A DNA stretch of 64,000 nucleotides from the NCBI RefSeq assembly GCF_021129305.1, contig NZ_JAJOMB010000030.1, forward strand, positions 1-64,000, read 5' to 3'. Below are positions 1 to 64,000 of the stretch, one piece after another (position 1 is the first letter of the stretch; each line of letters starts with the position of its first letter). Source of the stretch: Kineosporia babensis (GTDB lineage: Bacteria; Actinomycetota; Actinomycetes; Actinomycetales; Kineosporiaceae). Made by a program: the position numbers and the translations under genes. Below the pieces are notes generated by a model. The model saw only the letters and a list, made by a program, of their open reading frames with translations, was not told where the DNA came from and ran no database searches.

Positions 1-322
1 ACGAAGGGCATGAGCATGCACTGCTCAGACAGTTGCAGAAAATGAAGGCCACTGAATCCCGAGACCGGCCGCTCACGCGTCCGTTGCTCTCAGAACCTGC
101 CCGCCGCACAAGGCGACCGGCTGCAGGGCCTTGGAAGACATTACCAGGATCGGCCCCTCCCGCCAACCCCCTGCTTCAGCGTCTTCGTTCGCCTGCCCGG
201 TGCCAGCAGAGGAGGCCCCCGAACCCGCTGGTCAGGAGTCGCCTCGGAACGCAGGAAGGGCACCGAGCCTGAACCTCCGTTCAGAACTCGATGCCCTCGA
301 GCGGGTCATCCGGTTGGTTCCG
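1..322. other. No gene recognised
   Basis: The open frames here have no recognisable domain and mostly continue antisense to the DinB gene that follows. I see no tRNA, repeat or clear terminator. The stretch may be the flank of a gene outside the window. Confidence 0.4.
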
Positions 323-859
323 TCAGCCGGCGCTGGTCTCCCCCGAGGCCTTCATCAGTCGGAGCGTCCCGATCTCGGCCGCGTTCTTCATCAGTTCGGC
401 GTTCACCCAGGCAGCCGTGTCCGCCACCGTTCGCCCAGCGTCGGCGGGCCAGGGGTAGGACGTCGCTGCAGCCAAGGTCTCGTCATCGAGCCCGTCCAGC
501 ACCGCGACCCATTGGGCCCCCAGTTCACGCAACAGGGTCACCGCGGGCTCGCCCACTCCAGGCCAGGCAACCGTCAGTGGATCGAGCGGCTCACGACCGG
601 CCGCCTGCTCCAGAGCACTGCCCAGCCACCAGGTCAGATGCCAACTCGTCCAGGCAATGGTCGGCACCGGGATCGGGTCGGGCTCGCTCTCCGCCCAGTC
701 CGGCTCCCAGGTGCCGTCGGCCTGAGGGTTCATCGTCCAGCACAACGGACCGGGCTCCCACAGGAAGTCGCCGTCTTCCAGGCGCTCCAGGTGGTATTCG
801 AAGAACGACCAGGCCAGGTCGAACTGCCAGCGCAACAGGTCTCGGCGGGAGGACTCCAT
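323..859 (-). CDS. DinB-superfamily protein
   Basis: About 179 aa. The protein reads as a DinB/YfiT-like four-helix bundle: an N-terminal helix (RRDLLRWQFDLAWSFFEYHL), then a tryptophan-rich middle (TIAWTSWHLTWWLGSA) with the histidine that usually helps bind metal, and a C-terminal helix with WVNAELMKNAAEIG. DinB-fold proteins are metal-dependent; several actinobacterial members are thiol transferases using mycothiol, but nothing here fixes a substrate. I chose the ATG at 859 because the family starts just before the first helix; upstream in-frame ATGs at 880 and 1006 are possible. The gene stands alone, so context gives no pathway. Confidence 0.72.
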   Translation of the reverse strand: MESSRRDLLRWQFDLAWSFFEYHLERLEDGDFLWEPGPLCWTMNPQADGTWEPDWAESEPDPIPVPTIAWTSWHLTWWLGSALEQAAGREPLDPLTVAWPGVGEPAVTLLRELGAQWVAVLDGLDDETLAAATSYPWPADAGRTVADTAAWVNAELMKNAAEIGTLRLMKASGETSAG

Positions 860-1048
860 CCGGCGACCTTCCCATGTGATCATCTCCGCGGCAACGTTCC
901 TGCGAACCGCCCAGGTCAGAGCGAAATGACCAGATTTGCCCGGCCCCTTACCGGCGGACCACCTCCCGTCTCGCCAAAGGTGGATCCGCTGCCGCAGCGC
1001 CTCCACGTACGCCCATCGGAAGCGACCGCGTTCAACCAGCAGACCGGT

Positions 1049-1462
1049 TCAGCGCCGAGCCTGCCTGACCTTGAGTCGCTGCAGTCGCCGAACCGCTTGC
1101 CGTCCGGGTTCCCTAGCAATGTCCAGCCCCTGGAACACGTGCGGGAAAGCAGCCGATCCCAGACTTCGGCCGTCCGTCAGCTCGAAAACCAGCCCGTTGC
1201 CGTACGAAACCCGCCTGATCTCAGCCCAAGCCAATCGCCTCGTCCTCAGATAGTTCACCACCACTACCCCACTACTCCCGGCCTCGATGCGCAGCACCCA
1301 GGCGCGAACGGCTACGACGCCGACGGCCAGCGCGCCGATCCAGCTCAGCAACCGGCGTTCTGGTTCGAGCGCGCCTCCGACAATCAGCAGGGCCATCAGG
1401 CAGACCATGGCGCCTCCACAAACCAGACGCTGCCAGAGCGGCGGGCGGAGGACGACGGGCAT
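1049..1462 (-). CDS. Membrane protein with bacterial PH-like domain
   Basis: About 137 aa from the ATG at 1462. Two hydrophobic helices (about residues 12-30 and 36-55) are followed by a soluble segment with the look of the short PH-like domain of small actinobacterial membrane proteins: an exposed VLRIEAGSSGVVVVNYLRTRRLAWAE-type strand run, then VSYGNGLVFELTDGRSL. The family has no defined biochemistry; membrane association is the only safe inference. An in-frame start at 1621 exists, but its extra 53 residues are low-complexity and unlikely to be translated. Confidence 0.6.
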   Translation of the reverse strand: MPVVLRPPLWQRLVCGGAMVCLMALLIVGGALEPERRLLSWIGALAVGVVAVRAWVLRIEAGSSGVVVVNYLRTRRLAWAEIRRVSYGNGLVFELTDGRSLGSAAFPHVFQGLDIAREPGRQAVRRLQRLKVRQARR

Positions 1463-1749
1463 CCGGTCATGACACCAGACCGAGCTCACTTGGATCGGGT
1501 TGTTGCGGAGATCAACGGCCCCAGGGTTGCGATCGGTTGAGCCCGGTGAACATCGTAAGCGCCGCATCAGACCCGTTCGATCGATCAGGGTCGGAGTGAG
1601 GAAATGCCCCGGTACGGCCAAGGGCTCTTCCTACCCTCTACGACTGAGCCATAGTGGCGTTCTACGTAGCGCCACGCCGGTTGCGCTCAGAATGCTCGCT
1701 GGACCGGCCCTCATCTGAAACGGCTGATCATCTTTCCAGGAGGTTGCTC

Positions 1750-2202
1750 GTGATCACCGACCCAGTGTTGCTACGCATCGGTGCTGCCGCTCAGCTTCGG
1801 CACCAGGGGGACACCGACGCCGCGATCGCTGCCTTCACCGAGCTTTGGCACGAGATCAGCGAAGGGGACGCTGATCCTCTGCATCTGTGCACGCTGGCGC
1901 ACTCGATGGCCGACGCCCAGGACGACGTGGAGCAGGAACTGGCCTGGGACCTGCGCGCTCTCGCCGCGGCGGAACGGCTCACCGATGAGCGCATGGCTGC
2001 GAGCGGGGTGGAGCTTTCTGTGGCTGGTCTCTATCCGTCACTGCACCTCAATCTCTGTGAGTGCTACCGCAAACTTGGGGATCTTGAGCGTGCTCGTGAG
2101 CACCTCCGGCAGGCCGAGGAGTCCGTCGGCGCGCTGGGCGATGATGCTTATGGGCAGCTGATCAGAGACGGTCTGGCGAAGGTGGCTTCGCAGCTGCCCT
2201 GA
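1750..2202 (+). CDS. TPR-like helical repeat protein
   Basis: 150 aa, starting at GTG 1750, which has a strong Shine-Dalgarno GGAGG at 1739-1743. The product is all helical, with TPR-like pairs: AAQLRHQGDTDAAIAAFTEL, a middle helix pair rich in Asp/Glu, and a C-terminal LHLNLCECYRKLGDLERARE repeat that matches the TPR consensus well (G-D-x-x-x-A). TPR proteins act as binding scaffolds. It has no enzyme domain, no signal peptide and no membrane segment, so it is cytoplasmic with unknown partners. It converges on the TetR gene with only 6 bp between the stop codons. Confidence 0.7.
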   Translation: MITDPVLLRIGAAAQLRHQGDTDAAIAAFTELWHEISEGDADPLHLCTLAHSMADAQDDVEQELAWDLRALAAAERLTDERMAASGVELSVAGLYPSLHLNLCECYRKLGDLERAREHLRQAEESVGALGDDAYGQLIRDGLAKVASQLP

Positions 2203-2208
2203 ACAGCT

Positions 2209-2835
2209 CTACCCCGCCATCGGTAGCCCCGCCTGTTTCCATGCCTGCCCGACCGAGGCTTGGCAACGATCCAGCTTGTCGCCCACCCGCACGAACAGTC
2301 CTTCGAGCAGCAGCGGGCCGTGCCGCAACGTTTCGACCGGTTGAGGCCCGTTGGCCACCAGCGAGGAAAGGCCATGGGCCACGGCCCAGGTCTGCACCGC
2401 CAGGTCCAGCGGCACGACGTCTTCGGCAAAGCGGCCGGCCTCGACCCCGCGTAGGGCCGACTGCACCATGCACTCCAGCCCGTCGTCCGCTGCCTGAGCA
2501 TCGTCCAGGCCGAACGTGGCGTCGAACATGACCCGGTACAGGTCGGGGTGATCGAGCGCGTTCTGGATGTACGCGGTGACGTGGGCGGCCAGGTCGAGCA
2601 CCGGATCGTCAGTGGTCGGCAGCTCCCGGAACAGCACGCCCATCCGGGTGTGGCCCTCCTGCCGCAGCGCCGTCCACAGCCCGTCCATGCTGCCGAAATG
2701 CGTGTAGACGGCCATGGTCGAGTAGCCGGTGTCGGCCACCAGGGAGCGCAGGGTGATCGGGGCGCGGGTGCGCAGCATCTGCCCCGCGCGCTCGAGCAAC
2801 AGGGTTCGCACCGCCGGATCTTTCGGTCTCGCCAT
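2209..2835 (-). CDS. TetR-family regulator
   Basis: 208 aa. The N-terminal helix-turn-helix is clear (LRSLVADTGYSTMAVYTHFG, about residues 33-52); the C-terminal ligand domain has the WAVAHGLSSLVANG signature of the WHG-type TetR C domain. It is transcribed divergently from the RidA gene, and a near-perfect 22-bp palindrome lies between them, so it very likely represses itself and ridA-like expression. I prefer the ATG at 2835: the upstream ATG at 2850 would put coding sequence inside the palindrome. The effector is unknown. Confidence 0.85.
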   Translation of the reverse strand: MARPKDPAVRTLLLERAGQMLRTRAPITLRSLVADTGYSTMAVYTHFGSMDGLWTALRQEGHTRMGVLFRELPTTDDPVLDLAAHVTAYIQNALDHPDLYRVMFDATFGLDDAQAADDGLECMVQSALRGVEAGRFAEDVVPLDLAVQTWAVAHGLSSLVANGPQPVETLRHGPLLLEGLFVRVGDKLDRCQASVGQAWKQAGLPMAG

Positions 2836-2846
2836 GCGTCGATGAT

Positions 2847-2868
2847 ACATGGCATAGCTATGTTATGT
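2847..2868. promoter_or_regulatory. Probable TetR operator
   Basis: A 22-bp palindrome with an uninterrupted core CATAGCTATG and outer ACAT/ATGT arms, only two mismatched pairs. It sits between the divergent TetR (start 2835) and RidA (start 2921) genes. The region is AT-rich compared with its surroundings and overlaps the place where both promoters must lie. Confidence 0.6.
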
Positions 2869-2920
2869 TTTCCGGGTCGCTGGCTCCCGCCGTCGACGAA
2901 CGCCTGCAAGGAGACGAAAC

Positions 2921-3328
2921 ATGGCCATCAGCCTGAAGAACCCCGCCGGTCTGCCCGAGGTGCCGCTGTACAAGTACGTTTCGGTGGCCAGTGGTTCGAA
3001 AATGGTCCACATGGCGGGTCAGGTCCCGATCGACGAGAACGGCGAGACGGTCGGCAAGGGCGACTACGTGGCCCAGATCGAGCAGGCCTACCTGAACGTG
3101 GCCAAGGTGCTGGCCGCCGCCGGCGCCACCTTCGACGACGTCGTGAAGATCAACGTTTACGCGGTGAACATGACGCCCGACGTGATCGCGGCCTCCGGCG
3201 AGGGCATCGCGCGGGCCGAGCAGAAACTCGGCGTGAAGATCCAGGCGCCACTCACCGGGATCGGCGTAGCCGCGCTCGCCTCACCCGAGTACCTGGTCGA
3301 GGTCGACGCCGTGGCCGTCCTGGACTGA
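2921..3328 (+). CDS. RidA-family protein
   Basis: 135 aa, normal length for the YjgF/YER057c/UK114 (RidA) family. These trimeric proteins hydrolyse reactive enamine/imine intermediates released by PLP enzymes, or act in degradative pathways. Family signatures: HMAGQVPIDENGE near residue 30, QIEQAYLNVAKVLAAAGATFDDVVKINVY in the middle, and a C-terminal LVEVDAVAVLD. The canonical catalytic Arg of RidA proper (in the C-R-A-x-V-x-V-x-x-L segment) is not present: the C-terminal motif is PEYLVEVDAVAV. This points to a RidA-like subgroup rather than true RidA. Regulated with the divergent TetR gene. Confidence 0.85.
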   Translation: MAISLKNPAGLPEVPLYKYVSVASGSKMVHMAGQVPIDENGETVGKGDYVAQIEQAYLNVAKVLAAAGATFDDVVKINVYAVNMTPDVIAASGEGIARAEQKLGVKIQAPLTGIGVAALASPEYLVEVDAVAVLD

Positions 3329-3454
3329 GTCGTATCGGGACGGCCGAGTGAACCGACCGCATTCAGCCTGACCGCGGGTGGCTGGGCCGCGCATGACCCG
3401 GCCCGGTTCCCACCCTCGGGTCCGGGCTCTGGCGGCAGGATTTACGATGCGGCC

Positions 3455-3895
3455 ATGGCCGACTGGACTTTCTCCCCCGCTGTCCCCGAAGACGTCGACC
3501 GCATCGCCGATCTGAAGGTTCTGGTGATCCGCGAGCACCTGGAGCGGCTTCGCCCGTGGGACGAGAGCTCGGCCCGTCATTACCTGTACGTGCGCTGGGT
3601 GCCCGCGAATGTGCGGATCATCGAGGTCGGCGGGGTTTTCGCGGGATGTGTTGCCTTGCGGCAGGCCGAGGACTGCCGCTGGATCGAGCAGTTCTACCTG
3701 GTGCCGGAGTTTCAGGGGCAGGGGCTGGGCAGCGCCGTGCTGGCCGCTTTACTGGAGGAGTGTGACGCCGACGGGCAGATCGTGCGGCTGGATGTGTTGC
3801 AGCAGAGCCCGGCCCGCAGGTTGTACGAGCGGCACGGCTTCACGCTGGAGCACGAAGATGCGCTGGACGCCTTCCTGATCCGCCACCCGAGGTAA
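3455..3895 (+). CDS. GNAT-family N-acetyltransferase
   Basis: 146 aa, single GNAT domain. The acetyl-CoA pyrophosphate loop is visible as FQGQGLGSAVLAALLEE (about residues 86-102, the R/Q-x-x-G-x-G/A motif). It is preceded by the strand WIEQFYLVPEF and followed by the C-terminal SPARRLYERHGF motif typical of the fold. The substrate cannot be told from sequence. No operon partner: the next gene, the thioesterase, is convergent. Confidence 0.85.
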   Translation: MADWTFSPAVPEDVDRIADLKVLVIREHLERLRPWDESSARHYLYVRWVPANVRIIEVGGVFAGCVALRQAEDCRWIEQFYLVPEFQGQGLGSAVLAALLEECDADGQIVRLDVLQQSPARRLYERHGFTLEHEDALDAFLIRHPR

Positions 3896-3923
3896 GCGGA
3901 CACCTCACCCAGCAACAACGTCC

Positions 3924-4454
3924 TCAAGCAGTGGGGTTCTTCGAGATCCGCACGCTGTCGGCCCATTCCTTCACCCAGACCGGGAGTTCCAGATCGGCCG
4001 GGTAACCGCCCACCGACTCCTCCAGCTCGGCCTGCGTCACTGAACCGCCGCTGCGCTTGAGGAATCGGGCCTGAACCACTGCGCGGGCGGTGGTCTCACC
4101 GCGCGCGACGAACGTCTGCTCCAGGTAGGTGTGCCGGTCGTCGAAGCCGAGCATGCGGGTGTGCACATGAAACTTCTGCCAGGGCTTCAGCGAGCGCCGG
4201 TAGGTGATGGTCTGGGCGGTGACCACGGGGTACCAGCCGCGGCCGGTGATCTCCTGCCAGTAGCCGGCCCGGGCCAGCAGGTCGAGCCGGGAGAGGTCGC
4301 AGAAGGCCAGGTAGCGACTGTTCGTCAGGTGCCGGAACACGTCCAGGTCGTTCGGCAGCACGCGGAACGGGGTGCGGGAGCCTTCCCAGACCGACACCTT
4401 GGACCGGAATCGTCCCAGCAGCATGGTCAGGAACAGGCGCAGGTAGAGGTTCAT
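3924..4454 (-). CDS. Thioesterase-fold (hotdog) protein
   Basis: 176 aa. Resembles the THEM6/4-hydroxybenzoyl-CoA-thioesterase-like hotdog family. After a short hydrophobic N-terminus (LYLRLFLTMLLG) come RVLPNDLDVFRHLTNSRYL, where the Asp of N-D-x-D-x-x-x-H-x-x-N is the family's catalytic-type position, and the strands YPVVTAQTITYRRSLKPWQKF. Such proteins hydrolyse acyl-CoA thioesters, but this subgroup is largely uncharacterised. The hydrophobic start could anchor it to the membrane. Confidence 0.75.
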   Translation of the reverse strand: MNLYLRLFLTMLLGRFRSKVSVWEGSRTPFRVLPNDLDVFRHLTNSRYLAFCDLSRLDLLARAGYWQEITGRGWYPVVTAQTITYRRSLKPWQKFHVHTRMLGFDDRHTYLEQTFVARGETTARAVVQARFLKRSGGSVTQAELEESVGGYPADLELPVWVKEWADSVRISKNPTA

Positions 4455-4533
4455 CAGGCTTTCCGGTCGACCAGGCAGGTTACGGGTGGGCCGATCGCGC
4501 CACTGCGCTCGGCCCGGTCATCCTAAGACGACC

Positions 4534-4619
4534 AGTGAGCGCTTGCTTAGCCGCCATCTGCTTGACGCATATCCGGCACATCGCGCACGATGACCACGCC
4601 CTTCATTCACTATCGAATG
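4534..4619. promoter_or_regulatory. Possible operator sites upstream of DUF1593 gene
   Basis: Two imperfect palindromes precede the secreted hydrolase gene. At 4534-4547 lies AGTGAGCGCTTGCT, whose central AGCGCT and overall form resemble LacI-family operators. At 4604-4619 CATTC and GAATG form an inverted repeat with a 6-base spacer. No regulator gene adjoins, so this is only suggestive. Confidence 0.3.
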
Positions 4620-4666
4620 GATATTCACTTCCGGTCCAATGACGTTCCAGGAAGGGAAACCCTGAC

Positions 4667-6163
4667 GTGCCTCGTCCCAAGACTCTTGTCGCCGCAGCCG
4701 CGCTGCTCGCCCTGACGCTGATGCCCGGCACGGCCGTCGCATCCATCGCGCCCTCGACGGCCGACCGGTCCGGTCAGGACCGCCAAGGCCGGCAGAATCA
4801 GCAGGTCAAGCCGCGGATCATCATCACCCAGGACGGCGAGGTGGACGACATGGATTCGTTCATCCGCTGGCTCTACTACGCCAACGAGTTCGATACCGCC
4901 GGGATCATCCTGACCAGCTCACGCTTCCACTGGGCGGGCAACGGTGACGACGTCCAGCCCTACCGCTGGACCGGTACGGAGTGGGTGAACGACTACATCG
5001 ACCGCTACGCCAAGATCTACCCCAACCTGCGCAAGCACGCCGACGGCTACCCCTCCCCCGCCAAGCTGCGCAGCCTGTACAAGATCGGCAACATCAGCAA
5101 TGTCGGCGAGATGACCGAAGTGACCGAGGGCTCGGAACTGATCCGCAAGACCATCCTGGACAAGGACCGGCGCACTCTGAACATCCAGGCCTGGGGCGGC
5201 ACGAACGCCACTGCACGGGCGCTGAAGTCGATTCAGGAGCAGTACCAGGGCACCAAGGCCTGGCCCCGGATCCAGCGTGAGGTCAGCCAGAAGGTCGTCA
5301 TCTACAACATCCTCACCCAGGACTCCACGCTGGCCGACTACATCAAGCCGAATTGGCCGGACATCAAGATCATCGATAACCAGAGCCAGTTCTGGTCGTT
5401 CGCCTACGCCTGGACCAGCACGGTGCCCGCCCCGCTGCAGGACGTCCTGAAGGCGCCCTACATGGAGAAGTACCTGCTCAACGGGCACGGGCCGCTGCTC
5501 GAGCAGTACCGCACCTATCGCGACGGCAAGCCGACGCCCGGCGATGACGAGAACAACCGCTGGCGGCCGGAGTCCAACCTGAACTACGCCGTGCACGACT
5601 TCATTTCGGAGGGTGACTCCCCCGCGTTCATGTACCTTTTCGACTGCAACGGCCTGCGCTCCAGCGAAGACCCGACGTGGGGAGGCTGGGGCGGACGCTT
5701 CACCCCGAACGCCACCGGGTGGCTCGACACCACCGACGTCAGCCCGTACGGCTCCCCGCCACGCAGCTACCCCCTGATCCGCTGGGTCCGCGAGATCCAG
5801 AACGACTTCGCCGCCCGCGCCGACTGGGGCATTACGCCCTCGTACCGTAAGGCGAACCACGTGCCGGAGGGCTCGGTGAAGCAAGGGGTAGACCTCAAGG
5901 CCCGCCCAGGGCAGAGCATCCGGCTCGACGGCCACGGATCCGACCCCGACGGCGACAAGCTGACGTACCGCTGGTGGCAGTACACCGACGCGGACACGTT
6001 CGACGGCACGGTCGAGATCAAGGGCGCCGAAACCAAGAGCGCCCGCTTCACCGTTCCGGCCGATGCTCCCACCGGTTCGACCATCCACGTCATTCTCGAA
6101 ATTGAGGACGATGGCACGCCGGCTTTGAAGCACTATCAGCGCGCGGTTGTCACCGTGCGCTAA
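4667..6163 (+). CDS. Secreted DUF1593 (Sde182-type) nucleoside-hydrolase-like protein
   Basis: 498 aa with an N-terminal Sec signal peptide (hydrophobic LVAAAALLALTLMPGTAVAS, cleavage near residue 26). The first domain matches the DUF1593/Sde182 family: RIIITQDGEVDDMDSFIRWL mirrors the Asp-rich metal site of nucleoside hydrolases (D-x-D-x-x-x-D-D). The C-terminal ~100 residues (LDGHGSDPDGDKLTYRWWQY onward) form an Ig/PKD-like beta-sandwich with the usual D-P-D-G-D turn. Family members occur in polysaccharide-degrading bacteria, so a role on plant or microbial glycans is likely, but no substrate is proven. Start is GTG 4667. Confidence 0.82.
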   Translation: MPRPKTLVAAAALLALTLMPGTAVASIAPSTADRSGQDRQGRQNQQVKPRIIITQDGEVDDMDSFIRWLYYANEFDTAGIILTSSRFHWAGNGDDVQPYRWTGTEWVNDYIDRYAKIYPNLRKHADGYPSPAKLRSLYKIGNISNVGEMTEVTEGSELIRKTILDKDRRTLNIQAWGGTNATARALKSIQEQYQGTKAWPRIQREVSQKVVIYNILTQDSTLADYIKPNWPDIKIIDNQSQFWSFAYAWTSTVPAPLQDVLKAPYMEKYLLNGHGPLLEQYRTYRDGKPTPGDDENNRWRPESNLNYAVHDFISEGDSPAFMYLFDCNGLRSSEDPTWGGWGGRFTPNATGWLDTTDVSPYGSPPRSYPLIRWVREIQNDFAARADWGITPSYRKANHVPEGSVKQGVDLKARPGQSIRLDGHGSDPDGDKLTYRWWQYTDADTFDGTVEIKGAETKSARFTVPADAPTGSTIHVILEIEDDGTPALKHYQRAVVTVR

Positions 6164-6229
6164 AGATCCACAGGCGCAAGAGCGGACTACGCCGACGGGC
6201 GGATCTGGGCCGGGACCCGGATCCGCCGG

Positions 6230-8662
6230 TCACCGCAGGGCGTGGCGTTCGAACACCGTTGGCGTGTCCGGTCCCACCTGGATGAACCACTTCAGCACCA
6301 CACCGACCGGAGGGCAGCTTTCGTACCAGCGGCTGCTGAAGAACTGGAGCCTGACGATCGGCCCTTCACGCTCGTGACGCAGCGGATGGACCCGCCCGCC
6401 CACCGGCGGTTGCCCCCCCCACTCAGACGGGGCAGCCCGTACCAGGTCCTCGTTCCGGCCACTGGCCAGCGCTTCGGCCAGCGCCTCCAGTTCGTGGGGC
6501 TGATCCGTGGACAGCAGTACCCGCTCCACCAGTCGGATCTCGTCCTCGTAGGAGTCGTACTGCCCGAGGAGATATTCAGCCCCGTCGTGCGCACGGATGT
6601 GCACCGCGGCAATGTCTGCGTACCAGCTTAAGGTCGACCCCGTTGCCTTCTCTACGCCGAGCCGGTCAACCCACGCCACCTTTTGCAGTGCCAGACCGTA
6701 GTTCTCGCGGACCGGAACGTCGAAGGCAGCACGCCGGGCGCGGCGCGCCGGGGGGCTGACACTCGCCTGTCGCAGGACCCGGGGCTGATCGTGCACCACG
6801 ATTTCGTCTCCCAGTCGGGCTACCTCGTGACAGGTGACGCTTGCACTGGGGGCGTCATCGAGGTTCTCCTGTGCCCTGACCGACCAACGCACCAGCGCCA
6901 CTTCTTGCTCAGCGGTGCGGTGGTAGGAGAAGAAATCGATGCTCAGGGAAGCTCCGTCGCGGGCAGCACGCAGCGGATGCGCCCACTCTCGCACCTGAGC
7001 GCCCCAGGGGTGGATGTCCTCGAGCGGCGGATCGATGTCTGTCCCTTCGACCAGAAGCCCTGCACCAACGTCGGGCAGGGCGCCGCGCAGCATCACGTCC
7101 GCGAGTTCCTCGAGCCGCCCGCCGGACCGAACCCGCAGAACCAGTTCTGCTGCCTCGTCAGCTCTTTCGCCCGGGCCGAGGACGAAATCCGTACCGTCCA
7201 CCGTCCGGACAATCACCGAATCCAGCCGCGTATTCTCGATCGGGGTCTCGTCGAGCATCCAGGAGTCGTTGTCCAGCGTCACGACCTGCTGCACCCAGTG
7301 TGTTTCGGCCAGACCGCGCTCCATCCGAGTCATCATGGTCAGCCGACCAACTGGCAAGAAGCGATCCCAGCAGACCTCCCGCACCCAGTCGGCTACCGGG
7401 AGCGCTTCCGGTGTCAGGGGACGAGGGCGCCTGGCGGGTGGGTGATGCCGCTTCACGCTGCTCGGGCGAAGATCGGCGAACGGCTGTTTCACCAGGAGCG
7501 TCTCGCAACCCTCCGTCACGTTGGCCGTCCACCGGAACACCTCAAAACCCTCGCCCTGCTCGGCGTATCGGTGCGTGAAGAAACTGAGCCCTGCATCGGT
7601 GCAGCGCAGCGGCCACACCTGCGCCCGGATCCGCTCCATGACCGGAGCCTCGGGATCCACGAGTTTCTCGCCCTGCGCGAAGGCCAGCAGGTCCGCCAAT
7701 TCCTGGTGCTCACCGGCCGAGAGCATCCGCTCCGCGAGCGCGCGCGATCCTCGTCCTAGACCTGCGGTCAGCACATACTCGGTGCCATCCTGCGCCAGCA
7801 GCACAGTCAGCAGATCGCCGACCGCCGCGGCCTGCTTCACCCAGACCGGTCGGACGCCGACAGGAACGTCCCGCAACGTCAGCAACCGCTCGCCGACCAG
7901 TGCCTCGTCCGGTTCCAGATACAACTCGGTGGCCAGAAGTTCGGCCACACGCTCACGAGTCATCCGCCGCGTCATCGGGATCTCTGGCAGATCGCGGAAC
8001 GCGAAGTGGTCGAAGAACGCTTCCCGTCCGGGTCCCACCTCCACGAAGCCCTTGCGCACCTCGGTGACAGCAGGGTGTTCCCAGCGCCAGGCGTAGAAGA
8101 AGAACTCCAGGCGCACGAGGTCGCCATCACGCGACAGTCGTGTCGGGTGCAGCCAGGCCTGGATCTCCTGGCCCGCCGGGAAAGAGATCAATGGGGGACG
8201 TCCGAATGCGCCTTCCACGAGAATCGCGTCTGGTGAGGTGGACAGAAAGGCAAGAACCTCGGCCAGCGCTACCGGACCCGGAGCCTGTGGCAGCAGGAGA
8301 CGCTCGATCAGCCGGCTCTGGTCGGCTCGGGTGCCATGACGGCCGATGACGTACTCCGTGCCGTCGGTGGCGACGATGATCGCGGTCAGCACCTCGCTCT
8401 GGCTTTCCGACCACTGCAGGTGACGGATCAGCACGCATTCGTCCACCCATGGCTCGGCGGCCAGCGCCCACTCGCACGGCCGTACCTCGTAGGCGTCATA
8501 CCGGCCGTCGGCCCAGCGCACCCGCACCCGGGAACCCCGGTCGTCCGCATCGGCCGCCAGGACCTCACCGCCGAAACCCCCGTCAGCGCCAGCGCAGCCG
8601 ATCCGGTCCCGGAACACGTCCAGCCATCGGTCGACCGGCACCGATCCCACCCCATCAGGCAT
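6230..8662 (-). CDS. Protein of four divergent tandem repeats, function unknown
   Basis: 810 aa from the ATG at 8662 (an ATG at 8692 is also possible). I do not recognise the family. The chain is four divergent units of about 190-200 residues. Each has a strand with DGTEYVIG/DGTEYVLT/DGTDFVLG/DGAEYLLG, then a helix RLxERxLL..EL..LA, then a strand pair around HPLR..RDG..VRLEFFSY, and a Trp/Arg turn (ARRW/VRWSV/VLKW). No signal peptide or membrane segment is present, and no catalytic motif is evident. It probably works as a cytoplasmic binding or scaffold protein. It is divergent from the histidine phosphatase gene at 8819. Confidence 0.7.
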   Translation of the reverse strand: MPDGVGSVPVDRWLDVFRDRIGCAGADGGFGGEVLAADADDRGSRVRVRWADGRYDAYEVRPCEWALAAEPWVDECVLIRHLQWSESQSEVLTAIIVATDGTEYVIGRHGTRADQSRLIERLLLPQAPGPVALAEVLAFLSTSPDAILVEGAFGRPPLISFPAGQEIQAWLHPTRLSRDGDLVRLEFFFYAWRWEHPAVTEVRKGFVEVGPGREAFFDHFAFRDLPEIPMTRRMTRERVAELLATELYLEPDEALVGERLLTLRDVPVGVRPVWVKQAAAVGDLLTVLLAQDGTEYVLTAGLGRGSRALAERMLSAGEHQELADLLAFAQGEKLVDPEAPVMERIRAQVWPLRCTDAGLSFFTHRYAEQGEGFEVFRWTANVTEGCETLLVKQPFADLRPSSVKRHHPPARRPRPLTPEALPVADWVREVCWDRFLPVGRLTMMTRMERGLAETHWVQQVVTLDNDSWMLDETPIENTRLDSVIVRTVDGTDFVLGPGERADEAAELVLRVRSGGRLEELADVMLRGALPDVGAGLLVEGTDIDPPLEDIHPWGAQVREWAHPLRAARDGASLSIDFFSYHRTAEQEVALVRWSVRAQENLDDAPSASVTCHEVARLGDEIVVHDQPRVLRQASVSPPARRARRAAFDVPVRENYGLALQKVAWVDRLGVEKATGSTLSWYADIAAVHIRAHDGAEYLLGQYDSYEDEIRLVERVLLSTDQPHELEALAEALASGRNEDLVRAAPSEWGGQPPVGGRVHPLRHEREGPIVRLQFFSSRWYESCPPVGVVLKWFIQVGPDTPTVFERHALR

Positions 8663-8818
8663 TCCTGGGCACTTCGCTCTCAACCTGAGCATAGTCCGGC
8701 AGGCAGTCGTGACCTGAGCCGGATCCTCGGTGGTACACGTCTCGGGCACCGAACACCGGTCCGGGGGCCGGCCTGGGTCAAGATGGAGGAGCTGGATCCC
8801 CGACAGACAAGGTTCTTC

Positions 8819-9412
8819 ATGCGTCTCCTGCTCATCCGTCACGGCCAGACCCACTCCAACGTGGCCGGGGCCCTGGACACCGCCCGCCCCGGTGCCGACC
8901 TCACCGATCTCGGCCGCGAGCAGGCCGAACTGCTGGTGGACCGGCTCAAGGACGAAACCATCGACGCCCTGCACGCCAGCACCCTGGTCCGTACGCAGCA
9001 GACCATCGCCCCGCTGGCCCAGGCCCGCGGGCTGGAGGTGGCGATTCACGACGGCATCCGCGAGTGGGACGCCGGCGACCTGGAGATGAACAACGACCTC
9101 GAGTCCGTGGACCTGTACGTCAAGGTCGCGATGAGCTGGGCCGCCGGCCAGACCGACGTGCAGATGCCCGGCGGCCCGAGCGGCGCCGAGGCTCTGGGCC
9201 GCTACGACGCGGTGATCGAGCAGATCGCAGCCAGCGGCGTGGGCTGTGCGGCCGTGGTCAGCCACGGTGCGGCGATCCGGACCTGGGTGGCGGCCCGGGC
9301 CACCGGTGTGGACGTGGAGTACGCCGAGGACAACCCGCTGCTGAACACTCAGGTGATCAAGCTCGTCGGCGACCCGCAGGGCGGCTGGGTGGTGGAGGAC
9401 TGGGGTTGGTGA
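8819..9412 (+). CDS. Histidine phosphatase family protein (PGM-like)
   Basis: 197 aa. The phosphoacceptor motif LIRHGQTHSN is at residues 5-14, the second Arg in STLVRTQQT, a Glu in IREWDAGDLE, and the second catalytic His in VVSHGAAIRTW near residue 150. All four catalytic-pocket residues of the phosphoglycerate-mutase/acid-phosphatase superfamily are present, so it should be an active phosphatase; small-molecule specificity is unknown. The ATG at 8819 places RHG five residues in, as normal. Confidence 0.87.
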   Translation: MRLLLIRHGQTHSNVAGALDTARPGADLTDLGREQAELLVDRLKDETIDALHASTLVRTQQTIAPLAQARGLEVAIHDGIREWDAGDLEMNNDLESVDLYVKVAMSWAAGQTDVQMPGGPSGAEALGRYDAVIEQIAASGVGCAAVVSHGAAIRTWVAARATGVDVEYAEDNPLLNTQVIKLVGDPQGGWVVEDWGW

Positions 9413-9436
9413 TGCACCCTGCAGGCCCGTCGACTT

Positions 9437-10465
9437 CTAGGGCCGCCGCCTGAGCCGTGGGTTCTGCAGGTCGGAGGGCAGGTCGTAGCGTTCTCCGGGG
9501 GCCAGGTCGCTCCCGGGGCCGACGATCATGTCCACCGCGTCGAGCACATCGTCGGGCAGTCTGAGTTCGAGCGCGGCCAGCTGAGCCTCAAGGTGTTCCC
9601 GGGTGCGCGGCCCGATGATCGCGGCGGTGACCCCGGGGTGCGCGGTGACGAATCCGAGGGCCAGCTCGATCAGGGTGAGCCCTGCTCCCGCGGCCACGCC
9701 GGCCAGCTGTTCCACCACGTCCAGGCGGCGCTGGTTCACCGGCACATCCAGGTCGAACCACGCGGGAAAGTGCCGAGCGCGGTTGGTGTCGATCGGTTGC
9801 CCGGCCCGTACGGCACCGCTGAGCCAGCCACCGCTGAGCGGCCCCCAGATCAGCGTGCCCAGGCCGTACTGCTGGGCAACCGGCAGCACATCGCGTTCCA
9901 GGCCGCGCATCAGCAGGGAGTAGTTGGCCTGCTCGGACACGAAACCGCTCAAACCCCGGTCGTGAGCAGCGTGCTGCGCCTCGACCAGGCGATAGGCCTG
10001 GTAGTTGGACGTGCCGAAGTACCGGATCTTCCCGGCGTGCTGCAGATCGGTCAGAGCCGCCAGGGTCTCCTCGTGCGCGGTCTGCGGGTCGAACCGGTGG
10101 ACCTGGTACAGGTCGATCCAGTCGGTGCCGAGGCGACGCAGGCTCTCCTCGACGGCCTGCACCAGCCAGCGCCGTGAGCTACCGCTGCGTTGAGGCGCCT
10201 CACCCATCGGCAGACCGGCCTTGGTGGCCAGCACCACGCTGTCACGGCGGCCCTTCAGCGCCCGGCCCACCACTTCTTCGGAGCCGCCCTGCCCGTACAC
10301 GTCGGCGGTGTCGATCAGGTTGATGCCCCGCTCCAGGGCCTGGTGGATGATCCGCACCGGCTCCTGCACCGAATCCTCGCCTCGGACGGTGAAGTTCATG
10401 GCTCCGAGGGCGAGTGGGGCTACCTGGACTCCGGTGCGCCCGAGCGTGCGGTACTCGACGGCCAT
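9437..10465 (-). CDS. Aldo/keto reductase
   Basis: 342 aa, full-length (alpha/beta)8 NADPH-dependent reductase. The catalytic tetrad is visible: Asp and Tyr in NLIDTADVYGQGGSE, Lys in VLATKAG, His in YQVHRFD. The C-terminal cofactor motif AAIIGPRTREHLEAQL is also in place. It follows the PIG-L gene by only 4 bp on the same strand, so the two are probably cotranscribed. Substrate unknown; it belongs to the group commonly annotated as YajO/general stress protein-like reductases. Confidence 0.88.
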   Translation of the reverse strand: MAVEYRTLGRTGVQVAPLALGAMNFTVRGEDSVQEPVRIIHQALERGINLIDTADVYGQGGSEEVVGRALKGRRDSVVLATKAGLPMGEAPQRSGSSRRWLVQAVEESLRRLGTDWIDLYQVHRFDPQTAHEETLAALTDLQHAGKIRYFGTSNYQAYRLVEAQHAAHDRGLSGFVSEQANYSLLMRGLERDVLPVAQQYGLGTLIWGPLSGGWLSGAVRAGQPIDTNRARHFPAWFDLDVPVNQRRLDVVEQLAGVAAGAGLTLIELALGFVTAHPGVTAAIIGPRTREHLEAQLAALELRLPDDVLDAVDMIVGPGSDLAPGERYDLPSDLQNPRLRRRP

Positions 10466-10469
10466 GGCC

Positions 10470-11339
10470 TCAGCGCAGGCCGTCGAACAGGTCGGCCTCG
10501 GGCACGGGGGCGCCGGTGGTGTCGTGGGCGCGCTGGAAGGTTTCCACGCCCATCATCACGGTGAAGCGTTCGACGCCGAGGCCGAGCATCATGGCGCTGT
10601 CGGACTGGCTGGCGTGGGCGGCCAGGGCGTCGAACTTCTGCTGGCTCCAGGCCTTCACGTCGACCCAGGTGGTCAGTTCGTCGTCCGGCAGGCCCATCGG
10701 CAGGCGCTCGCCGCGGGCCAGGGCCTGGTCCATCTCGGCCTCGTACTTCTCGACCTCGGCCTTCTCCTCCTCGGTGCCGAACTCGCGGGTGAGGTCGCCC
10801 CACTGCTTCATCTGTGAGTAGGGCGGGGAGGACCAGTAGACCTTGGCCGGGTACCAGCCACCGGCGGCCTTGAGCTGCTCGAGGGCGGCGACGGTGACCC
10901 GGTAGGCCTGGATGTGGTCGGGGTGGCCGTACACACCGTTGGAGTCGTAGGTGACCACGACGTCGGGACGGTGGCGGAGCATCAGCTCGGCCAGGCTGGC
11001 GGCGGACTCGGCGACCGGGACGTTCCAGAAGGCGCCTGGGGCCTTGTTCGTGTCCCAGCCCATCATCCCGGAGTCGTGGTAGCCGAGCCGCTCCACGTGG
11101 TCCAGGCCGAGCACCTTGGCGCTGCGTTCGAGCTCGCCCTTGCGCACCACGGCGACGGCTTCGGGATCGTGCTCGGCATCGCCGGGTTTCACGCCGCCCG
11201 GGCCGTCGCCGCAACGGCCGTCGGTACAGGTGACCAGCACGGTGCGGATGCCTTCGGCGGCAGCCTTGGCGAAGACTCCGCCGGTGCCGGTGGCTTCGTC
11301 GTCGGGATGGGCGTGGACGGCCATCAGGGTCAAGGTCAC
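10470..11339 (-). CDS. PIG-L deacetylase family, mycothiol S-conjugate amidase-like
   Basis: 289 aa, about the length of Mca. The zinc motif AHPDDE lies at residues 9-14 and the third ligand in VYGHPDH near residue 150. LGYHDSGM and the following N-V-P-V-A segment resemble mycothiol S-conjugate amidase. That enzyme cleaves mycothiol-toxin adducts so that the mercapturic acid can be exported, as part of detoxification in actinobacteria. The CTDGRCGDG loop differs from canonical Mca, so a related deacetylase is possible. Start is GTG 11339, giving VTLTLMAVHAHPDDE as in Mca homologues. Likely operon with the aldo/keto reductase. Confidence 0.75.
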   Translation of the reverse strand: MTLTLMAVHAHPDDEATGTGGVFAKAAAEGIRTVLVTCTDGRCGDGPGGVKPGDAEHDPEAVAVVRKGELERSAKVLGLDHVERLGYHDSGMMGWDTNKAPGAFWNVPVAESAASLAELMLRHRPDVVVTYDSNGVYGHPDHIQAYRVTVAALEQLKAAGGWYPAKVYWSSPPYSQMKQWGDLTREFGTEEEKAEVEKYEAEMDQALARGERLPMGLPDDELTTWVDVKAWSQQKFDALAAHASQSDSAMMLGLGVERFTVMMGVETFQRAHDTTGAPVPEADLFDGLR

Positions 11340-11531
11340 AACGGGCACAGTAGCCGGGACCACCGACAGTCTTGGACTGCTTTTCGTTCTGGGCGCAGCC
11401 GGGCATACCTGGGCCGGCCCGAACGTTTCAGCGCGGCCTGGCCGGCGGGTCGACGTGTACACCAGGCGGCAGACGGGTGAGAGCCGCAGAACCGGCAAAC
11501 CCTGGGCGAGCGCCACTCCTACCGTGAGCGT

Positions 11532-11903
11532 ATGACGCACGCGGCCTCACAGCTGTTCGACCCCAACGACCTGGAAACCCTTCGCGCTCAGGTGGTGCTT
11601 CCGGTGCTGACCGCGATGCTTCGTGACGGTGAACTGCGGGAGTACCAGCTGGGATGGGTGAACTGGCAGGCCGACCTGGACACGGTCGGCCCCGAGCGCA
11701 CGGCTGAGGCCGACTGTCTTTACGTCGTCGTCGTACCGCAGGTCCCCGAGAACCGGCTGCATCACTGTCTCTGGCGCCCGGGAACCAGCTACGAGAACCT
11801 CGCGCAGGCGGCGTACCAGTTCGCCTGGGTGATGGAGGAATGGATTCCCGAGTTCGTGGCCTGGGGTGAGCAGCGGCTGATGCCTGATCATCTGAAGCTC
11901 TAG
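11532..11903 (+). CDS. Hypothetical protein
   Basis: 123 aa, not recognised. Acidic and soluble, with no signal peptide or membrane segment. It has a predicted helix LETLRAQVVLPVLTAMLRDG, strands CLYVVVVPQV, and a C-terminal Trp/Glu-rich helix FAWVMEEWIPEFVAWGEQR. Its stop codon overlaps the end of the convergent acyl-CoA dehydrogenase by 4 bp. Codon use is like its neighbours, so it is probably expressed. Confidence 0.55.
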   Translation: MTHAASQLFDPNDLETLRAQVVLPVLTAMLRDGELREYQLGWVNWQADLDTVGPERTAEADCLYVVVVPQVPENRLHHCLWRPGTSYENLAQAAYQFAWVMEEWIPEFVAWGEQRLMPDHLKL

Positions 11904-13075
11904 CGGAACGCGTCGATCCCGGTCATCGCCTTGCCGATCACCAGCGTGTGCATCTCGACGGTGCCTTCGTAGGTCAGCACCGATTCCAGGTTGTTCATGT
12001 GCCGGATCACCGGGTACTCCAGGGAGATGCCGTTGGCGCCCAGAACGGTGCGCGCGGTACGGCAGATCTCCAGGGCCTCGCGCACGTTGTTCAGCTTGCC
12101 CAGGCTGACCTGCGCGGGCTTGAGCACACCAGCGTCCTTGCGCCGGCCCAGGTGCAGGGCCAGCAGCAGGCCCTTGGTGTACTCCACCTCCATGTCCGCG
12201 AGTTTCTGCTGGGTGAGCTGGAATCCGGCGATCGGGCGGCCGAACTGCGAGCGCTCGATCGAGTAGCGCAACGCCGCGGACAAACACGTTCTGGCTGCGC
12301 CGAGCGAACCCCAGATGATCCCGAACCGCGCCTCGTTCAGGCAGGACAACGGCCCGGCCAGCCCCCGCACCGAGGCGAACGCACTCGCCGAGGGGACCCG
12401 GACGTCCTCAATCACCAGTTCTGACGTGATCGAGGCGCGCAACGACAGCTTGTGCCGGATGTCGTGCGCGCTGAAGCCCGGGGTCGTGGTGGGAACGGCG
12501 AAGCCGCGGATGCCCTCGTCGGTGTTGGCCCAGATCACCGCGATGTCGGCGATCGAGCCGTTGGTGATCCAGGTCTTGCGGCCGTTGAGGATCCAGTCGT
12601 CCCCATAGCGCCGGGCGTGCGTGTGCATCGCCGCCGGGTCCGAACCGTGATCGGGCTCGGTCAGCCCGAAACAGCCGATCGCCTCACCGGCCGCCATCCG
12701 GGGCAGCCACTCGTCCTTGAGTTCCGAAGAGCCCCAGCGCCACAGGGCGTACATCGCCAGCGAGCCCTGCACCGAGACCAGCGAGCGGATGCCGGAGTCG
12801 ACCGCCTCCAGTTCCAGGCAGGTCAGGCCGTACTGGGTGGCCGTCATCCCGGCGCAGCCGTACCCCTGCAGATGCATGCCGAGCACACCCAGCCGGCCCA
12901 GTTCGCGGGTCAGGCCACGGGGGTCCTCGACCGTTCCCCGCTCGAACCAGTCCGCCACGTGGGGAGCGATCCGGGCTTGTGCGAAGGTGCGCACAGCAGC
13001 CCGGATGTCACGTTCGTCGTCGGTGAGCAGGTCGTCGACGCCAGCAAGATCCACGGCCACATCGATGGGGTCCAC
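11900..13075 (-). CDS. gcdH: Acyl-CoA dehydrogenase, glutaryl-CoA dehydrogenase type
   Basis: 391 aa, complete acyl-CoA dehydrogenase. FAD-domain signatures: CFGLTEPDHGSDPAAMHT and RKTWITNG. The C-terminal LNEARFGIIWGSLGAART and GISLEYPVIRHMNNLESVL followed by TYEGT match glutaryl-CoA dehydrogenases. These oxidise and decarboxylate glutaryl-CoA to crotonyl-CoA in lysine/tryptophan breakdown, and the Glu in TYEGT is the catalytic base. It is divergent from an aldehyde dehydrogenase of the succinate/glutarate-semialdehyde type 56 bp away, which fits a lysine- or GABA-type catabolic pairing (inference). Confidence 0.82.
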   Translation of the reverse strand: MDPIDVAVDLAGVDDLLTDDERDIRAAVRTFAQARIAPHVADWFERGTVEDPRGLTRELGRLGVLGMHLQGYGCAGMTATQYGLTCLELEAVDSGIRSLVSVQGSLAMYALWRWGSSELKDEWLPRMAAGEAIGCFGLTEPDHGSDPAAMHTHARRYGDDWILNGRKTWITNGSIADIAVIWANTDEGIRGFAVPTTTPGFSAHDIRHKLSLRASITSELVIEDVRVPSASAFASVRGLAGPLSCLNEARFGIIWGSLGAARTCLSAALRYSIERSQFGRPIAGFQLTQQKLADMEVEYTKGLLLALHLGRRKDAGVLKPAQVSLGKLNNVREALEICRTARTVLGANGISLEYPVIRHMNNLESVLTYEGTVEMHTLVIGKAMTGIDAFR

Positions 13076-13131
13076 CGGGCCAAAGTAGGCTCCTCGGCAA
13101 CGACAAGACCACCCCTGGATGGAGACACCGT

Positions 13132-14502
13132 ATGAGCCCCACTCAGCCGCCGTACCAGGTGACCGACCCCGCCACCGGCGAGGTTCTCCAGACCTTCCCG
13201 TACGCCACCGGCGCCGAGATCGAGACGGCCATCGCTGCGGCCGACACCGCGTTCACCGCCTGGCGGCAGGTGCCGATCGCCGAGCGCGCGGCGATCGTGC
13301 AGAAGGTGTCGGACCTGTTCGGCGAGCGGGCCGAGGAACTGGCCCGGCTCTCCCGGCAGGAGATGGGCAAGGCGATCGACGAGGGCAAGGAGGAGAGCGA
13401 GTTCTCCCAGGCCATCTTCGGCTACTACGCCACCGAGGGCCCGAGGCTGGCGGCCGACCGGCCGATCCCGACCAGCGAGGACACCGGCGGCACGGCGATG
13501 GTCGAGTACCGGCCGGTGGGCCCGGTGCTGGGGATCATGCCGTGGAACTTCCCGACCTACCAGATCGCCCGGTTCGCCGCCCCGAACCTGGTGCTGGGCA
13601 ACACCGTGATCCTCAAGCACGCCGAGTGTGTGCCGCAGACCGCGCTGGCGGTGGCCCAGATCATGAAGGACGCCGGGGTGCCCGAGGGCGCCTACGTCAA
13701 CGTCTTCGCCACCCACGAGCAGGTCGAGACCATCATCGCCGACCGCCGGGTGCAGGGTGTGTCGCTGACCGGTTCGGAGCGGGCCGGGGCCGTGGTGGCG
13801 GCGCTGGCCGGGCAGTACCTGAAGAAGTGCGTGCTGGAGCTCGGCGGCTCGGACCCGATGGTGGTGCTGGACAGCGCCGACGTGCCGAAGCTGGCCGAGA
13901 CCGCGTGGGACTTCCGGGTCTACAACAACGGCCAGGTCTGCAACTCGAACAAGCGGATGATCGTGATGGAGGACGTGTACGACTCCTTCGTCGCCGAGCT
14001 CACCGAGAAGGCCAGGGCGATCGACCTGGCCACGCATGCGCCGATGTCCTCGCGCCGGGCCGCCGAGGCGATCGACGAGCAGATCAAGGACGCGGTGGGC
14101 AAGGGAGCGACCCTGCACGCCGGTGGGGTGCTGGGCGACGGTCCGGCGGCGAAGTTCTCGCCGGGTGTGCTCACCGGGGTCACCCCCGAGATGCGGGCGT
14201 TCCACGAAGAGCTGTTCGGGCCGGTGGCCGTGGTCTACAAGGTCGCCTCGGAGGACGAGGCGGTGGAACTGGCCAACGCCACCCGTTTCGGCCTGGGCGG
14301 CTCGGTGTTCAGCGCCGATGTCGAACGGGCCAAACGGATCGCCCGGCGCCTGGACGTGGGGATGGCGAACGTGAACACGCCGGCCGGTGAGGCGGCCGAG
14401 TTGCCGTTCGGCGGGACCAAGCGCTCGGGCTTCGGCCGGGAGCTGGGCCCGCTGGGCTTCGACGAGTTCTGCAACAAGCGGCTGTACTACATCGCCGACT
14501 GA
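13132..14502 (+). CDS. NAD(P)-dependent succinate-semialdehyde dehydrogenase family protein
   Basis: 456 aa, full-length aldehyde dehydrogenase of the short SSADH subgroup. Conserved features: GIMPWNFPTYQIARF (cofactor binding), general base Glu in LELGGSD, catalytic Cys in NNGQVCNSNKR, and C-terminal ELPFGGTKRSGFGRELG. The family oxidises succinate or related semialdehydes to the acids. The divergent glutaryl-CoA dehydrogenase suggests glutarate semialdehyde or a similar C4/C5 substrate. A strong stem-loop follows 25 bp after the stop. Confidence 0.85.
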   Translation: MSPTQPPYQVTDPATGEVLQTFPYATGAEIETAIAAADTAFTAWRQVPIAERAAIVQKVSDLFGERAEELARLSRQEMGKAIDEGKEESEFSQAIFGYYATEGPRLAADRPIPTSEDTGGTAMVEYRPVGPVLGIMPWNFPTYQIARFAAPNLVLGNTVILKHAECVPQTALAVAQIMKDAGVPEGAYVNVFATHEQVETIIADRRVQGVSLTGSERAGAVVAALAGQYLKKCVLELGGSDPMVVLDSADVPKLAETAWDFRVYNNGQVCNSNKRMIVMEDVYDSFVAELTEKARAIDLATHAPMSSRRAAEAIDEQIKDAVGKGATLHAGGVLGDGPAAKFSPGVLTGVTPEMRAFHEELFGPVAVVYKVASEDEAVELANATRFGLGGSVFSADVERAKRIARRLDVGMANVNTPAGEAAELPFGGTKRSGFGRELGPLGFDEFCNKRLYYIAD

Positions 14503-14526
14503 GTCATCGACGGCCGTGAGGTAGGT

Positions 14527-14558
14527 GGTCGCCCGGGGATACCCTTCCCCGGGCGACC
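14527..14558. terminator. Strong stem-loop between convergent units
   Basis: A 13-bp perfect stem (left arm GGTCGCCCGGGGA at 14527-14539, right arm at 14546-14558) with loop TACCCT and no U-tract, as is usual for actinobacterial terminators. It can serve the dehydrogenase gene on the plus strand and the structured RNA on the minus strand. Confidence 0.75.
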
Positions 14559-14584
14559 GGAGATGGACCCGTTGCGGGCCCGTG

Positions 14585-14740
14585 CACCAGATCCGCCCGA
14601 CCGTCTTGAACGGCGCCGGTCACGCTGATTACCTGCGCGCTCTGCCGCTGAGCTAAAGGCCCATGATGGAGGGCCTTACGGGATTTGAACCCGTGGCCTC
14701 GCAGACCTTGCCGACGCCCGGTTGATCGGACCGCTGGTGT
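14585..14740 (-). ncRNA. YrlA-like Y RNA candidate with circularly permuted tRNA domain
   Basis: Read on the minus strand, the RNA starts with CACCAG (14734-14739). It carries GGTCCGA at 14726-14732, the conserved 5'-strand motif of Ro60-binding Y RNAs, then AAC and an 8-bp strand (14711-14718). The permuted tRNA domain follows (14631-14709), then the pairing strands (14612-14619 and GTT 14609-14611) and a CTGGTG (14585-14590) complementary to CACCAG. TGACC at 14618-14622 is the expected 3' partner of the Y-RNA motif in an alternative register: CGGTC at 14729-14733 can pair with GACCG at 14617-14621. Known bacterial YrlA RNAs have this plan, a Ro-binding stem topped by a tRNA mimic. No Ro60 (TROVE) gene is in the window, so the Y-RNA name is inference; the structure itself is directly visible. 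Exact ends are estimates. Confidence 0.65.
14631..14709 (-). other. Circularly permuted tRNA fold
   Basis: In transcript order: anticodon-stem 3' strand CTGCG (14700-14704), variable loop AGGCC, T-arm (stems 14690-14694/14678-14682, loop TTCAAAT), acceptor 3' strand AAGGCCC (14671-14677), TCCA (14667-14670), linker TCAT (14663-14666). Then acceptor 5' strand GGGCCTT (14656-14662), T8-A9, D-arm (GCTC, loop AGCGGCA, GAGC), G26, and anticodon-stem 5' strand CGCAG (14633-14637). All 7 acceptor pairs and all 5 anticodon-stem pairs are Watson-Crick. G18-G19, T54-T55-C56, A58, G53-C61 and G15/C48 are all kept. No intact anticodon loop is encoded: the loop would have to be formed by joining the two outer ends (AAGGT and GTAAT side), so no amino-acid identity can be given. 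Confidence 0.88.
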
Positions 14741-14746
14741 TTCACC

Positions 14747-14820
14747 CTGAGATTTGAGCGATAGTCTGACGATTGAGTGGTGGCTGCTGCCGAGCAGCCC
14801 ACCGTCAGGCTGATTCTCAG
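14747..14820 (-). other. Three-tier nested hairpin upstream of the tRNA-like RNA
   Basis: On the minus strand, CTGAGA (14815-14820) pairs with TCTCAG (14747-14752). Inside it CTGACG pairs with CGTCAG, and inside that GGTGG plus CTGCT pairs with AGCAG plus CCACC around a CGGC loop. Three perfectly matched stems, separated by asymmetric internal loops, indicate a real RNA structure. It could be a second Y-like RNA, a 5' part of the same transcript, or a 3'-UTR element of the upstream gene. A local GGTG-AAA-CACC hairpin lies just after it. Confidence 0.55.
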
Positions 14821-14832
14821 TTTTACTACCTA

Positions 14833-14854
14833 CACCCCGCGCTCATTCGGGGTG
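14833..14854 (-). terminator. Stem-loop after the 14863-15600 gene
   Basis: A 7-bp stem (CACCCCG/CGGGGTG) with an 8-base loop, starting 9 bases after the stop codon of the upstream minus-strand gene. It may terminate that gene or be read through into the structured RNA. Confidence 0.45.
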
Positions 14855-14862
14855 GTCTGGGG

Positions 14863-15600
14863 TTACCGCTCGCCGAACAGGTAGGCGAAGAACGGGGCGC
14901 CGATCGCGGTGTCGGTGATCTCGATCGAGTTCGCCTCTTCCCGGGCCTGCTTCACCGCCTCGGTGAGCTTCTGCACACGGGCCAGCAGTTCGCCGACCCG
15001 GTCGGCCGGCAGCGCACCGGAGTACTTGACCGTGGTCCAGGTGCCCTCCGGAACGTCCTCGGTGTACACGTCGACCTGGGCCGGGTGGTGCTCGGTGGCC
15101 TCGGCCTTGACCCAGTTGCGCATCACCTTCTTGGAACGCACGGTCTGCGCCGGGGCCGAGGCGTAGGCGCCGACGTCCGGGCTGTAGGACCAGCGTTCGG
15201 CCGGGTCGAGCACCGGCAGCTTCGTGATGAAGGTCTGCAGCTCGCCCAGCTTGCGCTCGAGGAACAGCAGGGTGGTCACGGTGACCCCGGGCAGGATGGT
15301 CCGGCCGTCGACCACCACGTCGGCCTTCGCCTCGCAGTTGGCGGCGTCCTTGGTCGCGGTCACGTCGAACAGCCGGGTCAGCTGGCCGGTCACCCGGTCG
15401 ATCACCTCGGTGGCCCGGATCTGCGGCAGCTTGGTCTCGGCGGGCAGTTGCAGGCCGTCCTCGTCGCGCGGGGTGTAGCTGCGCGAGATGCCGGACAGCG
15501 GGTCGCTCTTCTGCACGTCCCGGTGCGCCGTGACGAAAGCCTGCTCGGCCGTGGCCTTGACGCCCTTCTCGATGGCGATGATCTGGTTCAGCTTGGTCAT
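14863..15600 (-). CDS. Uncharacterised conserved actinobacterial/actinophage protein
   Basis: 245 aa. From memory this belongs to an uncharacterised family found in actinomycetes and their phages (I think catalogued as DUF7873). Recognisable stretches are the start MTKLNQIIAIEKGVK, then LTRLFDVTATKDAANCEAKA, TLLFLERKLGELQTFITKLP, and a C-terminal GTWTTVKYSGALPADRVGEL. It is soluble, lysine-rich, without signal peptide, membrane helix or known catalytic motif. It lies directly upstream of the permuted tRNA-like RNA on the same strand with 120 bp between, so a link to that RNA (processing, binding or shared expression) is a reasonable hypothesis, not a demonstrated one. Confidence 0.72.
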   Translation of the reverse strand: MTKLNQIIAIEKGVKATAEQAFVTAHRDVQKSDPLSGISRSYTPRDEDGLQLPAETKLPQIRATEVIDRVTGQLTRLFDVTATKDAANCEAKADVVVDGRTILPGVTVTTLLFLERKLGELQTFITKLPVLDPAERWSYSPDVGAYASAPAQTVRSKKVMRNWVKAEATEHHPAQVDVYTEDVPEGTWTTVKYSGALPADRVGELLARVQKLTEAVKQAREEANSIEITDTAIGAPFFAYLFGER

Positions 15601-15693
15601 GACGACGACTCCCTCCCGAGCGAGGCCGACCCCGCTGCGATGCTGAGCAGGACCGTACTCACCGCAGCGTTCCGGGCAAAACAGGTTTTATGC

Positions 15694-16284
15694 TCAGAAC
15701 CGCGGATCGGGCGGTAGGTGCAGCGAGAGCGCCTGCACCAGAGCCGGTTCCAGTTCGGTCTCGGGGTGCTCGACCCAGAACTGGTGACCGGTGAGCATCG
15801 CCGCGACCAGCGCCTGGCCGACCGCGACCGGAAAGAAACCGCCTTCCGGAGAGCCGGTCTGGCGGGCGGCGAAAGCCCGGCCCTCGCTGCGCCATCCGTT
15901 GAACGCGCCCCAGATCTGGGCCTGCACCGCGGGCACGCTGAACACCAGCTGCGCGCGGTGCAGGGCCCATGCGCGCTTGTCGGGGGTGGTGATCCGGTGC
16001 ACGCTCAGTGCGGCCTCGGTGAGCACCTCGTCGTAGCGGCGGTCCGGGTCGGCGGCGGCCAGCAGCTTGGCGAACTGGATGTTCTCCGACTCGGTCTCCA
16101 CCCAGAGCACGTCGGACTTGGTGGAGAAGTAGCGGAAGAAGGTGCGCCGGCTGACCCCGGCGGCGGCCGCGATGTCCTCGACCGAGACCTGCTCGAAGCC
16201 GCGCTCGAGGAAGAGCGTCTGCGCGGTGTCGGCCAGTTCGCGTGCACTGGTCGTGGCCGGGCGACCACCGAGAGGTCGTGTCAT
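15694..16284 (-). CDS. TetR-family regulator, MftR-like
   Basis: 196 aa from ATG 16284. The HTH reads VEDIAAAAGVSRRTFFRYFS, the form typical of mycofactocin-system regulators (MftR) and relatives, whose C-terminal domain binds acyl-CoA-like ligands. It is divergent from a mycofactocin-coupled SDR gene 155 bp away, which supports this assignment. A small palindrome (16381-16393) lies in the shared control region. No mycofactocin biosynthesis gene (mftA-F) is present in the window, so it may be a stand-alone member of the group. Confidence 0.78.
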   Translation of the reverse strand: MTRPLGGRPATTSARELADTAQTLFLERGFEQVSVEDIAAAAGVSRRTFFRYFSTKSDVLWVETESENIQFAKLLAAADPDRRYDEVLTEAALSVHRITTPDKRAWALHRAQLVFSVPAVQAQIWGAFNGWRSEGRAFAARQTGSPEGGFFPVAVGQALVAAMLTGHQFWVEHPETELEPALVQALSLHLPPDPRF

Positions 16285-16380
16285 GGGAATCATCGTGCTG
16301 CACAGCCACCTCACGACAAACCGTGACACTATTCAATGCAATCTAGGGTGGACAGGTGGAAACTCCCTCCAATAGGTTGC

Positions 16381-16393
16381 GACACGCTGTGTC
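16381..16393. promoter_or_regulatory. Possible TetR/MftR operator
   Basis: GACAC-GCT-GTGTC inverted repeat with flanking TT/AA symmetry, about 47 bp upstream of the mycofactocin-coupled SDR start, in the region divergent from the MftR-like regulator. A further GTGACAC half-like copy lies near 16323. Confidence 0.4.
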
Positions 16394-16439
16394 ATAACCG
16401 GGTTCGTCCCCACCTCCCCCATCCGAAGGAGCAGCCGTC

Positions 16440-17267
16440 ATGGGCCGCGTTGCAGGCAAGGTCGCATTCATCACCGGAGCTGCCCGTGGGCAGGGCCGCA
16501 GCCACGCGATCAAGCTGGCCGAAGAGGGCGCCGACATCATCGCCGTCGACATCGACACCCAGGTCGCCTCCGCCCCGTACCCGACCTCCACCGCCGACGA
16601 CCTGGCCGAGACGGTCAAGGCCGTCGAGGCGCTGGACCGCCGGATCATCGCCCGCACCGCCGACATCCGCGACCTGGCCGCGCTGACCGCCGTCGCCAAG
16701 GAGGGCGTCGCCGAGTTCGGCCGCCTGGACATCGTGCTGGCCAACGCCGGTATCTCGAGCATGGCCCCGCTGGTGGACATGGACGAGGACATGTTCACCG
16801 AGATGGTCGACATCAACCTGACCGGTCAGTGGAAGACGCTGAAGGCGACCGTCCCGCACATCATCGAGGGTGGCCGCGGCGGTTCCGTGGTGATCACCAG
16901 CTCGCTGGCCGCGATGGTGGCCAACGGCAACAACGGCCACTACTCGGCCGCCAAGGCCGGTCTGGTCTCGATGATGAAGACCGCCGCCAAGGAGTGGGCG
17001 CCGCACAACATCCGGGTGAACACCATCCACCCGACCACGGTGCAGACCCCGATGATCATCAACGACGCCACGTTCCGGCTGTTCCGCCCGGACATCGAGA
17101 ACCCCACCTACGACGACTTCATCGTCGCCGCCAACACCCTCAACGCCCTGCCGGTGCCGGTGACCGAGCCGATCGACATCACCAACGCCGTGATGTACCT
17201 GGTTTCCGACGAAGGCCGTTACGTGACCGGCACGACCCACGTGGTCGACGCCGGTGGCGCGCTCTGA
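16440..17267 (+). CDS. Mycofactocin-coupled SDR family oxidoreductase
   Basis: 275 aa. Classical SDR with TGAARGQGRSHA (cofactor loop), NAGIS, a catalytic Ser in VVITSSLAA and Tyr/Lys in YSAAKAG. The insert after the second strand (DIDTQVASAPYPTSTADDLA) marks the mycofactocin-coupled group, whose tightly bound NAD(H) is not exchanged and is re-oxidised by the redox peptide mycofactocin. Substrates of the group are mostly alcohols. The divergent MftR-like regulator fits. A second, frameshifted member lies at 62459-63306. Confidence 0.9.
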   Translation: MGRVAGKVAFITGAARGQGRSHAIKLAEEGADIIAVDIDTQVASAPYPTSTADDLAETVKAVEALDRRIIARTADIRDLAALTAVAKEGVAEFGRLDIVLANAGISSMAPLVDMDEDMFTEMVDINLTGQWKTLKATVPHIIEGGRGGSVVITSSLAAMVANGNNGHYSAAKAGLVSMMKTAAKEWAPHNIRVNTIHPTTVQTPMIINDATFRLFRPDIENPTYDDFIVAANTLNALPVPVTEPIDITNAVMYLVSDEGRYVTGTTHVVDAGGAL

Positions 17268-17272
17268 CCTGA

Positions 17273-17300
17273 CCCGAGCGAGTCGCCCAAGGCGCTCGGG
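17273..17300. terminator. Stem-loop between convergent SDR and LysR genes
   Basis: An 8-bp perfect stem (CCCGAGCG / CGCTCGGG) with a 12-base loop, placed between the stop codons of the convergent genes. Confidence 0.6.
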
Positions 17301-17303
17301 GGC

Positions 17304-18188
17304 CTAGAACTTCAGGTCCTCGAGCGCCTTCAGGGCCACCGCCAGCGCCGGGTTCTGGCTGTCGTGGGCCCAGAGCAGATGCAGTTCGACCGGTTTCGGC
17401 GTCGGCGTGGCGAACGGCAGGAACCGCACCCCGTCGGCGTGGATCAGCTGGGTGCTCTGCGGCACCAGCGCCACCCCGCGGCCACCCTGCACCAGCCAGA
17501 CCATGGTCAGGATCTGGCTGACCGAGTGCACCACGTTGTCGTGCCGCACCGGCAGCAGGCCCACCACCAGGTCGTAGAAGTAGCGGGCCTTGGCGTCCGA
17601 GTGCATGATCAGCGGCTCACTGGCCAGGTCCTCGGGCCGGAGGGGACGCTTCAGCCCGGTCAGCGGATGCGCGTCGGGCACCGCCACCATCAGCCCTTCC
17701 CGCATCAGCAGCCGATGCCCGAACACCGCGGTGTCGAACGGCGGGCGGGCCAGGCCCAGGTCGATCTCGTGCGCCTGCACCGCCTCGATCTGATCGCGCG
17801 ACACCAGCTCGAACAGCTCCAGCTCCAGATCGGGCAGCTGCTCCGAGAGATGATTGAGCAGCCGGGGCAGCACGCCGTATCCCGCACCGCCGGTGAAGCC
17901 CACCCGCAGCGTTCCCGCCGACCCCGCCGAGATCCGTCTGGCCAGCTCCGGTGCCGTCTCCGCCAGGGCCAGCAAGCGCCGGGCCTCGCCGTAGAACGCC
18001 TCCCCTGCCTTGGTCAGGCGAACGCCCCGGCTGTCCCGGTCGAACAGCCGCACGCCGACCTCGCGCTCCAGTTTCTGCACCAGCCGGGACAACGGCGGCT
18101 GGGTCATCGACAACCGGGCTGCGGCGCGGCCGAAATGCAGCTCCTCCGCGACAGTGACGAAACCCCGTAGCTGCTCGAACGAGAACAT
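17304..18188 (-). CDS. LysR-family transcriptional regulator
   Basis: 294 aa from ATG 18188. The winged HTH is at the N-terminus (FVTVAEELHFGRAAARLSMTQPPLSRLVQKLE), followed by the periplasmic-binding-like effector domain beginning LRVGFTGGAGYGVLP. LysR proteins usually activate a divergent gene in response to a small molecule. Here the divergent neighbour is the CoA-transferase, 42 bp away, so that gene is the likely target. Confidence 0.9.
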   Translation of the reverse strand: MFSFEQLRGFVTVAEELHFGRAAARLSMTQPPLSRLVQKLEREVGVRLFDRDSRGVRLTKAGEAFYGEARRLLALAETAPELARRISAGSAGTLRVGFTGGAGYGVLPRLLNHLSEQLPDLELELFELVSRDQIEAVQAHEIDLGLARPPFDTAVFGHRLLMREGLMVAVPDAHPLTGLKRPLRPEDLASEPLIMHSDAKARYFYDLVVGLLPVRHDNVVHSVSQILTMVWLVQGGRGVALVPQSTQLIHADGVRFLPFATPTPKPVELHLLWAHDSQNPALAVALKALEDLKF

Positions 18189-18230
18189 GTTCGCGGACAA
18201 TACCTGCGTGCGTTGGGGCATGATCAGCTG

Positions 18231-19523
18231 GTGACCCGCATCCTGCCGCCTTTGGAACTGGACCCCGGTGAACTGCCCTACGGTCCGCGCCGATGGTGGG
18301 GTGGACCGCTCGATGTGGAGGGACTGGCTTTGGCCTCCGTGGGGCTGGCCACGGCCGCGGTAGACGATCTGCTGGACCGCCCCGGTGCGCTACGGGCGTC
18401 CTCGCCCCGGATCGCCAGCGCCTTCAATTCTCTGGGGTACCTGCAGATCAACGGACGTCGGCCGCTCGGCTTTGCGGAGCTGTCCGGCTTCTTCCCTACC
18501 GCTGACGGCTGGATCCGCACCCACGCGAACTACCCCCACCATGCAGATCGCCTGCGGCGGGCTTTAGGGGCATCCACAGCAGAGGACGTCGGTGAGCGCC
18601 TCACGCGTTTGTCCGCCTTGGATGCGGAGCAGCTGATCGGAGACGCCGGCGGTATCGCAGCGGTGGTGCGAACCCGTCGGCAGTGGCTGGATTCGCCGAT
18701 GGCGGATGCTCCGTTGCCCCGCGACTGGATCTCCTTCGACGTGGGCTCCTCACCCGGCGCAGCCTGGCGTCCAGGCGCCGACCTGCCACTGTCCGGCCTG
18801 CGGGTCCTCGACTTCACCCGGGTCATCGCCGGGCCGGTCGCCTCCCGTACCCTCGCTGCGCTGGGTGCTGACGTGCTCCGAATCGACTCACCTTCGCTGC
18901 CCGAGCCGGTGGACCAGCACATCGACAGCGGATTCGGAAAACGTACCGCCCTGCTGGATCTCGGTCAGGGACCTGAGCAGTTGCTCGAGCTCGCCGACGT
19001 GGTGCTGCTGGGCTACCGCAACGGCGCCCTGGACCGCTTCGGCCTGTCCCCCGAAGCCCTGCGCGAACGCTACCCGGCCCTGATCGTCATCAATCTCGAC
19101 GCCTGGGGTACTACCGGCCCGTGGGCTCAGCGCCGCGGTTTCGACAGCATCGTGCAGGCCGCCACCGGCATCGCCGACGTCTACCGCCAGCGCAACGGAC
19201 GCCCGGGTGCCCTGCCGGTTCAGGCGCTGGACCACGCCACCGGGTACGGCATGGTCGCTGCCACCGTCGGGCTGGTGACCGCGCGGCTGCGCCACGGCGT
19301 GAGTGGCATCGCCCGGCTGAGTCTGGTGCGGGCCGCCGACCTGCTGTTCCGCAGCAAGGCGCCCGACGTTCCGGTGCAGGGGGTTGCCGATCCGGAGTTG
19401 ATCACGACCGACAGCCCGTACGGCGAACTGCGCTACGTCCCCTCACCTTTCGATCTGTACGGTGCGCCGCTGACCTACCCGCACCCGCCCCGGCTCTACG
19501 GCGAGGACGCCCCGGTCTGGTAG
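18231..19523 (+). CDS. CaiB/BaiF-type family III CoA-transferase
   Basis: 430 aa from GTG 18231. The second half carries the usual N-terminal signature of the family (LSGLRVLDFTRVIAGPVASR, then LGADVLRID, and NLDAWGTTGPWAQRRGFDS). The first ~180 residues hold a FFPTADGWIRTHANYPHH segment like the later part of a CoA-transferase domain. This domain order is seen in a subgroup of the family. These enzymes move CoA between carboxylic acids; the acid is unknown. The nucleophilic Asp expected in this family is plausibly that in the IVINLDAWG segment. Divergent from a LysR gene. Confidence 0.8.
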   Translation: MTRILPPLELDPGELPYGPRRWWGGPLDVEGLALASVGLATAAVDDLLDRPGALRASSPRIASAFNSLGYLQINGRRPLGFAELSGFFPTADGWIRTHANYPHHADRLRRALGASTAEDVGERLTRLSALDAEQLIGDAGGIAAVVRTRRQWLDSPMADAPLPRDWISFDVGSSPGAAWRPGADLPLSGLRVLDFTRVIAGPVASRTLAALGADVLRIDSPSLPEPVDQHIDSGFGKRTALLDLGQGPEQLLELADVVLLGYRNGALDRFGLSPEALRERYPALIVINLDAWGTTGPWAQRRGFDSIVQAATGIADVYRQRNGRPGALPVQALDHATGYGMVAATVGLVTARLRHGVSGIARLSLVRAADLLFRSKAPDVPVQGVADPELITTDSPYGELRYVPSPFDLYGAPLTYPHPPRLYGEDAPVW

Positions 19524-19580
19524 CCGATTATTACCTTTTGAGCCACTACGCGGCCATCTGACGCGAGCAGAGTCCTGGGC

Positions 19581-21452
19581 ATGACTCAGCATGAAGGCCG
19601 GCTCCCGGTCAGTCGGCGCACCCTGTTTCGTGGTGCCGTGGCCGTTCCCGCGGTCGGCGCGGTTGCGCCGTTGGTCAGTGCGCCCACGGCCGCCGCCGAC
19701 TCGATCAGCGCCGCAAATTTCGATTCAGCCGGCCCCCGCTTCGCCATCGCCGTTCTGCCCGACACCCAGTACCTTTTCGATGCCGACAGCTCCGACCCGG
19801 AACCGCTGCGGGCCACCTTCCGTTACCTGGTCTCCGAGCGCGACGACGCCAACATCGCGTTCATGACCCACCTGGGCGACGTCACCGAGCACGGCACCGA
19901 CCACGAGATCACCCTGGCCTCGAAGACCTTCAAGCTGATCGACGGCAAGGTGCCCTACAGCGTCCTGGCCGGCAACCACGACATCAACGGCTCCACCGAC
20001 GACCAGCGCGGCGATTCGCCGTACCTGCAGGCGTTCGGGCCCAAGCGGTTCCGGGGACGCCCGACGTTCGGCGGCAGCTCGCCCGACGGCTACAACAGCT
20101 ACCACGTGATCCGCGGCGGCGGCCGCCAGTGGCTGATCCTGGCGCTGGACTGGCGCGCTTCCGACCAGGGCCTGGCCTGGGCCCAGGGCGTGCTCGACGC
20201 GCACCCGAAGCTGCCGGTCATCCTGACCACGCACGACCTGGCCGCCTCGGACGAGCAGGGCCAGGCCGCGCTCTCCGGCCACGGGCAGCGGTTGTGGGAC
20301 CAGCTGATCAACGCCAACGACCAGATCTTCCTCACCCTGAACGGACACTACTGGCCCTCCGGCCGCACCGTGCTGACCAACCAGGCCGGGCACCCGGTGC
20401 ACGCGCACATCACCAACTACCAGGACCGTTACTACGGCGGCGCCGGGATGATCCGGCTGTACTCGTTCGACCTGGCCCGCAACGTGATCGACGTGGAGAC
20501 CTTCTCGCCCTGGTTCCTGGACACCGACCCGGCCCGGCGCTCGCAGCTGGGCGCCGAGACCATCGAGCTCACCGGCCCGGCCGACCGGTTCAGCGTGGAG
20601 ATCGACTTCGACGAGCGGTTCGCCGCCTTCGCCGGGGTCAAGGCGGCCGATCCCGTCCCGCCGGCGGCGGTGCTGGTGCGAGGAACCGTGGCGTACTGGC
20701 GTTTCGACCAGGCCGGGCTCACCGCAGCCGGTTCCGACGGCAAGGCACTGCCCGCCGGAACCGTGGCCCGCGACCTCACCGGCAAGGGCAACGACCTGAC
20801 CGCCGCGATCCTGCACAACAGCAGCGCCGACGTCCTCAGCTGGTCGGCCGAGCATCACCCCGCCCAGCCCGCCCACGCCAGCCTGCGCTTCGACGGCGGC
20901 CAGAACCCGAACCGGGCCGCGGTGCTGGAGACCGCGGCCAAGGCACCGATCAACAGCATGAAGTTCACCTCCGGCTACACCATCGAGGCCTACTTCAAGC
21001 TGCCCGAGAAGTTCGAGGGCCAGCACGCCTGGATGGGCATCCTGAGCTGGGAAGGCCGGGCCGGGGACGCGGGCAAGACCAACGGCTACTCCGAGGACGA
21101 GGCGCCCTGCTCGCTGAACCTGTCCGGCGAGCGCTTCCTGCAGTACGCCGTCTACCCCTCGGTGCAGAACTCGCAGCCCACCTCGTGGAGCCACGCCCTG
21201 CCGGTGGGCCGGTGGATGCACCTGGCCGTGGTCAACGACGGCAAGCGCACGATCATCTACATCGACGGCTCACCGATCGCCCGTAATCCCACCCAGCCTT
21301 CGACCGGGATCGCGACCCTGGGCAAGCCTTTCGCGCTCGGTGGGACACAGTCGGCGGAGAAGTTCGGGCAGGGCTACTACGGCTGGCTCGGTGACGTGCG
21401 CATCGTCGACCGGGCCCTGAAGCCGAAGGATTTCATGACGCCGGCTCAGTAG
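19581..21452 (+). CDS. Tat-exported metallophosphoesterase with LamG domain
   Basis: 623 aa. The N-terminus has a twin-arginine signal (SRRTLFRG, hydrophobic stretch, APTAAA cleavage). The calcineurin-like domain (about residues 50-330) shows PDTQYL, the metal ligands in HLGDVTEH, AGNHDING and TTHDLAA, and LNGHYWP. The C-terminal ~230 residues (VAYWRFDQAG onward; FTSGYTIEAYFKLP; RWMHLAVVNDGKRTIIYIDG) form a LamG/concanavalin-like domain that probably binds glycans. Likely a secreted phosphoesterase for phosphate scavenging or for nucleic-acid or teichoic breakdown (inference). Confidence 0.88.
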   Translation: MTQHEGRLPVSRRTLFRGAVAVPAVGAVAPLVSAPTAAADSISAANFDSAGPRFAIAVLPDTQYLFDADSSDPEPLRATFRYLVSERDDANIAFMTHLGDVTEHGTDHEITLASKTFKLIDGKVPYSVLAGNHDINGSTDDQRGDSPYLQAFGPKRFRGRPTFGGSSPDGYNSYHVIRGGGRQWLILALDWRASDQGLAWAQGVLDAHPKLPVILTTHDLAASDEQGQAALSGHGQRLWDQLINANDQIFLTLNGHYWPSGRTVLTNQAGHPVHAHITNYQDRYYGGAGMIRLYSFDLARNVIDVETFSPWFLDTDPARRSQLGAETIELTGPADRFSVEIDFDERFAAFAGVKAADPVPPAAVLVRGTVAYWRFDQAGLTAAGSDGKALPAGTVARDLTGKGNDLTAAILHNSSADVLSWSAEHHPAQPAHASLRFDGGQNPNRAAVLETAAKAPINSMKFTSGYTIEAYFKLPEKFEGQHAWMGILSWEGRAGDAGKTNGYSEDEAPCSLNLSGERFLQYAVYPSVQNSQPTSWSHALPVGRWMHLAVVNDGKRTIIYIDGSPIARNPTQPSTGIATLGKPFALGGTQSAEKFGQGYYGWLGDVRIVDRALKPKDFMTPAQ

Positions 21453-21470
21453 CCCGGCCCCAGATGCGGC

Positions 21471-21504
21471 TGGCCCGGGCGACGTGCGGACGTCGCCCGG
21501 GCCA
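21471..21504. terminator. Strong bidirectional stem-loop
   Basis: A 15-bp perfect stem with tetraloop GCGG (21486-21489) between the convergent phosphoesterase and RTX genes. It lies 19 bp after one stop and 24 bp after the other. Confidence 0.85.
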
Positions 21505-21527
21505 GGTGGATCAGAGCTTCAGGTGGT

Positions 21528-22325
21528 TCAGGGCTTGGAGTCCATGACCCCGTTGATGGTGTCCCAGCCCGAGCCGCCTTCCAGGACGTTGGTCCCGTCC
21601 ATGTCCTCCAGCTCGTCGTCGCCCTTCTCGCCGAACAGCTGGTCGTCGCCCTCGGCGCCGAGGAGCGTGTCGTCGCCCCCGCCGCCGTAGACCTCGTCGT
21701 CACCGGCGCCGGCCCACACGCTGTCGTGGCCGCCTCCGGCGCGCACCCAGTCGTCGCCGTCCTCGCCCCAGATCCAGTCGTCGCCGTCACCGGCGGACAG
21801 ATCGTCGTCACCGGCCCCGCCGTACAGCGAGTCGCTGGCCAGGCCGCCGATCAGGCGGTCGTCGCCGCCGGCCCCGGCGAGCACGTCCTTACCCGCGCCC
21901 CCGTTCAGCACGTCGTCCTGGTCGCCGCCGGTGAGAACGTCGTTGCCGTCGCCACCGGTCACCGAGTTGAAACCGTCACCGGCGTCGACCGTGTCGTTGC
22001 CCAGGCCACCGGAGATGCTGTCGCTCCCCAGGCCGCCGTCGATCCAGTCGTTGCCGTCGCCACCGGCGATCTCGTCGTCGCCGCCCAGCCCGCAGATGGT
22101 GTCGTTACCACCGATGCCGACGATGCGGTCGCCGCCCGCGGTCCCGATGATGACGTCGTCACCGGCGGTTCCCACGATGGTGCCGTGGCTGAACGTGGTG
22201 CTGGTGGCCGCCTTACCGTTGCAGGTAGGCGCGGCCTGCGCCTGCGACAGGGCGATCTGGCCGCCGACGACCGCGGTCAGCACCGAAGCTCCCAGAAGCC
22301 CGGCCACTCTCTTTCCCCGAATCAC
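21528..22325 (-). CDS. Secreted RTX (hemolysin-type) calcium-binding repeat protein
   Basis: 265 aa: Sec signal peptide (LLGASVLTAVVGGQIALS, AQA-AP cleavage) and then almost only RTX nonapeptide repeats of the G-G-x-G-x-D-x-I/L-x type (for example GGAGDDDLSAGDGDDWIWG). They run to about residue 245, enough for a full calcium-bound parallel beta-roll. No enzyme domain is attached, so it is probably a structural or adhesive extracellular protein that folds on meeting calcium outside the cell. A likely c-di-AMP riboswitch lies in its leader. Confidence 0.88.
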   Translation of the reverse strand: MIRGKRVAGLLGASVLTAVVGGQIALSQAQAAPTCNGKAATSTTFSHGTIVGTAGDDVIIGTAGGDRIVGIGGNDTICGLGGDDEIAGGDGNDWIDGGLGSDSISGGLGNDTVDAGDGFNSVTGGDGNDVLTGGDQDDVLNGGAGKDVLAGAGGDDRLIGGLASDSLYGGAGDDDLSAGDGDDWIWGEDGDDWVRAGGGHDSVWAGAGDDEVYGGGGDDTLLGAEGDDQLFGEKGDDELEDMDGTNVLEGGSGWDTINGVMDSKP

Positions 22326-22349
22326 TTTCCCCCCACACGATCAATGGAA

Positions 22350-22530
22350 TTCCGACGCGAGAAAAGTAACCAGCTCAAGGGATTCGGCGGATCACGAGCG
22401 CAGTATGTGAACCGAACTCCCTAGTCTCCGCGGCCGATCGGAGGGAAAGAAATTCAGCCCAAGCGATTTTCGGTCCAGAACCGACGAATTCACCCGGGCC
22501 CACGCCGCGGCCGTTCCCGCGATTCTTAAC
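22350..22530 (-). promoter_or_regulatory. Probable c-di-AMP (ydaO-yuaA) riboswitch
   Basis: The leader of the RTX gene has, in the right order on the minus strand, blocks typical of actinobacterial ydaO riboswitches: GGGAACGG near 22511-22520, GGGTGAATTC near 22486-22496, CTAGGGAG near 22429-22436, and CCGAATCCC then GAGCTGG near 22370-22387. In actinomycetes these riboswitches precede secreted cell-wall and resuscitation-factor genes, so the position before an exported protein fits. Judged by eye; some blocks deviate from consensus. Confidence 0.5.
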
Positions 22531-22631
22531 GAAGGCCTCAGGCATCAGAGTTTTCTCAGCAACCCCAAGGTCTGAGTGCCTTTTGACGCTGGGCGCAAGC
22601 ACCGGGGCCGGGTATCTGGAACCATGGTCCG

Positions 22632-23156
22632 GTGAACGCACCGCGCTGGCTGAGCGCCCCTGACCAGGTCGACGACCATCTCCGTGAGGCCCTCACCGTC
22701 TGCTGGCGCGACGTGGCCAACGCCGGCGGATCCGTCGGCTTCGTTCAGCAGACTCCGGTCAGCGACGACGTGGTCCGGCCCGAGGTGGACAAGATCGTCG
22801 AGCAGCTCGGGCGGGCTCATCTCCTGGTCGCCGGCGAGCCCGACAAGGTCGCGGGCTGGCTGGTCCTCACCACCAACGCCTCGCTCGCCTTCCGGCACTG
22901 GGGCCTGGTCACCCGAGTCCAGACCGCCCCGGCCGTGCGAGGTACCGGAGTAGCCCGGGCGTTGCTGACCGAGCTGGCTCGCTACGCCAAGGTCGATCTC
23001 CGGCTGGCTTCACTCCGTTTGGACGCTCGCGGTGGGGAAGGTCTGGAACGCTTCTACGAGCACTTCGGCTGGGAGGTCGTCGGCCGGTACCCGGAGGCCA
23101 TCGACCTCGGAGGCGGCGACCTGCGTGACCAGCTCTACCTGAACCTGTCGCTGTAG
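22632..23156 (+). CDS. GNAT-family N-acetyltransferase
   Basis: 174 aa from GTG 22632. The acetyl-CoA-binding motif is TAPAVRGTGVARALLTELARYA (about residues 98-119), after strand HWGLVTRVQ and before the LRLDARGGEGLERFYEHFGWEVVGRYP block typical of the fold's second half. Substrate unknown. It converges on the chitinase gene with 14 bp between the stops. Confidence 0.83.
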   Translation: MNAPRWLSAPDQVDDHLREALTVCWRDVANAGGSVGFVQQTPVSDDVVRPEVDKIVEQLGRAHLLVAGEPDKVAGWLVLTTNASLAFRHWGLVTRVQTAPAVRGTGVARALLTELARYAKVDLRLASLRLDARGGEGLERFYEHFGWEVVGRYPEAIDLGGGDLRDQLYLNLSL

Positions 23157-23170
23157 CGCACGACGAGCGG

Positions 23171-24415
<1,245 letters not shown>

Positions 24416-24504
24416 CGAAAACCCCCAGCTACTGATCAAGCTCAGCCGAAGCTAGCAGGGATTCCGGGTCGAGTCCGGCTCCGCAAGAACCTCTTATACG
24501 GGAT

Positions 24505-25155
24505 TTAGCGTGGGTCTGCGGCGGGGTACCGGCCGGGACGGTGATTGAGCACCAGGACCAGGTTCAGCGCGGCCACCCCCAGAGCCGACAGCGCCACGGT
24601 GCCGACGTCGGCCGTCAGCATGGACAACACCACCACCCCGCTGTCCAGCCCGAGCAGCACGTAACCGGCTCGCCAGCCCAGCCGTTCCTGAGCCAGCACC
24701 GCGATCACGTTGAAACCGCCCAGGCTGCTGTGATGCCGCAGCACGATCAGCAGGCCGACCCCAGCCACCAGATTGCCCAGCAGCACGGCGTAGACGGGGT
24801 TGACCTGTCCCAGTTCGAGAAACCGGGACTGCAGCAGCGAAAAGCCGGACAGCAGGAGGACGGACAGCACCGAACGCCCCACGAAGGCCGGGCCTTTGCG
24901 GTTCCAGGCCAGCACCGCGAACGGCACGTTCACCGCGGCGAAGACCAGGCCGAAGGGCCAGGACAGCCATTGGCACAGCCACAGCACGAACCCGGCCGTA
25001 CCACCCGTCACCGCGCCGGCCGACTTGATCAGGTAGAGCCCGAAGGCGGTGATCAGCGTCCCGGTGACCAGGGCGAAGAGATCCTCGGCGAGCCCGTGCC
25101 GATGGATCGACGACGGCGATGACGCCGGAGGAGGCGCCGGTGCGGTGGTCAGCAC
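24505..25155 (-). CDS. YitT-family integral membrane protein
   Basis: 216 aa with five predicted membrane helices (starting about residues 27, 52, 85, 115 and 160). The conserved AVTGGTAGFVLWL and LGGFNVIAVLAQERLG loops are features of the YitT/DUF161 family. The family is uncharacterised; the C-terminal DUF2179 domain of full-length YitT is absent, so this is the short form. It starts 7 bp inside the end of the aminotransferase gene on the same strand, so the two are translationally coupled. Confidence 0.78.
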   Translation of the reverse strand: MLTTAPAPPPASSPSSIHRHGLAEDLFALVTGTLITAFGLYLIKSAGAVTGGTAGFVLWLCQWLSWPFGLVFAAVNVPFAVLAWNRKGPAFVGRSVLSVLLLSGFSLLQSRFLELGQVNPVYAVLLGNLVAGVGLLIVLRHHSSLGGFNVIAVLAQERLGWRAGYVLLGLDSGVVVLSMLTADVGTVALSALGVAALNLVLVLNHRPGRYPAADPR

Positions 25156-26225
25156 CTCGGACCGGCCAGGACGTCGAGCACCCGGTCGTTGGTGGCGCGG
25201 TCGGCCAGCGTGATCCGCAGGCCCTCGTCGGCGAACGGGCGCACCAGAATGTCGGCCTCACCGAAGGCTTCCAGCAGATGCACCGAACCGGGCAGCCAGA
25301 GGAAGTTGGCCTGACTGTCCGGCACCCACCAGCCGAGCTCGCGCACCGCGGCCAGCATCCGGTTGCGTTCCCGGACGATCGCCTCGACCCGTTCCCGCAA
25401 CTCCTCCCGGGCGGACAACGAGGCGATGGCCGCTTCCTGGGCGATGCTGCTGACGCCGAAGGGTAGCGCGGTCTGGCGCAGACCGTCCGCCAGCATCTCG
25501 GACGTCACGGCGTAGCCCACCCGCAGCCCGGCCAGGCCGTAAGCCTTGGAGAAGGTCCGCAGCACACACACGTTGGCCCGGCGGTTCAGCAGGCCGACCG
25601 GGCTGGTGTACTCCGCGTAGGCCTCGTCGAGGACCACCAGCACGGTGGGCGGCACCTGATCGAGGAAGGCCGCCAGCGCTGTGGGGTCCAGCCCGGTACC
25701 AGTCGGGTTGTTCGGCACGCACAGCAGCACGATCCGGGTGCGCTCGGTGATCGCCTTCAGCATCGCGTCCAGGTCGTGGCCCAGCTCCGGGGTCAGCGGG
25801 ACCGGGACCGGCTGCGCCCCGGCCAGCCGGGTCAGCAGGGGGTAGGCCTCGAACGAGCGCCAGGCGAAGACGACCTCGTCACCGGCGTCGCAGAAGGTCG
25901 CCATGAGCTGCTGGATGGCGCCCACGCTGCCCGGGCTGACCGCGATCTGGTCGGGCGTGACGGCGTGGTACTCGGTGGCGGGGAGTTCGGCCGACAGGTG
26001 CTCGGCGATTGCGTGCCGCAGTTGGGTGCACGCCGCGTCCGGGTAACGATTGGCGGCCGATGCCGCGCGCCGGATCGCTTCCTGGACCGACGGCAACGGC
26101 TCGAAGTGGCTCTCGTTCGCGGCCAGCGACGCAGTCCGCGCCGACGAGGCCCGGCGGCCGGGCCGGTAGGGCGGCATCGCCGAGAGCACCGATCGCAGCG
26201 CGGGCTGTTCCTGCACGTGGTTCAT
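25149..26225 (-). CDS. Histidinol-phosphate/aromatic aminotransferase-like PLP enzyme
   Basis: 358 aa from ATG 26225, fold-type I class II aminotransferase of the HisC/Pat type. Signatures: ANESHFEPLPSVQEAI at the start, NRYPDAACTQLRHAIAEHL, NNPTGT (cofactor/substrate Asn), DEAYAEYT, and the PLP lysine in LRTFSKAYGLAGLRVGY. The family makes histidinol phosphate or transaminates aromatic amino acids. It is outside a his operon and divergent from an Lrp regulator, which favours an amino-acid aminotransferase role. Coupled to the YitT gene. Confidence 0.83.
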   Translation of the reverse strand: MNHVQEQPALRSVLSAMPPYRPGRRASSARTASLAANESHFEPLPSVQEAIRRAASAANRYPDAACTQLRHAIAEHLSAELPATEYHAVTPDQIAVSPGSVGAIQQLMATFCDAGDEVVFAWRSFEAYPLLTRLAGAQPVPVPLTPELGHDLDAMLKAITERTRIVLLCVPNNPTGTGLDPTALAAFLDQVPPTVLVVLDEAYAEYTSPVGLLNRRANVCVLRTFSKAYGLAGLRVGYAVTSEMLADGLRQTALPFGVSSIAQEAAIASLSAREELRERVEAIVRERNRMLAAVRELGWWVPDSQANFLWLPGSVHLLEAFGEADILVRPFADEGLRITLADRATNDRVLDVLAGPRC

Positions 26226-26287
26226 GGGGGAAGACTCACCGGTAGCCAGCCACCTGCGCAACAGACGGCTTCGCGACTGAGCAGAAC

Positions 26288-26313
26288 GGCACGTCTCAAG
26301 TTCGAGAGGTGCC
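26288..26313. promoter_or_regulatory. Likely Lrp-type operator
   Basis: An interrupted 26-bp dyad: GGCAC and GTGCC outside, TCTC and GAGA inside, centred in the 99-bp region between the divergent aminotransferase and Lrp genes and ending 11 bp before the Lrp start. Confidence 0.5.
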
Positions 26314-26324
26314 AAAATGCTCAC

Positions 26325-26801
26325 ATGGACGCTCTTGATGCCCGGATCTTGCTGGCCCTGGACGAAGACCCCGACGCCACCGCGCTGGCTCTGGCCCAGC
26401 GGCTGGGGATCGCCCGCAACACGCTCAGCGCCCGCCTGACCCGGATGCGCGAGACCGGGGCCCTGCGCGAGTTCTCGCGCCGGGTCGACCCGGCTCACCT
26501 GGGACGTGGCCTGGTGGCGTTCGTGTCGATCGCGATCAGCCAGACCACGTCCACCGGTGTCACCGACGTCCTGCGGGCCGTCCCGGAGGTGGTGGAGATG
26601 CACATGACCACCGGCGAAGCCGACCTTCTGGTCAAACTGGTGGCCGTCGACACCGCCGACCTGCACCGGATCACCAATCAGATCCTGGAGGCGCCCGGTG
26701 TGGTGCGGACCAGCACCGCCATCTCGCTGTTCGAGGAGATGCCGCTGCGCCTGCAGGCCCTGATCCGGCAGGTGGCTACAACACCCACCCCAAGGACATG
26801 A
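26325..26801 (+). CDS. Lrp/AsnC-family transcriptional regulator
   Basis: 158 aa from ATG 26325. N-terminal HTH: LDARILLALDEDPDATALALAQRLGIARNTLSARLTRM; C-terminal RAM ligand-binding domain with VVEMHMTTGEADLLVKLVA and ILEAPGVVRTSTAISL. Members sense amino acids. The divergent aminotransferase is the obvious target, probably through the dyad at 26288-26313. Confidence 0.9.
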   Translation: MDALDARILLALDEDPDATALALAQRLGIARNTLSARLTRMRETGALREFSRRVDPAHLGRGLVAFVSIAISQTTSTGVTDVLRAVPEVVEMHMTTGEADLLVKLVAVDTADLHRITNQILEAPGVVRTSTAISLFEEMPLRLQALIRQVATTPTPRT

Positions 26802-26970
26802 GCACCAGTCCGCCCAGGACCAGCGCGAGGGCCAGGCCGATCAGATGGGACGGCCAGTACAGCCCGGCCTGCCGATGGTGGTAGTGCTGGTGATTTGTCG
26901 CAAGCATGGCCCTGTAGCCATCCAATCTGGCGCTCCATTGCGCCGTGACTGTCTCGAGCGCCATCAGCAT
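26776..26970 (-). CDS. Small single-helix membrane protein
   Basis: 64 aa. A histidine-rich juxtamembrane part (NHQHYHHRQAG) is followed by one C-terminal hydrophobic helix (LIGLALALVLGGLVLMSLGW). Not recognised. The last 26 bp overlap the end of the convergent Lrp gene, so the frame could be chance, but the clean membrane helix argues for a real small protein. Confidence 0.45.
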   Translation of the reverse strand: MLMALETVTAQWSARLDGYRAMLATNHQHYHHRQAGLYWPSHLIGLALALVLGGLVLMSLGWVL

Positions 26971-27108
26971 GCCTCTTCCACCGGCTCGCAGACCGTCTGA
27001 GCCGACGAATCACCCCTTCGGGCGCTCACCGCGCGGATTGCCGGACGACGGTCCCTCCGGCTAGGTTCGGTAAACGCTTTCCGGATCCCCTGCAGAACGG
27101 ACGTGACG

Positions 27109-28215
27109 ATGCGTCTCGGAGTCCCCGACGGCCTGGTCGAACTGCTCCAGGAGTCCTGGCCACTGTTCGGCAGCGACTCCCCCACTCCCGAGGCCGTCCG
27201 GGAACGGCTGCGCGGCACGCTCGGGGTCCCGAATCCTCCGGCGGAACTGGACGTCCACATTGAGGACGAGTGGCAGCGAGACGGTCTCAGCGGCACCGAA
27301 CTGTCCTGGAACGCGGGTTTCGGTGAACGTGTGGCCGGGCGCTGTCTACGTCCCGCCGGCAGCGAGCAGAAGGCTCTGCCGGGCGTGCTGTTCCTGCACT
27401 GCCACGGCGGGGTCAAACGTTTCGGGCTGGCCAAACTGGCCGACGGCGCGGACGGCAGAGCGGAACACCCGGTCATCGAGCAGATCCGCTCGCAGCTCTA
27501 CGGCGGACGCCCGGCAGCGGAAGACCTGGCGCGGACCGGACGGGTCGTCCTGGTGCACGACGGTTTCGGCTGGGGCAGTCGCCGGATGCCGCTCGATTCC
27601 ATGCCGGCCCGCAGCGAGGCCTTCGCCGAACGTGAAATTCGGTCTGCTGGTCCCGATCTGGACGAAGCCACGCTCTACGACATCCACGCCAACCCCGCCG
27701 AGGACGCGGTGGCCAAGGCCCTCGGCATCCTCGGCACCTCCTGGGCCGGCCTGCTGGCCCGGGAAGACCTGATCGCCGGGCAGGTGCTGGCCGATCTGGC
27801 TCCCACCGGGTACTCCGTCATGGGCCTGTCCGGCGGCGGCGCCCGGGCGGCCCTGGCCACCGCCCTCGGAATGCCCGCCCGGGCAGTGGTAGTCAGCGCC
27901 ATGACCTCCAGCTTGGCCCACATGCTGCCCGCCCACGTGTCCTCGCACACCTGGGCGCTGATGACTCCCGGCCTCGGGCGCATCGCCGACTGGCCCCAGA
28001 TCATTGCCACCGCCGCACCCCGGCCCCTCCTGGTCCAGTACGCGCGCCAGGACCAGCTTTTCCCGCTCGAGGGGATGCAGAACGCCCACCGCCAGATCAG
28101 CGAGGCCTATGCCCAGGCCGGTAGCACAGAGGCCTACACCGGCTCGTTCCACGACGCCCCGCACAGCTTCAGCCCGTCCATGCAGAAGGAAGCCTTTGAC
28201 TGGCTGCCCGGCTGA
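27109..28215 (+). CDS. Alpha/beta hydrolase (dienelactone hydrolase/acetyl-xylan esterase-like)
   Basis: 368 aa from ATG 27109 (GTG 27103 possible). Alpha/beta hydrolase with HxHGG-type oxyanion segment (LFLHCHGGVKRFG), nucleophile elbow GLSGGGARA near residue 245, an acid in YARQDQLFPLEGMQ and the catalytic His near SFHDAPHSFS. The 100-residue insertion before the nucleophile elbow resembles the large cap of acetyl-xylan-esterase-like or DUF-type hydrolases. No signal peptide, so intracellular. Substrate unknown. Confidence 0.78.
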   Translation: MRLGVPDGLVELLQESWPLFGSDSPTPEAVRERLRGTLGVPNPPAELDVHIEDEWQRDGLSGTELSWNAGFGERVAGRCLRPAGSEQKALPGVLFLHCHGGVKRFGLAKLADGADGRAEHPVIEQIRSQLYGGRPAAEDLARTGRVVLVHDGFGWGSRRMPLDSMPARSEAFAEREIRSAGPDLDEATLYDIHANPAEDAVAKALGILGTSWAGLLAREDLIAGQVLADLAPTGYSVMGLSGGGARAALATALGMPARAVVVSAMTSSLAHMLPAHVSSHTWALMTPGLGRIADWPQIIATAAPRPLLVQYARQDQLFPLEGMQNAHRQISEAYAQAGSTEAYTGSFHDAPHSFSPSMQKEAFDWLPG

Positions 28216-28346
28216 GCCTGCACGCCGGCTCCGGTCAGATGGCGTCCCAGAACGACCACCACCCCAGACCTGCCACGGCGCGTGACAGACCGGCAACAGG
28301 CAGCCAGGTGATCAAGATTGTCGGTGGCAGCAGCTAGGTTTCCGTC

Positions 28347-28433
28347 ATGGCAGAAAAACCCCGCTGCGCACCTGCTCGTCATGGTGCTGCTCGTTGCGTT
28401 GCTCCTGGTATCCGGTTTCTGGAGGCGTCCTGA
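28347..28433 (+). CDS. Possible small upstream ORF of the ligase gene
   Basis: A 28-codon frame whose TGA shares one base with the ATG of the ligase gene (TGATG). No Shine-Dalgarno for it is obvious. It could couple ligase translation, or be chance; the ligase start has its own GGAGG-like site at 28421-28425. Confidence 0.2.
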   Translation: MAEKPRCAPARHGAARCVAPGIRFLEAS

Positions 28434-30571
28434 TGAGCACCGTGCTGCCCCGTGAGGAGTACGAGCAGGCGGTCGCCACCGCGCGCTCCGCGGCAAGCCT
28501 GTACTACGGCACCGGCGCGGCCGCCGACGCGGTGGTGGAGGAGTCCGCCGACGTAACGGTCCTGGACGACGCTACTTACGATGCGCTGGTCCGGGACATC
28601 GCCGCCACCGAGGCCGCGCACCCCGACTGGCAGGTCCAGGCCTCACCCACCCAGGTGGTGGGCGGCGAAGCGGGCGATGTGGAGCATTCTGCCCCGATGC
28701 TCAGCCTGGACAACGTCTTCTCCTCGGCCGAGCTGGCCGAGTGGCACACCAGCCTGGCCAAACGGCTGGACCGCGCGCCGCGCTACGTCGTCGAGCCCAA
28801 GTTCGACGGTCTGGCCCTGGCGGCCCGCTACCAGAACGGCGAACTCGTCCAGCTGATCACCCGCGGCGACGGGGTCCACGGGGAAGACGTCACGTTCGCG
28901 GCGCCGGCCATCGTCGGGCTGCCCGCCACGCTCACCCAGCCGCTGACCCTCGAGGTGCGGGGCGAGGTGATGCTGACCGACGCGCAGTTCGCCGCGGCCA
29001 ACGAGCTGCGCCTGGCCAACGACGACAAGCCGTTCGTCAATCCCCGCAACGGGGTTGCCGGTTCGCTGCGTGGCTCCAAGGACCGCAGCTACGTCATCCC
29101 CATGACGTTCTTCGCCTACCAGTTGCTTCCCCTGCCCGAGACCTACCCGGGCACCCGGCCCGATGCCGACCTGGACTACTCGGCCGGTATCGCCCTGCTC
29201 GGAGAGCTCGGCGTCTCCACCGCAGCCACGTCCTCCGCCCGGATCGCCGTGGCCGAGACCATCGAGGCCGCGCAGGAGTACATCGACTCGCTCCTGAGCC
29301 GCCGGGCCGATCTGGGCCTCGGCATCGACGGCGCCGTGATCAAGGCCGACTCCCCCGCCGACCGGGAACAGGCCGGTTCCTCGTCCCGGGCCCCGCGCTG
29401 GGGCATCGCGTTCAAGTTCCCGGCCGACTCCCGCCTGACCACCCTCGAAGAAGTCATCTGGCAGGTCGGCCGCACCGGCGTCATCACCCCCCGGGCCCGG
29501 GTCACGCCGGTCTTCGTCGGGGGCACCACCGTCACCTACGCCACCCTGCACAACCCGAACGACCTGGCCCGCCAGGGTCTGATGATCGGTGACACCGTGA
29601 TGGTGCTGCGGGCCGGCGAAGTCATCCCCCGGATCGAGGGCGCCGTCGTCTCGGCCCGCACCGGTAACGAGACGCCCATCCCGGCCCCCGAGGTCTGCCC
29701 CAACTGCAGCGGCGAGATCGACCGCTCCCAGGAGCGCTGGCGCTGCAAGCGCGGCCGCACCTGCGCTCTGCCGCAGGCGGTGCGTTACGCCACCGCCCGG
29801 GACTGCTGGGACATCGAGTCCGTCGGGGAGAAACTCGTCCGCCAGCTCGTGGACAACGGCCTGGTCACCGATGTGGCCGACATCTTCGCCATCACCGAGG
29901 AGCAGTTGCTCGGGCTGGAACGTATGGGCCGGACCAGCGCCGCCAAGGTTCTCACCGAGGTGGAGAAGGCCAAGTCCCAGCCGCTCGCCCGCACCCTCAC
30001 CGCGCTCGGGGTGCGCGGTACCGGCCGGTCGATGAGCCGTCGCATCGCCCGCTACTTCGCCACGATGGAAGCCATTCAGGCCGCCGATGCCGCCGCCTTC
30101 GAAGAGGTCGACGGGATCGGCCCGGAGAAGGCGCCGGTCATCGTCGAGGAACTCGTCGAACTGGCTCCGGTCATCGAGAAGCTGCGCGCCGCCGGAGTCT
30201 CGATGACTGAACCGGGCGCGACGGGAAGGCCGGTCAGGACGGACGATGCCGACCAGGCGGACGACGCGGGTGAGGACACGACCTCAGAACCCGGCGAAGC
30301 CTCAGCCCGGCCTTTGGCCGGTGAGGACGGCAAGCCGATGACCGTGGTGGTCACCGGGAAGATGACCGGCCCCCTCGAAGCCTTCTCCCGCAACGAGATG
30401 AGCGAGCTCATCGAACGGGCCGGCGGCAAGGCCAGCAGCGCGGTCTCCAAGAACACCAGCCTGCTGGTGGCCGCGGACGAAGGTTCCAGCAAGTACAAGA
30501 AGGCCCAGAGTCTCGGCGTTCCGATCGAGTCCCCGGAGGAGTTCGCCCAGCGTTTGGAGAGCCTGCTGTAG
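28433..30571 (+). CDS. ligA: NAD+-dependent DNA ligase (divergent LigA)
   Basis: 712 aa, a little longer than usual LigA (650-700). Domains: Ia (1-70, divergent and extended between the YY and YDALV motifs), adenylation with nucleotidyl-lysine EPKFDGLA and NPRNGVAGSLRG, OB fold (TPVFVGGTTVTYATLHN), four-Cys zinc finger (CPNC...CKRGRTC), helix-hairpin-helix region, an acidic linker of about 40 residues (DDADQADDAGEDTTSEPGEA), and a C-terminal BRCT (TVVVTGKMTG onward). It seals nicks using NAD+. Actinomycetes usually carry the essential ligA beside gatC-type genes. The context here (esterase, nucleotidyltransferase) and the divergent Ia domain suggest a second ligase (inference). Confidence 0.85.
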   Translation: MSTVLPREEYEQAVATARSAASLYYGTGAAADAVVEESADVTVLDDATYDALVRDIAATEAAHPDWQVQASPTQVVGGEAGDVEHSAPMLSLDNVFSSAELAEWHTSLAKRLDRAPRYVVEPKFDGLALAARYQNGELVQLITRGDGVHGEDVTFAAPAIVGLPATLTQPLTLEVRGEVMLTDAQFAAANELRLANDDKPFVNPRNGVAGSLRGSKDRSYVIPMTFFAYQLLPLPETYPGTRPDADLDYSAGIALLGELGVSTAATSSARIAVAETIEAAQEYIDSLLSRRADLGLGIDGAVIKADSPADREQAGSSSRAPRWGIAFKFPADSRLTTLEEVIWQVGRTGVITPRARVTPVFVGGTTVTYATLHNPNDLARQGLMIGDTVMVLRAGEVIPRIEGAVVSARTGNETPIPAPEVCPNCSGEIDRSQERWRCKRGRTCALPQAVRYATARDCWDIESVGEKLVRQLVDNGLVTDVADIFAITEEQLLGLERMGRTSAAKVLTEVEKAKSQPLARTLTALGVRGTGRSMSRRIARYFATMEAIQAADAAAFEEVDGIGPEKAPVIVEELVELAPVIEKLRAAGVSMTEPGATGRPVRTDDADQADDAGEDTTSEPGEASARPLAGEDGKPMTVVVTGKMTGPLEAFSRNEMSELIERAGGKASSAVSKNTSLLVAADEGSSKYKKAQSLGVPIESPEEFAQRLESLL

Positions 30572-30601
30572 ATAACGGCCGCAGGGGGTGGGACGGCCAG
30601 G

Positions 30602-31069
30602 CTAGCCGACGAGGCGCTCGAGTTCAGCGAGGTCGAGGTAATCCACGGGCCTGAGGGGGTAACCGCGACGGAAGATGCGTTGCTGTCGCGCAGACAGACA
30701 AGGAATGCGACGGCCTGCCAAGTGACCGCTGGCAAAGGCCTCTCTCGGGTAGACGAAGAAGCCTCCATGCAGGTCGGCCTGGCGGCCCTCGCCGGCATCG
30801 TCGAAAACCACGGGGTGCAGATCCACCCAGCGCCGGCCAGGCGCCGCGAGTTCGACCCTGGCCGGGCGCTGGTCGGTCTCCACCCGGTAGCCCAGCGTCT
30901 CGAGCCGGCCGACCAGGAGATCCTCGAACCTTGCGTCCAGAGCCAGATCCAGGTCGCGATGCTCGCGGGTCTGACGCCCGACCAGGACGTCCACACCCCA
31001 GCCGCCCGCTACCCACACCGGCGATCCGAGCGTCTCGGCAGCGTCCAAGACCTCAAAGACCTCGGCCAT
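30602..31069 (-). CDS. Nucleotidyltransferase-fold protein (lincosamide/aminoglycoside type)
   Basis: 155 aa from ATG 31069. WVAGGWGVDVLVGRQTREHRDLDL is the G-G-x(8-9)-R...D-x-D signature of the LnuA/AadA-like nucleotidyltransferase group; both metal-binding Asp are in RDLDLAL. The rest (VDLHPVVFDD, then a short helical tail) matches the same family. Relatives adenylylate lincosamide or aminoglycoside antibiotics, but many actinobacterial members are untested. It is convergent with the ligase gene. A role in resistance is possible but unproven. Confidence 0.75.
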   Translation of the reverse strand: MAEVFEVLDAAETLGSPVWVAGGWGVDVLVGRQTREHRDLDLALDARFEDLLVGRLETLGYRVETDQRPARVELAAPGRRWVDLHPVVFDDAGEGRQADLHGGFFVYPREAFASGHLAGRRIPCLSARQQRIFRRGYPLRPVDYLDLAELERLVG

Positions 31070-31373
31070 CTTCACGGCGCAAACCTACGGCCCGATCCGA
31101 CAACGTTCTCCCCGTCGGCAGCCCCCTCAAGAGCATCGAGCCGGCCCCTTACGGACCTGCTGCCATGGGGTTTGCCCGTAGAGGCAGCGTTCCCCCACTC
31201 CTGCGCCGGTCTTGAGGATCACGGCGCATAGTTCCGGGAATCAACCGCGTGCCGGAAGCATCCTGGTCCCGCTCTGAGGAGCTTCCGACACCGGGCCCCA
31301 AGGTCGTCCTCCTCGAAGCGTCCGCGCCTCGAGAACATCCGAACGACCATTGCGCTGACGCAGGGAGTTCACC
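31070..31373. other. Intergenic, nothing clear
   Basis: About 300 bases between divergent genes. It must contain both promoters, but I see no convincing consensus promoter, dyad or RNA. The only clear site is the Shine-Dalgarno GGGAG before the peptidase start. Confidence 0.4.
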
Positions 31374-33809
31374 ATGCAGGACTGGAACTGGTACCCGTTC
31401 CCACTGCCCGGGCAGGCCGTTTTCGACTGGCGCCGCCAGCGCGTCGCCGCCGTTTCGCGAGCGCCGGGCAACCTTGACCTGTTCGTCATCGGCTACGACA
31501 AGAAGCTCTGGAGCACCTACTGGAGCCAGGCGACCGGCTGGGCTCCGGACTGGTTCCCGTTGCCGGGGCAGGCCGTTTTCGATTGGGAGCACCAGCAGAT
31601 CGCCGCCGTCTCCCGGGCCCCCGGCAACCTCGACCTGTTCGTCATCGGCTACGACAAGAAGCTCTGGACCACGTACTGGAGCGATGCCACCGGCTGGGCT
31701 CCCGAGCCTTTTCCGCTTCCGGGGCAGGCCGTCTTCGACTGGGAACACCAGCAGATCGCCGCCGTTTCGCGAGCGCCGGGCAACCTTGACCTGTTCGTGA
31801 TCGGCTACGACAAGAAGCTCTGGAGCACCTACTGGAGCGACCAGACGGGCTGGGCTCCCGAGCCGTTCCCGCTGCCGGGAAACGATGTCTTCGACTGGGA
31901 ACATCAGCAGATCGCCGCCGTCTCCCGAGCCCCCGGCAACCTCGATCTCTTCGTGATCGGCTACGACAAGAAGCTCTGGAGCACCTACTGGAGCGACCAG
32001 ACGGGCTGGGCCCCCGGACCGTTCCCGCTGCCGGGAAACGATGTCTTCGACTGGGAACATCAGCAGATCGCCGCCGTCTCCCGAGCCCCCGGCAACCTCG
32101 ACCTGTTCGTCATCGGCTACGACCAAAAGCTCTGGAGCACCTACTGGAGCGACCAGACCGGCTGGGCCCCGGGCCCCTTCCCCCTACCAGGAGACGCTGT
32201 CTTCGACTGGCAGCGTCAGAAGATCGCCGCTGTTTCGCGAGCCCCCGGCAACCTCGACCTGTTCGTGATCGGCTACGACCAAAAGCTCTGGAGCACCTAC
32301 TGGAGCGACCAGACGGGCTGGGCCCCCGGACCGTTCCCGTTACCGGGTGATGCCGTCTTCGACTGGGAGCATCAGCAGATCGCGGCCGTCTCCCGGGCCA
32401 CGCTCAATCTTGATCTCTTCCTGATCGGTTACGACCAGCACATCTGGTCGACCTTCTGGGGCGAGAGCCATGCCTCCATCACGAAACTCATCGACAACGG
32501 CCCGTTCGGCGCGAAGTACACGATCGCGGTCGTGGGTGACGGTTTCACCGCGGCCGACCAGGTCGCCTACAACGCGGCGGTGGACTCCCTGGTGACGAAC
32601 GGGTTGTTCGCCAACGACTACTTCGCTGCCAACCGGGGCTCGTTCAACCTGGTCCGGGTCAACGTCAATTCGGTCGATTCGGGGGTGAGCACCAAGACCT
32701 ACGACGCGGCCGGCACGGTGACGGCCAAGGTCGACCGGAACACCGCTTTCGGCGCCGTCTTCAACGGCGACTGGGCCCACTGCTGGGTCGAGGACGGCCC
32801 GAACACGGCCGCCGAACTCGATCGGGTGCTGAACCACCTCGTCCCCGACCGGCGCATCGTGATGCTCCTGCTCAACAATCCCGGTTTCGGCGGCTGCGGC
32901 GGCGGTGGGCGTCTGACCTTGCCGCTGGGCGTGACGTGGTCCACCGTCGCGCACGAGTTCGGTCACGCCCTCGGCGGCCTGCAGGACGAGTACAACAACC
33001 GCAACAACAACTACACGGGTACCGAGCCGTTCGCCGCCAACGCCACGATCAACACCAACCGGGCGACCCTGAAATGGAACTGGGCGCTCGCCCCCACCAC
33101 CCCGATCCCCACCGGCGGTAACGACTACACTCCACCGAAGCCCGCCGGCTGGAACGACAACCAGAGCGTCGGGCTGTTCGAAGGTGGCTCCGGCTCGTTC
33201 TCGACCGGCATCTACCGACCGGTGATCGACTGCCGGATGCGCTCGAACAACCCGGCCTTCTGCCCGGTGTGCGACCGTGCCATGCATGCGGTGACCGATC
33301 CGTTCGCCACCGCCCCAGCCCCCGCCGGACAGGAGCACCTCGTGGCCACCGCTGATTCCTACATCCGGCTGCGGGTGCGCAGCGAGGCGGGCAGGCTCTC
33401 CGTCGTCGGGGCCGAGCAGATCGACGGGCCCTTCGTCGAACCCCCGCCCGAGGACGGTGCTCTCGCCCACGAGGTGCTGGTGGCCGGGCGGTCCGTCGCA
33501 GTGGGCGACATCGGCGACCAGGCCATCTCCCGGTCGTTCAGCGAACCCAACACCCCCGGACCGGACGAGCACCACATCTACGACCCGGACGACTTCGAGT
33601 TCGTAGTGCGCGTGCCCACGGACGAGTTCCGCGCGGTTGCGGCGAACGACATCACGATCCGGGTGGGCCGGCTCGCCGGGCGCGAGGCCGACCGGCTGAA
33701 CCTGCTTCCTCGCCTGCGGCCTGAGGCAGCCGAAACCGAACGGGAGGAGTCGCTCAACCTGGGCTCGGCCGACCTCCCGCAAGCTCTTCGGGCTGTCCTT
33801 CGCGAGTAG
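31374..33809 (+). CDS. Seven-repeat propeller fused to M64 (IgA-type) metallopeptidase
   Basis: 811 aa. Residues ~5-365 are seven repeats of about 52 residues, each with FPLPGxxVFDW, AAVSRAPGNLDLFVIGYD, KLWSTYWS and TGWAP. One blade per repeat would give a seven-bladed, probably sugar-binding propeller. Residues ~370-640 are peptidase family M64: KYTIAVVGDGFTAADQ, and the zinc motif HEFGHALGGLQDEY with a further Cys/Asn-rich region (CRMRSNNPAFCPVC) as in IgA-peptidase-like proteins. A C-terminal beta domain follows. Odd point: the protein starts MQDWNWYPFP, straight into repeat 1, with a good Shine-Dalgarno and no signal peptide. Export by a non-classical route, or an intracellular role, has to be considered. 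Confidence 0.85.
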   Translation: MQDWNWYPFPLPGQAVFDWRRQRVAAVSRAPGNLDLFVIGYDKKLWSTYWSQATGWAPDWFPLPGQAVFDWEHQQIAAVSRAPGNLDLFVIGYDKKLWTTYWSDATGWAPEPFPLPGQAVFDWEHQQIAAVSRAPGNLDLFVIGYDKKLWSTYWSDQTGWAPEPFPLPGNDVFDWEHQQIAAVSRAPGNLDLFVIGYDKKLWSTYWSDQTGWAPGPFPLPGNDVFDWEHQQIAAVSRAPGNLDLFVIGYDQKLWSTYWSDQTGWAPGPFPLPGDAVFDWQRQKIAAVSRAPGNLDLFVIGYDQKLWSTYWSDQTGWAPGPFPLPGDAVFDWEHQQIAAVSRATLNLDLFLIGYDQHIWSTFWGESHASITKLIDNGPFGAKYTIAVVGDGFTAADQVAYNAAVDSLVTNGLFANDYFAANRGSFNLVRVNVNSVDSGVSTKTYDAAGTVTAKVDRNTAFGAVFNGDWAHCWVEDGPNTAAELDRVLNHLVPDRRIVMLLLNNPGFGGCGGGGRLTLPLGVTWSTVAHEFGHALGGLQDEYNNRNNNYTGTEPFAANATINTNRATLKWNWALAPTTPIPTGGNDYTPPKPAGWNDNQSVGLFEGGSGSFSTGIYRPVIDCRMRSNNPAFCPVCDRAMHAVTDPFATAPAPAGQEHLVATADSYIRLRVRSEAGRLSVVGAEQIDGPFVEPPPEDGALAHEVLVAGRSVAVGDIGDQAISRSFSEPNTPGPDEHHIYDPDDFEFVVRVPTDEFRAVAANDITIRVGRLAGREADRLNLLPRLRPEAAETEREESLNLGSADLPQALRAVLRE
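31386..32477 (+). repeat. Seven tandem 156-bp coding repeats
   Basis: Seven in-frame units of about 156 bp encode the blades of the peptidase's propeller. Central units are nearly identical at DNA level; the first and last have diverged. This pattern indicates recent unit duplication or gene conversion and makes the array prone to copy-number change and to assembly error. Confidence 0.9.
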
Positions 33810-33817
33810 GGCGGACA

Positions 33818-33850
33818 GCCCGTGGGCTGGGCCCGCTCAAGCCCACGGGC
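33818..33850. terminator. Stem-loop after the M64 peptidase gene
   Basis: An 11-bp stem (GCCCGTGGGCT / AGCCCACGGGC) with an 11-base loop, 8 bp after the stop codon. Confidence 0.75.
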
Positions 33851-33911
33851 CGTGCCGTCACCGTGCGAAAACCGATCGACGAACGATCCGGACCGTCCTA
33901 TCGTCGAGAAC

Positions 33912-33986
33912 GTGCCACATCTCGTGACCCGATTTACCGGCCCCCGGCTGCCGAGCAGCCGTGAGGGCTGCGGGGTGTGCTGGTAG
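33912..33986 (+). promoter_or_regulatory. Possible leader peptide with alternative hairpins
   Basis: A 24-codon GTG-started frame ending in ...REGCGVCW lies 63 bp before the PheRS-like gene. Three segments within it, GGCTGC (33946-33951), GCAGCC (33955-33960) and GGCTGC (33966-33971), can form two mutually exclusive hairpins (1 with 2, or 2 with 3). This is the layout expected for ribosome-mediated attenuation. The Shine-Dalgarno is weak and no terminator hairpin is obvious, so this is tentative. Confidence 0.3.
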
Positions 33987-34049
33987 CCGTCACGGAAACG
34001 TCGGCCGGGGGTGTCCGTCTCCCCTACCGACAACCGTGAAGGACCTGCC

Positions 34050-35231
34050 GTGAATCTTCTGCCTGCCCAGACCCTGCTCGAGGCACTCGCTGTCCGCGAT
34101 CTCACCGACCCGGACCAGGGCCCGCATGCCCTGCAACTCCTGCTGGACGACGTCCTGAACGCGTTGATCACTGCCTGGAATTGCGATCTGGACCTACGAC
34201 GACGGCACCCCTTGGTCGCGGTCGAAGACAACTACGATCGCCTGGGTTACTCCCCCGACGACATCACTCGTGACGCCCGCTACAGCCGCTACGTCGGGGA
34301 AACCGTCATGCTGCGCAGCCACACCAGTGCCGGCGTCCCGCCGACGTTACGGTCACTGGAGAACCCCGTAGACGTCCTGCTGGTCCTGCCAGGAATGGTC
34401 TATCGCCGCGACAGTATCGACCGGACGCATGTCGGCACGCCCCATCAGGTGGATCTTTGGCGTGTGACCAGCAACCGTCACACGGGCGAGCGCGACCTAC
34501 AGCAGATGATTGCTCTCCTGGTGGACGCGGTCCTACCGGGAGCTGATTGGCGCGCGCTTCCGGCGTCACATCCTTACACCCAGAACGGCTTACAAATAGA
34601 CGTGCGAACTGCGGCCGGGTGGATGGAAGTGGCGGAGTGCGGGCTCATCGCTGGGCACGTGTTGTCCGGCGCAGGCCATGATCCGGCGGAGGTGAGTGGC
34701 CTGGCGCTGGGGCTGGGGCTGGACCGGGCGTTGATGCTGCGCAAGGGCCTTGACGACATTCGGCTGCTGCGCTCTGAGAACCCGAAGATCGCCGCGCAGA
34801 TGCTCGATCTTTCCCCCTGGCGGCCGGTTTCCGTACACCCGGTCATTCGCCGCGACCTGTCCATCGTTACCGACGGGGATGTGGACGCCGAGTTGCTGGG
34901 CGACAGCGTCCGCTCCGCTCTCGGTGCTGCCTCGGCAGATCTGGAGTCCGTGTCGGTGATCGCGTCTACCCCGCACGAGGCGCTTCCCCGGGCGGTGCAG
35001 GAGCGCCTCGGTACGCAGCCAGGGCAGGTCAATGTTCTGCTGAGACTAGAACTGCGGCCGCTGAACAAGACTCTGACCGATGCCGGGGCCAATGCCCTGC
35101 GCGACCGTGTATACGCGGCGGTGCACCGTGGCCCGGTTCTGGAATGGGCTGCGCGAACGGGTCCTGACCGGCCTCACAGCGCTGGTCAGGGTGGCAGAGG
35201 CGGCCGGGTTCCGCGCTCGGCATGCCCCTAG
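34050..35231 (+). CDS. Single-chain phenylalanyl-tRNA synthetase-like protein (PheS core plus FDX-ACB)
   Basis: 393 aa from GTG 34050 (AAGGA 10 bp upstream). The class II core is complete: HTSAGVPPTLRSL (as in PheS), motif 2 GMVYRRDSIDRTHVGTPHQ with the Phe-site HQ, and motif 3 LGLGLDRALMLRKGLDDIRLLRSENPK. The C-terminal ~90 residues (HPVIRRDLSIVTD ... LNKTLTDAGANALRDRVY) form the ferredoxin-fold anticodon-binding domain that bacteria normally carry on PheT. The arrangement is that of monomeric mitochondrial PheRS. It has no editing domain and no N-terminal coiled coil. It could charge a tRNA, or be a paralogue that makes an amide in secondary metabolism. The last ~25 residues are unusual Gly/Arg-rich sequence. 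Confidence 0.8.
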   Translation: MNLLPAQTLLEALAVRDLTDPDQGPHALQLLLDDVLNALITAWNCDLDLRRRHPLVAVEDNYDRLGYSPDDITRDARYSRYVGETVMLRSHTSAGVPPTLRSLENPVDVLLVLPGMVYRRDSIDRTHVGTPHQVDLWRVTSNRHTGERDLQQMIALLVDAVLPGADWRALPASHPYTQNGLQIDVRTAAGWMEVAECGLIAGHVLSGAGHDPAEVSGLALGLGLDRALMLRKGLDDIRLLRSENPKIAAQMLDLSPWRPVSVHPVIRRDLSIVTDGDVDAELLGDSVRSALGAASADLESVSVIASTPHEALPRAVQERLGTQPGQVNVLLRLELRPLNKTLTDAGANALRDRVYAAVHRGPVLEWAARTGPDRPHSAGQGGRGGRVPRSACP

Positions 35232-35322
35232 GGGCGAAGTCGATCTGCTCTCCCACCAGGAACGCTGTGCCCTGCGCACCATCGGATCACCACCCGCAGC
35301 ACCATCAGGCAAGGAGAATCCG

Positions 35323-35535
35323 ATGTCCAGTGACACTCCATGGATCAAGGCGAGGGCGTCCAACGCCGGCGGCGCCTGCGTGCAGATGCGCAGCCGGGCC
35401 GGGCAACCCGAGATCCGTGATTCCAAGAACCCGCACGGCACCGTTCTGCGGCTGTCCACTGGCTGCGCGGGAGCGTGGCTCGACGGGGCCCGCCGAGGCG
35501 AGTTCGACCATCTGATCACGGCTCACCGGGACTGA
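35323..35535 (+). CDS. DUF397 domain-containing protein
   Basis: 70 aa, normal size. The family core is clear: KARASNAGGACVQMRS, IRDSKNPHGTVLRLS, and a C-terminal GEFDHL. AAGGAG sits 6 bp before the ATG. DUF397 proteins are actinobacterial, often abundant as paralogues, and usually pair with an XRE regulator or anti-sigma partner. No such partner adjoins here, so it is an orphan or acts with a distant HTH protein. Confidence 0.88.
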   Translation: MSSDTPWIKARASNAGGACVQMRSRAGQPEIRDSKNPHGTVLRLSTGCAGAWLDGARRGEFDHLITAHRD

Positions 35536-35613
35536 CGGGGGCCGTGCGGTTGCGGGCCGACGACCGCACGGTTCCTTTTATGCACCTGTCGTCGAGCACT
35601 ACGCTTTGCCGTC

Positions 35614-36174
35614 ATGCCGACGCCGAGTGTTGCTTGGATCGATCAGCAGTACGACCGCGAGAACGGCGAGCGCTACGCCACGCACGTACGGGCCCTGGAA
35701 GCCGTGTTCACCGAGCACTGGGGCGACATCTCCCCGGTCGGCTTCGCCTGCACGGCCTGGCGGCTGGCCGGTGTCCCGTATCTGGACCCGGGCTACGTGC
35801 GTTTCCACCGGCGGGTGCTGAGCGCGGTCTGTGAGCGCAACGAGTGGGACGGGTCGCTGACCGCTCACGTGCAGCTCGTCTCCCCGGCACCCGAAGGGCT
35901 GGCCAAGACCCAGGTCTGGGGGCAGGACCGAGGCTGGCGAGGCTGGCCGGCCGTGATGGGGCAGTACCTGACGCCCTCCGCGGAGGAGATGAGCAGGTTC
36001 CCTCACGTGCGTCCGTTGCTCCTCGTCGACCTCCCCCTCCCCCTGAACGACCTGCCGCCGACCCCCGAAGGTCCCGGTCCCGATCTGCCGGAACTCGCCG
36101 CGCGAGCGGTGAGTGTGCTGGCCAGGGAACTCAGCGACGCCCTGGGCCCGCTGATCGCCCAACTGGACCGCTGA
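35614..36174 (+). CDS. Hypothetical protein
   Basis: 186 aa, not recognised. Soluble, tryptophan-rich, with no signal or membrane helix. Segments include FACTAWRLAGVPYLDPGYVRFHRR, WGQDRGWRGWP, and a proline-rich loop before a C-terminal helix AARAVSVLARELSDALGPLIAQ. Reading frame and third-position GC look coding. Confidence 0.55.
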   Translation: MPTPSVAWIDQQYDRENGERYATHVRALEAVFTEHWGDISPVGFACTAWRLAGVPYLDPGYVRFHRRVLSAVCERNEWDGSLTAHVQLVSPAPEGLAKTQVWGQDRGWRGWPAVMGQYLTPSAEEMSRFPHVRPLLLVDLPLPLNDLPPTPEGPGPDLPELAARAVSVLARELSDALGPLIAQLDR

Positions 36175-36316
36175 GGATCACACTGGCCCCAAACGTCCAT
36201 TTGTTGATCATCTGCCCCTTAGCCACCTTCTGATACCGTCCGGTACGGAATGCGCTTCGGTTGCGTTCGCCGGCCGGAGCGGCAATGGCTCCCGGCCGCC
36301 GCAGACGCCAGGGTTG

Positions 36317-37138
36317 ATGGGTGGTTCGACTTTGACGAATCCGCAGTGGGTTGGCGACGACATCGATCTCAGCCGCCCCAGTGTGTCCCGGGTCTACGAC
36401 TTCTACCTGGGTGGTTTCCACAACTTCGGGCCCGACCGGGAGATGGCCGAGAAGGCGATCGCCGGCTGGCCCGACCTGCCCCTGATCATGAAGGCCAACC
36501 GGGCGTTCCTGCGCCGGGGGGTCACCTACATGGTCGAGCAGGGGGTGCGGCAGTTCCTGGACATCGGCTCGGGCATCCCGACCGTGGGCAACGTGCACGA
36601 GGTGGCGCAGGGCCTGGCCCCGGACGCCAAGATCGTCTACGTCGACAACGACCCGGTGGCCGTCGCGCACAGCAAGTCGCTGCTGGAGGGCAACGCCAAC
36701 GCCGCCGTCCTGGCCGGGGACTTCACCGATCCGCAGGAGCTGCTGGAGGCGGTGGAGGCGCTGGGCCTGCTGGACCGTTCCCAGCCGATTGCGCTGCTGC
36801 TGAACGCGCTGCTGCACTTCATCCCCGAAGAGGCCAAGCCGGGCGAGCTGATCGCCACCTACCGGGACTGGACGCCGCCGGGCAGCTACCTGCTGATGTG
36901 CCACGCCACCAACGAACTGCACCCCAGCACCCAGACCGAGGAGATCCAGGAGCTCTACACGAAGGCCACGGCCACGATGAACTTCCGTGGCCGGACCGAG
37001 GTGGAGGCCTTCTTCGAGGGTTACGAGCTGATCGAGCCCGGCGTCAGCCTGGCCGCCCTGTGGCATCCGGACAGCGAGATCTCCCTCGAGGAGGCCGAAC
37101 GAGTGCCGGGCTGGGCCGGGGTCGGCAAGAAGCCCTGA
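36317..37138 (+). CDS. SAM-dependent methyltransferase, SAV2177/DUF574 family
   Basis: 273 aa. Hallmarks of the actinobacterial S-adenosyl methyltransferase family: PSVSRVYDFYLGGFHNFGPDRE near the start, the SAM loop FLDIGSGIPTVGNVHEVA, acidic strand end IVYVDNDPVAVAH, and LNALLHFIPEE. The family is multi-copy in actinomycetes; substrates are mostly unknown. It is followed 7 bp later by the PAS-GGDEF-EAL gene, so methylation and c-di-GMP turnover may be coexpressed. Confidence 0.88.
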   Translation: MGGSTLTNPQWVGDDIDLSRPSVSRVYDFYLGGFHNFGPDREMAEKAIAGWPDLPLIMKANRAFLRRGVTYMVEQGVRQFLDIGSGIPTVGNVHEVAQGLAPDAKIVYVDNDPVAVAHSKSLLEGNANAAVLAGDFTDPQELLEAVEALGLLDRSQPIALLLNALLHFIPEEAKPGELIATYRDWTPPGSYLLMCHATNELHPSTQTEEIQELYTKATATMNFRGRTEVEAFFEGYELIEPGVSLAALWHPDSEISLEEAERVPGWAGVGKKP

Positions 37139-37145
37139 TGGGCTG

Positions 37146-39335
37146 ATGACGCAGAAGAAGCTCATCGCGGGCTGGGAGCAGGCCCTGCGCTCGGCCGGTG
37201 ACCCGCTGGCCAGCGAGCAGGAGTTCGCCCACCTGGCTGAGCGGCTGACCATGGTCACCTTGGCCGGGCTGACCCCGACGGCCGACGCCGACGCCGCCGG
37301 GCGTCGGCTCGGCCGGTTGCTGGCCGATGCCCACCTGACCGCGCCCCGGGCGATCGGGCAGGCGCTGATGGTGCTGGCCCGCTATGCCCCGGACGTCGGT
37401 GACCTGCACCGCGAGCAGCAGCTGGTGAGGATGCAGGGCGGTCTGGCGGCCGGGCACGCCGCGGCCGTGCAGCGCCGCCTGCTCCTGCAGCAGGAGTCGA
37501 TCCATCAGGCTTCGTCCTCGGCCCGCGACGAGGTGGCCCGGGCCCTGTCCGACTCCGAGGCGCGCTGGCGCCGGCTGGTGGACCAGGCCCCGGTCGGTAT
37601 CGCTGTCGGGGACATCGATGGCAACGTGATCGAGGTCAACCACGCGCTGCAGAACATGTTCGGCCTCTCGGTGGACGAGATGCGCTCCATGAAGATCCAG
37701 GAGTACATCCACCCGGAGGACGGCGCGGCGGTCTGGCAGCAGTACGCCGACACCGCGCAGGGGGTGCTGGAGGAGTTCAAGGCCGAGAAGCGCTTCGTGC
37801 GCAAGGACGGCGAGGGGATCTGGACCAACCTCAGCGTCAGCCTGATCCGGGACCCGGACGGCGACCCGGCCTTCATGGTGGCGGTGATCGAGGACATCAC
37901 CGAGCGCTACCTGCTGCAGGAGCGACTGCAGCACGAGGCCACCCACGACCCGCTGACCGGGCTGCCCAACCGGGTGCTGTTCCTGCAGCGCCTCGACCGG
38001 GCGGTGGCCGATCCGGGACCGGGCGACCGGATCGCGGTGCTGTTCATCGACCTGGACGGCTTCAAGTTCGTCAACGACTCGCGCGGGCACATCGTCGGCG
38101 ACCGGGTGCTGATCGCCGTGGCCGAACGGCTTTCGGAGGCGGCGCTGCCCTCCGGCGCCTTCGTGGCCCGGCTGGCCGGGGACGAGTTCGTGGCCTTACT
38201 GACCGGCGGCTCGCAGGACCTGGTGCCGATGCAGGTGGCCGAGGACCTGCTGGCCGCGCTGAAGCAGCCGCTGAAGGTGACCGGCCAGCTTCCGGTGCAG
38301 GTGGGCGCCAGCGTGGGCGTGGTGGAACTGGCTGCGGCCGGGTCCAACTCGGCCGAGATCATGCAGGCCGCCGACCTGGCCCTGCACGCGGCCAAGGAGG
38401 CCGGCAAGGGCCGCGTGGTGGAGCACGATCCGCAGCGTAAGGCCGGGCAGCTGACCAGATTCCAGGTCGCGATGCAGCTGCCGGGCCTGGTCGAGCGGGG
38501 TGAGCTGGCGCTGGTGTACCAGCCGCTGGTGCGCCTGTCCGACGGGGACCTGCACAGCGTCGAGGCGCTGCTGCGCTGGAAACACCCGACGATGGGCTCG
38601 CTCTCGCCGGACATGTTCATCCGGATCGCCGAGGAGAACGCCGCGATCCTGCCGATCGGGCGCTGGGTGCTCGATCGCGCCTGCGCCGATCTGGCGGTCA
38701 GCGACTGGCCGGCGGTGAACATCAACGTGAGTGTGCGGCAGCTGTACTCGCCGCAGTTCGTGGACGACCTGCGGCGGGCCCTGGACCGGGCCGAGCTGGA
38801 GCCCTCGCGGTTGCGGGTGGAGATCACCGAGAGCGTGGTGATGAATCTCGAGGACACCGAGCCGATCGCGGTGCTGGACTCGATGATCGACCTCGGGGTC
38901 CGGCTGGTGATGGACGACTTCGGCACCGGCTACAGCAATCTGGCGGCGCTGCGCCGGCTTCCGTGGCACGAGCTGAAACTGGCCGGGACGTTCCTGCAGA
39001 GCACCAGGTCGGGACGTCCGTGGTCACCGACCGACCAGCGGATCCTGAAGACGCTGGTCGACCTGGCCCACAGCCTGGATCTGCTGGTGACCGCGGAGGG
39101 TGTGGAGACCGCCGAACAGGACGCCCAGATCCGGGGCATCGGCTGCGACGTGGCCCAGGGGTGGTTCTACGCGGTACCTGAACCACTGCATCCCTCGTCG
39201 GACGTGACCGCCAAGCGGGTTCCGCCGGTGACCGCGCCGACACCGGTGATCCGGCCGGGCTCAGGCGCCACCCCGAACCAGCGGCGCAAGCCCACCGACA
39301 CCGCCCCGATGAACACCATCCAGGTCCGCCGCTAA
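37146..39335 (+). CDS. PAS-GGDEF-EAL c-di-GMP signalling protein
   Basis: 729 aa, cytoplasmic. N-terminal helical ~130 residues; PAS about 140-265 (RLVDQAPVGIAVGDIDGNVIEVN, ending in a PAC motif VAVIEDITERYLLQERL); GGDEF about 270-430; EAL about 440-695. The GGDEF signature is RLAGDEF, one change from consensus, with the metal Asp in FIDLDGFKFVND intact. The EAL domain has EALLRWKHP, the Asn in NINVSVRQL, ITESV, MDDFGTGYSNL, a Lys in HELKLAG and TAEGVET, so phosphodiesterase activity is plausible. Streptomyces relatives control development. Probable operon with the preceding methyltransferase. Confidence 0.92.
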   Translation: MTQKKLIAGWEQALRSAGDPLASEQEFAHLAERLTMVTLAGLTPTADADAAGRRLGRLLADAHLTAPRAIGQALMVLARYAPDVGDLHREQQLVRMQGGLAAGHAAAVQRRLLLQQESIHQASSSARDEVARALSDSEARWRRLVDQAPVGIAVGDIDGNVIEVNHALQNMFGLSVDEMRSMKIQEYIHPEDGAAVWQQYADTAQGVLEEFKAEKRFVRKDGEGIWTNLSVSLIRDPDGDPAFMVAVIEDITERYLLQERLQHEATHDPLTGLPNRVLFLQRLDRAVADPGPGDRIAVLFIDLDGFKFVNDSRGHIVGDRVLIAVAERLSEAALPSGAFVARLAGDEFVALLTGGSQDLVPMQVAEDLLAALKQPLKVTGQLPVQVGASVGVVELAAAGSNSAEIMQAADLALHAAKEAGKGRVVEHDPQRKAGQLTRFQVAMQLPGLVERGELALVYQPLVRLSDGDLHSVEALLRWKHPTMGSLSPDMFIRIAEENAAILPIGRWVLDRACADLAVSDWPAVNINVSVRQLYSPQFVDDLRRALDRAELEPSRLRVEITESVVMNLEDTEPIAVLDSMIDLGVRLVMDDFGTGYSNLAALRRLPWHELKLAGTFLQSTRSGRPWSPTDQRILKTLVDLAHSLDLLVTAEGVETAEQDAQIRGIGCDVAQGWFYAVPEPLHPSSDVTAKRVPPVTAPTPVIRPGSGATPNQRRKPTDTAPMNTIQVRR

Positions 39336-39413
39336 GGTCTGCCCGGCACCGGGATGCAGCCCAGGCCCTAGACTTCCTCCGCCGTAACCGCCCCCGACGG
39401 AAGAAGTCTCAAG

Positions 39414-40679
39414 GTGCCCAGCACTGACCACGCCGTGATCCTGCGCCCTGGAGAGCATCTGGCCGAACAGGCTGTGAGCTCCCCGAACGGCGAGTACAGC
39501 TTCGTGCACCAGCACGACGGCAACATCGTGATCTACCGTTCGGTGGACCGGGAAGCGATCTGGGCCGCCAACTGCAACTACCAGGGCCAGCCCGATCTGC
39601 GCAGCCTCCTGCACAACCGGGCCGGTTCCCGGCCCGGCCGGCTGGAACTGCGCGAGAACGGTGAACTGGTGGTGCTCAAGGCGGACGGCGAGCAGGTCTG
39701 GAGTGCCGGGGCGAGCGACGGGCGGCTGCTGGTTCTGCAGGACACCGGAAAAGCCCTGCTGCTCGATGCACGGGGCGAGACAGTCTGGGAAAGCCCGCTG
39801 CCCGCACCGCTGATGGGTCAATGGACCAGCGTTCCGGACGGGAAGCGGCTGCGTCGAGGGCAGGTGCTGCGGGGACAGACGCTGACCTCTGAGAACGGCC
39901 GCTACATCCTGGTCTCCACGCAGGAGGGGTTTCTGTATCTGCGCCAGGTCGGCGGCCCCATCCTGTGGATCCACCATCTGGAATGGCTGCACGGGCTGGA
40001 ACTCACCGAGAGCGGGCGCCTCGAGGACCGGGACTGGGAGAACGGTTACGTGCAGGCCGGTTTCCTCGGTATTCCGCAGGACCTGCGCGCAGCCGAGATG
40101 TTCGTGGCCGACGACGGGCGGCTCAGTTTCGCCGACGAGTCCGGAACCGTGCTCTGGGCCAGTGCACCGCCGCAGGAGGCCGGCCCCTATCCCGGAAAGC
40201 CGCAGCCCCGCGCCGAGATCGACCTGACCGGCTACGAGAAGATGCAGAGCCTGGTGGTGCGGACGGACTTCAGCGACGAGGCGGCCTGGAACGAGCTGAC
40301 CAAGCTGATCAACGAGTGGGAGTCGGACGAGGACGAGAATGAGGACGAGTCGCAGGACGATCCGGACGAGGAAGCCGGCTTCGAGAACCTGTTCCTGATC
40401 AACGATCCGGTCTGGGCCGGGGCCGAGCCTGCCGAGGTCGTGGCGGCGCTGCTGACGGCCCGGGTGGGCCTGCCCGACGTGGTGTTCATCGCCGACGCCG
40501 AGGCGATGCAGGAGGAGAAGCAGACGCTGGCCGTCGATCTGTACTACGAGCAGCGGCCCGACGATCTCGAGGACCCGGAGGACTTCACCTCGCAGTTCCG
40601 GATCGACCCCGACCAGGTCGGCTCGATGACTGCCAACCTGGGCCTGGGCAACAACTGGTTCTCCGACTGGTCCGACTGA
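39414..40679 (+). CDS. B-lectin domain protein with DUF6924 C-terminus
   Basis: 421 aa, no signal peptide. N-terminal ~240 residues are bulb-type (mannose-binding) lectin-like: LRPGEHLAEQAVSSPNGEYSFVHQHDGNIVIYR, and later LTSENGRYILVSTQEGFLYL. After an acidic linker (WESDEDENEDESQDDPDEE) comes a domain I take as DUF6924: LVVRTDFSDEAAWNEL, VVFIADAEAM, TLAVDLYYE and a tail ending in NLGLGNNWFSDWSD. DUF6924 is an actinobacterial domain of unknown function. Start is GTG 39414. The predicted location is the cytoplasm, unusual for a lectin fold. Confidence 0.75.
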   Translation: MPSTDHAVILRPGEHLAEQAVSSPNGEYSFVHQHDGNIVIYRSVDREAIWAANCNYQGQPDLRSLLHNRAGSRPGRLELRENGELVVLKADGEQVWSAGASDGRLLVLQDTGKALLLDARGETVWESPLPAPLMGQWTSVPDGKRLRRGQVLRGQTLTSENGRYILVSTQEGFLYLRQVGGPILWIHHLEWLHGLELTESGRLEDRDWENGYVQAGFLGIPQDLRAAEMFVADDGRLSFADESGTVLWASAPPQEAGPYPGKPQPRAEIDLTGYEKMQSLVVRTDFSDEAAWNELTKLINEWESDEDENEDESQDDPDEEAGFENLFLINDPVWAGAEPAEVVAALLTARVGLPDVVFIADAEAMQEEKQTLAVDLYYEQRPDDLEDPEDFTSQFRIDPDQVGSMTANLGLGNNWFSDWSD

Positions 40680-40684
40680 ACGTA

Positions 40685-40726
40685 CGTCAGGGCGGCAACC
40701 CCGGTACCGGGGTTGCCGCCCTGACG
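40685..40726. terminator. 42-nt perfect palindrome, bidirectional terminator
   Basis: A perfectly self-complementary 42-bp sequence centred on CCGGTACCGG, between the convergent B-lectin and membrane-protein genes and 5 bp from both stops. In RNA it forms a very stable hairpin from either strand. Confidence 0.85.
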
Positions 40727-40730
40727 CTGC

Positions 40731-41213
40731 TCACATCTGGCTGAGCGCGATCCCGAAGACGACCGCCGAGGCCGCGAGCAGGCCGCCCAGCATCGTGCCC
40801 ATCGCCACCAGCGTGGCCCGTGCCTGCCACCAGAGCCGGACCACCAGGTAGCTGCTGCCCGCAACGATGAGGCTGATCAGCGCCAGGTACAGCACGAACA
40901 GTCCCACCGCGGCGACCAGGAGCGTCGCGCCCACTGCCACGGTGATCGCCTGGTTCTGGGTGAGGTCGGCGCGCACCAGCCGGTAACAGCCCACGCCGGA
41001 GGCCAGCACCGACACCACCAGAGCCGCGATCACCGACAGGTTGGCGATCAGCAGCACTCCGAAGAGAAACGCCAGCACCCCGGCGAACGCGGCTCCGCCG
41101 ACCAGGACCGGGCTGCCGTGCTGCCGCTTCGCCGCGACGAACGAGCCGGTCACGGCGGTGTAGGCCGCGGTCAGCAGGAACAGGACGACCAGCGAGATGT
41201 CGGGCGCGTACAT
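40731..41213 (-). CDS. Small multi-pass membrane protein
   Basis: 160 aa with five predicted membrane helices (about residues 5-24, 36-58, 60-78, 86-112, 135-158) and short polar loops. No transport or enzyme motif is visible. Not recognised beyond being a hydrophobic actinobacterial membrane protein. Confidence 0.6.
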   Translation of the reverse strand: MYAPDISLVVLFLLTAAYTAVTGSFVAAKRQHGSPVLVGGAAFAGVLAFLFGVLLIANLSVIAALVVSVLASGVGCYRLVRADLTQNQAITVAVGATLLVAAVGLFVLYLALISLIVAGSSYLVVRLWWQARATLVAMGTMLGGLLAASAVVFGIALSQM

Positions 41214-41344
41214 CGGTTTCTCCTCGTCAGGGGGTGTTGCTCAACGATTCGAAATGGTGGCAGTGGCTGGCCCAAGCCCACATCGAACGTCCGTCGCAAC
41301 CCTGGTCCGGCGAGGGTCATCCGAAAGTTGCACCAGGACAGGCC

Positions 41345-41884
41345 CTAGGCGGGGATCTCGCCGGTGACGACGATCGTGGCCCGGCCCAGGATGTGGCTGA
41401 AGATGTTGAAGCCGAGGAACCCGGGGGTGGCCTCGGCCGGCACTCCGATGTCCTCGACGTCCAGCGCGTGCACAGTGATGAAGTACCGGTGCGCACCGTG
41501 CCCGGCCGGCGGAGCGGCACCCACGAACCGCGACAGCCGGCCGTCGTTCGGCAGCTGGTAGGCACCCGCGGGCAGGCCCGAGCCGGTGTCGTCGCCCGCG
41601 CCCTCGTCCAGGCTGGTCACCGACGCCGGGATGTTCGCTACCGCCCAGTGCCAGAAGCCCGACATGGTCGGGGCGTCCGGGTCGAACACCGTCACCGCGT
41701 AGCTCTTGGTGCCTTCCGGGGCGCCGCTCCAGGACAGCTGCGGGGAGACGTCCTGGCCACCGGGCACCCCGAAGGCGCCGGAGAACTGGGCCTGGGGCCA
41801 GGGTGCGCCGTCGGTCACCGTGCTGCTGGTGAGGCTGAAACCGGGCACCTCGGGAAGCCGGGCGAAGGGGTCGTTGGCCGTCAT
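41345..41884 (-). CDS. YbhB/YbcL family (PEBP-like) protein
   Basis: 179 aa from ATG 41884 (AAGGA 5 bp upstream; ATG 41887 is too close to it). PEBP/Raf-kinase-inhibitor-like fold: GQDVSPQLSWSGAPEGTKSYAVTVFDPDAP and FWHWAVANIPASV carry the ligand-pocket D-P-D and H of the family, and GHGAHRYFITVHAL follows. Bacterial members are cytoplasmic or periplasmic with unclear ligands. No signal peptide here. Confidence 0.87.
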   Translation of the reverse strand: MTANDPFARLPEVPGFSLTSSTVTDGAPWPQAQFSGAFGVPGGQDVSPQLSWSGAPEGTKSYAVTVFDPDAPTMSGFWHWAVANIPASVTSLDEGAGDDTGSGLPAGAYQLPNDGRLSRFVGAAPPAGHGAHRYFITVHALDVEDIGVPAEATPGFLGFNIFSHILGRATIVVTGEIPA

Positions 41885-41951
41885 CATGGTCCTTTCGTTC
41901 CGCGAGCCGTTGCCGCCCGATGCTATAGACGATCGGCTAGGGTCACCCGTC

Positions 41952-42347
41952 ATGACGGATCCGGCGTTCACCAGCGTCTCCTTCGAGACCGAGGGCGATC
42001 CGGTGCGGGCGGTGTTCCGCTGGGCCGGCGAGCTGAATCCCCAGGAGACCACCACGTTCTCCATCTGGATCAAGTGCACGCCCGATCCGGACCGGAACGC
42101 CCTGCTGAGCACCGAGATCACGCCCGACGGAACCATCCGGACCTACCGCCACCAGTTCAAACCACGCGACGATCGGGATTGTGGCCGGGTGGTGGAGCAG
42201 ACTGATGGACGGCTCGTGGCCGAGTTCCCCCGCGCGGTGGTAGCCGAGTACGGACCGACCTTTTCCTGGTGGGCCCTGCTCCAGGTCGGGAATGACGACG
42301 TGGATACGTACAGCCTGGAGAAGAGCTCCGTCACGCTTGCGGAATGA
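41952..42347 (+). CDS. Hypothetical beta-rich protein
   Basis: 131 aa, not recognised. Alternating strands (VSFETEGDPVRAVFRWAGEL, TTTFSIWIKCTP, FSWWALLQVGN) suggest a small beta-sandwich. No signal peptide. It converges on the TOPRIM gene with a 17-bp overlap. Confidence 0.55.
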   Translation: MTDPAFTSVSFETEGDPVRAVFRWAGELNPQETTTFSIWIKCTPDPDRNALLSTEITPDGTIRTYRHQFKPRDDRDCGRVVEQTDGRLVAEFPRAVVAEYGPTFSWWALLQVGNDDVDTYSLEKSSVTLAE

Positions 42348-42999
42348 GCGCGACCGCGGAACGCAGCACCTGGACCAGACACGCCGGTTCTGAACCGGGA
42401 GGCAGAGCCTCCACCAGGAGCGGCGGGTAGTGAATCTTGCGGCCGGACCGCGTCCCCAGGAAGCGATGCAGCTGCGCCTCAACCGGTTCGCCTCGATGGT
42501 CGGGCTGCTGAGCCAGCGTCTGAAAGCGCTGCAACTCGTGTTCCGCAGCCACCACCGCCAGCACCGCTTCCGCTCCGAGGGCCCGGATCAGCTCGTCCTC
42601 GAGGTCTACCACGCAGGCATGAAAACCCAGCGCCGCCAGACCAGCCCGCGCGTCCACGTCCTCAAACAGGTCTTGCCGGGAGCCGAGATACCGAGGAAAC
42701 CACCCGGCCCGCTCCAGCGCCCGGCGCACGTACCCGATCTCCGCCTCGTCGTACAGGCCGACCAGGGGCAACCCAAGACCCCGGTCACCGAGAAGCTCAA
42801 CGAAGCGCGCAATCCCGGAGGCGCCGCCCATCGGCACCACCAGGATCCGTGCTCCCTGCAGGTCGATGCCCTGACGTCGGGCCATCGCCTCCACCGCACC
42901 CTGATCGCTCTCCCCCTCGACCAGAATCACCACGGCGGCGTTCGTCGATGTGGCAAGGGAGACGGCTGCGGCGGGTTGCACCGTTCGATACTGCACCAT
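42331..42999 (-). CDS. TOPRIM-domain (OLD/RecR-like) protein
   Basis: 222 aa from ATG 42999. The TOPRIM core is visible: VILVEGESDQGAVEAMARRQG (motif Glu), then ILVVPMGGASGIARFVELLG, and a second acidic site at VGLYDEAEIGYVRRAL. This resembles the C-terminal TOPRIM half of OLD-family nucleases, but no ATPase domain is attached or adjacent. It is divergent from the NUDIX gene 48 bp away. Possible single-domain nuclease or nucleotidyl-handling protein. Confidence 0.75.
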   Translation of the reverse strand: MVQYRTVQPAAAVSLATSTNAAVVILVEGESDQGAVEAMARRQGIDLQGARILVVPMGGASGIARFVELLGDRGLGLPLVGLYDEAEIGYVRRALERAGWFPRYLGSRQDLFEDVDARAGLAALGFHACVVDLEDELIRALGAEAVLAVVAAEHELQRFQTLAQQPDHRGEPVEAQLHRFLGTRSGRKIHYPPLLVEALPPGSEPACLVQVLRSAVALIPQA

Positions 43000-43047
43000 T
43001 CGGCACCGCCCTGGGCGGGTCTGCCCGACCACCCCTACCTTGTGCGG

Positions 43048-43548
43048 GTGACGAACACAGAAACCGCTTACGCGGCATGGCTGGCCACTCTCCCGCGCAA
43101 GGTGATGGGCGCCGGTGTCCTGTTCACCGACGTCTCCGGCGACGAGACCAAGGTGCTGCTGGTCGAGCCCACTTATCGGGACACCTGGGGGCTGCCCGGT
43201 GGCGTGGTCGAGGCGGGCGAGTCTCCCCGCGACGGAGCTGCCCGGGAGACGCTCGAGGAACTGGGGTTCCAAATCCAGCCCGGACGTCTTCTGGTGGTGG
43301 ACTGGATCGCTCCCCGGCCGATCGGGGGCGACAGCGTCGACTGGATGTTCGAGGGAGGTCAGTTACCGGAAGGGACCAACATCGTGCTCCAGGAGGAAGA
43401 ACTGCGTTCCTGGGCGTGGTGCACCACCGAGGAGGTCGCCGAACGTACCCACGAGCGTCTGGCCCGCCGGATCGCCAACGCGCTGACCGCCCAGGAACTG
43501 GGCGTCACCTTCTACCTGGAGAACGGTCTGCAAGTATCGGGTGCATGA
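43048..43548 (+). CDS. NUDIX hydrolase
   Basis: 166 aa from GTG 43048. The NUDIX box is complete: GGVVEAGESPRDGAARETLEELG (G-x5-E-x7-R-E-U-x-E-E-x-G-U). The strand AGVLFTDVSGDETKVLLVEPTYRDTWGLP leads into it. Substrate unknown, probably a nucleoside diphosphate derivative. Its stop overlaps the ATG of the next gene (ATGA), so the two are translationally coupled. Confidence 0.88.
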   Translation: MTNTETAYAAWLATLPRKVMGAGVLFTDVSGDETKVLLVEPTYRDTWGLPGGVVEAGESPRDGAARETLEELGFQIQPGRLLVVDWIAPRPIGGDSVDWMFEGGQLPEGTNIVLQEEELRSWAWCTTEEVAERTHERLARRIANALTAQELGVTFYLENGLQVSGA

Positions 43549-44165
43549 CATCGACGCGTGTACCTGGTCTTCCCTTCGACCTGACGCCCTCGCCCGGCTC
43601 CTCGTGGGACGTCACCGGCGCGACGCTGAGCACCACCGCTCACCCGAAGAGCGACATCTTCGTCGACCCGGCGGGTACCGCGGTCACGCTCGCCTCGGCC
43701 GCCCTGCACAACGCGGCCACCCTGCTGACCGATGCCCCGGCCGGTGACTTCCAGTTCAGCGCGCGGGTCGGCGTCGATTTCGGTACCACGTTCGATGCCG
43801 GGGTGCTGCTGGTCCGGGTGGACGAGACGCACTGGGCCAAGCTCTGTTTCGAGTACTCGCCGGCGGGTGAGCCGATGGTGGTCTCGGTGGTGTGCCGCGG
43901 GGTCGCCGACGATGCCAACGCCTTTGTGGTGGAGCAGAGGACGGTGTGGTTGCGGGTGTCCCGGATCGGCGAGACGTTCGGTTTCCACGCCTCGGTGGAC
44001 GGCCGGGTGTGGCAGCTGATCCGCTACTTCACGCTCGGCACCGTCGGCCGGCCCTTCGAGTTCGGTTTCGAGGCGCAGTCACCGATGGGCGAGGGCTGCG
44101 CGGTGCGGTTCGACGAGGTCAGCTACCGGCCTCAGAAGCTGGCGGATCTGCGCGACGGGTCGTGA
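43545..44165 (+). CDS. DUF1349 domain-containing protein
   Basis: 206 aa. Concanavalin-like DUF1349 fold: FQFSARVGVDFGTTFDAGVLLVRVDETHWAKLCFEYS, TVWLRVSRIGETFGFHASVDGRVWQLIRYF, and FEFGFEAQSPMGEG. The family is of uncertain function. Coupled to the upstream NUDIX gene by a 4-bp overlap. Its 3' end overlaps the convergent creatininase-family gene by 47 bp. Confidence 0.82.
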   Translation: MTSTRVPGLPFDLTPSPGSSWDVTGATLSTTAHPKSDIFVDPAGTAVTLASAALHNAATLLTDAPAGDFQFSARVGVDFGTTFDAGVLLVRVDETHWAKLCFEYSPAGEPMVVSVVCRGVADDANAFVVEQRTVWLRVSRIGETFGFHASVDGRVWQLIRYFTLGTVGRPFEFGFEAQSPMGEGCAVRFDEVSYRPQKLADLRDGS

Positions 44166-44910
44166 AGGCCGAGATCTCGGTGAGGGCCGCGACGGCTCGG
44201 TGAACGGATTCGGTGAACAGGCTCTTACCTGCTTCGGGGGTGGCGCCGGTGGGGTCGCCGATCACGCCGGACGGGCCGAAGTCGTCGCTGGTCCAGCCGA
44301 AACTCACCGGATAGCCGTTGAAACCGATGTACTTCAGGTCGGCCATCGGTTCCGGCACATTGCGCTCGGCCAGGTCCATGGAGACCAGGTCGGGGCGCAG
44401 GTGCGCAACCACGGAGGTCTCGGCGTAGCCGGCGTGGATGCCGAAACCCAGTTCCTCGGGCGCGGCCTGGGCCAGGCCGGCGGGCATGCTGAACGTGGCC
44501 AGCCCGAACTGCCGGCGTAGTTCGCGGTTGGCCACGCCGAGCAGGGCCGTGTTGCCGCCGTGCCCGTTCACGAAGACCACCTTGCGGGCGGGCGTGGTGG
44601 CGATCGAACGCCCCAGGTCGATCAGGGTGGACCAGAGGGTCTCGGCCGACAGCCACATGGTGCCCGGCGCCCAGGCGTGCTCGTCGGACTTGGTGTAGGT
44701 CAGGGTCGGCAGCAGCCACAGATCCAGGCCCTGAGATCGGCCCTCCACCACCGCTTCCTCGGCCACCGACGAGGCGATCAGTGCATCGGTGATCAGCGGC
44801 AGGTGCGCTCCGTGGTGCTCGATCGCGCCGGTCGGGATCACAACAATGGACGTGTCCGTGAGGTTTTGCGCGACCGCGGGACCGGAGAGCTCGGCAAGTT
44901 TGTACGTCAT
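44119..44910 (-). CDS. Creatininase-family hydrolase
   Basis: 263 aa from ATG 44910. The fold's metal ligands are visible: Glu/His in PTGAIEHHGAHLPL, Asp in ITDALI, His in VNGHGGN near residue 110, and Glu in HAGYAETS. Characterised members are amidohydrolases such as creatininase, or deformylases. It is last in the amidohydrolase-ABC-FAD operon, starting inside the preceding gene (4-bp overlap). It probably opens a cyclic amide or removes a formyl-type group from the operon's substrate (inference). It does not look like MftE of mycofactocin synthesis. Confidence 0.85.
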   Translation of the reverse strand: MTYKLAELSGPAVAQNLTDTSIVVIPTGAIEHHGAHLPLITDALIASSVAEEAVVEGRSQGLDLWLLPTLTYTKSDEHAWAPGTMWLSAETLWSTLIDLGRSIATTPARKVVFVNGHGGNTALLGVANRELRRQFGLATFSMPAGLAQAAPEELGFGIHAGYAETSVVAHLRPDLVSMDLAERNVPEPMADLKYIGFNGYPVSFGWTSDDFGPSGVIGDPTGATPEAGKSLFTESVHRAVAALTEISAFTTRRADPPASEAGS

Positions 44911-46223
44911 CGCTGCCGCCCGGTCTGCACGCCCACCGGCTGCTTCAGCTTGCCCGGGTTGAGCAGGCCCCGGGGATCGGTGGTCCGGGCCAGTTCGGCC
45001 GTGCGCTGCGGCTGGTAGTCCACGTACCACTGGTGACAGTTGTGGAACCCGACGCCGAGCTCGGTCAGCTTCTCGAAGCCCTCGTAGACCTGCTCGGCGC
45101 TGGAGTAGATGCCGGCCAGCATGCCGATCGGGCGGCCCTTCTGCGCCTCGATGTGCAGCATCCCGCCGAGGTAGACCTGCTCGACCTCGGTGATCCGGTC
45201 GACCAGCGCGTCGCCCGCCACCTCGACGTGGAAATACTTGCCCGGGAACGACTTCTGCAGCCATTCGATCGGATGGTTGTAGGAGATCCGGCTGATCTTG
45301 AGCATCGCCTGGGTGCCCTCGCGGACGTCCTCGATCCGGCCGCCGGCCTTCTCCACGAGCGCGGTCGCGACTTCCAGCGACGCCTCGTCGAGGATCGCCC
45401 GCAGGCTGGCCCGGCCCGACGGGATGCCGATGTCGCTGGGCAGGGCCTCGGCCAGGACGACCGGGTCGGCCGAGACCAGACGCGGTGTGGGTTCCAGATC
45501 GGCGAAGGGCCGGATCACGCTGAGCGCCTGCTCGAACGTGTCGAAGCTGGCGAAGAATCCGCGCCAGGGCTGCAGCGGCTCCAGCGCGATCTTGGCCCGG
45601 GCGATGATGCCGGCCGTGCCGTAGTTGTGGATGTACGGCTCGGCGGCCGTGCCCTCCACGTGCACCAGCTTGGCGTCCGGCTCGGCGTGCACCACATCCA
45701 GCGCGAGCGCGAAGTCCTGATGCAGCATGCCGTGCCGGATCGACCCGGTGCCGCCCGAGCCCCCGGACAGGAACCCGCCGATGCTGGAGTTGGCCGTGGA
45801 GGGATACATCAGCACCTGCTGCCCGGCGGCGTTGGCGGCGTGCTCGATGGCGGCCATCGGCACTCCGGCCTCGACCACCACGTAGCCCTCGCCGAGCTCG
45901 ACGACGGCCCGGGCCCGGGTGGTGTCCAGCACCAGCCCACCGCTCATCGGGATGGCCTGACCGTAGTTGCCGGTGCCCTTGCCGCGGGGGGTGATCGGCA
46001 CGTTGTGGCGCACCGCCGCGGCCACCGTCTCGGCGATCAGTTCGGCGCTGGTGGGCCAGGCCACCAGCTCGGCCCGGCCCAGCGGCAGCTGCTCCACGAT
46101 GATCGGGGACAGCCGGGCGCCGTCGATCGAGGCCCGGTCGAGGGCGGCGTCCTGGTAGCTGACGCCGTCCTCGCCGAGCAGGTCGAGCAGTTCGGCCGCC
46201 AGGTGCTGGATCTCGGTGCGCAT
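44907..46223 (-). CDS. FAD-binding oxidoreductase (GlcD/PCMH type)
   Basis: 438 aa. PCMH-type FAD domain: VPITPRGKGTGNYGQAIPMSGGLVLDTTRARAVVEL and YPSTANSSIGGFLSGGSGGTGSIRHGM, ending with the C-terminal TDPRGLLNPGKLK typical of GlcD-like flavoproteins. It oxidises a hydroxy- or amine-bearing substrate, electron acceptor unknown. Operon position between the ABC lipoprotein (shared single base at 46223) and the creatininase suggests a catabolic step on the imported compound. Confidence 0.85.
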   Translation of the reverse strand: MRTEIQHLAAELLDLLGEDGVSYQDAALDRASIDGARLSPIIVEQLPLGRAELVAWPTSAELIAETVAAAVRHNVPITPRGKGTGNYGQAIPMSGGLVLDTTRARAVVELGEGYVVVEAGVPMAAIEHAANAAGQQVLMYPSTANSSIGGFLSGGSGGTGSIRHGMLHQDFALALDVVHAEPDAKLVHVEGTAAEPYIHNYGTAGIIARAKIALEPLQPWRGFFASFDTFEQALSVIRPFADLEPTPRLVSADPVVLAEALPSDIGIPSGRASLRAILDEASLEVATALVEKAGGRIEDVREGTQAMLKISRISYNHPIEWLQKSFPGKYFHVEVAGDALVDRITEVEQVYLGGMLHIEAQKGRPIGMLAGIYSSAEQVYEGFEKLTELGVGFHNCHQWYVDYQPQRTAELARTTDPRGLLNPGKLKQPVGVQTGRQR

Positions 46224-47386
46224 CAGGACAGGCCGATCGTCTCGTCGAGGAACTCGTTGGTGAACAGGTCTTCCGGCGTCAGGCCGTCCTTCGGGGCGTT
46301 GTTGGCGGCGGTGAAGATCGGGGTGGTGATGTCGATGATCTGCTGCACCCGCTCGGCGTCGATGTCACCGATGAAGTCGTTCTCGCCGTTGCTGACGATG
46401 CCCTGCTCCAACATGGTGTCCACCGAGTACCCGGCCACGCCCTCGCTGTACACCCAGCCGTTGTTGAACTGGGTGACCAGGTCCAGCACCAGCTCGTTGG
46501 TCTGGGCCGGGTCGGCGAAGTAGTCCACCTCGGACTGCTGCAGCACCGGCACCAGCTTCTTCAGGCAGGGGCTGTACTTCTCCAGGTCGGCGCTGCGCAC
46601 GTTCATCGGCGAGGAGTAGAACGGGTAGCCGGCGTCGTGCACCAGCTGGTACTTCAGCTCCTTGCCCCAGGCCGCCACCTCGGTGGAGTACACGTACGGC
46701 TCGGCGCTGGCGAAGCCCTGCTGCGCGTCCTTGCCCTTGGCGGCGACGAACTTGGCCGGTGCGCCGTCGTACGTGCCGTCGACCACGCTCTTGTCCAGGG
46801 TGCCCGAGCTGGTCAGGTACTCCATGTAGGCCGCGCCCCCGAAGTAGCGGGCCACTCCCCCGCTGGCCTTCAGCGCCGTGCTCAGCGACTTGATGTCGGT
46901 GACCTCCGGGTAGGTCTCCGGATCCCACATGATCATCTGCGGGCTCTTCTCCAGCGGCGCGAACACCGCGGTCACCGGCGTGCTGCCGGACAGCTGCACC
47001 GCCTCGTCGGTGTTGCCGTAGCCCAGCATGATGTCCTTGTCCTGGTACATCTGGCTGGTCACGGTGGAGAACCCGATCGCCGGCCCACCGGAACGGATCT
47101 CGACGTCCACCCCGGTCGGCTCGCCCTGGTACAGCAGCGGCCCGGAGACCGACTTCTGGTTGGCGTCCACCGTGTAGTCCTTGCCGAGCATCTGGTACAG
47201 GTGCCCGTGCTCGGCCTCGGGGTTCCAGTCGGTCTGGATCACCACGGTTTCCGGGCACTCGGCGGACAGGTCCACCGCCCCGATCGCCGCGTCCGATCCG
47301 ATGGTGCGCTCCTCGTCGGAGGAACCGCAGGCGGCCATCGTGGTGACCGCGACCAGGGCGAACCCGGCAGCCAGAGTGCGACGCAT
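46223..47386 (-). CDS. ABC transporter substrate-binding lipoprotein
   Basis: 387 aa from ATG 47386 (AAGGAG 6 bp upstream). Lipobox signal: LAAGFALVAVTTMAACGSS, lipidated Cys at residue 20. The body is an NMT1/SsuA-like periplasmic binding fold (VVIQTDWNPEAEHGHLYQM, VSGPLLYQGEPTGVDVEIRSGG). This group binds thiamine precursors, taurine or other N/S compounds. The ligand is unknown. Operon with permease (11 bp apart) and ATPase. Confidence 0.88.
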   Translation of the reverse strand: MRRTLAAGFALVAVTTMAACGSSDEERTIGSDAAIGAVDLSAECPETVVIQTDWNPEAEHGHLYQMLGKDYTVDANQKSVSGPLLYQGEPTGVDVEIRSGGPAIGFSTVTSQMYQDKDIMLGYGNTDEAVQLSGSTPVTAVFAPLEKSPQMIMWDPETYPEVTDIKSLSTALKASGGVARYFGGAAYMEYLTSSGTLDKSVVDGTYDGAPAKFVAAKGKDAQQGFASAEPYVYSTEVAAWGKELKYQLVHDAGYPFYSSPMNVRSADLEKYSPCLKKLVPVLQQSEVDYFADPAQTNELVLDLVTQFNNGWVYSEGVAGYSVDTMLEQGIVSNGENDFIGDIDAERVQQIIDITTPIFTAANNAPKDGLTPEDLFTNEFLDETIGLS

Positions 47387-47397
47387 CTTGTTCTCCT

Positions 47398-48171
47398 TCA
47401 GGAAGTTTCGGACCACTTGCCGGTGACGAGCCGGCCGAGCAGCCCGAAGAGCAGGAACACGATCACTCCGAGCAGGGAGGCCGTGATGATGGCGGCGAAC
47501 GTGCCCGCCCCGTTGAGCCGCGAGTTGGAGACCTGGATCAGCACGCCCAGGCCGGGAGTGCCGCGCTGGAAGAACTGGTCACCGACGATCGCGCCGATCA
47601 CCGCCAGCCCGGCCGCGGTGCGCAGGCCCACGAAGATCGCCGGAAGAGCGGCCGGCAGCTGCAGTTTGAGCAGGGTGGTCAGCCGCCCGGCGCCGTTGAG
47701 CTGGAACAGTTCTCGCTGGGCCTTGTCCACCGAGTGCAGGCCGAACAGGGTGTTGGAGACCAGCGGGAAGAGCGCGATCATCACCGTCACGATCACCCGT
47801 GAGGCGAACTCGTAGCCGAAGATGGTGCCGATCAGCGGGACGATGGCCAGGATCGGGATGGTCTGCAGGATCACCGCGTACGGGTACAGCGAGTGCTCCA
47901 GCCAGCGGGCCTGCGACATCAGGATCGCCCAGGACATCCCGATCAGCACCGCGATCAGCAGGCCGGTGGCGGTGACCACGATCGTCTGGAACAGGTTGTC
48001 CAGCAGCGCGTTGCGGAACATCGCGTCGTTGAGGGCGGTGTCCAGCACCAGGTGCGGGTAGGGCACCACGAACGCCAGTTCCTTGCCCTTGTCGTACCAG
48101 TACGCCATCGCGTACCAGAACCCGATGACCAAGGCGAGAACGATGGACGGCTGCCACCAGTTGAGTTTCAT
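47398..48171 (-). CDS. ABC transporter permease (SsuC/TauC-like)
   Basis: 257 aa, six predicted membrane helices. The EAA-type cytoplasmic loop is visible as GLHSVDKAQRELFQLNGAGRLTTLLKLQLPAALPAIFVGL. Starts 4 bp inside the end of the ATPase gene. It forms the membrane path for the solute captured by the 46223-47386 lipoprotein. Confidence 0.88.
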   Translation of the reverse strand: MKLNWWQPSIVLALVIGFWYAMAYWYDKGKELAFVVPYPHLVLDTALNDAMFRNALLDNLFQTIVVTATGLLIAVLIGMSWAILMSQARWLEHSLYPYAVILQTIPILAIVPLIGTIFGYEFASRVIVTVMIALFPLVSNTLFGLHSVDKAQRELFQLNGAGRLTTLLKLQLPAALPAIFVGLRTAAGLAVIGAIVGDQFFQRGTPGLGVLIQVSNSRLNGAGTFAAIITASLLGVIVFLLFGLLGRLVTGKWSETS

Positions 48172-48914
48172 CGGTGCCCCTCCCGCAGGGCGTGCGAGAT
48201 CTTGCCGACCAGGGTGGCGAACTCGGCGGTGAAGCGGATGTCCGGGTCGCGGGGCATCTCGAACGGGATGTCGAACGAATCGACGATGGTGCCCGGCCGC
48301 CCGGACATCACCAGTACCTTGGTGGACAGGTACACCGCCTCGGCCACCGAGTGGGTGATGAACAGCCCGGCGAAGCCCTGCTGCACGAACAGTTTCAGCA
48401 GTTCGTCGTTCAGGCGCTCGCGGGTGATCTCGTCCAGGGCCCCGAACGGCTCGTCGAACAGGAACAGTTCGGGATCGAGGGTGAGCGAGCGGGCCAGTGA
48501 GGTCCGCATCCGCATCCCGCCCGAAAGCTGTCTGGGCAGGTGCTTCTCGAAGCCCTCGAGGCCGACCAGTTTGATCGCCTCGGTGGCCCGGTCGGCCCGC
48601 TCGGCCTTGGGGACACCGTGCAACTCGGCCAGCAGTTCGACGTTGCGGCGCACCGATCGCCAGGCCAGCAGCGTGGCGTCCTGGAACACGTAGCCGATGC
48701 GCCTGGAGGAGACGGTGGACGTGCCGCCCGAGGCCTGTTCGAGCCCGGACGCGATGCGCAGCAGGGTGGACTTGCCGCAGCCCGACGGTCCTACCACCGA
48801 GACGAATTCCCCTCGGGCGACGCGTAGGTCGACCCCGGTCAGGGCGGTCGTTCCGTCGGGGAAGCGCATCGAGACGTCGGCGAAGTCGAGCAGGGGTTCG
48901 AGGGTCACGGTCAC
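48168..48914 (-). CDS. ABC transporter ATP-binding protein
   Basis: 248 aa with all ATPase motifs: Walker A GPSGCGKSTLL, Q-loop GYVFQDATLLAW, signature LSGGMRMRTSLARSL, Walker B LFLFDEPFGALDE and the switch His in ITHSVAEAVYL. It belongs to the nitrate/sulfonate/taurine importer group. Overlaps the amidohydrolase by 4 bp and the permease by 4 bp. Confidence 0.92.
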   Translation of the reverse strand: MTVTLEPLLDFADVSMRFPDGTTALTGVDLRVARGEFVSVVGPSGCGKSTLLRIASGLEQASGGTSTVSSRRIGYVFQDATLLAWRSVRRNVELLAELHGVPKAERADRATEAIKLVGLEGFEKHLPRQLSGGMRMRTSLARSLTLDPELFLFDEPFGALDEITRERLNDELLKLFVQQGFAGLFITHSVAEAVYLSTKVLVMSGRPGTIVDSFDIPFEMPRDPDIRFTAEFATLVGKISHALREGHR

Positions 48915-50113
48915 CTCCGGTCCTCCAGAGCAGTAGTCGAAACAACGGACGTTCGGGCCACCACGGCGCCTCGGTACAGAACGATGCGGTCGGGTGAGGC
49001 AGCCGCGACAGCTTCACCCAGGCTGCCGGCCCGGATCGCGAGCAGATCGGCCGCGGCACCCGCGAACACCCCGGCCCGGGGTAGGCCGAGGACGTCCCGG
49101 GCTCCGTCGGAGACCGCGTGATAGGCCTCTTGGACGCTCAGGTGCCCGGCCGTGACCAGGAGCGACGCCGTTTCCAGGGCATCGCCGCGGCCGACCGGAT
49201 TGAACGGGTCACGCAGGTTGTCGGCGCCGGCGGCCACCGTCACCCCGGCATCGAGAAAAGCTCTGAGCGCGGTGAGACCACGGGGTGTGGAGACCGGCTG
49301 ATCCCAGCCTTGCAGGTAGAGATTGGTGATCGGCAGCGAGATGATGCCCATACCGGCCTGTTTGACGGCCTCGATCGTTGCCGTGAGATCTTCGGCCGGC
49401 AGTGTGCCCTGTCGGACGCAGTGCCCGGCCGAGCGGATCCGGTCGCTGGGCCAGGCCTGGACCGCCTTGGCGAAGTGCTCCAGGGTCGGCTCGCCGTACA
49501 GGCCCTCGTCGGTGTGAATGTCGGCGCCTACGCACCGCTTTTCGGCGATGGCCAGCAGCCGGTCCAGGTCACGCAGTGGTTCGGCCGCCAGATGCGGGGC
49601 GCCGCCGACCAGGTCGACGCCGAGATCCAGGGCCTGGTGGATGGTCTCGTCGGGCGCGTCCGGCCCGGCCAGCGCGGTGATCTGCAGGTCCATGATGCCG
49701 CTGAGCCGCTCGCGCAGTTCGATCAGCGCCTCGACGCCGCGCATCGGGTGCGGCCCGGTGAGGATGTCGACATGTGTGCGGACCGCCGTGGTGCCGTTGC
49801 GCAGCATCAGTTCGGCCGCCGCCGTGGCCCGTTCGGCAATGCTCTCGGTGCTCATCGTGCGGCTGTGCACCCGCCACGAGTCGATTGCCAGCCCCAGATC
49901 TCCCATGGGAGGCGAAATCACGTCCCAGGAGAGGGCTTTGTCCAGATGGGCGTGCGGGTCGGCCGGGGCTGGGAGCAGCAGGTACCCGCTAAGGTCCAGC
50001 TCGTCCTCACCCGCCGTGCGACCTTGCGCCGGCACCACCTCCTCGACCAGCCCGCCGCGCAGACCCACGTCCACCACGTGCTGGTCCGGCAGCGTCGCGT
50101 TCAGCAGCCGCAC
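48911..50113 (-). CDS. Amidohydrolase, cytosine-deaminase-like
   Basis: 400 aa. Metal-dependent amidohydrolase of the CodA/N-isopropylammelide group: HAHLDKALSW (first metal His pair), RTHVDI, ADIHTDEG, SAGHCVRQG and the last metal Asp in VAAGADNLRDPFNP. Members deaminate cytosine, creatinine, ammelide and similar rings. It is the first gene of a six-gene operon and divergent from the XRE-cupin regulator across a perfect inverted repeat. Confidence 0.87.
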   Translation of the reverse strand: MRLLNATLPDQHVVDVGLRGGLVEEVVPAQGRTAGEDELDLSGYLLLPAPADPHAHLDKALSWDVISPPMGDLGLAIDSWRVHSRTMSTESIAERATAAAELMLRNGTTAVRTHVDILTGPHPMRGVEALIELRERLSGIMDLQITALAGPDAPDETIHQALDLGVDLVGGAPHLAAEPLRDLDRLLAIAEKRCVGADIHTDEGLYGEPTLEHFAKAVQAWPSDRIRSAGHCVRQGTLPAEDLTATIEAVKQAGMGIISLPITNLYLQGWDQPVSTPRGLTALRAFLDAGVTVAAGADNLRDPFNPVGRGDALETASLLVTAGHLSVQEAYHAVSDGARDVLGLPRAGVFAGAAADLLAIRAGSLGEAVAAASPDRIVLYRGAVVARTSVVSTTALEDRR

Positions 50114-50152
50114 TCGATCACCGACCTCCGGCCCTTGCGTAAGATGTGGGGA

Positions 50153-50173
50153 AATGTTCCTGTGGGGAACATT
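50153..50173. promoter_or_regulatory. Perfect inverted repeat, likely XRE-cupin operator
   Basis: AATGTTCC and GGAACATT, 8-bp perfect arms with a 5-base spacer, between the divergent amidohydrolase operon (start 50113) and the XRE-cupin regulator. Best reading: the regulator binds here and controls both directions. Confidence 0.65.
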
Positions 50174-50210
50174 CGCCGAATCTAGGCATCCCGCGTTTCC
50201 GGCATGTCAC

Positions 50211-50789
50211 ATGCGCCGACACAGCTGTAAAGAAACCGTGGAGGACAGTTTGCTCGGGGCCCGAATCCGTCAGCTGCGCCGAGCCCGCGGGCTCACTCTG
50301 GCCGACCTGGCCGAGGCGGCCGGTCTCACCCACGGTTTCCTCAGCAAACTCGAACGCGGACTGGCCAACCCGAGCATCCCGTCCCTCAGCGCTATTGCCC
50401 TGGCCCTGGGCACCAGCCAGGTCGAGCTCCTGGCCGGTACCCCGGCACCCGACCTTCCCGTTGTCCAGGTGCAACGCGCGCACGAGGGCATGAGCGGGCC
50501 GTACGGGCTGGGCAGCGCCCAGCTGCTCACCAGCGGCGACCGGCGCCTGCAGCCGATGCTGTTCGAGGGGTCCAACACCGATCCGGGCGAGTTCTTCACC
50601 CACGCCGAGGACGAGTTCATCCACGTCACCCACGGCCGGGTGCTCGTCGATCTCGGCCCGCAAGGCACGGCCGAACTGGAGCCGGGCGACTCGCTGTACT
50701 TCGCCGGTGGGGTGCCGCACCGCTGGGCCGCGGCCGAACCGGGCTGCTACCGGCTGTTCATCGTGAAAGAAGGAACGCGGATGCCGTAG
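50211..50789 (+). CDS. XRE-family regulator with cupin domain
   Basis: 192 aa from ATG 50211 (GTG 50238 or TTG 50250 also fit). HTH: RIRQLRRARGLTLADLAEAAGLTHGFLSKLERGLANPSI. The C-terminal cupin (HAEDEFIHVTHGRVLVDLGPQG...LEPGDSLYFAGGVPHRW) probably senses a pathway intermediate. Such regulators control uptake and breakdown of amines and related nitrogen compounds. Divergent from the amidohydrolase-ABC operon; the second amidohydrolase-ABC operon ends just downstream. Confidence 0.9.
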   Translation: MRRHSCKETVEDSLLGARIRQLRRARGLTLADLAEAAGLTHGFLSKLERGLANPSIPSLSAIALALGTSQVELLAGTPAPDLPVVQVQRAHEGMSGPYGLGSAQLLTSGDRRLQPMLFEGSNTDPGEFFTHAEDEFIHVTHGRVLVDLGPQGTAELEPGDSLYFAGGVPHRWAAAEPGCYRLFIVKEGTRMP

Positions 50790-50800
50790 TCAATGCTGGT

Positions 50801-52084
50801 TTACGGCTTTGGTTGATTCAGGCGCCGGTTCAGGGCGGCGGCCAGGTCGTGCTCGTCGGCGTTGACCAGTTGGTAGTCGCGCACCACGACGCGTCCGGCC
50901 ACCACCACGTGACGGGGGCGGCGGCCCGGACTGGCCCAGAGCAGGCCGGCGATCGGGTCGGCCACGCCGGCGTCCGCCACTCCGTCGACGTCCCAGACGC
51001 ACAGGTCACCGGCTGATCCTTCGCGCAGATGGCCCAGCTCGGGACGACCGAGGCCCGCCGCAGATCCGCTGGTGGCCATGCTCAGCACGGTGCGGGCGGG
51101 CAGGACCGGGCCGACCAGGGCGGAGACCTGCAGGGCGAGGCGGGCGTCGGCGAGAAGATGCCCGGCGTCGTTGCTGCCGCCGCCGCTGGTGCCGAGGCCG
51201 ACCTGGATGCCTTGCTCGAGCAGGGCCGCGACCGGCGCAATGCCCCAGCCCATCGGGACGTCGCAGCCGGGGGCATGGGTGGCGGTGATGCCGGATGCGG
51301 CCAGCCGGGCGATCTCCTGCGGGGTGACGTCGCAGAGATGGGCCAGGGTGACGTCGGGCTCGAGCCAGCCCCACTCCTCGAGCAGGTCCAGGGGACGGCG
51401 GCCGTAGCGTTCCAGCGCTATCTCGACGTCGACCTGCTCGTTGGCCTGAGTGCGGCGGCGCAGGCCGAACTTCTTGGCGACCTCGGCGAGCAGCTGGAAC
51501 GTTTCCTTGGCATCGCTGTGCACCCCGGCCGGGCCCACCGCGAGTTGCAGCATTCCGTCCTCACTCACACCAGTGGACGCGGTGGGCAGGAGCCGCTCGA
51601 TGATGCGGGTCGCGGAGTCAGCGGCTTCCTGCGGGTCGTCCCGGGCACTGCCGCGCACGAACACCAACCGGGCTCCCAGGCCCCGGGCCGCATCGGCAAC
51701 TGCTTGCGCGATCCCGACATCGTCGCTTCCGGCGGGCCACGTCAGGTGATGATCGGCGACCGTCGTGACCCCGCTCAGCAGAGCCTCGGCCAGGCCGACC
51801 GAAGCCGCCAGGCCCGCCAGCTCGGGGTCGACTCCGACGCGGTCGTAAGCGGCCGACATCACGCCCAGCCATTCGCGCATCGGGACTCCGCGGGTCCCGG
51901 GCAGCGTGCGGAAGGCGCTCTGCAGCAAATGGTGATGCGCGTTCACCAGACCGGGCGTGACCACGCCACCCCGGGCGTCCAAGATCTGGTCCTGCTGCGA
52001 CGCGTCGGCGACCACCACGTCCGTTGTTGATGTTTCGTCCGTGTTACCAGCGAAAACGGCTCGCGCGCCGGTGATTCTCAGCAT
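50801..52084 (-). CDS. Amidohydrolase, 8-oxoguanine deaminase/TRZ-ATZ family
   Basis: 427 aa. Second amidohydrolase of the region: VTPGLVNAHHHLLQSAFRTLPG has the H-x-H metal pair extended to the HHHL of 8-oxoguanine-deaminase-like enzymes. Substrate and metal residues in ERLLPTASTGV, AHLCDVTP, THAPGCDVPMGWGIAPV and LGTSGGGSNDAG follow, although the His in the third motif is altered (RRRTQANEQ where H-x-x-E is common). Probably deaminates a purine- or triazine-like ring. It is the last gene of the second ABC operon, 2 bp after the ATPase. Confidence 0.82.
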   Translation of the reverse strand: MLRITGARAVFAGNTDETSTTDVVVADASQQDQILDARGGVVTPGLVNAHHHLLQSAFRTLPGTRGVPMREWLGVMSAAYDRVGVDPELAGLAASVGLAEALLSGVTTVADHHLTWPAGSDDVGIAQAVADAARGLGARLVFVRGSARDDPQEAADSATRIIERLLPTASTGVSEDGMLQLAVGPAGVHSDAKETFQLLAEVAKKFGLRRRTQANEQVDVEIALERYGRRPLDLLEEWGWLEPDVTLAHLCDVTPQEIARLAASGITATHAPGCDVPMGWGIAPVAALLEQGIQVGLGTSGGGSNDAGHLLADARLALQVSALVGPVLPARTVLSMATSGSAAGLGRPELGHLREGSAGDLCVWDVDGVADAGVADPIAGLLWASPGRRPRHVVVAGRVVVRDYQLVNADEHDLAAALNRRLNQPKP

Positions 52085-52086
52085 TG

Positions 52087-52884
52087 CTACAAGGTAGGGG
52101 ATGTCTCCCGCAGGCCCTTCTTGGCCTGCTGCACCAGGCGGTACACGTGCGCCCGCAACTCGGCGAAACGGGCGTGGGATCGGGTGCTGATCTGATCGCG
52201 CTCAGCAGGCAGGTCGACGGTGACGTCCTCGAGGACGACGGTGGGGCGGTTGGACAGCACCAGCACGCGCTGGCCCAGGTACACAGCCTCGTCGATGTCG
52301 TGGGTGACGAAGACGATGGTGACGTTCAGCCGTTGCCAGATGCTGCGGACCAGGTCTTCCAGCTCGGCGCGGGTCTGGGCGTCCACGGCGGCGAACGGCT
52401 CGTCCATCACCAGCACGCTGGGCTGGTAGGCGATGGCCCGGGCGATCGCGACGCGCTGCTGCATACCGCCGGAAAGCTGCCAGGGGTGCGCATCATGGCT
52501 GTCCAGCAGGCCCACCGCGCTCAACGCCTCGTCGACCGCGGCCCGGCGATCCGGCTTGGACAGGCGCTTTTCGATCAGCGGGCGTTCCACGTTCTGGCGC
52601 ACCGTCATCCAGGGGAACAGACTTCGGCCGTATTCCTGGAAGACCACGGCCATACCCCGGGGCGGCCCGGTCACCTTCTCGCCGTTGAGCCGGACCTCAC
52701 CGCTGGTCGGCTCCAGCAGACCGGCGATACACCGCAGCAGCGTGGTCTTCCCGGCCCCGGACGGCCCGACCACACAGACCAGCTGCCCGGCGTCCACGGT
52801 GAAGGTGAGCTCGCGGATCGCCTCGAGAGGCTTGCGGTTGCGCTGGTAGGTCTTGGCCAGGCCGGCCACCTCGAGTACGCTCAT
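52087..52884 (-). CDS. ABC transporter ATP-binding protein
   Basis: 265 aa: Walker A GPSGAGKTTLLRC, Q-loop VVFQEYGRSLFPW, signature LSGGMQQRVAIARAI, Walker B VLVMDEPFAAVDAQT, switch FVTHDIDEAVYLG. Nitrate/taurine-type importer ATPase. It starts within the end of the upstream permease gene (ATGA). Confidence 0.92.
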   Translation of the reverse strand: MSVLEVAGLAKTYQRNRKPLEAIRELTFTVDAGQLVCVVGPSGAGKTTLLRCIAGLLEPTSGEVRLNGEKVTGPPRGMAVVFQEYGRSLFPWMTVRQNVERPLIEKRLSKPDRRAAVDEALSAVGLLDSHDAHPWQLSGGMQQRVAIARAIAYQPSVLVMDEPFAAVDAQTRAELEDLVRSIWQRLNVTIVFVTHDIDEAVYLGQRVLVLSNRPTVVLEDVTVDLPAERDQISTRSHARFAELRAHVYRLVQQAKKGLRETSPTL

Positions 52885-53642
52885 CGGCTTGCCCTTTCGG
52901 CATCGCGCCAGCCCCGGTACCAGGCCAGCGCTCGGTGTTCGGCCACCCGGAAGATCAGCGACAGCAGCACGCCGAGCAACCCGAGAACGATGATCCCGGT
53001 CCACATCTGGGGTACCGCGAAGCTGCGCTGGAACTGCACCACCGAGGCGCCGATCCCGTTGCTGGCACCGAACAGCTCGCTGATCACCATCAGGATCACC
53101 GCGATGGACAGGGCCTGCCGGGCCCCGGCGGCGATCTGTGGGCCGGCGGCGGGCAGGATCACGCTGTGCCGCGGCAGCCGGTAGCTGCGGGCGGTGTCCA
53201 GCAGCACCTCGTCCACCCCGCGCACCCCTTCGACGGTGTTGAGCAGGATCGGCCACAGACAGCCCAGGGCAATGGTGATGACCTTGGACAGCGACCCGGT
53301 GTAGCCGGCGAACAGCGCGATCACCGGCACCAGGACGGGCGGGGGAATCGCCCGGAAGAACTCCAGACTGGGCTCGGTGAGGGCGCGCAGCACCGGGCTG
53401 ATCCCGATCGCGACACCGGCGGCCACGCCGATGACCAGCGCGCAGAGATAGCCGATGAGCAGACGGGCGATGCTGGGGGCGATGTCGGTCCGGGCCCGCT
53501 CGCCGAACCAGGTGTCCGGCAGCACCTTGAGAATGTCGGCCAGCGGCGGCCAGAAGTAGCTGGTGCTGTTCGCGGTGAGCAGCCACCACAGCGCGATCAG
53601 CACGACCGGCAGGGCCACGGCAGCGACGATGCGGCGGATCAT
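52881..53642 (-). CDS. ABC transporter permease
   Basis: 253 aa, six predicted helices, EAA-like loop VDEVLLDTARSYRLPRHSVILPAAGPQIAAGARQ. One of two permeases in this operon, so the channel is probably a heterodimer. Overlaps both neighbours by 4 bp. Confidence 0.9.
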   Translation of the reverse strand: MIRRIVAAVALPVVLIALWWLLTANSTSYFWPPLADILKVLPDTWFGERARTDIAPSIARLLIGYLCALVIGVAAGVAIGISPVLRALTEPSLEFFRAIPPPVLVPVIALFAGYTGSLSKVITIALGCLWPILLNTVEGVRGVDEVLLDTARSYRLPRHSVILPAAGPQIAAGARQALSIAVILMVISELFGASNGIGASVVQFQRSFAVPQMWTGIIVLGLLGVLLSLIFRVAEHRALAWYRGWRDAERASR

Positions 53643-54412
53643 GCGGGCACCTCCCGCCGGACGGACGGATGCCAGTGCAGCAGGCGACGTTCCAGCATCC
53701 GGGCCAGGCTGTTGACGAAGACGCCGATCAGGCCGACCACGATCACCAGCGCGTAGGTGCGGGGTACGGCACCGGACGACTGGGCCACCCCGATCAACTG
53801 CCCCAGACCGGGGACGCCGATCACCAGCTCCGCGGTGATCTCCAGGATGAGCGCCACCGCGGCAGCGAGCCGGAAACCGGTCAGGATGTAGGGCAGCGCC
53901 GTTGGCAGGAGGATGTTCCGAGCGATGGAGAGCTTCGAGAACCCGTAGGAACGGGCCGTGTCCCGGGCCACCGGGTCCACATCGGCCACCCCGTAGAGCA
54001 CCTGGACCAGCACCTGCCAGAGGGCTGCGTAAACCACCAGGACGAGCGCGGATTCCGGTCGGCTGCCGTAGATCAGCACGACCAGCGGGATCAGGGCCAC
54101 GGACGGGATCGGCCGCAGGAACTCGATGGTGGAGGCGGTGAATTCACGCAGGACCGGAACACTGCCGATCACCGCCCCGGCCGCGACCCCGGCCACCATG
54201 GCGACGGCCAGCCCGGCGCCCCAGCCCCGCAGGGTCTGCCCGGTGGCCGTCCAGAAGGCGCTGTCGCCGAGCAGTTCTGCGAGCTTGCCCGCCATTTCGG
54301 AGGCGGGCGGCAGGTAGTCGCGGTTGACCAGGCCGGCCCGGGGCAGCACCTCGAAGACGGCCGCGACCAGCAACAGCCCCAGCAGCCCGAGGCCGGTCCG
54401 GGAACTTCTCAA
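53639..54412 (-). CDS. ABC transporter permease
   Basis: 257 aa, six predicted helices, EAA-like loop VDPVARDTARSYGFSKLSIARNILLPTALPYILTGFR. Partner of the permease at 52881-53642; overlaps the lipoprotein gene end by 4 bp. Confidence 0.9.
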   Translation of the reverse strand: MRSSRTGLGLLGLLLVAAVFEVLPRAGLVNRDYLPPASEMAGKLAELLGDSAFWTATGQTLRGWGAGLAVAMVAGVAAGAVIGSVPVLREFTASTIEFLRPIPSVALIPLVVLIYGSRPESALVLVVYAALWQVLVQVLYGVADVDPVARDTARSYGFSKLSIARNILLPTALPYILTGFRLAAAVALILEITAELVIGVPGLGQLIGVAQSSGAVPRTYALVIVVGLIGVFVNSLARMLERRLLHWHPSVRREVPA

Positions 54413-55404
54413 GGAAGCAGCTCGGTCAGGTCGGGCTGCTCTTCGATCAGGCCGTCCTGCAGGGCCAGGTCACTGAGCACCTGGACGGAGTTGGTGTCGA
54501 TCTGCTCCGGCCACTGGGGCAGCGTCACGGCCTCCCGGATCTCCGGCTCGATCTCGGTGTACGAGGACAGGATCTCCCGGGCCGCCTCGGGGTTGTCGTC
54601 GGCGTAGTTCAGCGACTGCTTCATCGCGGTGGCGAATTTCTCCACCACATCGGCGTTCTGGCTCGCGTACTGCTGCGAGGTGAAGTACATGCCCACGTTG
54701 AGCTTCGGGTCGGTCTGGGCGAAGTTGGAGGCGATCACCCGCATGCCCTGCTGCTGGGCGATGGTCAGGAACGGCTCCACCACCTGGCCCGCGTCCACGT
54801 CGCCGTTCGCCACCGCGGCCGGGATCTCGGGGAAGGCCAGCTCGGTGTAGGAGATCTTCGACGGGTCACCGCCGTCGTCCCGCACCACCTTGTTCACCGT
54901 GGTGGTGTTGATGTTCTGCAGCGTGTTGATCGCCACCCGCTTCCCGGCCAGGTCGGCGGCGCTGCGGATCGGGCTGTTCTCCGGCACCACGACCCCGCCG
55001 AAATCCTTGCCCGGCTCCCCGGTCGAGTTGTTGCCGTTGGCGACCACTTTCAGCGACAACCCCTGCGAGGCCGCGATCAGCAGCGACGTGGTGTTGCTGT
55101 AGCCCAGCTGGTACTGGCCGCTGACCACGGCCGGCACGATCGCCGCGCCGCCCTGCGCCTTCTGCAGCTCCAGCTCCAGGCCCTGCTCCTTGAAGAAGCC
55201 CTGCTCGATGCCCAGGTAGATCGGCGCCACGTCCAGAATCGGGATGACCCCCACGCTGAGCTTGGTGGTGCCGTCCGCACCGGTCTGCCCCGGCTCGTCG
55301 TCCGAACCGCCGCACCCGGCCAGCCCCGTCGCGGCGAGCAGCGCTGCCACCAGCAGAACACGCCTTGTACCAACCGGGTTCGAGCTCGCGAACGGTGAGC
55401 GCAT
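54409..55404 (-). CDS. ABC transporter substrate-binding lipoprotein (NMT1/THI5-like)
   Basis: 331 aa from ATG 55404 with a strong GGAGGAG 7 bp upstream. Lipobox VLLVAALLAATGLAGCGGS. Binding fold: LSVGVIPILDVAPIYLGIEQGFFKEQGLELEL, the common start of the NMT1/THI5 family (pyrimidine precursor, taurine or riboflavin binders), then YSNTTSLLIAASQGLSLKVV. First gene of the SBP-permease-permease-ATPase-amidohydrolase operon. The deaminase at the end suggests a pyrimidine/purine-like ligand (inference). Confidence 0.88.
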   Translation of the reverse strand: MRSPFASSNPVGTRRVLLVAALLAATGLAGCGGSDDEPGQTGADGTTKLSVGVIPILDVAPIYLGIEQGFFKEQGLELELQKAQGGAAIVPAVVSGQYQLGYSNTTSLLIAASQGLSLKVVANGNNSTGEPGKDFGGVVVPENSPIRSAADLAGKRVAINTLQNINTTTVNKVVRDDGGDPSKISYTELAFPEIPAAVANGDVDAGQVVEPFLTIAQQQGMRVIASNFAQTDPKLNVGMYFTSQQYASQNADVVEKFATAMKQSLNYADDNPEAAREILSSYTEIEPEIREAVTLPQWPEQIDTNSVQVLSDLALQDGLIEEQPDLTELLP

Positions 55405-55509
55405 GGCCGGGCTCCTCCTCATCGGGCAGCAGCGGGCAGAGTTGTCCAGCAGGCGACAACTCAAGACGATGACCGGTGAACCCGTCAACGATCCGGACGA
55501 CCGTTGACC

Positions 55510-55531
55510 GCACAAAAGCCACTTTTTGTGC
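55510..55531. promoter_or_regulatory. Inverted repeat between divergent transporter and aldolase genes
   Basis: GCACAAAA and TTTTGTGC, 8-bp perfect arms with a 6-base spacer, between the SBP gene (start 55404, minus) and the aldolase gene (start 55572, plus). Candidate site for the GntR regulator at 56231-56923. Confidence 0.55.
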
Positions 55532-55571
55532 TTATCGTACTACCCACGGTCTCGATCCTGGGGGAACAGCC

Positions 55572-56258
55572 ATGTACTACATCGTGCGCCACATCGACCG
55601 GGCCTCGCCCAGCGCCCTCACCGCGCTCGCCCGGGCCGGCGTGGCCCTGACCCACCAGGCGGCCGGCCGAACCGGGCTGCTGAGCCACGAGATTCAGCCC
55701 CGCCAGAACGGTCACGCGATCGCCGGCTCGGCCGTCACGGTGCTCTGCGAACCCGGCGACAACCTCATCGTCCACGCCGCTGTCGACGTCTGTTCCCCCG
55801 GCGACGTGCTGGTCGTGGCCACCACCTCGCCCTCCACCGACGGCATGTTCGGTGACCTGCTGGCCACCGCCCTGCAGGTGCGAGGGGTGGCCGGGCTGGT
55901 CCTGAACGCGGGGGTGCACGACCTGGCCCGGCTGCGCCGCATGCACTTCCCGGTCTGGTCACGCGCGGTCCATGCCCAGGCCACCGGGCGGACCAGCCCG
56001 GGCTCGGTGAACGTGCCCGTCGTGATCGCCGGGCAACTGGTCAATCCCGGAGACGTGGTGGTGGCCGACGACGACGGAGTGGTCGTGGTGCCGGCCCGCT
56101 ACGCCTACCAGGTGGCCGAGGCCGCGCTCGAGCAACAGGCCGTTCAGGAGAGCAAACGGGCCGCCCTCGCCGCCGGAACCCTCGGAGTGGACCTGTTCAA
56201 CCTACGTCCCCTGCTGGCCGATCTCGGGGTTCAGTACGTCGACCGCCTGCCGGAGTGA
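55572..56258 (+). CDS. RraA-like 4-carboxy-4-hydroxy-2-oxoadipate/HMG aldolase family
   Basis: 228 aa from ATG 55572. RraA fold with GLLSHEIQPRQNGHAIAGSAVTVLC, the DNLIVHAAVDVCSPGDVLVVAT core, MFGDLLATALQVRGVAGLVLNAGVHDLARLRRMHFPVWSR (the G-x-x-R/D-x-x-x-L-x site) and a C-terminal PGDVVVADDDGVVVVP. This fits class II 4-carboxy-4-hydroxy-2-oxoadipate aldolase/oxaloacetate decarboxylase (protocatechuate/gallate pathways) or related enzymes more than the RNase E inhibitor RraA. Divergent from the ABC operon. Converges on the GntR gene with a 28-bp overlap. Confidence 0.8.
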   Translation: MYYIVRHIDRASPSALTALARAGVALTHQAAGRTGLLSHEIQPRQNGHAIAGSAVTVLCEPGDNLIVHAAVDVCSPGDVLVVATTSPSTDGMFGDLLATALQVRGVAGLVLNAGVHDLARLRRMHFPVWSRAVHAQATGRTSPGSVNVPVVIAGQLVNPGDVVVADDDGVVVVPARYAYQVAEAALEQQAVQESKRAALAAGTLGVDLFNLRPLLADLGVQYVDRLPE

Positions 56259-56923
56259 ACGGGTGGTAGCTGGTCGACCGGGGCGGTCCGGGCCATCTGT
56301 GAGACCAGTTGCAGGATGCGGGTGTCACGGTCGTGAGCCTGGTGTTCCAGCATCAGGGCGCGGGCTCGTTCGGCGTCCTGGCTGCGGATCGCCTCGGTCA
56401 TCGTCTCGTGCTCGGCGATGCTGGCGTCGAACGTGCCCTCGGCCAGCGGGGTCTTCCAGGGGGCACTGAGCTTGGCCTGGGCGTCGAGGGTGTGCAGCAG
56501 GCTGCCGATGGTCTGGTTGTGCGCGGCCTGCCGCACGGCCTCGTGCCAGAGGTTGAAACAGCGGCGGATGCCTTCGGGTTCGCCCTCGGCCCGGGTGCGG
56601 GTGAGCAGGTCGTCCAGCCGGGCCACGTCGATCGGGCTGCGGCGCAGGGCCGCGGCGTAGGCGGCGGAGGACTCCAGGACGGCACGGGCCTCGAAGATCT
56701 CCAGCATCTCCTCGTCGCTGCGCTTGCGCAGGGCGAAGCCGCGCTGGGTGGAGACCAGCAGCCCGTCGCGCTCGAGCAGGCCGAGGGCCTCCCGCACGGG
56801 AGTGCGCGAGACCTGGAACTCCTCGCTGAGCACCTGCGGGATCAGCGAGGCGTCTTCGGCGTAGTGGCCGGAGGTCAGCCGGGAGCGCAGAGTGGCATAG
56901 ATGCTGTCGCGGGCGCTGGGCAT
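56231..56923 (-). CDS. GntR-family regulator, FadR (FCD) type
   Basis: 230 aa. Winged HTH at the N-terminus (PQVLSEEFQVSRTPVREALGLLERDGLL), then an all-helical FCD domain (IFEARAVLESSAAYAAAL, FNLWHEAVRQAAHN with the metal-binding His, IAEHETMTEAIRSQDAERARALMLEH). FCD regulators respond to carboxylic acids. Likely controls the convergent aldolase and the ABC operon next to it. Confidence 0.88.
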   Translation of the reverse strand: MPSARDSIYATLRSRLTSGHYAEDASLIPQVLSEEFQVSRTPVREALGLLERDGLLVSTQRGFALRKRSDEEMLEIFEARAVLESSAAYAAALRRSPIDVARLDDLLTRTRAEGEPEGIRRCFNLWHEAVRQAAHNQTIGSLLHTLDAQAKLSAPWKTPLAEGTFDASIAEHETMTEAIRSQDAERARALMLEHQAHDRDTRILQLVSQMARTAPVDQLPPVHSGRRSTY

Positions 56924-56932
56924 TCCGGCACG

Positions 56933-57721
56933 CTACCGCGTGGCGAGTGGAAGGCCGGCGGACTTCCACTCGCTGAGTGAACCGTCGTAGATGCTCAGCC
57001 GTTGCAGGTCCAGGCCGCCTTCGTGCAGGGCCAGGGCCAGGCCGGCGGCGTTGATCGCGCCGCCGCAGTAGAGCACCACCCGTTCCTGGCCGGTGAGCTC
57101 CTGGGCGGCGGCACGGGCCTTGACCAGGTCGATGGTTCCGTCGGGGGCCAGCAGCGAGGGGTAGGGCAGGCTGGTCGAGCCGGGGATGTGGCCCTTGTCG
57201 AACTCGCTCCCCCGCAGCGCGCAGATCAAGGGTTGCCCAGGCAGATCCTTGAGGGCCACGAAAAAGCCTGGCTGGGATTGGAGAAGCACATCACCGGCCG
57301 GAGGAACGGGAGCAGGGCCAACCGCCAAAGGTCCATCCCAAGAGGCTAATCCGCCGTCGAGCACGGAGACCCACGAGAAACCGTACGAGCGGAGCAGCCA
57401 CCAGAGCCGGGCCGCCCACGCACCGGAGAGCCGATCATAGACGACCACATGCGTCCGTTGCTGGATCCCGACCGAACGCGCGGCGGCCGTCATCTGCTCC
57501 AGACCCGGAGCGGCGAACGCGAAAGCAACTGCTGAGTCGGAGAACTGGGCGAACAGGTCGGCGAACTGCGCGCCGGGAATGTGCCCGGCCTCGTAGTCGG
57601 AACGGCCGTCGTGATAACCGTCGGAGGTACGGCTGATGCTGGCGTCGAGCAGAACCAGCGAGCCGTCAGCGATCTGCTCGGCCTGAGACGCCAGCCAACC
57701 GGCCGAGACCAGGGAACTCAT
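56933..57721 (-). CDS. Rhodanese-type sulfurtransferase (TST/MST-like)
   Basis: 262 aa from ATG 57721 (AAGGA 8 bp upstream; ATG 57775 possible). Two rhodanese domains in tandem: the inactive N-terminal one (VLLDASISRT...DYEAGHIPGAQFADL; VVYDRLSGAWAARLWWLLR) and the catalytic one with the Cys loop VVLYCGGAINAAGLAL. It moves sulfur from thiosulfate or 3-mercaptopyruvate to cyanide or thiol acceptors. The loop differs from both the CRKG-type and CGSGVTA-type forms, so donor preference is uncertain. Confidence 0.85.
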   Translation of the reverse strand: MSSLVSAGWLASQAEQIADGSLVLLDASISRTSDGYHDGRSDYEAGHIPGAQFADLFAQFSDSAVAFAFAAPGLEQMTAAARSVGIQQRTHVVVYDRLSGAWAARLWWLLRSYGFSWVSVLDGGLASWDGPLAVGPAPVPPAGDVLLQSQPGFFVALKDLPGQPLICALRGSEFDKGHIPGSTSLPYPSLLAPDGTIDLVKARAAAQELTGQERVVLYCGGAINAAGLALALHEGGLDLQRLSIYDGSLSEWKSAGLPLATR

Positions 57722-57796
57722 GCTGTAGTCCTTGCAGATGTCGTCGATCTGGTCGGTCACCGGTGCCGCCTCCATGAAGTCGCTTCCACCTCAGAC

Positions 57797-57818
57797 TGTA
57801 TGCAGCAATATGCAAACA
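57797..57818. promoter_or_regulatory. Inverted repeat upstream of sulfurtransferase gene
   Basis: TGTATGCA and TGCAAACA, arms matching at 7 of 8 pairs with a 6-base spacer, 75 bp before the sulfurtransferase start. The regulator is unknown. Confidence 0.4.
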
Positions 57819-57841
57819 TCGACACCGGTCCGGGCCCACTT

Positions 57842-58300
57842 TCACCGTGCCGTCACACCAGCAGCCCAACCCGCGGCCGCAAGGACCAGACCGAGCAGGA
57901 GCCAGCCGGGCGCGCCCAGCCCGAGCGGCAGCCCGGCCATGACCAGCGGCCCGGCCGCCGCGCCCAGCCGCCGGACGATCGCGTACTGCCAGAGCTGGGA
58001 TACGAAGACGTGGTTCACCGCCGCCAGCCCCATGATCAGCAACAGCGTCACCTGCATGCGGCGTGGGCCGAACCGATCGGCCAGGTGCCCCAGCGGCACC
58101 GCTGCCGCCAGCCCGGCCAGACCGGCGCCAGTCATCACTGCGGCCACCTGAGCCACGCCGAACCCGACCACCTGGGTGAAGTAGAGCACCGAGATGCTGG
58201 CGAAAAGGCCGGTTCCGACGGTGTTCACGAGGCTTGCCGCGATCATCCACCGCAATTGCCGCATCCGGTCAGGATCCGGTCGCCGGCCGGTCGCCGCCAC
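57842..58300 (-). pseudogene. MFS transporter with large internal deletion
   Basis: A 152-aa frame. The first ~105 residues are the start of a 12-helix MFS transporter (MRQLRWMIAASLVNTVGTG, then PLGHLADRFGPRRMQV, the G-x-x-D-R-x-G-R/P-R loop between helices 2 and 3). The rest jumps to a C-terminal end (GLPLGLGAPGWLLLGLVLAAAGWAAG). About 250 residues are missing in frame, so transport by the normal mechanism is not expected. Starts at 58300 (GTG) or 58264 (ATG) and is divergent from helR across the rifamycin-associated element. It may be the remnant of an efflux pump. Confidence 0.7.
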
Positions 58301-58362
58301 CGGTTTCCGGGCATGAAGAAAGGCGGGTTCTCCCCGCCACTATCTACGTTATAGCGCAGTGG

Positions 58363-58381
58363 GGGGCTTGCGGCAAGGCCC
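58363..58381. promoter_or_regulatory. Rifamycin-associated element (RAE)
   Basis: GGGGCTTGCGGCAAGGCCC, a 19-bp inverted repeat matching the known RAE consensus, 25 bp before the helR start. In actinomycetes RAEs drive rifamycin-inducible expression of helR, rifampin-modifying enzymes and related genes. Confidence 0.93.
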
Positions 58382-58406
58382 TCTTCGAGGCGCACAATCA
58401 CCGATC

Positions 58407-60551
58407 GTGAACGCTCTCAGCGCCTTCGACCTGCCCGCCGATCTGGACGCCAAGGCCCGCCCGGACCTGATCGCCACCGACGAGGAGCACTTCACCGCGA
58501 TCGCCACCACCCTGGCGGACTCGATCGCGGATCTGTCCGAACGCCTGGACGTGGTGCGCAAGGCTCCGGCCGGGCGCGGGCAGCAGGCCCTCGACCGGGA
58601 TCAGGAGGTGCACCGCCTGACCGCCCGGCTGCGCACCCTGAACCGGTTCGGGCTGGACCTGTGCCTGGGCCGGATGGTCGCCGAGGACGCGGACGAGCCG
58701 GTGTACGTGGGACGGCTCGGCCTCACCGACCGCAACGGCCGGCGCCTGCTCAACGACTGGCGTTCCCCGGTCGCCGAGCCGTTCTTCGGGGCCACCCACG
58801 GCAACCCGATGGGCCTGGCCAGCCGGCGGCGCTACCGGTGGACAAAGGGCCGGATCACCGACTACTGGGACGAGGTGTTCGACCCGGAGGCGTTCGAGGG
58901 CAATGCCGCGCTGGACGACCAGTCGGCATTCATCGCCAGCCTCGGCAGCACCCGCTCCCCGCGGATGCGCGACGTGCTGGGCACCATCCAGGCCGATCAG
59001 GACGCGATCATCCGGGCCGGTTCCCGGGGCGCGCTGGTGGTGGACGGCGGGCCGGGTACCGGCAAGACCGTGGTGGCGCTGCACCGCACGGCCTACCTGC
59101 TGTACTCCGACCCGCGGCTGGAGCATCGGCGCGGCGGGGTGCTGTTCGTCGGCCCGCACCAGCCCTACCTGGACTACGTGGGCGATGTGCTGCCCAGCCT
59201 CGGCGAGGAGGGGGTGCGCACCTGCACCCTGCGCGATCTGCTGCCGGAGGGGGCCGCCGCCAAGCCTGAAGGATCGCCGGAAGTGGCCCGGCTGAAGTCG
59301 ACGGCCGACGTGATCGAGGTGATCGACGCGGCTGTCCGCTTCTACGTGACGCCACCGGAGCAGGGTCTGGACGTGAGTACCCCGTGGGCCGATGACTTGC
59401 GGCTGACCCGGCACGACTGGGCTGCCGCGCTGGGATCGGTGGCCCCGGGCACGCCCCACAACGAGGCCCAGGACGTGATCCTGGACGAACTGGTGACGTT
59501 GCTGGCCGACAAGCACGATCCCGACACCGAGGTCTCGGCACCGGTTCTGCGACGCGCGCTCCAGCGCAACCAGGAGCTGATGACCACCCTGAACCGGGCC
59601 TGGCCGAGCCTGGACCCGGTCGAGCTGGTCGCCGACCTGTGGAGTGTGCCCGCCTACCTGCGCCGCTGCGCCCCCTGGCTCAGCCGTGAGGAGATCCGTC
59701 TGCTGCAGCGCAAGGACGCTCAGGCCTGGACCGTCGAGGACCTGCCGTTTCTGGACGCTGCCCGCCAGCGTCTGGGCGACCCGGCCACCGCGGCCCGGCG
59801 TCGACGCGCGGAGGCCGCAGCCGAGGCGCAGCGTCAGCAGCGGGCCGAGGTCACCTTCGAGATCGTGGACGCGATCGACGACGCGGACGACACGATGATC
59901 ATCCTGAAAGGCAGCGACCTGCAGGAGGCCCTGATCGAGGACATCCCCCGGGCCGCAGGCGACCAGGACGAGCTGAACGGGCCGTTCGCCCACATCGTGG
60001 TGGACGAGGCCCAGGAACTCACCGACGCGCAGTGGCAGATGCTGTTGCTGCGCAACCCGTCCCGCAGCTTCACCATCGTCGGCGACCGGGCCCAGGCCCG
60101 GCACGGCTTCACCGAGTCCTGGGAAGAACGGCTCGACCGGATCGGCCTGGACCGCGTGGAGATCTCGTCGCTGAGCATCAACTACCGCACGCCGGAAGAG
60201 GTGATGGCGCAGGCCGAACCGGTGATCCGGGCCGCCCTCCCGGACGCGAACGTCCCCACGTCCATTCGTTCCAGTGGCCTGCCGGTGATCCACGGTGACG
60301 CCGGCGATCTGCCCGACATCCTCCAGGCCTGGCTGGCCGAGAACCACGAGGGCACCGCCTGCGTGATCGGCGACCACCGGTTCCGCCCGATGCCGCGGGT
60401 GCGCTCGCTGACCCCGACGCTGGCCAAGGGCCTGGAGTTCGACCTGGTGGTGCTGGTGGATCCGGACAGGTTCGGCACCGGCACCGAGGGGGCGGTGGAC
60501 CGTTACGTGGCGATGACCCGGGCCACCAAGCAGCTGGTGATCCTGACCTGA
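58407..60551 (+). CDS. helR: HelR, RNA polymerase-recycling helicase-like ATPase (rifamycin resistance)
   Basis: 714 aa from GTG 58407. HelD/UvrD-like: an N-terminal helical arm region (residues 1-100), Walker A GGPGTGKTVVALHRTAYLL near residue 210, Walker B IVVDEAQELTDAQW, motif VGDRAQARHGF, NYRTPEEVM, and a C-terminal TKGLEF-like AKGLEFDLVVLVDP with YVAMTRATKQLVIL. HelR proteins dislodge rifamycins from RNA polymerase and recycle stalled enzyme. The RAE at 58363-58381 places this copy in the rifamycin-inducible group. Ends next to the convergent PfkB gene. Confidence 0.92.
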   Translation: MNALSAFDLPADLDAKARPDLIATDEEHFTAIATTLADSIADLSERLDVVRKAPAGRGQQALDRDQEVHRLTARLRTLNRFGLDLCLGRMVAEDADEPVYVGRLGLTDRNGRRLLNDWRSPVAEPFFGATHGNPMGLASRRRYRWTKGRITDYWDEVFDPEAFEGNAALDDQSAFIASLGSTRSPRMRDVLGTIQADQDAIIRAGSRGALVVDGGPGTGKTVVALHRTAYLLYSDPRLEHRRGGVLFVGPHQPYLDYVGDVLPSLGEEGVRTCTLRDLLPEGAAAKPEGSPEVARLKSTADVIEVIDAAVRFYVTPPEQGLDVSTPWADDLRLTRHDWAAALGSVAPGTPHNEAQDVILDELVTLLADKHDPDTEVSAPVLRRALQRNQELMTTLNRAWPSLDPVELVADLWSVPAYLRRCAPWLSREEIRLLQRKDAQAWTVEDLPFLDAARQRLGDPATAARRRRAEAAAEAQRQQRAEVTFEIVDAIDDADDTMIILKGSDLQEALIEDIPRAAGDQDELNGPFAHIVVDEAQELTDAQWQMLLLRNPSRSFTIVGDRAQARHGFTESWEERLDRIGLDRVEISSLSINYRTPEEVMAQAEPVIRAALPDANVPTSIRSSGLPVIHGDAGDLPDILQAWLAENHEGTACVIGDHRFRPMPRVRSLTPTLAKGLEFDLVVLVDPDRFGTGTEGAVDRYVAMTRATKQLVILT

Positions 60552-60552
60552 G

Positions 60553-61233
60553 TCAGACCGTGGGGGCAGTGGCGTTGCGGGCCGGGAGCTTTCCGGTCAG
60601 GGTGGCCACCGAGGCCGCGCGCACCGCGATGCGCACGGCTTCGGGCAGCGGCGTCTTCTCGGCCAGCAGCAGGGCCAGCACCCCCCGGAAGCAGTCGCCC
60701 GCTTCCTCGGCCGGGCCCGGCGGCACCACCACGTTCACCCGCAGGCGCTCGGCCAGATCACCCGCCTGCTGGTAGATCTCGGCGTCCAGGGGGTTCGACT
60801 CGTCCATCGCCGCGACCGTCATCGCATCCGGCACCATGACGTGGACGAACGGGGCGAGGGCCTCGACCCGTTCGGGCTGGAACTCCTGCCCGTCGGCCGG
60901 GGTCGGGTCTAGCACCACCTTGCCGCGGGCGTAATACATCGCCGCCCGGGCAGTTTCGGGGGGAACGTCCAGGCCCACCAGCAGGACGTCGGCGTTGGCG
61001 ACTTCGTCACCGCAGACGTCGTCGGGCCGCAGCGCGTCGCCAGGGCTGAGCGACTTGCGCAAGCGGGACACATCGACCTGGAGGTGCCCCAGTTCGGTGA
61101 CCAACGACGTCTTCAATTGCTCGGAACCGACACAACCGACCAAGGCGACCCCCGGGCCACCCAGAAAGGTCGCCGCGGCGGCCGCTTGGCCCGCCCTCTG
61201 CCCGACCACCACGACCTGGTAGCTCCGGCCCAT
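60553..61233 (-). CDS. Degenerate PfkB-type carbohydrate kinase
   Basis: 226 aa, short for a PfkB/ribokinase (about 290-310). The first strand and most of the lid before GQRAGQAAAAATFLGGPGVALVGCVGSE are lost, where G-G-K-G-A-N-Q-A is expected. The ATP/catalytic end is EEAGDCFRGVLALLLA instead of the canonical G-A-G-D-A-F-x-G; the catalytic Asp is still there. Substrate-binding Asp/Asn of the N-terminus are missing. Probably inactive or re-purposed. Confidence 0.65.
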   Translation of the reverse strand: MGRSYQVVVVGQRAGQAAAAATFLGGPGVALVGCVGSEQLKTSLVTELGHLQVDVSRLRKSLSPGDALRPDDVCGDEVANADVLLVGLDVPPETARAAMYYARGKVVLDPTPADGQEFQPERVEALAPFVHVMVPDAMTVAAMDESNPLDAEIYQQAGDLAERLRVNVVVPPGPAEEAGDCFRGVLALLLAEKTPLPEAVRIAVRAASVATLTGKLPARNATAPTV

Positions 61234-61339
61234 CTGAGATCACGCCCTTAGAGCCTGTCCTGCCCAGGAACTTCCCCGATGTTCCGAGCGTAATCAGCGG
61301 GCCGGGCCGACGCAGGAGGAGGTAGCACGTCTGGAGCAA

Positions 61340-61885
61340 TCAGGCTCCGGGTTGCCAGTCCGGGCCGGTGATCACCTCGGCCTGCATCGGGAACACCTTC
61401 TCCAGCAGCAGGTTGTGCACCTGCGGGTCGTTGTCCAGGCAGGCGTCGGACAGCACGGTGATCCGGTAGTCCAGATCGGCGGCCTGGCGCAGGGTGGAGA
61501 GCACCACGCCGCTGGTGGCCACCCCGGCCAGCACCAGATGCTCGATGCCCTGGGCGCGCAGCACCATCTCCAGGTCGCTGCCGGCGAAGGCGGAGACCCG
61601 GCGCTTGCTCACCACCACGTCGGTCTCCAGCGGGGCCACCTGGGCGGGGATCTCGTTGGGCGGGGCGGTGCTGCCCAGCCGGGCGGGCATGAAGCCGAAC
61701 ATCTTGTTCCGCGGGTGGATCTCGGGGTAGCCGGGCCGGAAGCCGACCTTGGCGTAGATCACCGGCACCCCGGCCGCGCGAGCCTTGCCGATCGCCGCGG
61801 CCAGCCGGTCCAGATACCCCTCGTCGGGGTAGCGGGCCAGCACCAGCTCCTGGACATCCATCACGAGCAAAGCCTCTTCGGGCAC
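61340..61885 (-). CDS. Isochorismatase-like hydrolase lacking the usual Cys
   Basis: 181 aa. Cysteine-hydrolase fold: catalytic Asp in LLVMDVQELV, Lys in VVSKRRVSAFAGSDLEMVL, but the nucleophile region reads LAGVATSGVVLSTLRQA, where a Cys normally follows the cis-peptide. The same TSGVV form is found in many uncharacterised homologues, so it may use another residue or a different chemistry. It is last in the operon with the TetR regulator (10 bp) and the frameshifted SDR. Confidence 0.82.
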   Translation of the reverse strand: MPEEALLVMDVQELVLARYPDEGYLDRLAAAIGKARAAGVPVIYAKVGFRPGYPEIHPRNKMFGFMPARLGSTAPPNEIPAQVAPLETDVVVSKRRVSAFAGSDLEMVLRAQGIEHLVLAGVATSGVVLSTLRQAADLDYRITVLSDACLDNDPQVHNLLLEKVFPMQAEVITGPDWQPGA

Positions 61886-61895
61886 TGTTTTCTCC

Positions 61896-62450
61896 TCAGA
61901 CCAGCAGGCGCCGGGCCGTGCCCAGCAGTTCCTGCCGCAAGATTTCCTCGGGCAGCTCAGCCAGCTCCGGGTCGGTGCCGCTGAGCATCAGCCCGGCGTT
62001 GAAGACCGACAGGGCGACCCGTCGGGAGGGACTCGGATCGGGGCCGAGCAGCAGGTCCTTGACCTTGGCGCTGCGCACCGCCAGCTCCGGGGTGGCCCGG
62101 ATCGCCGCCTCGACGGCCGGGTCCCCGTGCATCACCGCGGCGATCTGGCGGCGGGCGAGCACCATCTCGACCAGCCCCTCGATCACCACCTCGACCTGGG
62201 CCTCACGCCCGGCCGCGGCCTCGGCCCGGGTGAGCAGCTCACCCAGGGTGTCCGCGACCGGCTGCACCAGGGCCTGGATCAGCGCGTCCTTGGTGGCGAA
62301 CTGGTGGTAGACGGTGGCTTTGGCGACACCCAGCCGGTCGGCGATCTGCTGCAGCGACGTGCCGTGCACACCGTGCTCGACGAAAAGGTCCAGGGCGGTG
62401 GCGAGGATCCGCTCGCGCGTCTCCCCGCGCCGGCCGACCGGCTTGGCCAT
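61896..62450 (-). CDS. TetR-family regulator
   Basis: 184 aa. HTH: LQQIADRLGVAKATVYHQFATKDALI; C-terminal ligand domain without clear specificity signature. Located between the SDR (8 bp) and hydrolase genes and followed in cis by two matching palindromes at 63346-63389, so it most likely represses its own operon. Confidence 0.88.
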   Translation of the reverse strand: MAKPVGRRGETRERILATALDLFVEHGVHGTSLQQIADRLGVAKATVYHQFATKDALIQALVQPVADTLGELLTRAEAAAGREAQVEVVIEGLVEMVLARRQIAAVMHGDPAVEAAIRATPELAVRSAKVKDLLLGPDPSPSRRVALSVFNAGLMLSGTDPELAELPEEILRQELLGTARRLLV

Positions 62451-62458
62451 CGATCTCC

Positions 62459-63306
62459 TCAGCGGTTGGTGCGGCCCAGGTCGACCGGCAGCTGGATACC
62501 GGTGACGTGCCGGGCCTCGTCGGAGGCCAGCCAGGCCACCGCCGCGGCGATGTCCTCGCTCTGGCTGATGCCGTCCGGCAGGCTCCCCATGAACATCGGG
62601 GCGAGCAGCGGCTCCACCGCGGAGAACGACTGGATCTCGCTCATCTGCAGCCCGGTCAGCACTCCGTGGGGGTGCACGCTGTTGACCCGGATACGGTACT
62701 CGGCCAGCTCGTTGGCCAGGGTCTTGGCCAACCCGGTGACGCCGTGCTTGGCCGCGCGTAGTCGGCCAGGAACGGCAGGCCGACCAGGCCCGCGACCGAG
62801 CTGGTGAACACGATCGCGCCGCCGGTGGCCTGCTCGATCATGATCGGGATGGCTGCCTTGGCGGTGTGGAAGGCACCCGTCAGGTTGATGTCGATGGTTG
62901 TGCGCCAGTGCTCGGCGTCGATCTCCCAGGCCCGGTTCGCGCTGGTCATGCCCGCATTGGCGATCACCACGTCGAGCCGACCGAGGTCGGCCACGGCGGC
63001 CTTCAGCCCGGCCTCGAGGGTGTCGTAGTCACGGATGTCGGCCTGGATCGGGATGATCCGCCGGTCCAGCTTCTCCACTTGGGCCACCGTCTCGGCCAGG
63101 TCCTCGGGGGTGGCGCCGGCGTAGGTGGTGGTGGGCAGGTCCGCACACAGGTCCAGGGCGATGATGTCCGCGCCCTCGGCGGCCAGGCGGACCGCCTCGG
63201 CCCGGCCCTGGCCACGGGCGGCGCCGGTGATGAAGGCGACCTTGCCGACGTAGCGGTGGGCGATCGGCTCAGCGGGGACGGGGAGTGCGGGAACGGGGTT
63301 ACTCAT
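62459..63306 (-). pseudogene. Mycofactocin-coupled SDR, frameshifted
   Basis: Read from ATG 63306, the frame gives VGKVAFITGAARGQGRAEAV, the mycofactocin-type insert (DLCADLPTTTYAGATPEDLA), NAGMTS and the catalytic IVFTSSVAGLVGLPFLADYA, then turns to nonsense. The correct continuation (A-K-H-G-V-T-G-L-A-K-T-L-A-N-E-L) is in another frame and runs to the stop at 62459. One base is missing near 62751-62760, exactly at the catalytic Y-x-x-x-K. Either a real recent inactivation or a sequencing error. Confidence 0.85.
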
Positions 63307-63345
63307 GGTGGTCCTCCGGGGGTGGTGAGCACCTGACGAGCCGAG

Positions 63346-63389
63346 AGCTAGCCGCTCGGCTGACTGCAAAGCTAGCCGTACGGCTAGCT
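63346..63389. promoter_or_regulatory. Two tandem TetR operators
   Basis: A perfect 20-bp palindrome AGCTAGCCGTACGGCTAGCT at 63370-63389 and an imperfect copy at 63346-63365 (first nine bases identical), 4 bp apart, 40 bp upstream of the SDR start. Classical TetR-family operator form. They also face the nucleoside hydrolase gene on the other strand. Confidence 0.75.
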
Positions 63390-63453
63390 CTTGGCCACCC
63401 GCCCATTGCGGCAGAATGCGCCCGTTTCCTCCCGAACCCACCCTGGAGTCCCT

Positions 63454-64000
63454 GTGAAGCGCCGTCGCGTCATCCTGAACACCGACGCCAAGAACGAGGC
63501 CGACGACCAGTACGCGATCGTCCACGCCCTGTTGTCCCCCTCGCTCGACGTCCGCGGGCTGATCCCGGCGCATTTCGGCGAGCACCGCACCACCCGCAGC
63601 ATGGAGGAGTCCCGGGAGGAGATCGACCGGCTGCTGGGCCTGATGGGCCTGGACGTGCCGGTGGCCAACGGAGCCTCGCGGGCGATCCCCGACGAGTACA
63701 CCCCCAACGACAGCCACGGCGCCCGGCTGATCATCGAGGAGAGCTGGCTGGCCTCGGGCAACGACCCGCTCTACATCGGCTTCCTGGGCCCGCTGACCGA
63801 CATGGCCTCGGCGATCCTGCTGGACCCGACCATCGTCGAGCGGCCGGTGGTGGTGATCTGGATCGGCGGGACCGGGTACGACGGCCTGGACTCCTGGAAC
63901 GGCCTGGAGTTCAACCTGGGCAACGACATCGCCGCCGCCAATGTGGTGATGACTTCCGGGATCACCGTCTGGCAGATCCCGCGCAACGTGTTCTCGCAGG
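63454..64000 (+). CDS. Nucleoside hydrolase (truncated by window end)
   Basis: First 182 codons from GTG 63454. RRVILNTDAKNEADDQYAIVHALL is the N-terminal calcium-site motif, although the usual D-x-D-x-x-x-D-D-x-x-A has DAKNEADD here. IGFLGPLTDMASAILLDP and VIWIGGTGYDG follow, as in IunH-like enzymes that split nucleosides into base and ribose. The rest lies beyond the window. Divergent from the SDR/TetR operon and possibly under the same operators. Confidence 0.82.
   Translation, partial: MKRRRVILNTDAKNEADDQYAIVHALLSPSLDVRGLIPAHFGEHRTTRSMEESREEIDRLLGLMGLDVPVANGASRAIPDEYTPNDSHGARLIIEESWLASGNDPLYIGFLGPLTDMASAILLDPTIVERPVVVIWIGGTGYDGLDSWNGLEFNLGNDIAAANVVMTSGITVWQIPRNVFSQ

What the first reader, a model, noticed from the sequence alone, without database searches (positions are those of the whole stretch)
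14585..14740. Circularly permuted tRNA fold inside a structured RNA, probably a YrlA-type Y RNA
Seen: on the minus strand the T-arm half of a tRNA precedes the D-arm half, joined through TCCA-TCAT in the acceptor loop. Seven acceptor pairs and five anticodon-stem pairs are perfect, and the tRNA tertiary positions (G18, G19, T54-T55-C56, A58, G15/C48) are kept. Twelve exact pairs plus two canonical arms cannot be chance. The anticodon stem continues through an internal loop into an 8-bp GC helix (14711-14718 with 14612-14619), and GGTCCGA, the Ro60-binding motif of Y RNAs, sits on the 5' strand. Known: bacterial YrlA RNAs mimic tRNA and gate Ro60. Inference: this is a YrlA relative lacking a neighbouring Ro60. 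The alternative is a permuted tRNA precursor matured through a circle, since an encoded CCA lies at the right place.
Basis: partly seen in the sequence, partly recalled or inferred. Interest (0 to 1): 0.95.

Follow-up and report, generated by a model that had tools for sequence, protein, structure and literature searches.

The report
tRNA-mimic RNA paired with DUF7873
Just after a gene for a protein of unknown function lies a folded RNA that imitates a tRNA with its halves in swapped order; the same gene-and-RNA pair turns up in scattered bacteria and in phages, and it is not the known Ro60/Y RNA system that it first seemed to be.

Summary
The permuted tRNA fold is real, but it is not a YrlA Y RNA. 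The gene about 0.1 kb upstream encodes DUF7873 (PF25283). In 59 of 64 bacterial DUF7873 loci and 19 of 19 viral contigs, one or two permuted tRNA modules follow DUF7873 on the same strand. The window RNA is the second module plus the outer helices of that RNA; a plain hairpin replaces the first module. A covariance model trained without the window hits it end to end (71.1 bits, E 1.3e-19), whereas 65 mostly Ro60-side sources match essentially in the tRNA core (best end-to-end hit 30.1 bits). Of 42 pairs, 35 change on both sides. In 394 actinomycete genomes, the 36 with near-complete DUF7873 are the 36 with this RNA, each pair adjacent; 11 lack TROVE. The genome holds a Ro60 with its own YrlA on another contig. 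'GGTCCGA' looks coincidental. Rfam, PDB, NCBIfam, PADLOC and the open papers searched do not name the pair. Most likely it is the RNA half of a DUF7873 ribonucleoprotein using tRNA mimicry; function unknown, no transcript tested.

The parts
14863..15600 (-). DUF7873 protein gene (245 aa), just upstream of and co-directional with the RNA
   Evidence: Pfam PF25283 E 2.4e-101; AlphaFold2 mean pLDDT 90.2, pTM 0.73
14815..14820 (-). Pa 5' strand CUGAGA (pairs with 14747-14752)
   Evidence: in homologues the corresponding helix is only modestly longer than with swapped partners
14803..14808 (-). Pb 5' strand CUGACG (pairs with 14766-14771)
   Evidence: not tested for covariation
14779..14803 (-). 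plain hairpin where many homologues carry a first permuted tRNA module (its first base is also the last of Pb 5')
   Evidence: L222 and L223 also have a plain hairpin there (read by eye)
14747..14771 (-). middle segment CGUCAGACUAUCGCUCAAAUCUCAG (Pb 3', CUCGCUC-type motif, Pa 3')
   Evidence: aligns with CUCAGACUCUCGCUCCAG-type segments of homologues
14580..14746 (-). 3' half of the DUF7873-linked RNA, matched end to end by model R2
   Evidence: 71.1 bits, E 1.3e-19, model positions 1-170 of 170, model trained without the window
   Evidence: pairs with 14585-14600; the model pairs this part in a slightly different register
14720..14727 (-). GAUCAACC motif (family GAUCNNCCG)
   Evidence: 34 of 86 DUF7873-linked RNAs carry a GATCNNCCG-like motif upstream of the last module
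14711..14718 (-).
   Evidence: helix 3
14700..14704 (-). anticodon-like stem 5' strand CUGCG
14678..14694 (-). T-arm of the permuted tRNA module
14671..14677 (-). acceptor stem 3' strand AAGGCCC
14663..14670 (-). acceptor loop UCCAUCAU, starting N-CCA
   Evidence: N-CCA at this place in 26 of 71 and 15 of 51 distinct modules of the two classes, sorted by a rough rule
14656..14662 (-). acceptor stem 5' strand GGGCCUU
14639..14653 (-). D-arm
14633..14637 (-). anticodon-like stem 3' strand CGCAG
14612..14619 (-). Pc 3' strand
14603..14611 (-). GUUCAAGAC, counterpart of the CUUAAACG motif of homologues
   Evidence: alignment; UUAAA is invariant in the 21 rows of A2, the window departs from it
14585..14600 (-). 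outer helix 3' strands (Pd/Pe)
14527..14559 (-). terminator-like G+C-rich hairpin after the RNA
   Evidence: 14520-14570 folds at -32.8 kcal/mol; hairpins at the like place in several homologues, by eye

Best explanation
The feature is the 3' half of a conserved noncoding RNA encoded directly downstream of, and in the same direction as, a DUF7873 gene. Many family members carry two permuted tRNA modules. Here a plain hairpin takes the place of the first, and the second is intact and set on the helices Pc, Pd and Pe. Shown by computation: gene-RNA linkage, co-occurrence, helix conservation with covariation, retention of the tRNA core. Inferred: the RNA is made (on its own or as the processed 3' UTR of DUF7873), folds its modules as tRNA-shaped knobs that tRNA-handling factors can recognise (modifying enzymes, RNase P, 3'-end and CCA enzymes), and is bound by DUF7873 as a ribonucleoprotein, probably at the internal loop GAUCNNCCG / CUUAAACG. 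Cutting in the acceptor loop, where N-CCA is encoded in about a third of distinct modules, would give a multi-piece RNA with CCA ends, as in two-piece tmRNA (recalled); this is the least certain step. By analogy to Ro60/YrlA, and from its place in tRNA islands of several phages, a role in tRNA or RNA quality control, or in translation under attack, is the most likely function.
For: Linkage: at least one module within 700 nt downstream on the same strand in 59 of 64 genome loci, 19 of 19 IMG/VR contigs and 9 of 10 named phage or plasmid loci fetched; 5 background hits in 1.6 Mb of strand-bases. Co-occurrence: of 394 genomes, 36 have near-complete DUF7873 and the same 36 have R2 at E <= 1e-13, each pair on one contig and strand within about 425 nt (compared by hand). 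Membership: R2, trained without the window, hits it over 1-170 at 71.1 bits and is the only full-length hit at E <= 0.01 in its genome. Covariation: 42 pairs, 96.0% of cells paired, 35 pairs with changes on both sides, 0 of 500 shuffles as high. Independence from Ro60: Ro60 queries match 0 of 93 DUF7873 loci (flanks up to 5 kb) and DUF7873 matches 0 of 66 Ro60-side loci; 11 of the 36 RNA-bearing genomes have no TROVE match. N-CCA in 26 of 71 and 15 of 51 distinct acceptor loops, against 7 of 65 in Ro60-linked ones. Several phage copies sit among tRNA genes.
Against: No transcript, processing or binding was tested. DUF7873 shows no recognised RNA-binding domain, a calculated pI of 5.55 and no PDB fold match at E <= 0.001, so the RNP rests on genetic linkage. 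Most distinct acceptor loops lack N-CCA (45 of 71 and 36 of 51). The window RNA lacks the first module, departs from the UUAAA motif and has 4 of 42 pairs marked non-standard in the model alignment. Pc is the weakest helix (84.4% of cells paired; its middle pair fails in 11 of 21 rows); the structure was read by eye from one row of the alignment and many rows are close relatives. The Pa test is weak: mean longest helix 5.71 against 5.25 with swapped partners, sd 0.11. Rhizobium, Vibrio and Pseudanabaena phages match R2 only in or around the tRNA core; Microcoleus phage has no module within 700 nt, and neither the Pseudanabaena nor the Microcoleus stretch has annotated tRNA genes. DUF7873 is missing from the 12 other family genomes searched, and blastn finds only short or tRNA-like matches to the RNA there (R2 was not run on them), so this copy has no close orthologue.
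Confidence: 0.7

Rival explanations
1. An unlinked YrlA-type Y RNA that serves the Ro60 encoded elsewhere in the genome.
For: Permuted tRNA core shared with Ro60-linked RNAs (60.9 bits); the genome has Ro60; Rfam YrlA match at E 6.7e-4; blastn relatives in Rhizobium plasmids, of which the one fetched is a YrlA-like module (61.7 bits) between a Ro60-like gene and RtcB.
Against: The outer helices fit the DUF7873-linked RNA (71.1 bits end to end), while the best end-to-end match among 65 mostly Ro60-side sources is 30.1 bits; GGTCCGA is upstream of 0 of 67 Ro60-linked modules; Ro60 already has a YrlA-like RNA just upstream; 11 of 36 genomes with the family have no TROVE match; tandem tRNA pairs reach the same Rfam score.
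Confidence: 0.1
2. A permuted tRNA gene that matures through a circle into a working tRNA.
For: Acceptor, T and D arms intact in permuted order; TCCA encoded in the acceptor loop.
Against: No 7-nt anticodon loop closes the anticodon-like stem: it continues into Pc, Pd and Pe, which covary in homologues. ARAGORN reads no tRNA.
Confidence: 0.02
3. Debris of a tandem pair of identical tRNA genes.
For: Tandem tRNA pairs mimic the pattern; one (L174, tRNA-Asn) reaches 67.1 bits with R1.
Against: Conserved, covarying outer helices that tRNAs lack; the same arrangement after DUF7873 in several phyla and in phages.
Confidence: 0.01
4. A cis-acting 3' UTR structure that only controls DUF7873 mRNA stability or its autoregulation.
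For: Downstream of DUF7873 in the same direction, followed in many loci by a terminator-like hairpin.
Against: Two elaborate tRNA-shaped modules kept across phyla are more than stability alone would need (inference). Not excluded by any test here.
Confidence: 0.15

Closest known systems
YrlA Y RNA (Rfam RF02553) with Ro60
   Same: Permuted tRNA fold set on a longer helix, partner protein gene close by, present in bacteria and phages
   Different: The neighbour is DUF7873, with no Ro60 match in 93 of 93 loci; other outer helices and motifs; often two modules in one RNA; the window scores far below the Rfam cut-off
Two-piece (permuted) tmRNA (recalled)
   Same: Permuted tRNA-like part with the acceptor 3' strand before the 5' strand; N-CCA in part of the loops here
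   Different: No tmRNA match in the window; full D-stem; often two modules; tag reading frame not tested
Circularly permuted tRNA genes (PMC3978253, search listing with the start of the abstract)
   Same: Order of the halves
   Different: No anticodon loop; embedded in a larger covarying RNA; neighbour DUF7873
GOLLD and ROOL RNAs (PMC12286853, passages)
   Same: Large phage or prophage RNAs of unknown function, often near tRNA islands
   Different: No GOLLD or ROOL match in the window or in six DUF7873 loci at E <= 0.5; here the RNA itself folds tRNA-like modules and has a protein gene as fixed neighbour

Membership tests
DUF7873-linked permuted-tRNA RNA (family defined here) | Lies directly downstream of DUF7873 on the same strand | tested here: met
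   PF25283 E 2.4e-101 at 14863-15600; R2 match 14746-14580
DUF7873-linked permuted-tRNA RNA (family defined here) | End-to-end match to a model trained without it | tested here: met
   71.1 bits over positions 1-170, E 1.3e-19
DUF7873-linked permuted-tRNA RNA (family defined here) | First permuted module (optional: also a plain hairpin in L222 and L223) | tested here: not met
   Plain hairpin in its place
DUF7873-linked permuted-tRNA RNA (family defined here) | RNA is made and bound by DUF7873 | not testable with these tools
   No expression or binding data at hand
YrlA Y RNA | Permuted tRNA-like domain | tested here: met
YrlA Y RNA | Rfam gathering score (69 bits) | tested here: not met
   28.4 bits; a weak test, since the Ro60-linked RNAs of five relatives also miss it at 34-46 bits
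YrlA Y RNA | Encoded next to Ro60 | tested here: not met
   The only TROVE match of the genome is on contig C25; the window is on C24. The distance between the contigs is unknown
YrlA Y RNA | Outer helix and motifs of Ro60-linked actinomycete RNAs | tested here: not met
   Flank comparison by eye and model contrast
YrlA Y RNA | Binds Ro60 | not testable with these tools
   needs biochemistry
Permuted tRNA gene | Anticodon loop closing the anticodon stem | tested here: not met
   The stem continues into Pc, Pd and Pe, which covary in homologues
tmRNA | Match to the tmRNA model or to ARAGORN's tmRNA search | tested here: not met
tmRNA | Tag-peptide reading frame | not tested
   not examined

The most novel reading that the evidence does not exclude
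A previously unnamed ribonucleoprotein, shared by phages and bacteria of several phyla, in which DUF7873 holds an RNA with up to two permuted tRNA domains that tRNA-processing enzymes cut into pieces with CCA ends, possibly charged with amino acids: a second, Ro60-independent invention of the protein-plus-tRNA-mimic particle, or a tmRNA-like device with two acceptor arms.
Probability: 0.25. Interest if true: 0.97.

Novelty: categorically new. Interest (0 to 1): 0.87.

Why it matters
A protein family of unknown function gets an RNA neighbour that accompanied it in 36 of 36 actinomycete genomes with a near-complete gene, and a new RNA family is defined with covariation and a working search model. 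It shows that permuted tRNA folds are not private to Ro60 systems. Because gene and RNA are adjacent, and because two related Arthrobacter phages carry either this pair or Ro60 with permuted RNAs in one shared tRNA island, the role of tRNA-mimic RNAs in phages and bacteria becomes testable by gene removal.

Tried and rejected
Rfam score as proof of YrlA: rejected, because RF02553 also matches tandem tRNA pairs in relatives at about 28-35 bits. GGTCCGA as a Ro60 motif: rejected, 0 of 67 Ro60-linked modules (0 of 86 DUF7873-linked ones too). blastn orthologues in the family: none beyond short or tRNA-like matches. Other blastn hits: Nonomuraea is a pair of ordinary tRNAs (Cys, Val); the Aeromonas phage hit is a tRNA-Met plus a tRNA-like stretch that ARAGORN did not call. 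A functional tie of DUF7873 to Ro60 by co-occurrence: 25 of 36 DUF7873 genomes have TROVE against 54 of 394 overall, but within the largest genus group g59 (39 genomes, hand count) both occur in 12 where 10.8 are expected, so the excess looks like lineage. DUF7873 elsewhere: Foldseek in PDB and BFVD, no match at E <= 0.001; phmmer in PDB 0 at E <= 1; profile in PDB 3 weak matches, best E 0.31; PHROGs 0 for the window protein and 1 of 38 members at E 0.0018; NCBIfam 0; PADLOC 0 of 3 proteins. Papers: 'DUF7873' 0; 'permuted tRNA' with phage, noncoding RNA and bacteria 1, unrelated; two-piece tmRNA terms 8; tRNA-like phage RNA terms 56, 15 listed; Y RNA and Ro60 terms; PF25283, WP_006376607 and phage names 25, 10 listed, none on this subject. 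Subscription papers and most preprints were not searchable. Pa and Pb pairing in distant phages remains uncertain.

Full report
Observation. On the minus strand at 14704-14633 lie, in order, an anticodon-like 5' strand, T-arm, acceptor 3' strand, loop TCCATCAT, acceptor 5' strand, D-arm and the anticodon-like 3' strand, with 5 anticodon-like, 5 T, 7 acceptor and 4 D pairs, all standard. ARAGORN finds no tRNA or tmRNA in the window and Rfam nothing over threshold; at lax settings YrlA appears at 28.4 bits, E 6.7e-4, against a cut-off of 69.

Controls on the YrlA reading. RF02553 run over 58 genomes (own and relatives) rings in 57 at E <= 1, none over its cut-off. Of 32 loci examined, seven did not overlap ARAGORN tRNAs: the window locus L002 and L004, L005, L006, L008, L009 and L010; the other 25 overlapped tRNA genes, mostly tandem pairs. 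Five of the same 58 genomes hold TROVE, and these are the genomes of L004, L005, L006, L009 and L010; the genome of L008 has none. The window's own genome has one TROVE match, on contig C25, with a YrlA-like RNA just upstream. So it already has a Ro60 with a linked YrlA-like RNA, and the window RNA, on contig C24, is something else or a second copy.

A reference set of Ro60-linked RNAs. TROVE was found in 54 of 394 actinomycete genomes; 60 stretches around TROVE genes were fetched, plus those of relatives. A purpose-written scanner found a permuted module in 41 of the 60. ARAGORN overlapped 15 of the 70 rows then collected, so the two can be confused by that program. Forty-seven modules with a TAGCTCA D-arm and a loop of up to 10 nt were aligned (other modules were left out), with 94.9% of cells paired and 14 of 21 pairs changing on both sides. 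Model R1 from them scores the window 60.9 bits. R1 also scores a tandem tRNA pair in another genome at 67.1 bits (L174); in the window's own genome the next match below the window is 46.7 bits, overlapping tRNAs.

The neighbour. The gene directly upstream, 14863-15600, is DUF7873. It is missing from the 12 other genomes of the family that were searched. A scan of one genome per species, which finds close relatives of the query, returned 64 loci: many actinomycetes, the myxobacteria Myxococcus and Nannocystis, and MAGs labelled Armatimonadota, Planctomycetaceae, Sericytochromatia and others. IMG/VR gave 19; 73 phage records encode a relative. Downstream of these genes the scanner finds one or two modules: 59 of 64 genome loci, 19 of 19 IMG/VR loci, and 9 of 10 fetched named records (nine phages and one plasmid), against 5 hits in 1.6 Mb of strand-bases elsewhere in the same loci. 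The five genome misses are L261 and L266 (a module with a variant T-loop is visible), L267 (129 nt of contig left), and L276 and L278 (DUF7873 match stops early). The named miss is Microcoleus phage L309, and the L307 hit lies at +604 and may be unrelated.

Anatomy. Reading the stretches shows a common plan: Pa and Pb enclosing a first module (D-arm often TAGCCCAA...AGAGGC, acceptor loop often ACC), a middle motif of the type CUCAGACUCUCGCUCCAG, then Pe, Pd, GAUCNNCCG, Pc, the anticodon-like stem and the second module, then CUUAAACG between Pc and Pd on the 3' side, and a hairpin. On 21 rows, without the window, 42 pairs in 7 helices are 96.0% paired, 35 change on both sides, and no shuffle of 500 reaches this; sliding the partner by 1-3 columns drops pairing to 38-46%. 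Limits: the structure was read from one row by eye, many rows are close relatives, and Pc is the weakest helix (84.4%). Pa is supported only modestly and Pb was not tested. The window keeps Pa (CUGAGA/UCUCAG), Pb (CUGACG/CGUCAG), Pc (GGCGUCGG/CCGGCGCC) and an outer helix, and has a plain hairpin where the first module would be.

Membership. Model R2, built from those 21 rows, hits the window over its whole length at 71.1 bits, E 1.3e-19, and nothing else full-length in the genome at E <= 0.01 (the Ro60-linked RNA matches only positions 50-108). Of 67 other DUF7873 loci given to it, 59 match over 1-170 and one (L290) over 15-151; of the other seven, L276 and L278 give no match and L307-L311 give partial ones. 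The lowest full-length scores, in Nannocystis, are 45.8-50.5 bits. In 65 mostly Ro60-side sources the matches lie in or around the tRNA core, at up to 50.2 bits; four run end to end, at 30.1, 22.2, 9.7 and 8.5 bits. Ro60 queries match 0 of 93 DUF7873 loci, and DUF7873 matches 0 of 66 Ro60-side loci.

Co-occurrence. In the same draw of 394 genomes, PF25283 rings in 37 (36 near complete, one in two fragments, G247) and R2 at E <= 1e-13 in 36. The two sets of 36 are identical, and in each the RNA lies on the same contig and strand within about 425 nt of the gene (compared by hand). Twenty-five of the 36 also have TROVE and 11 do not; within genus group g59 the two look independent (both in 12 of 39, 10.8 expected; hand count). 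So the system does not need Ro60.

Protein. DUF7873 is modelled with mean pLDDT 90.2 and pTM 0.73 from 29 sequences. No PDB entry matches at E <= 0.001. A phage protein (A0A7M1RW91, uncultured phage cr118_1) has Foldseek probability 1.00 but E 0.037 and TM 0.45/0.59, a lead only. Its calculated pI is 5.55.

Phage context. In Arthrobacter Mimi, Gordonia Phendrix, Rhodococcus NiceHouse, Rhizobium TM21B and Vibrio K479 the gene sits among annotated tRNA genes, mostly with an unannotated gap after it; in Pseudanabaena PA-SR01 and Microcoleus phage no tRNA is annotated in the stretch. Arthrobacter phage Atuin shares the tRNA island with Mimi (blastn matches in order). Atuin carries Ro60 there, followed by at least two permuted modules, and is not among the three Arthrobacter phages with DUF7873. 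Mimi has DUF7873 with its RNA, and the only Arthrobacter phage with a Ro60 match is Atuin. Among the rows listed, no accession is in both the DUF7873 list (60 of 73 shown) and the Ro60 list (40 of 52 shown); six Vibrio records with Ro60 were not shown. One pair of phages is an anecdote, yet it fits the idea that the two systems do similar work.

Mechanism. The modules keep a T-loop TTCRANY (required by the scanner), a D-arm with GG (required too) and a 7-bp acceptor; in R1 and R2 training rows the T and D arms are almost invariant or covary. So selection acts on a tRNA-like shape, while the anticodon end is given over to covarying helices. The plainest reading is an RNA that offers tRNA-shaped handles to tRNA-handling proteins while its other end binds a dedicated protein, here DUF7873. 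N-CCA at the start of the acceptor loop in 26 of 71 and 15 of 51 distinct modules, against 7 of 65 in Ro60-linked ones (related sequences are not independent, and single modules were sorted into first and second by a rough rule), suggests 3' ends made there in at least some members, as in two-piece tmRNA (recalled). None of this was tested in cells.

Known work. PMC7790460 (passages): Ro60, Y RNAs and RtcB; [quoted passage not shown] 2014, which I did not read. PMC7824862 (passages): TROVE proteins in some jumbo phages. PMC12286853 (passages): GOLLD and ROOL near tRNA islands. PMC3978253 (listing and start of abstract). No paper in the open library holds 'DUF7873'. That YrlA RNAs were described as encoded near Ro60 is recalled.

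Verdict. The evidence places it in an unnamed RNA family tied to DUF7873. I hold the identity about 0.95 sure, the ribonucleoprotein mechanism about 0.6, the cut-and-CCA model about 0.25.

Noticed in passing
L173 (G025:C18:431658-431731, minus): A permuted tRNA RNA (R1 68.1 bits) with no ARAGORN overlap, in a genome with no TROVE match and only a core match to R2: an orphan that fits neither system.
   Followed up: partly
L006/L163 (G000:C25:83325-83400): A YrlA-like RNA just upstream of the genome's own Ro60, on a long near-perfect outer helix.
   Followed up: yes
RF02553 (Rfam YrlA): The Rfam model scores the Ro60-linked RNAs of five relatives at 34-46 bits, under its cut-off of 69, and rings on tandem tRNA genes, so it misses such members and mis-hits tRNAs.
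   Followed up: partly
L335 (Arthrobacter phage Atuin) and L336 (phage Mimi): Two phages share a tRNA island; Atuin has Ro60 with permuted RNAs, Mimi has DUF7873 with its RNA.
   Followed up: partly
BFVD A0A7M1RW91 (uncultured phage cr118_1): Weak fold match to DUF7873 (probability 1.00, E 0.037); a possible remote relative.
   Followed up: no
Hairpin after the RNA in L222, L237, L303, L306; window 14527-14559 has GGGUAU: The terminator-like hairpin carries a GGAUAY-like loop in several loci and may be more than a plain terminator.
   Followed up: no
L065 (Rhizobium sp. CIAT894 plasmid), 2962-3221: Two neighbouring YrlA-like RNAs (61.7 and 94.9 bits) between a Ro60-like gene and RtcB, with RtcR divergent; the acceptor loop of the first starts TCCA.
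   Followed up: partly
G247:C27:2942-3232: DUF7873 in two fragments, with no RNA match at E <= 1e-13 in that genome: gene and RNA may have been lost together.
   Followed up: no
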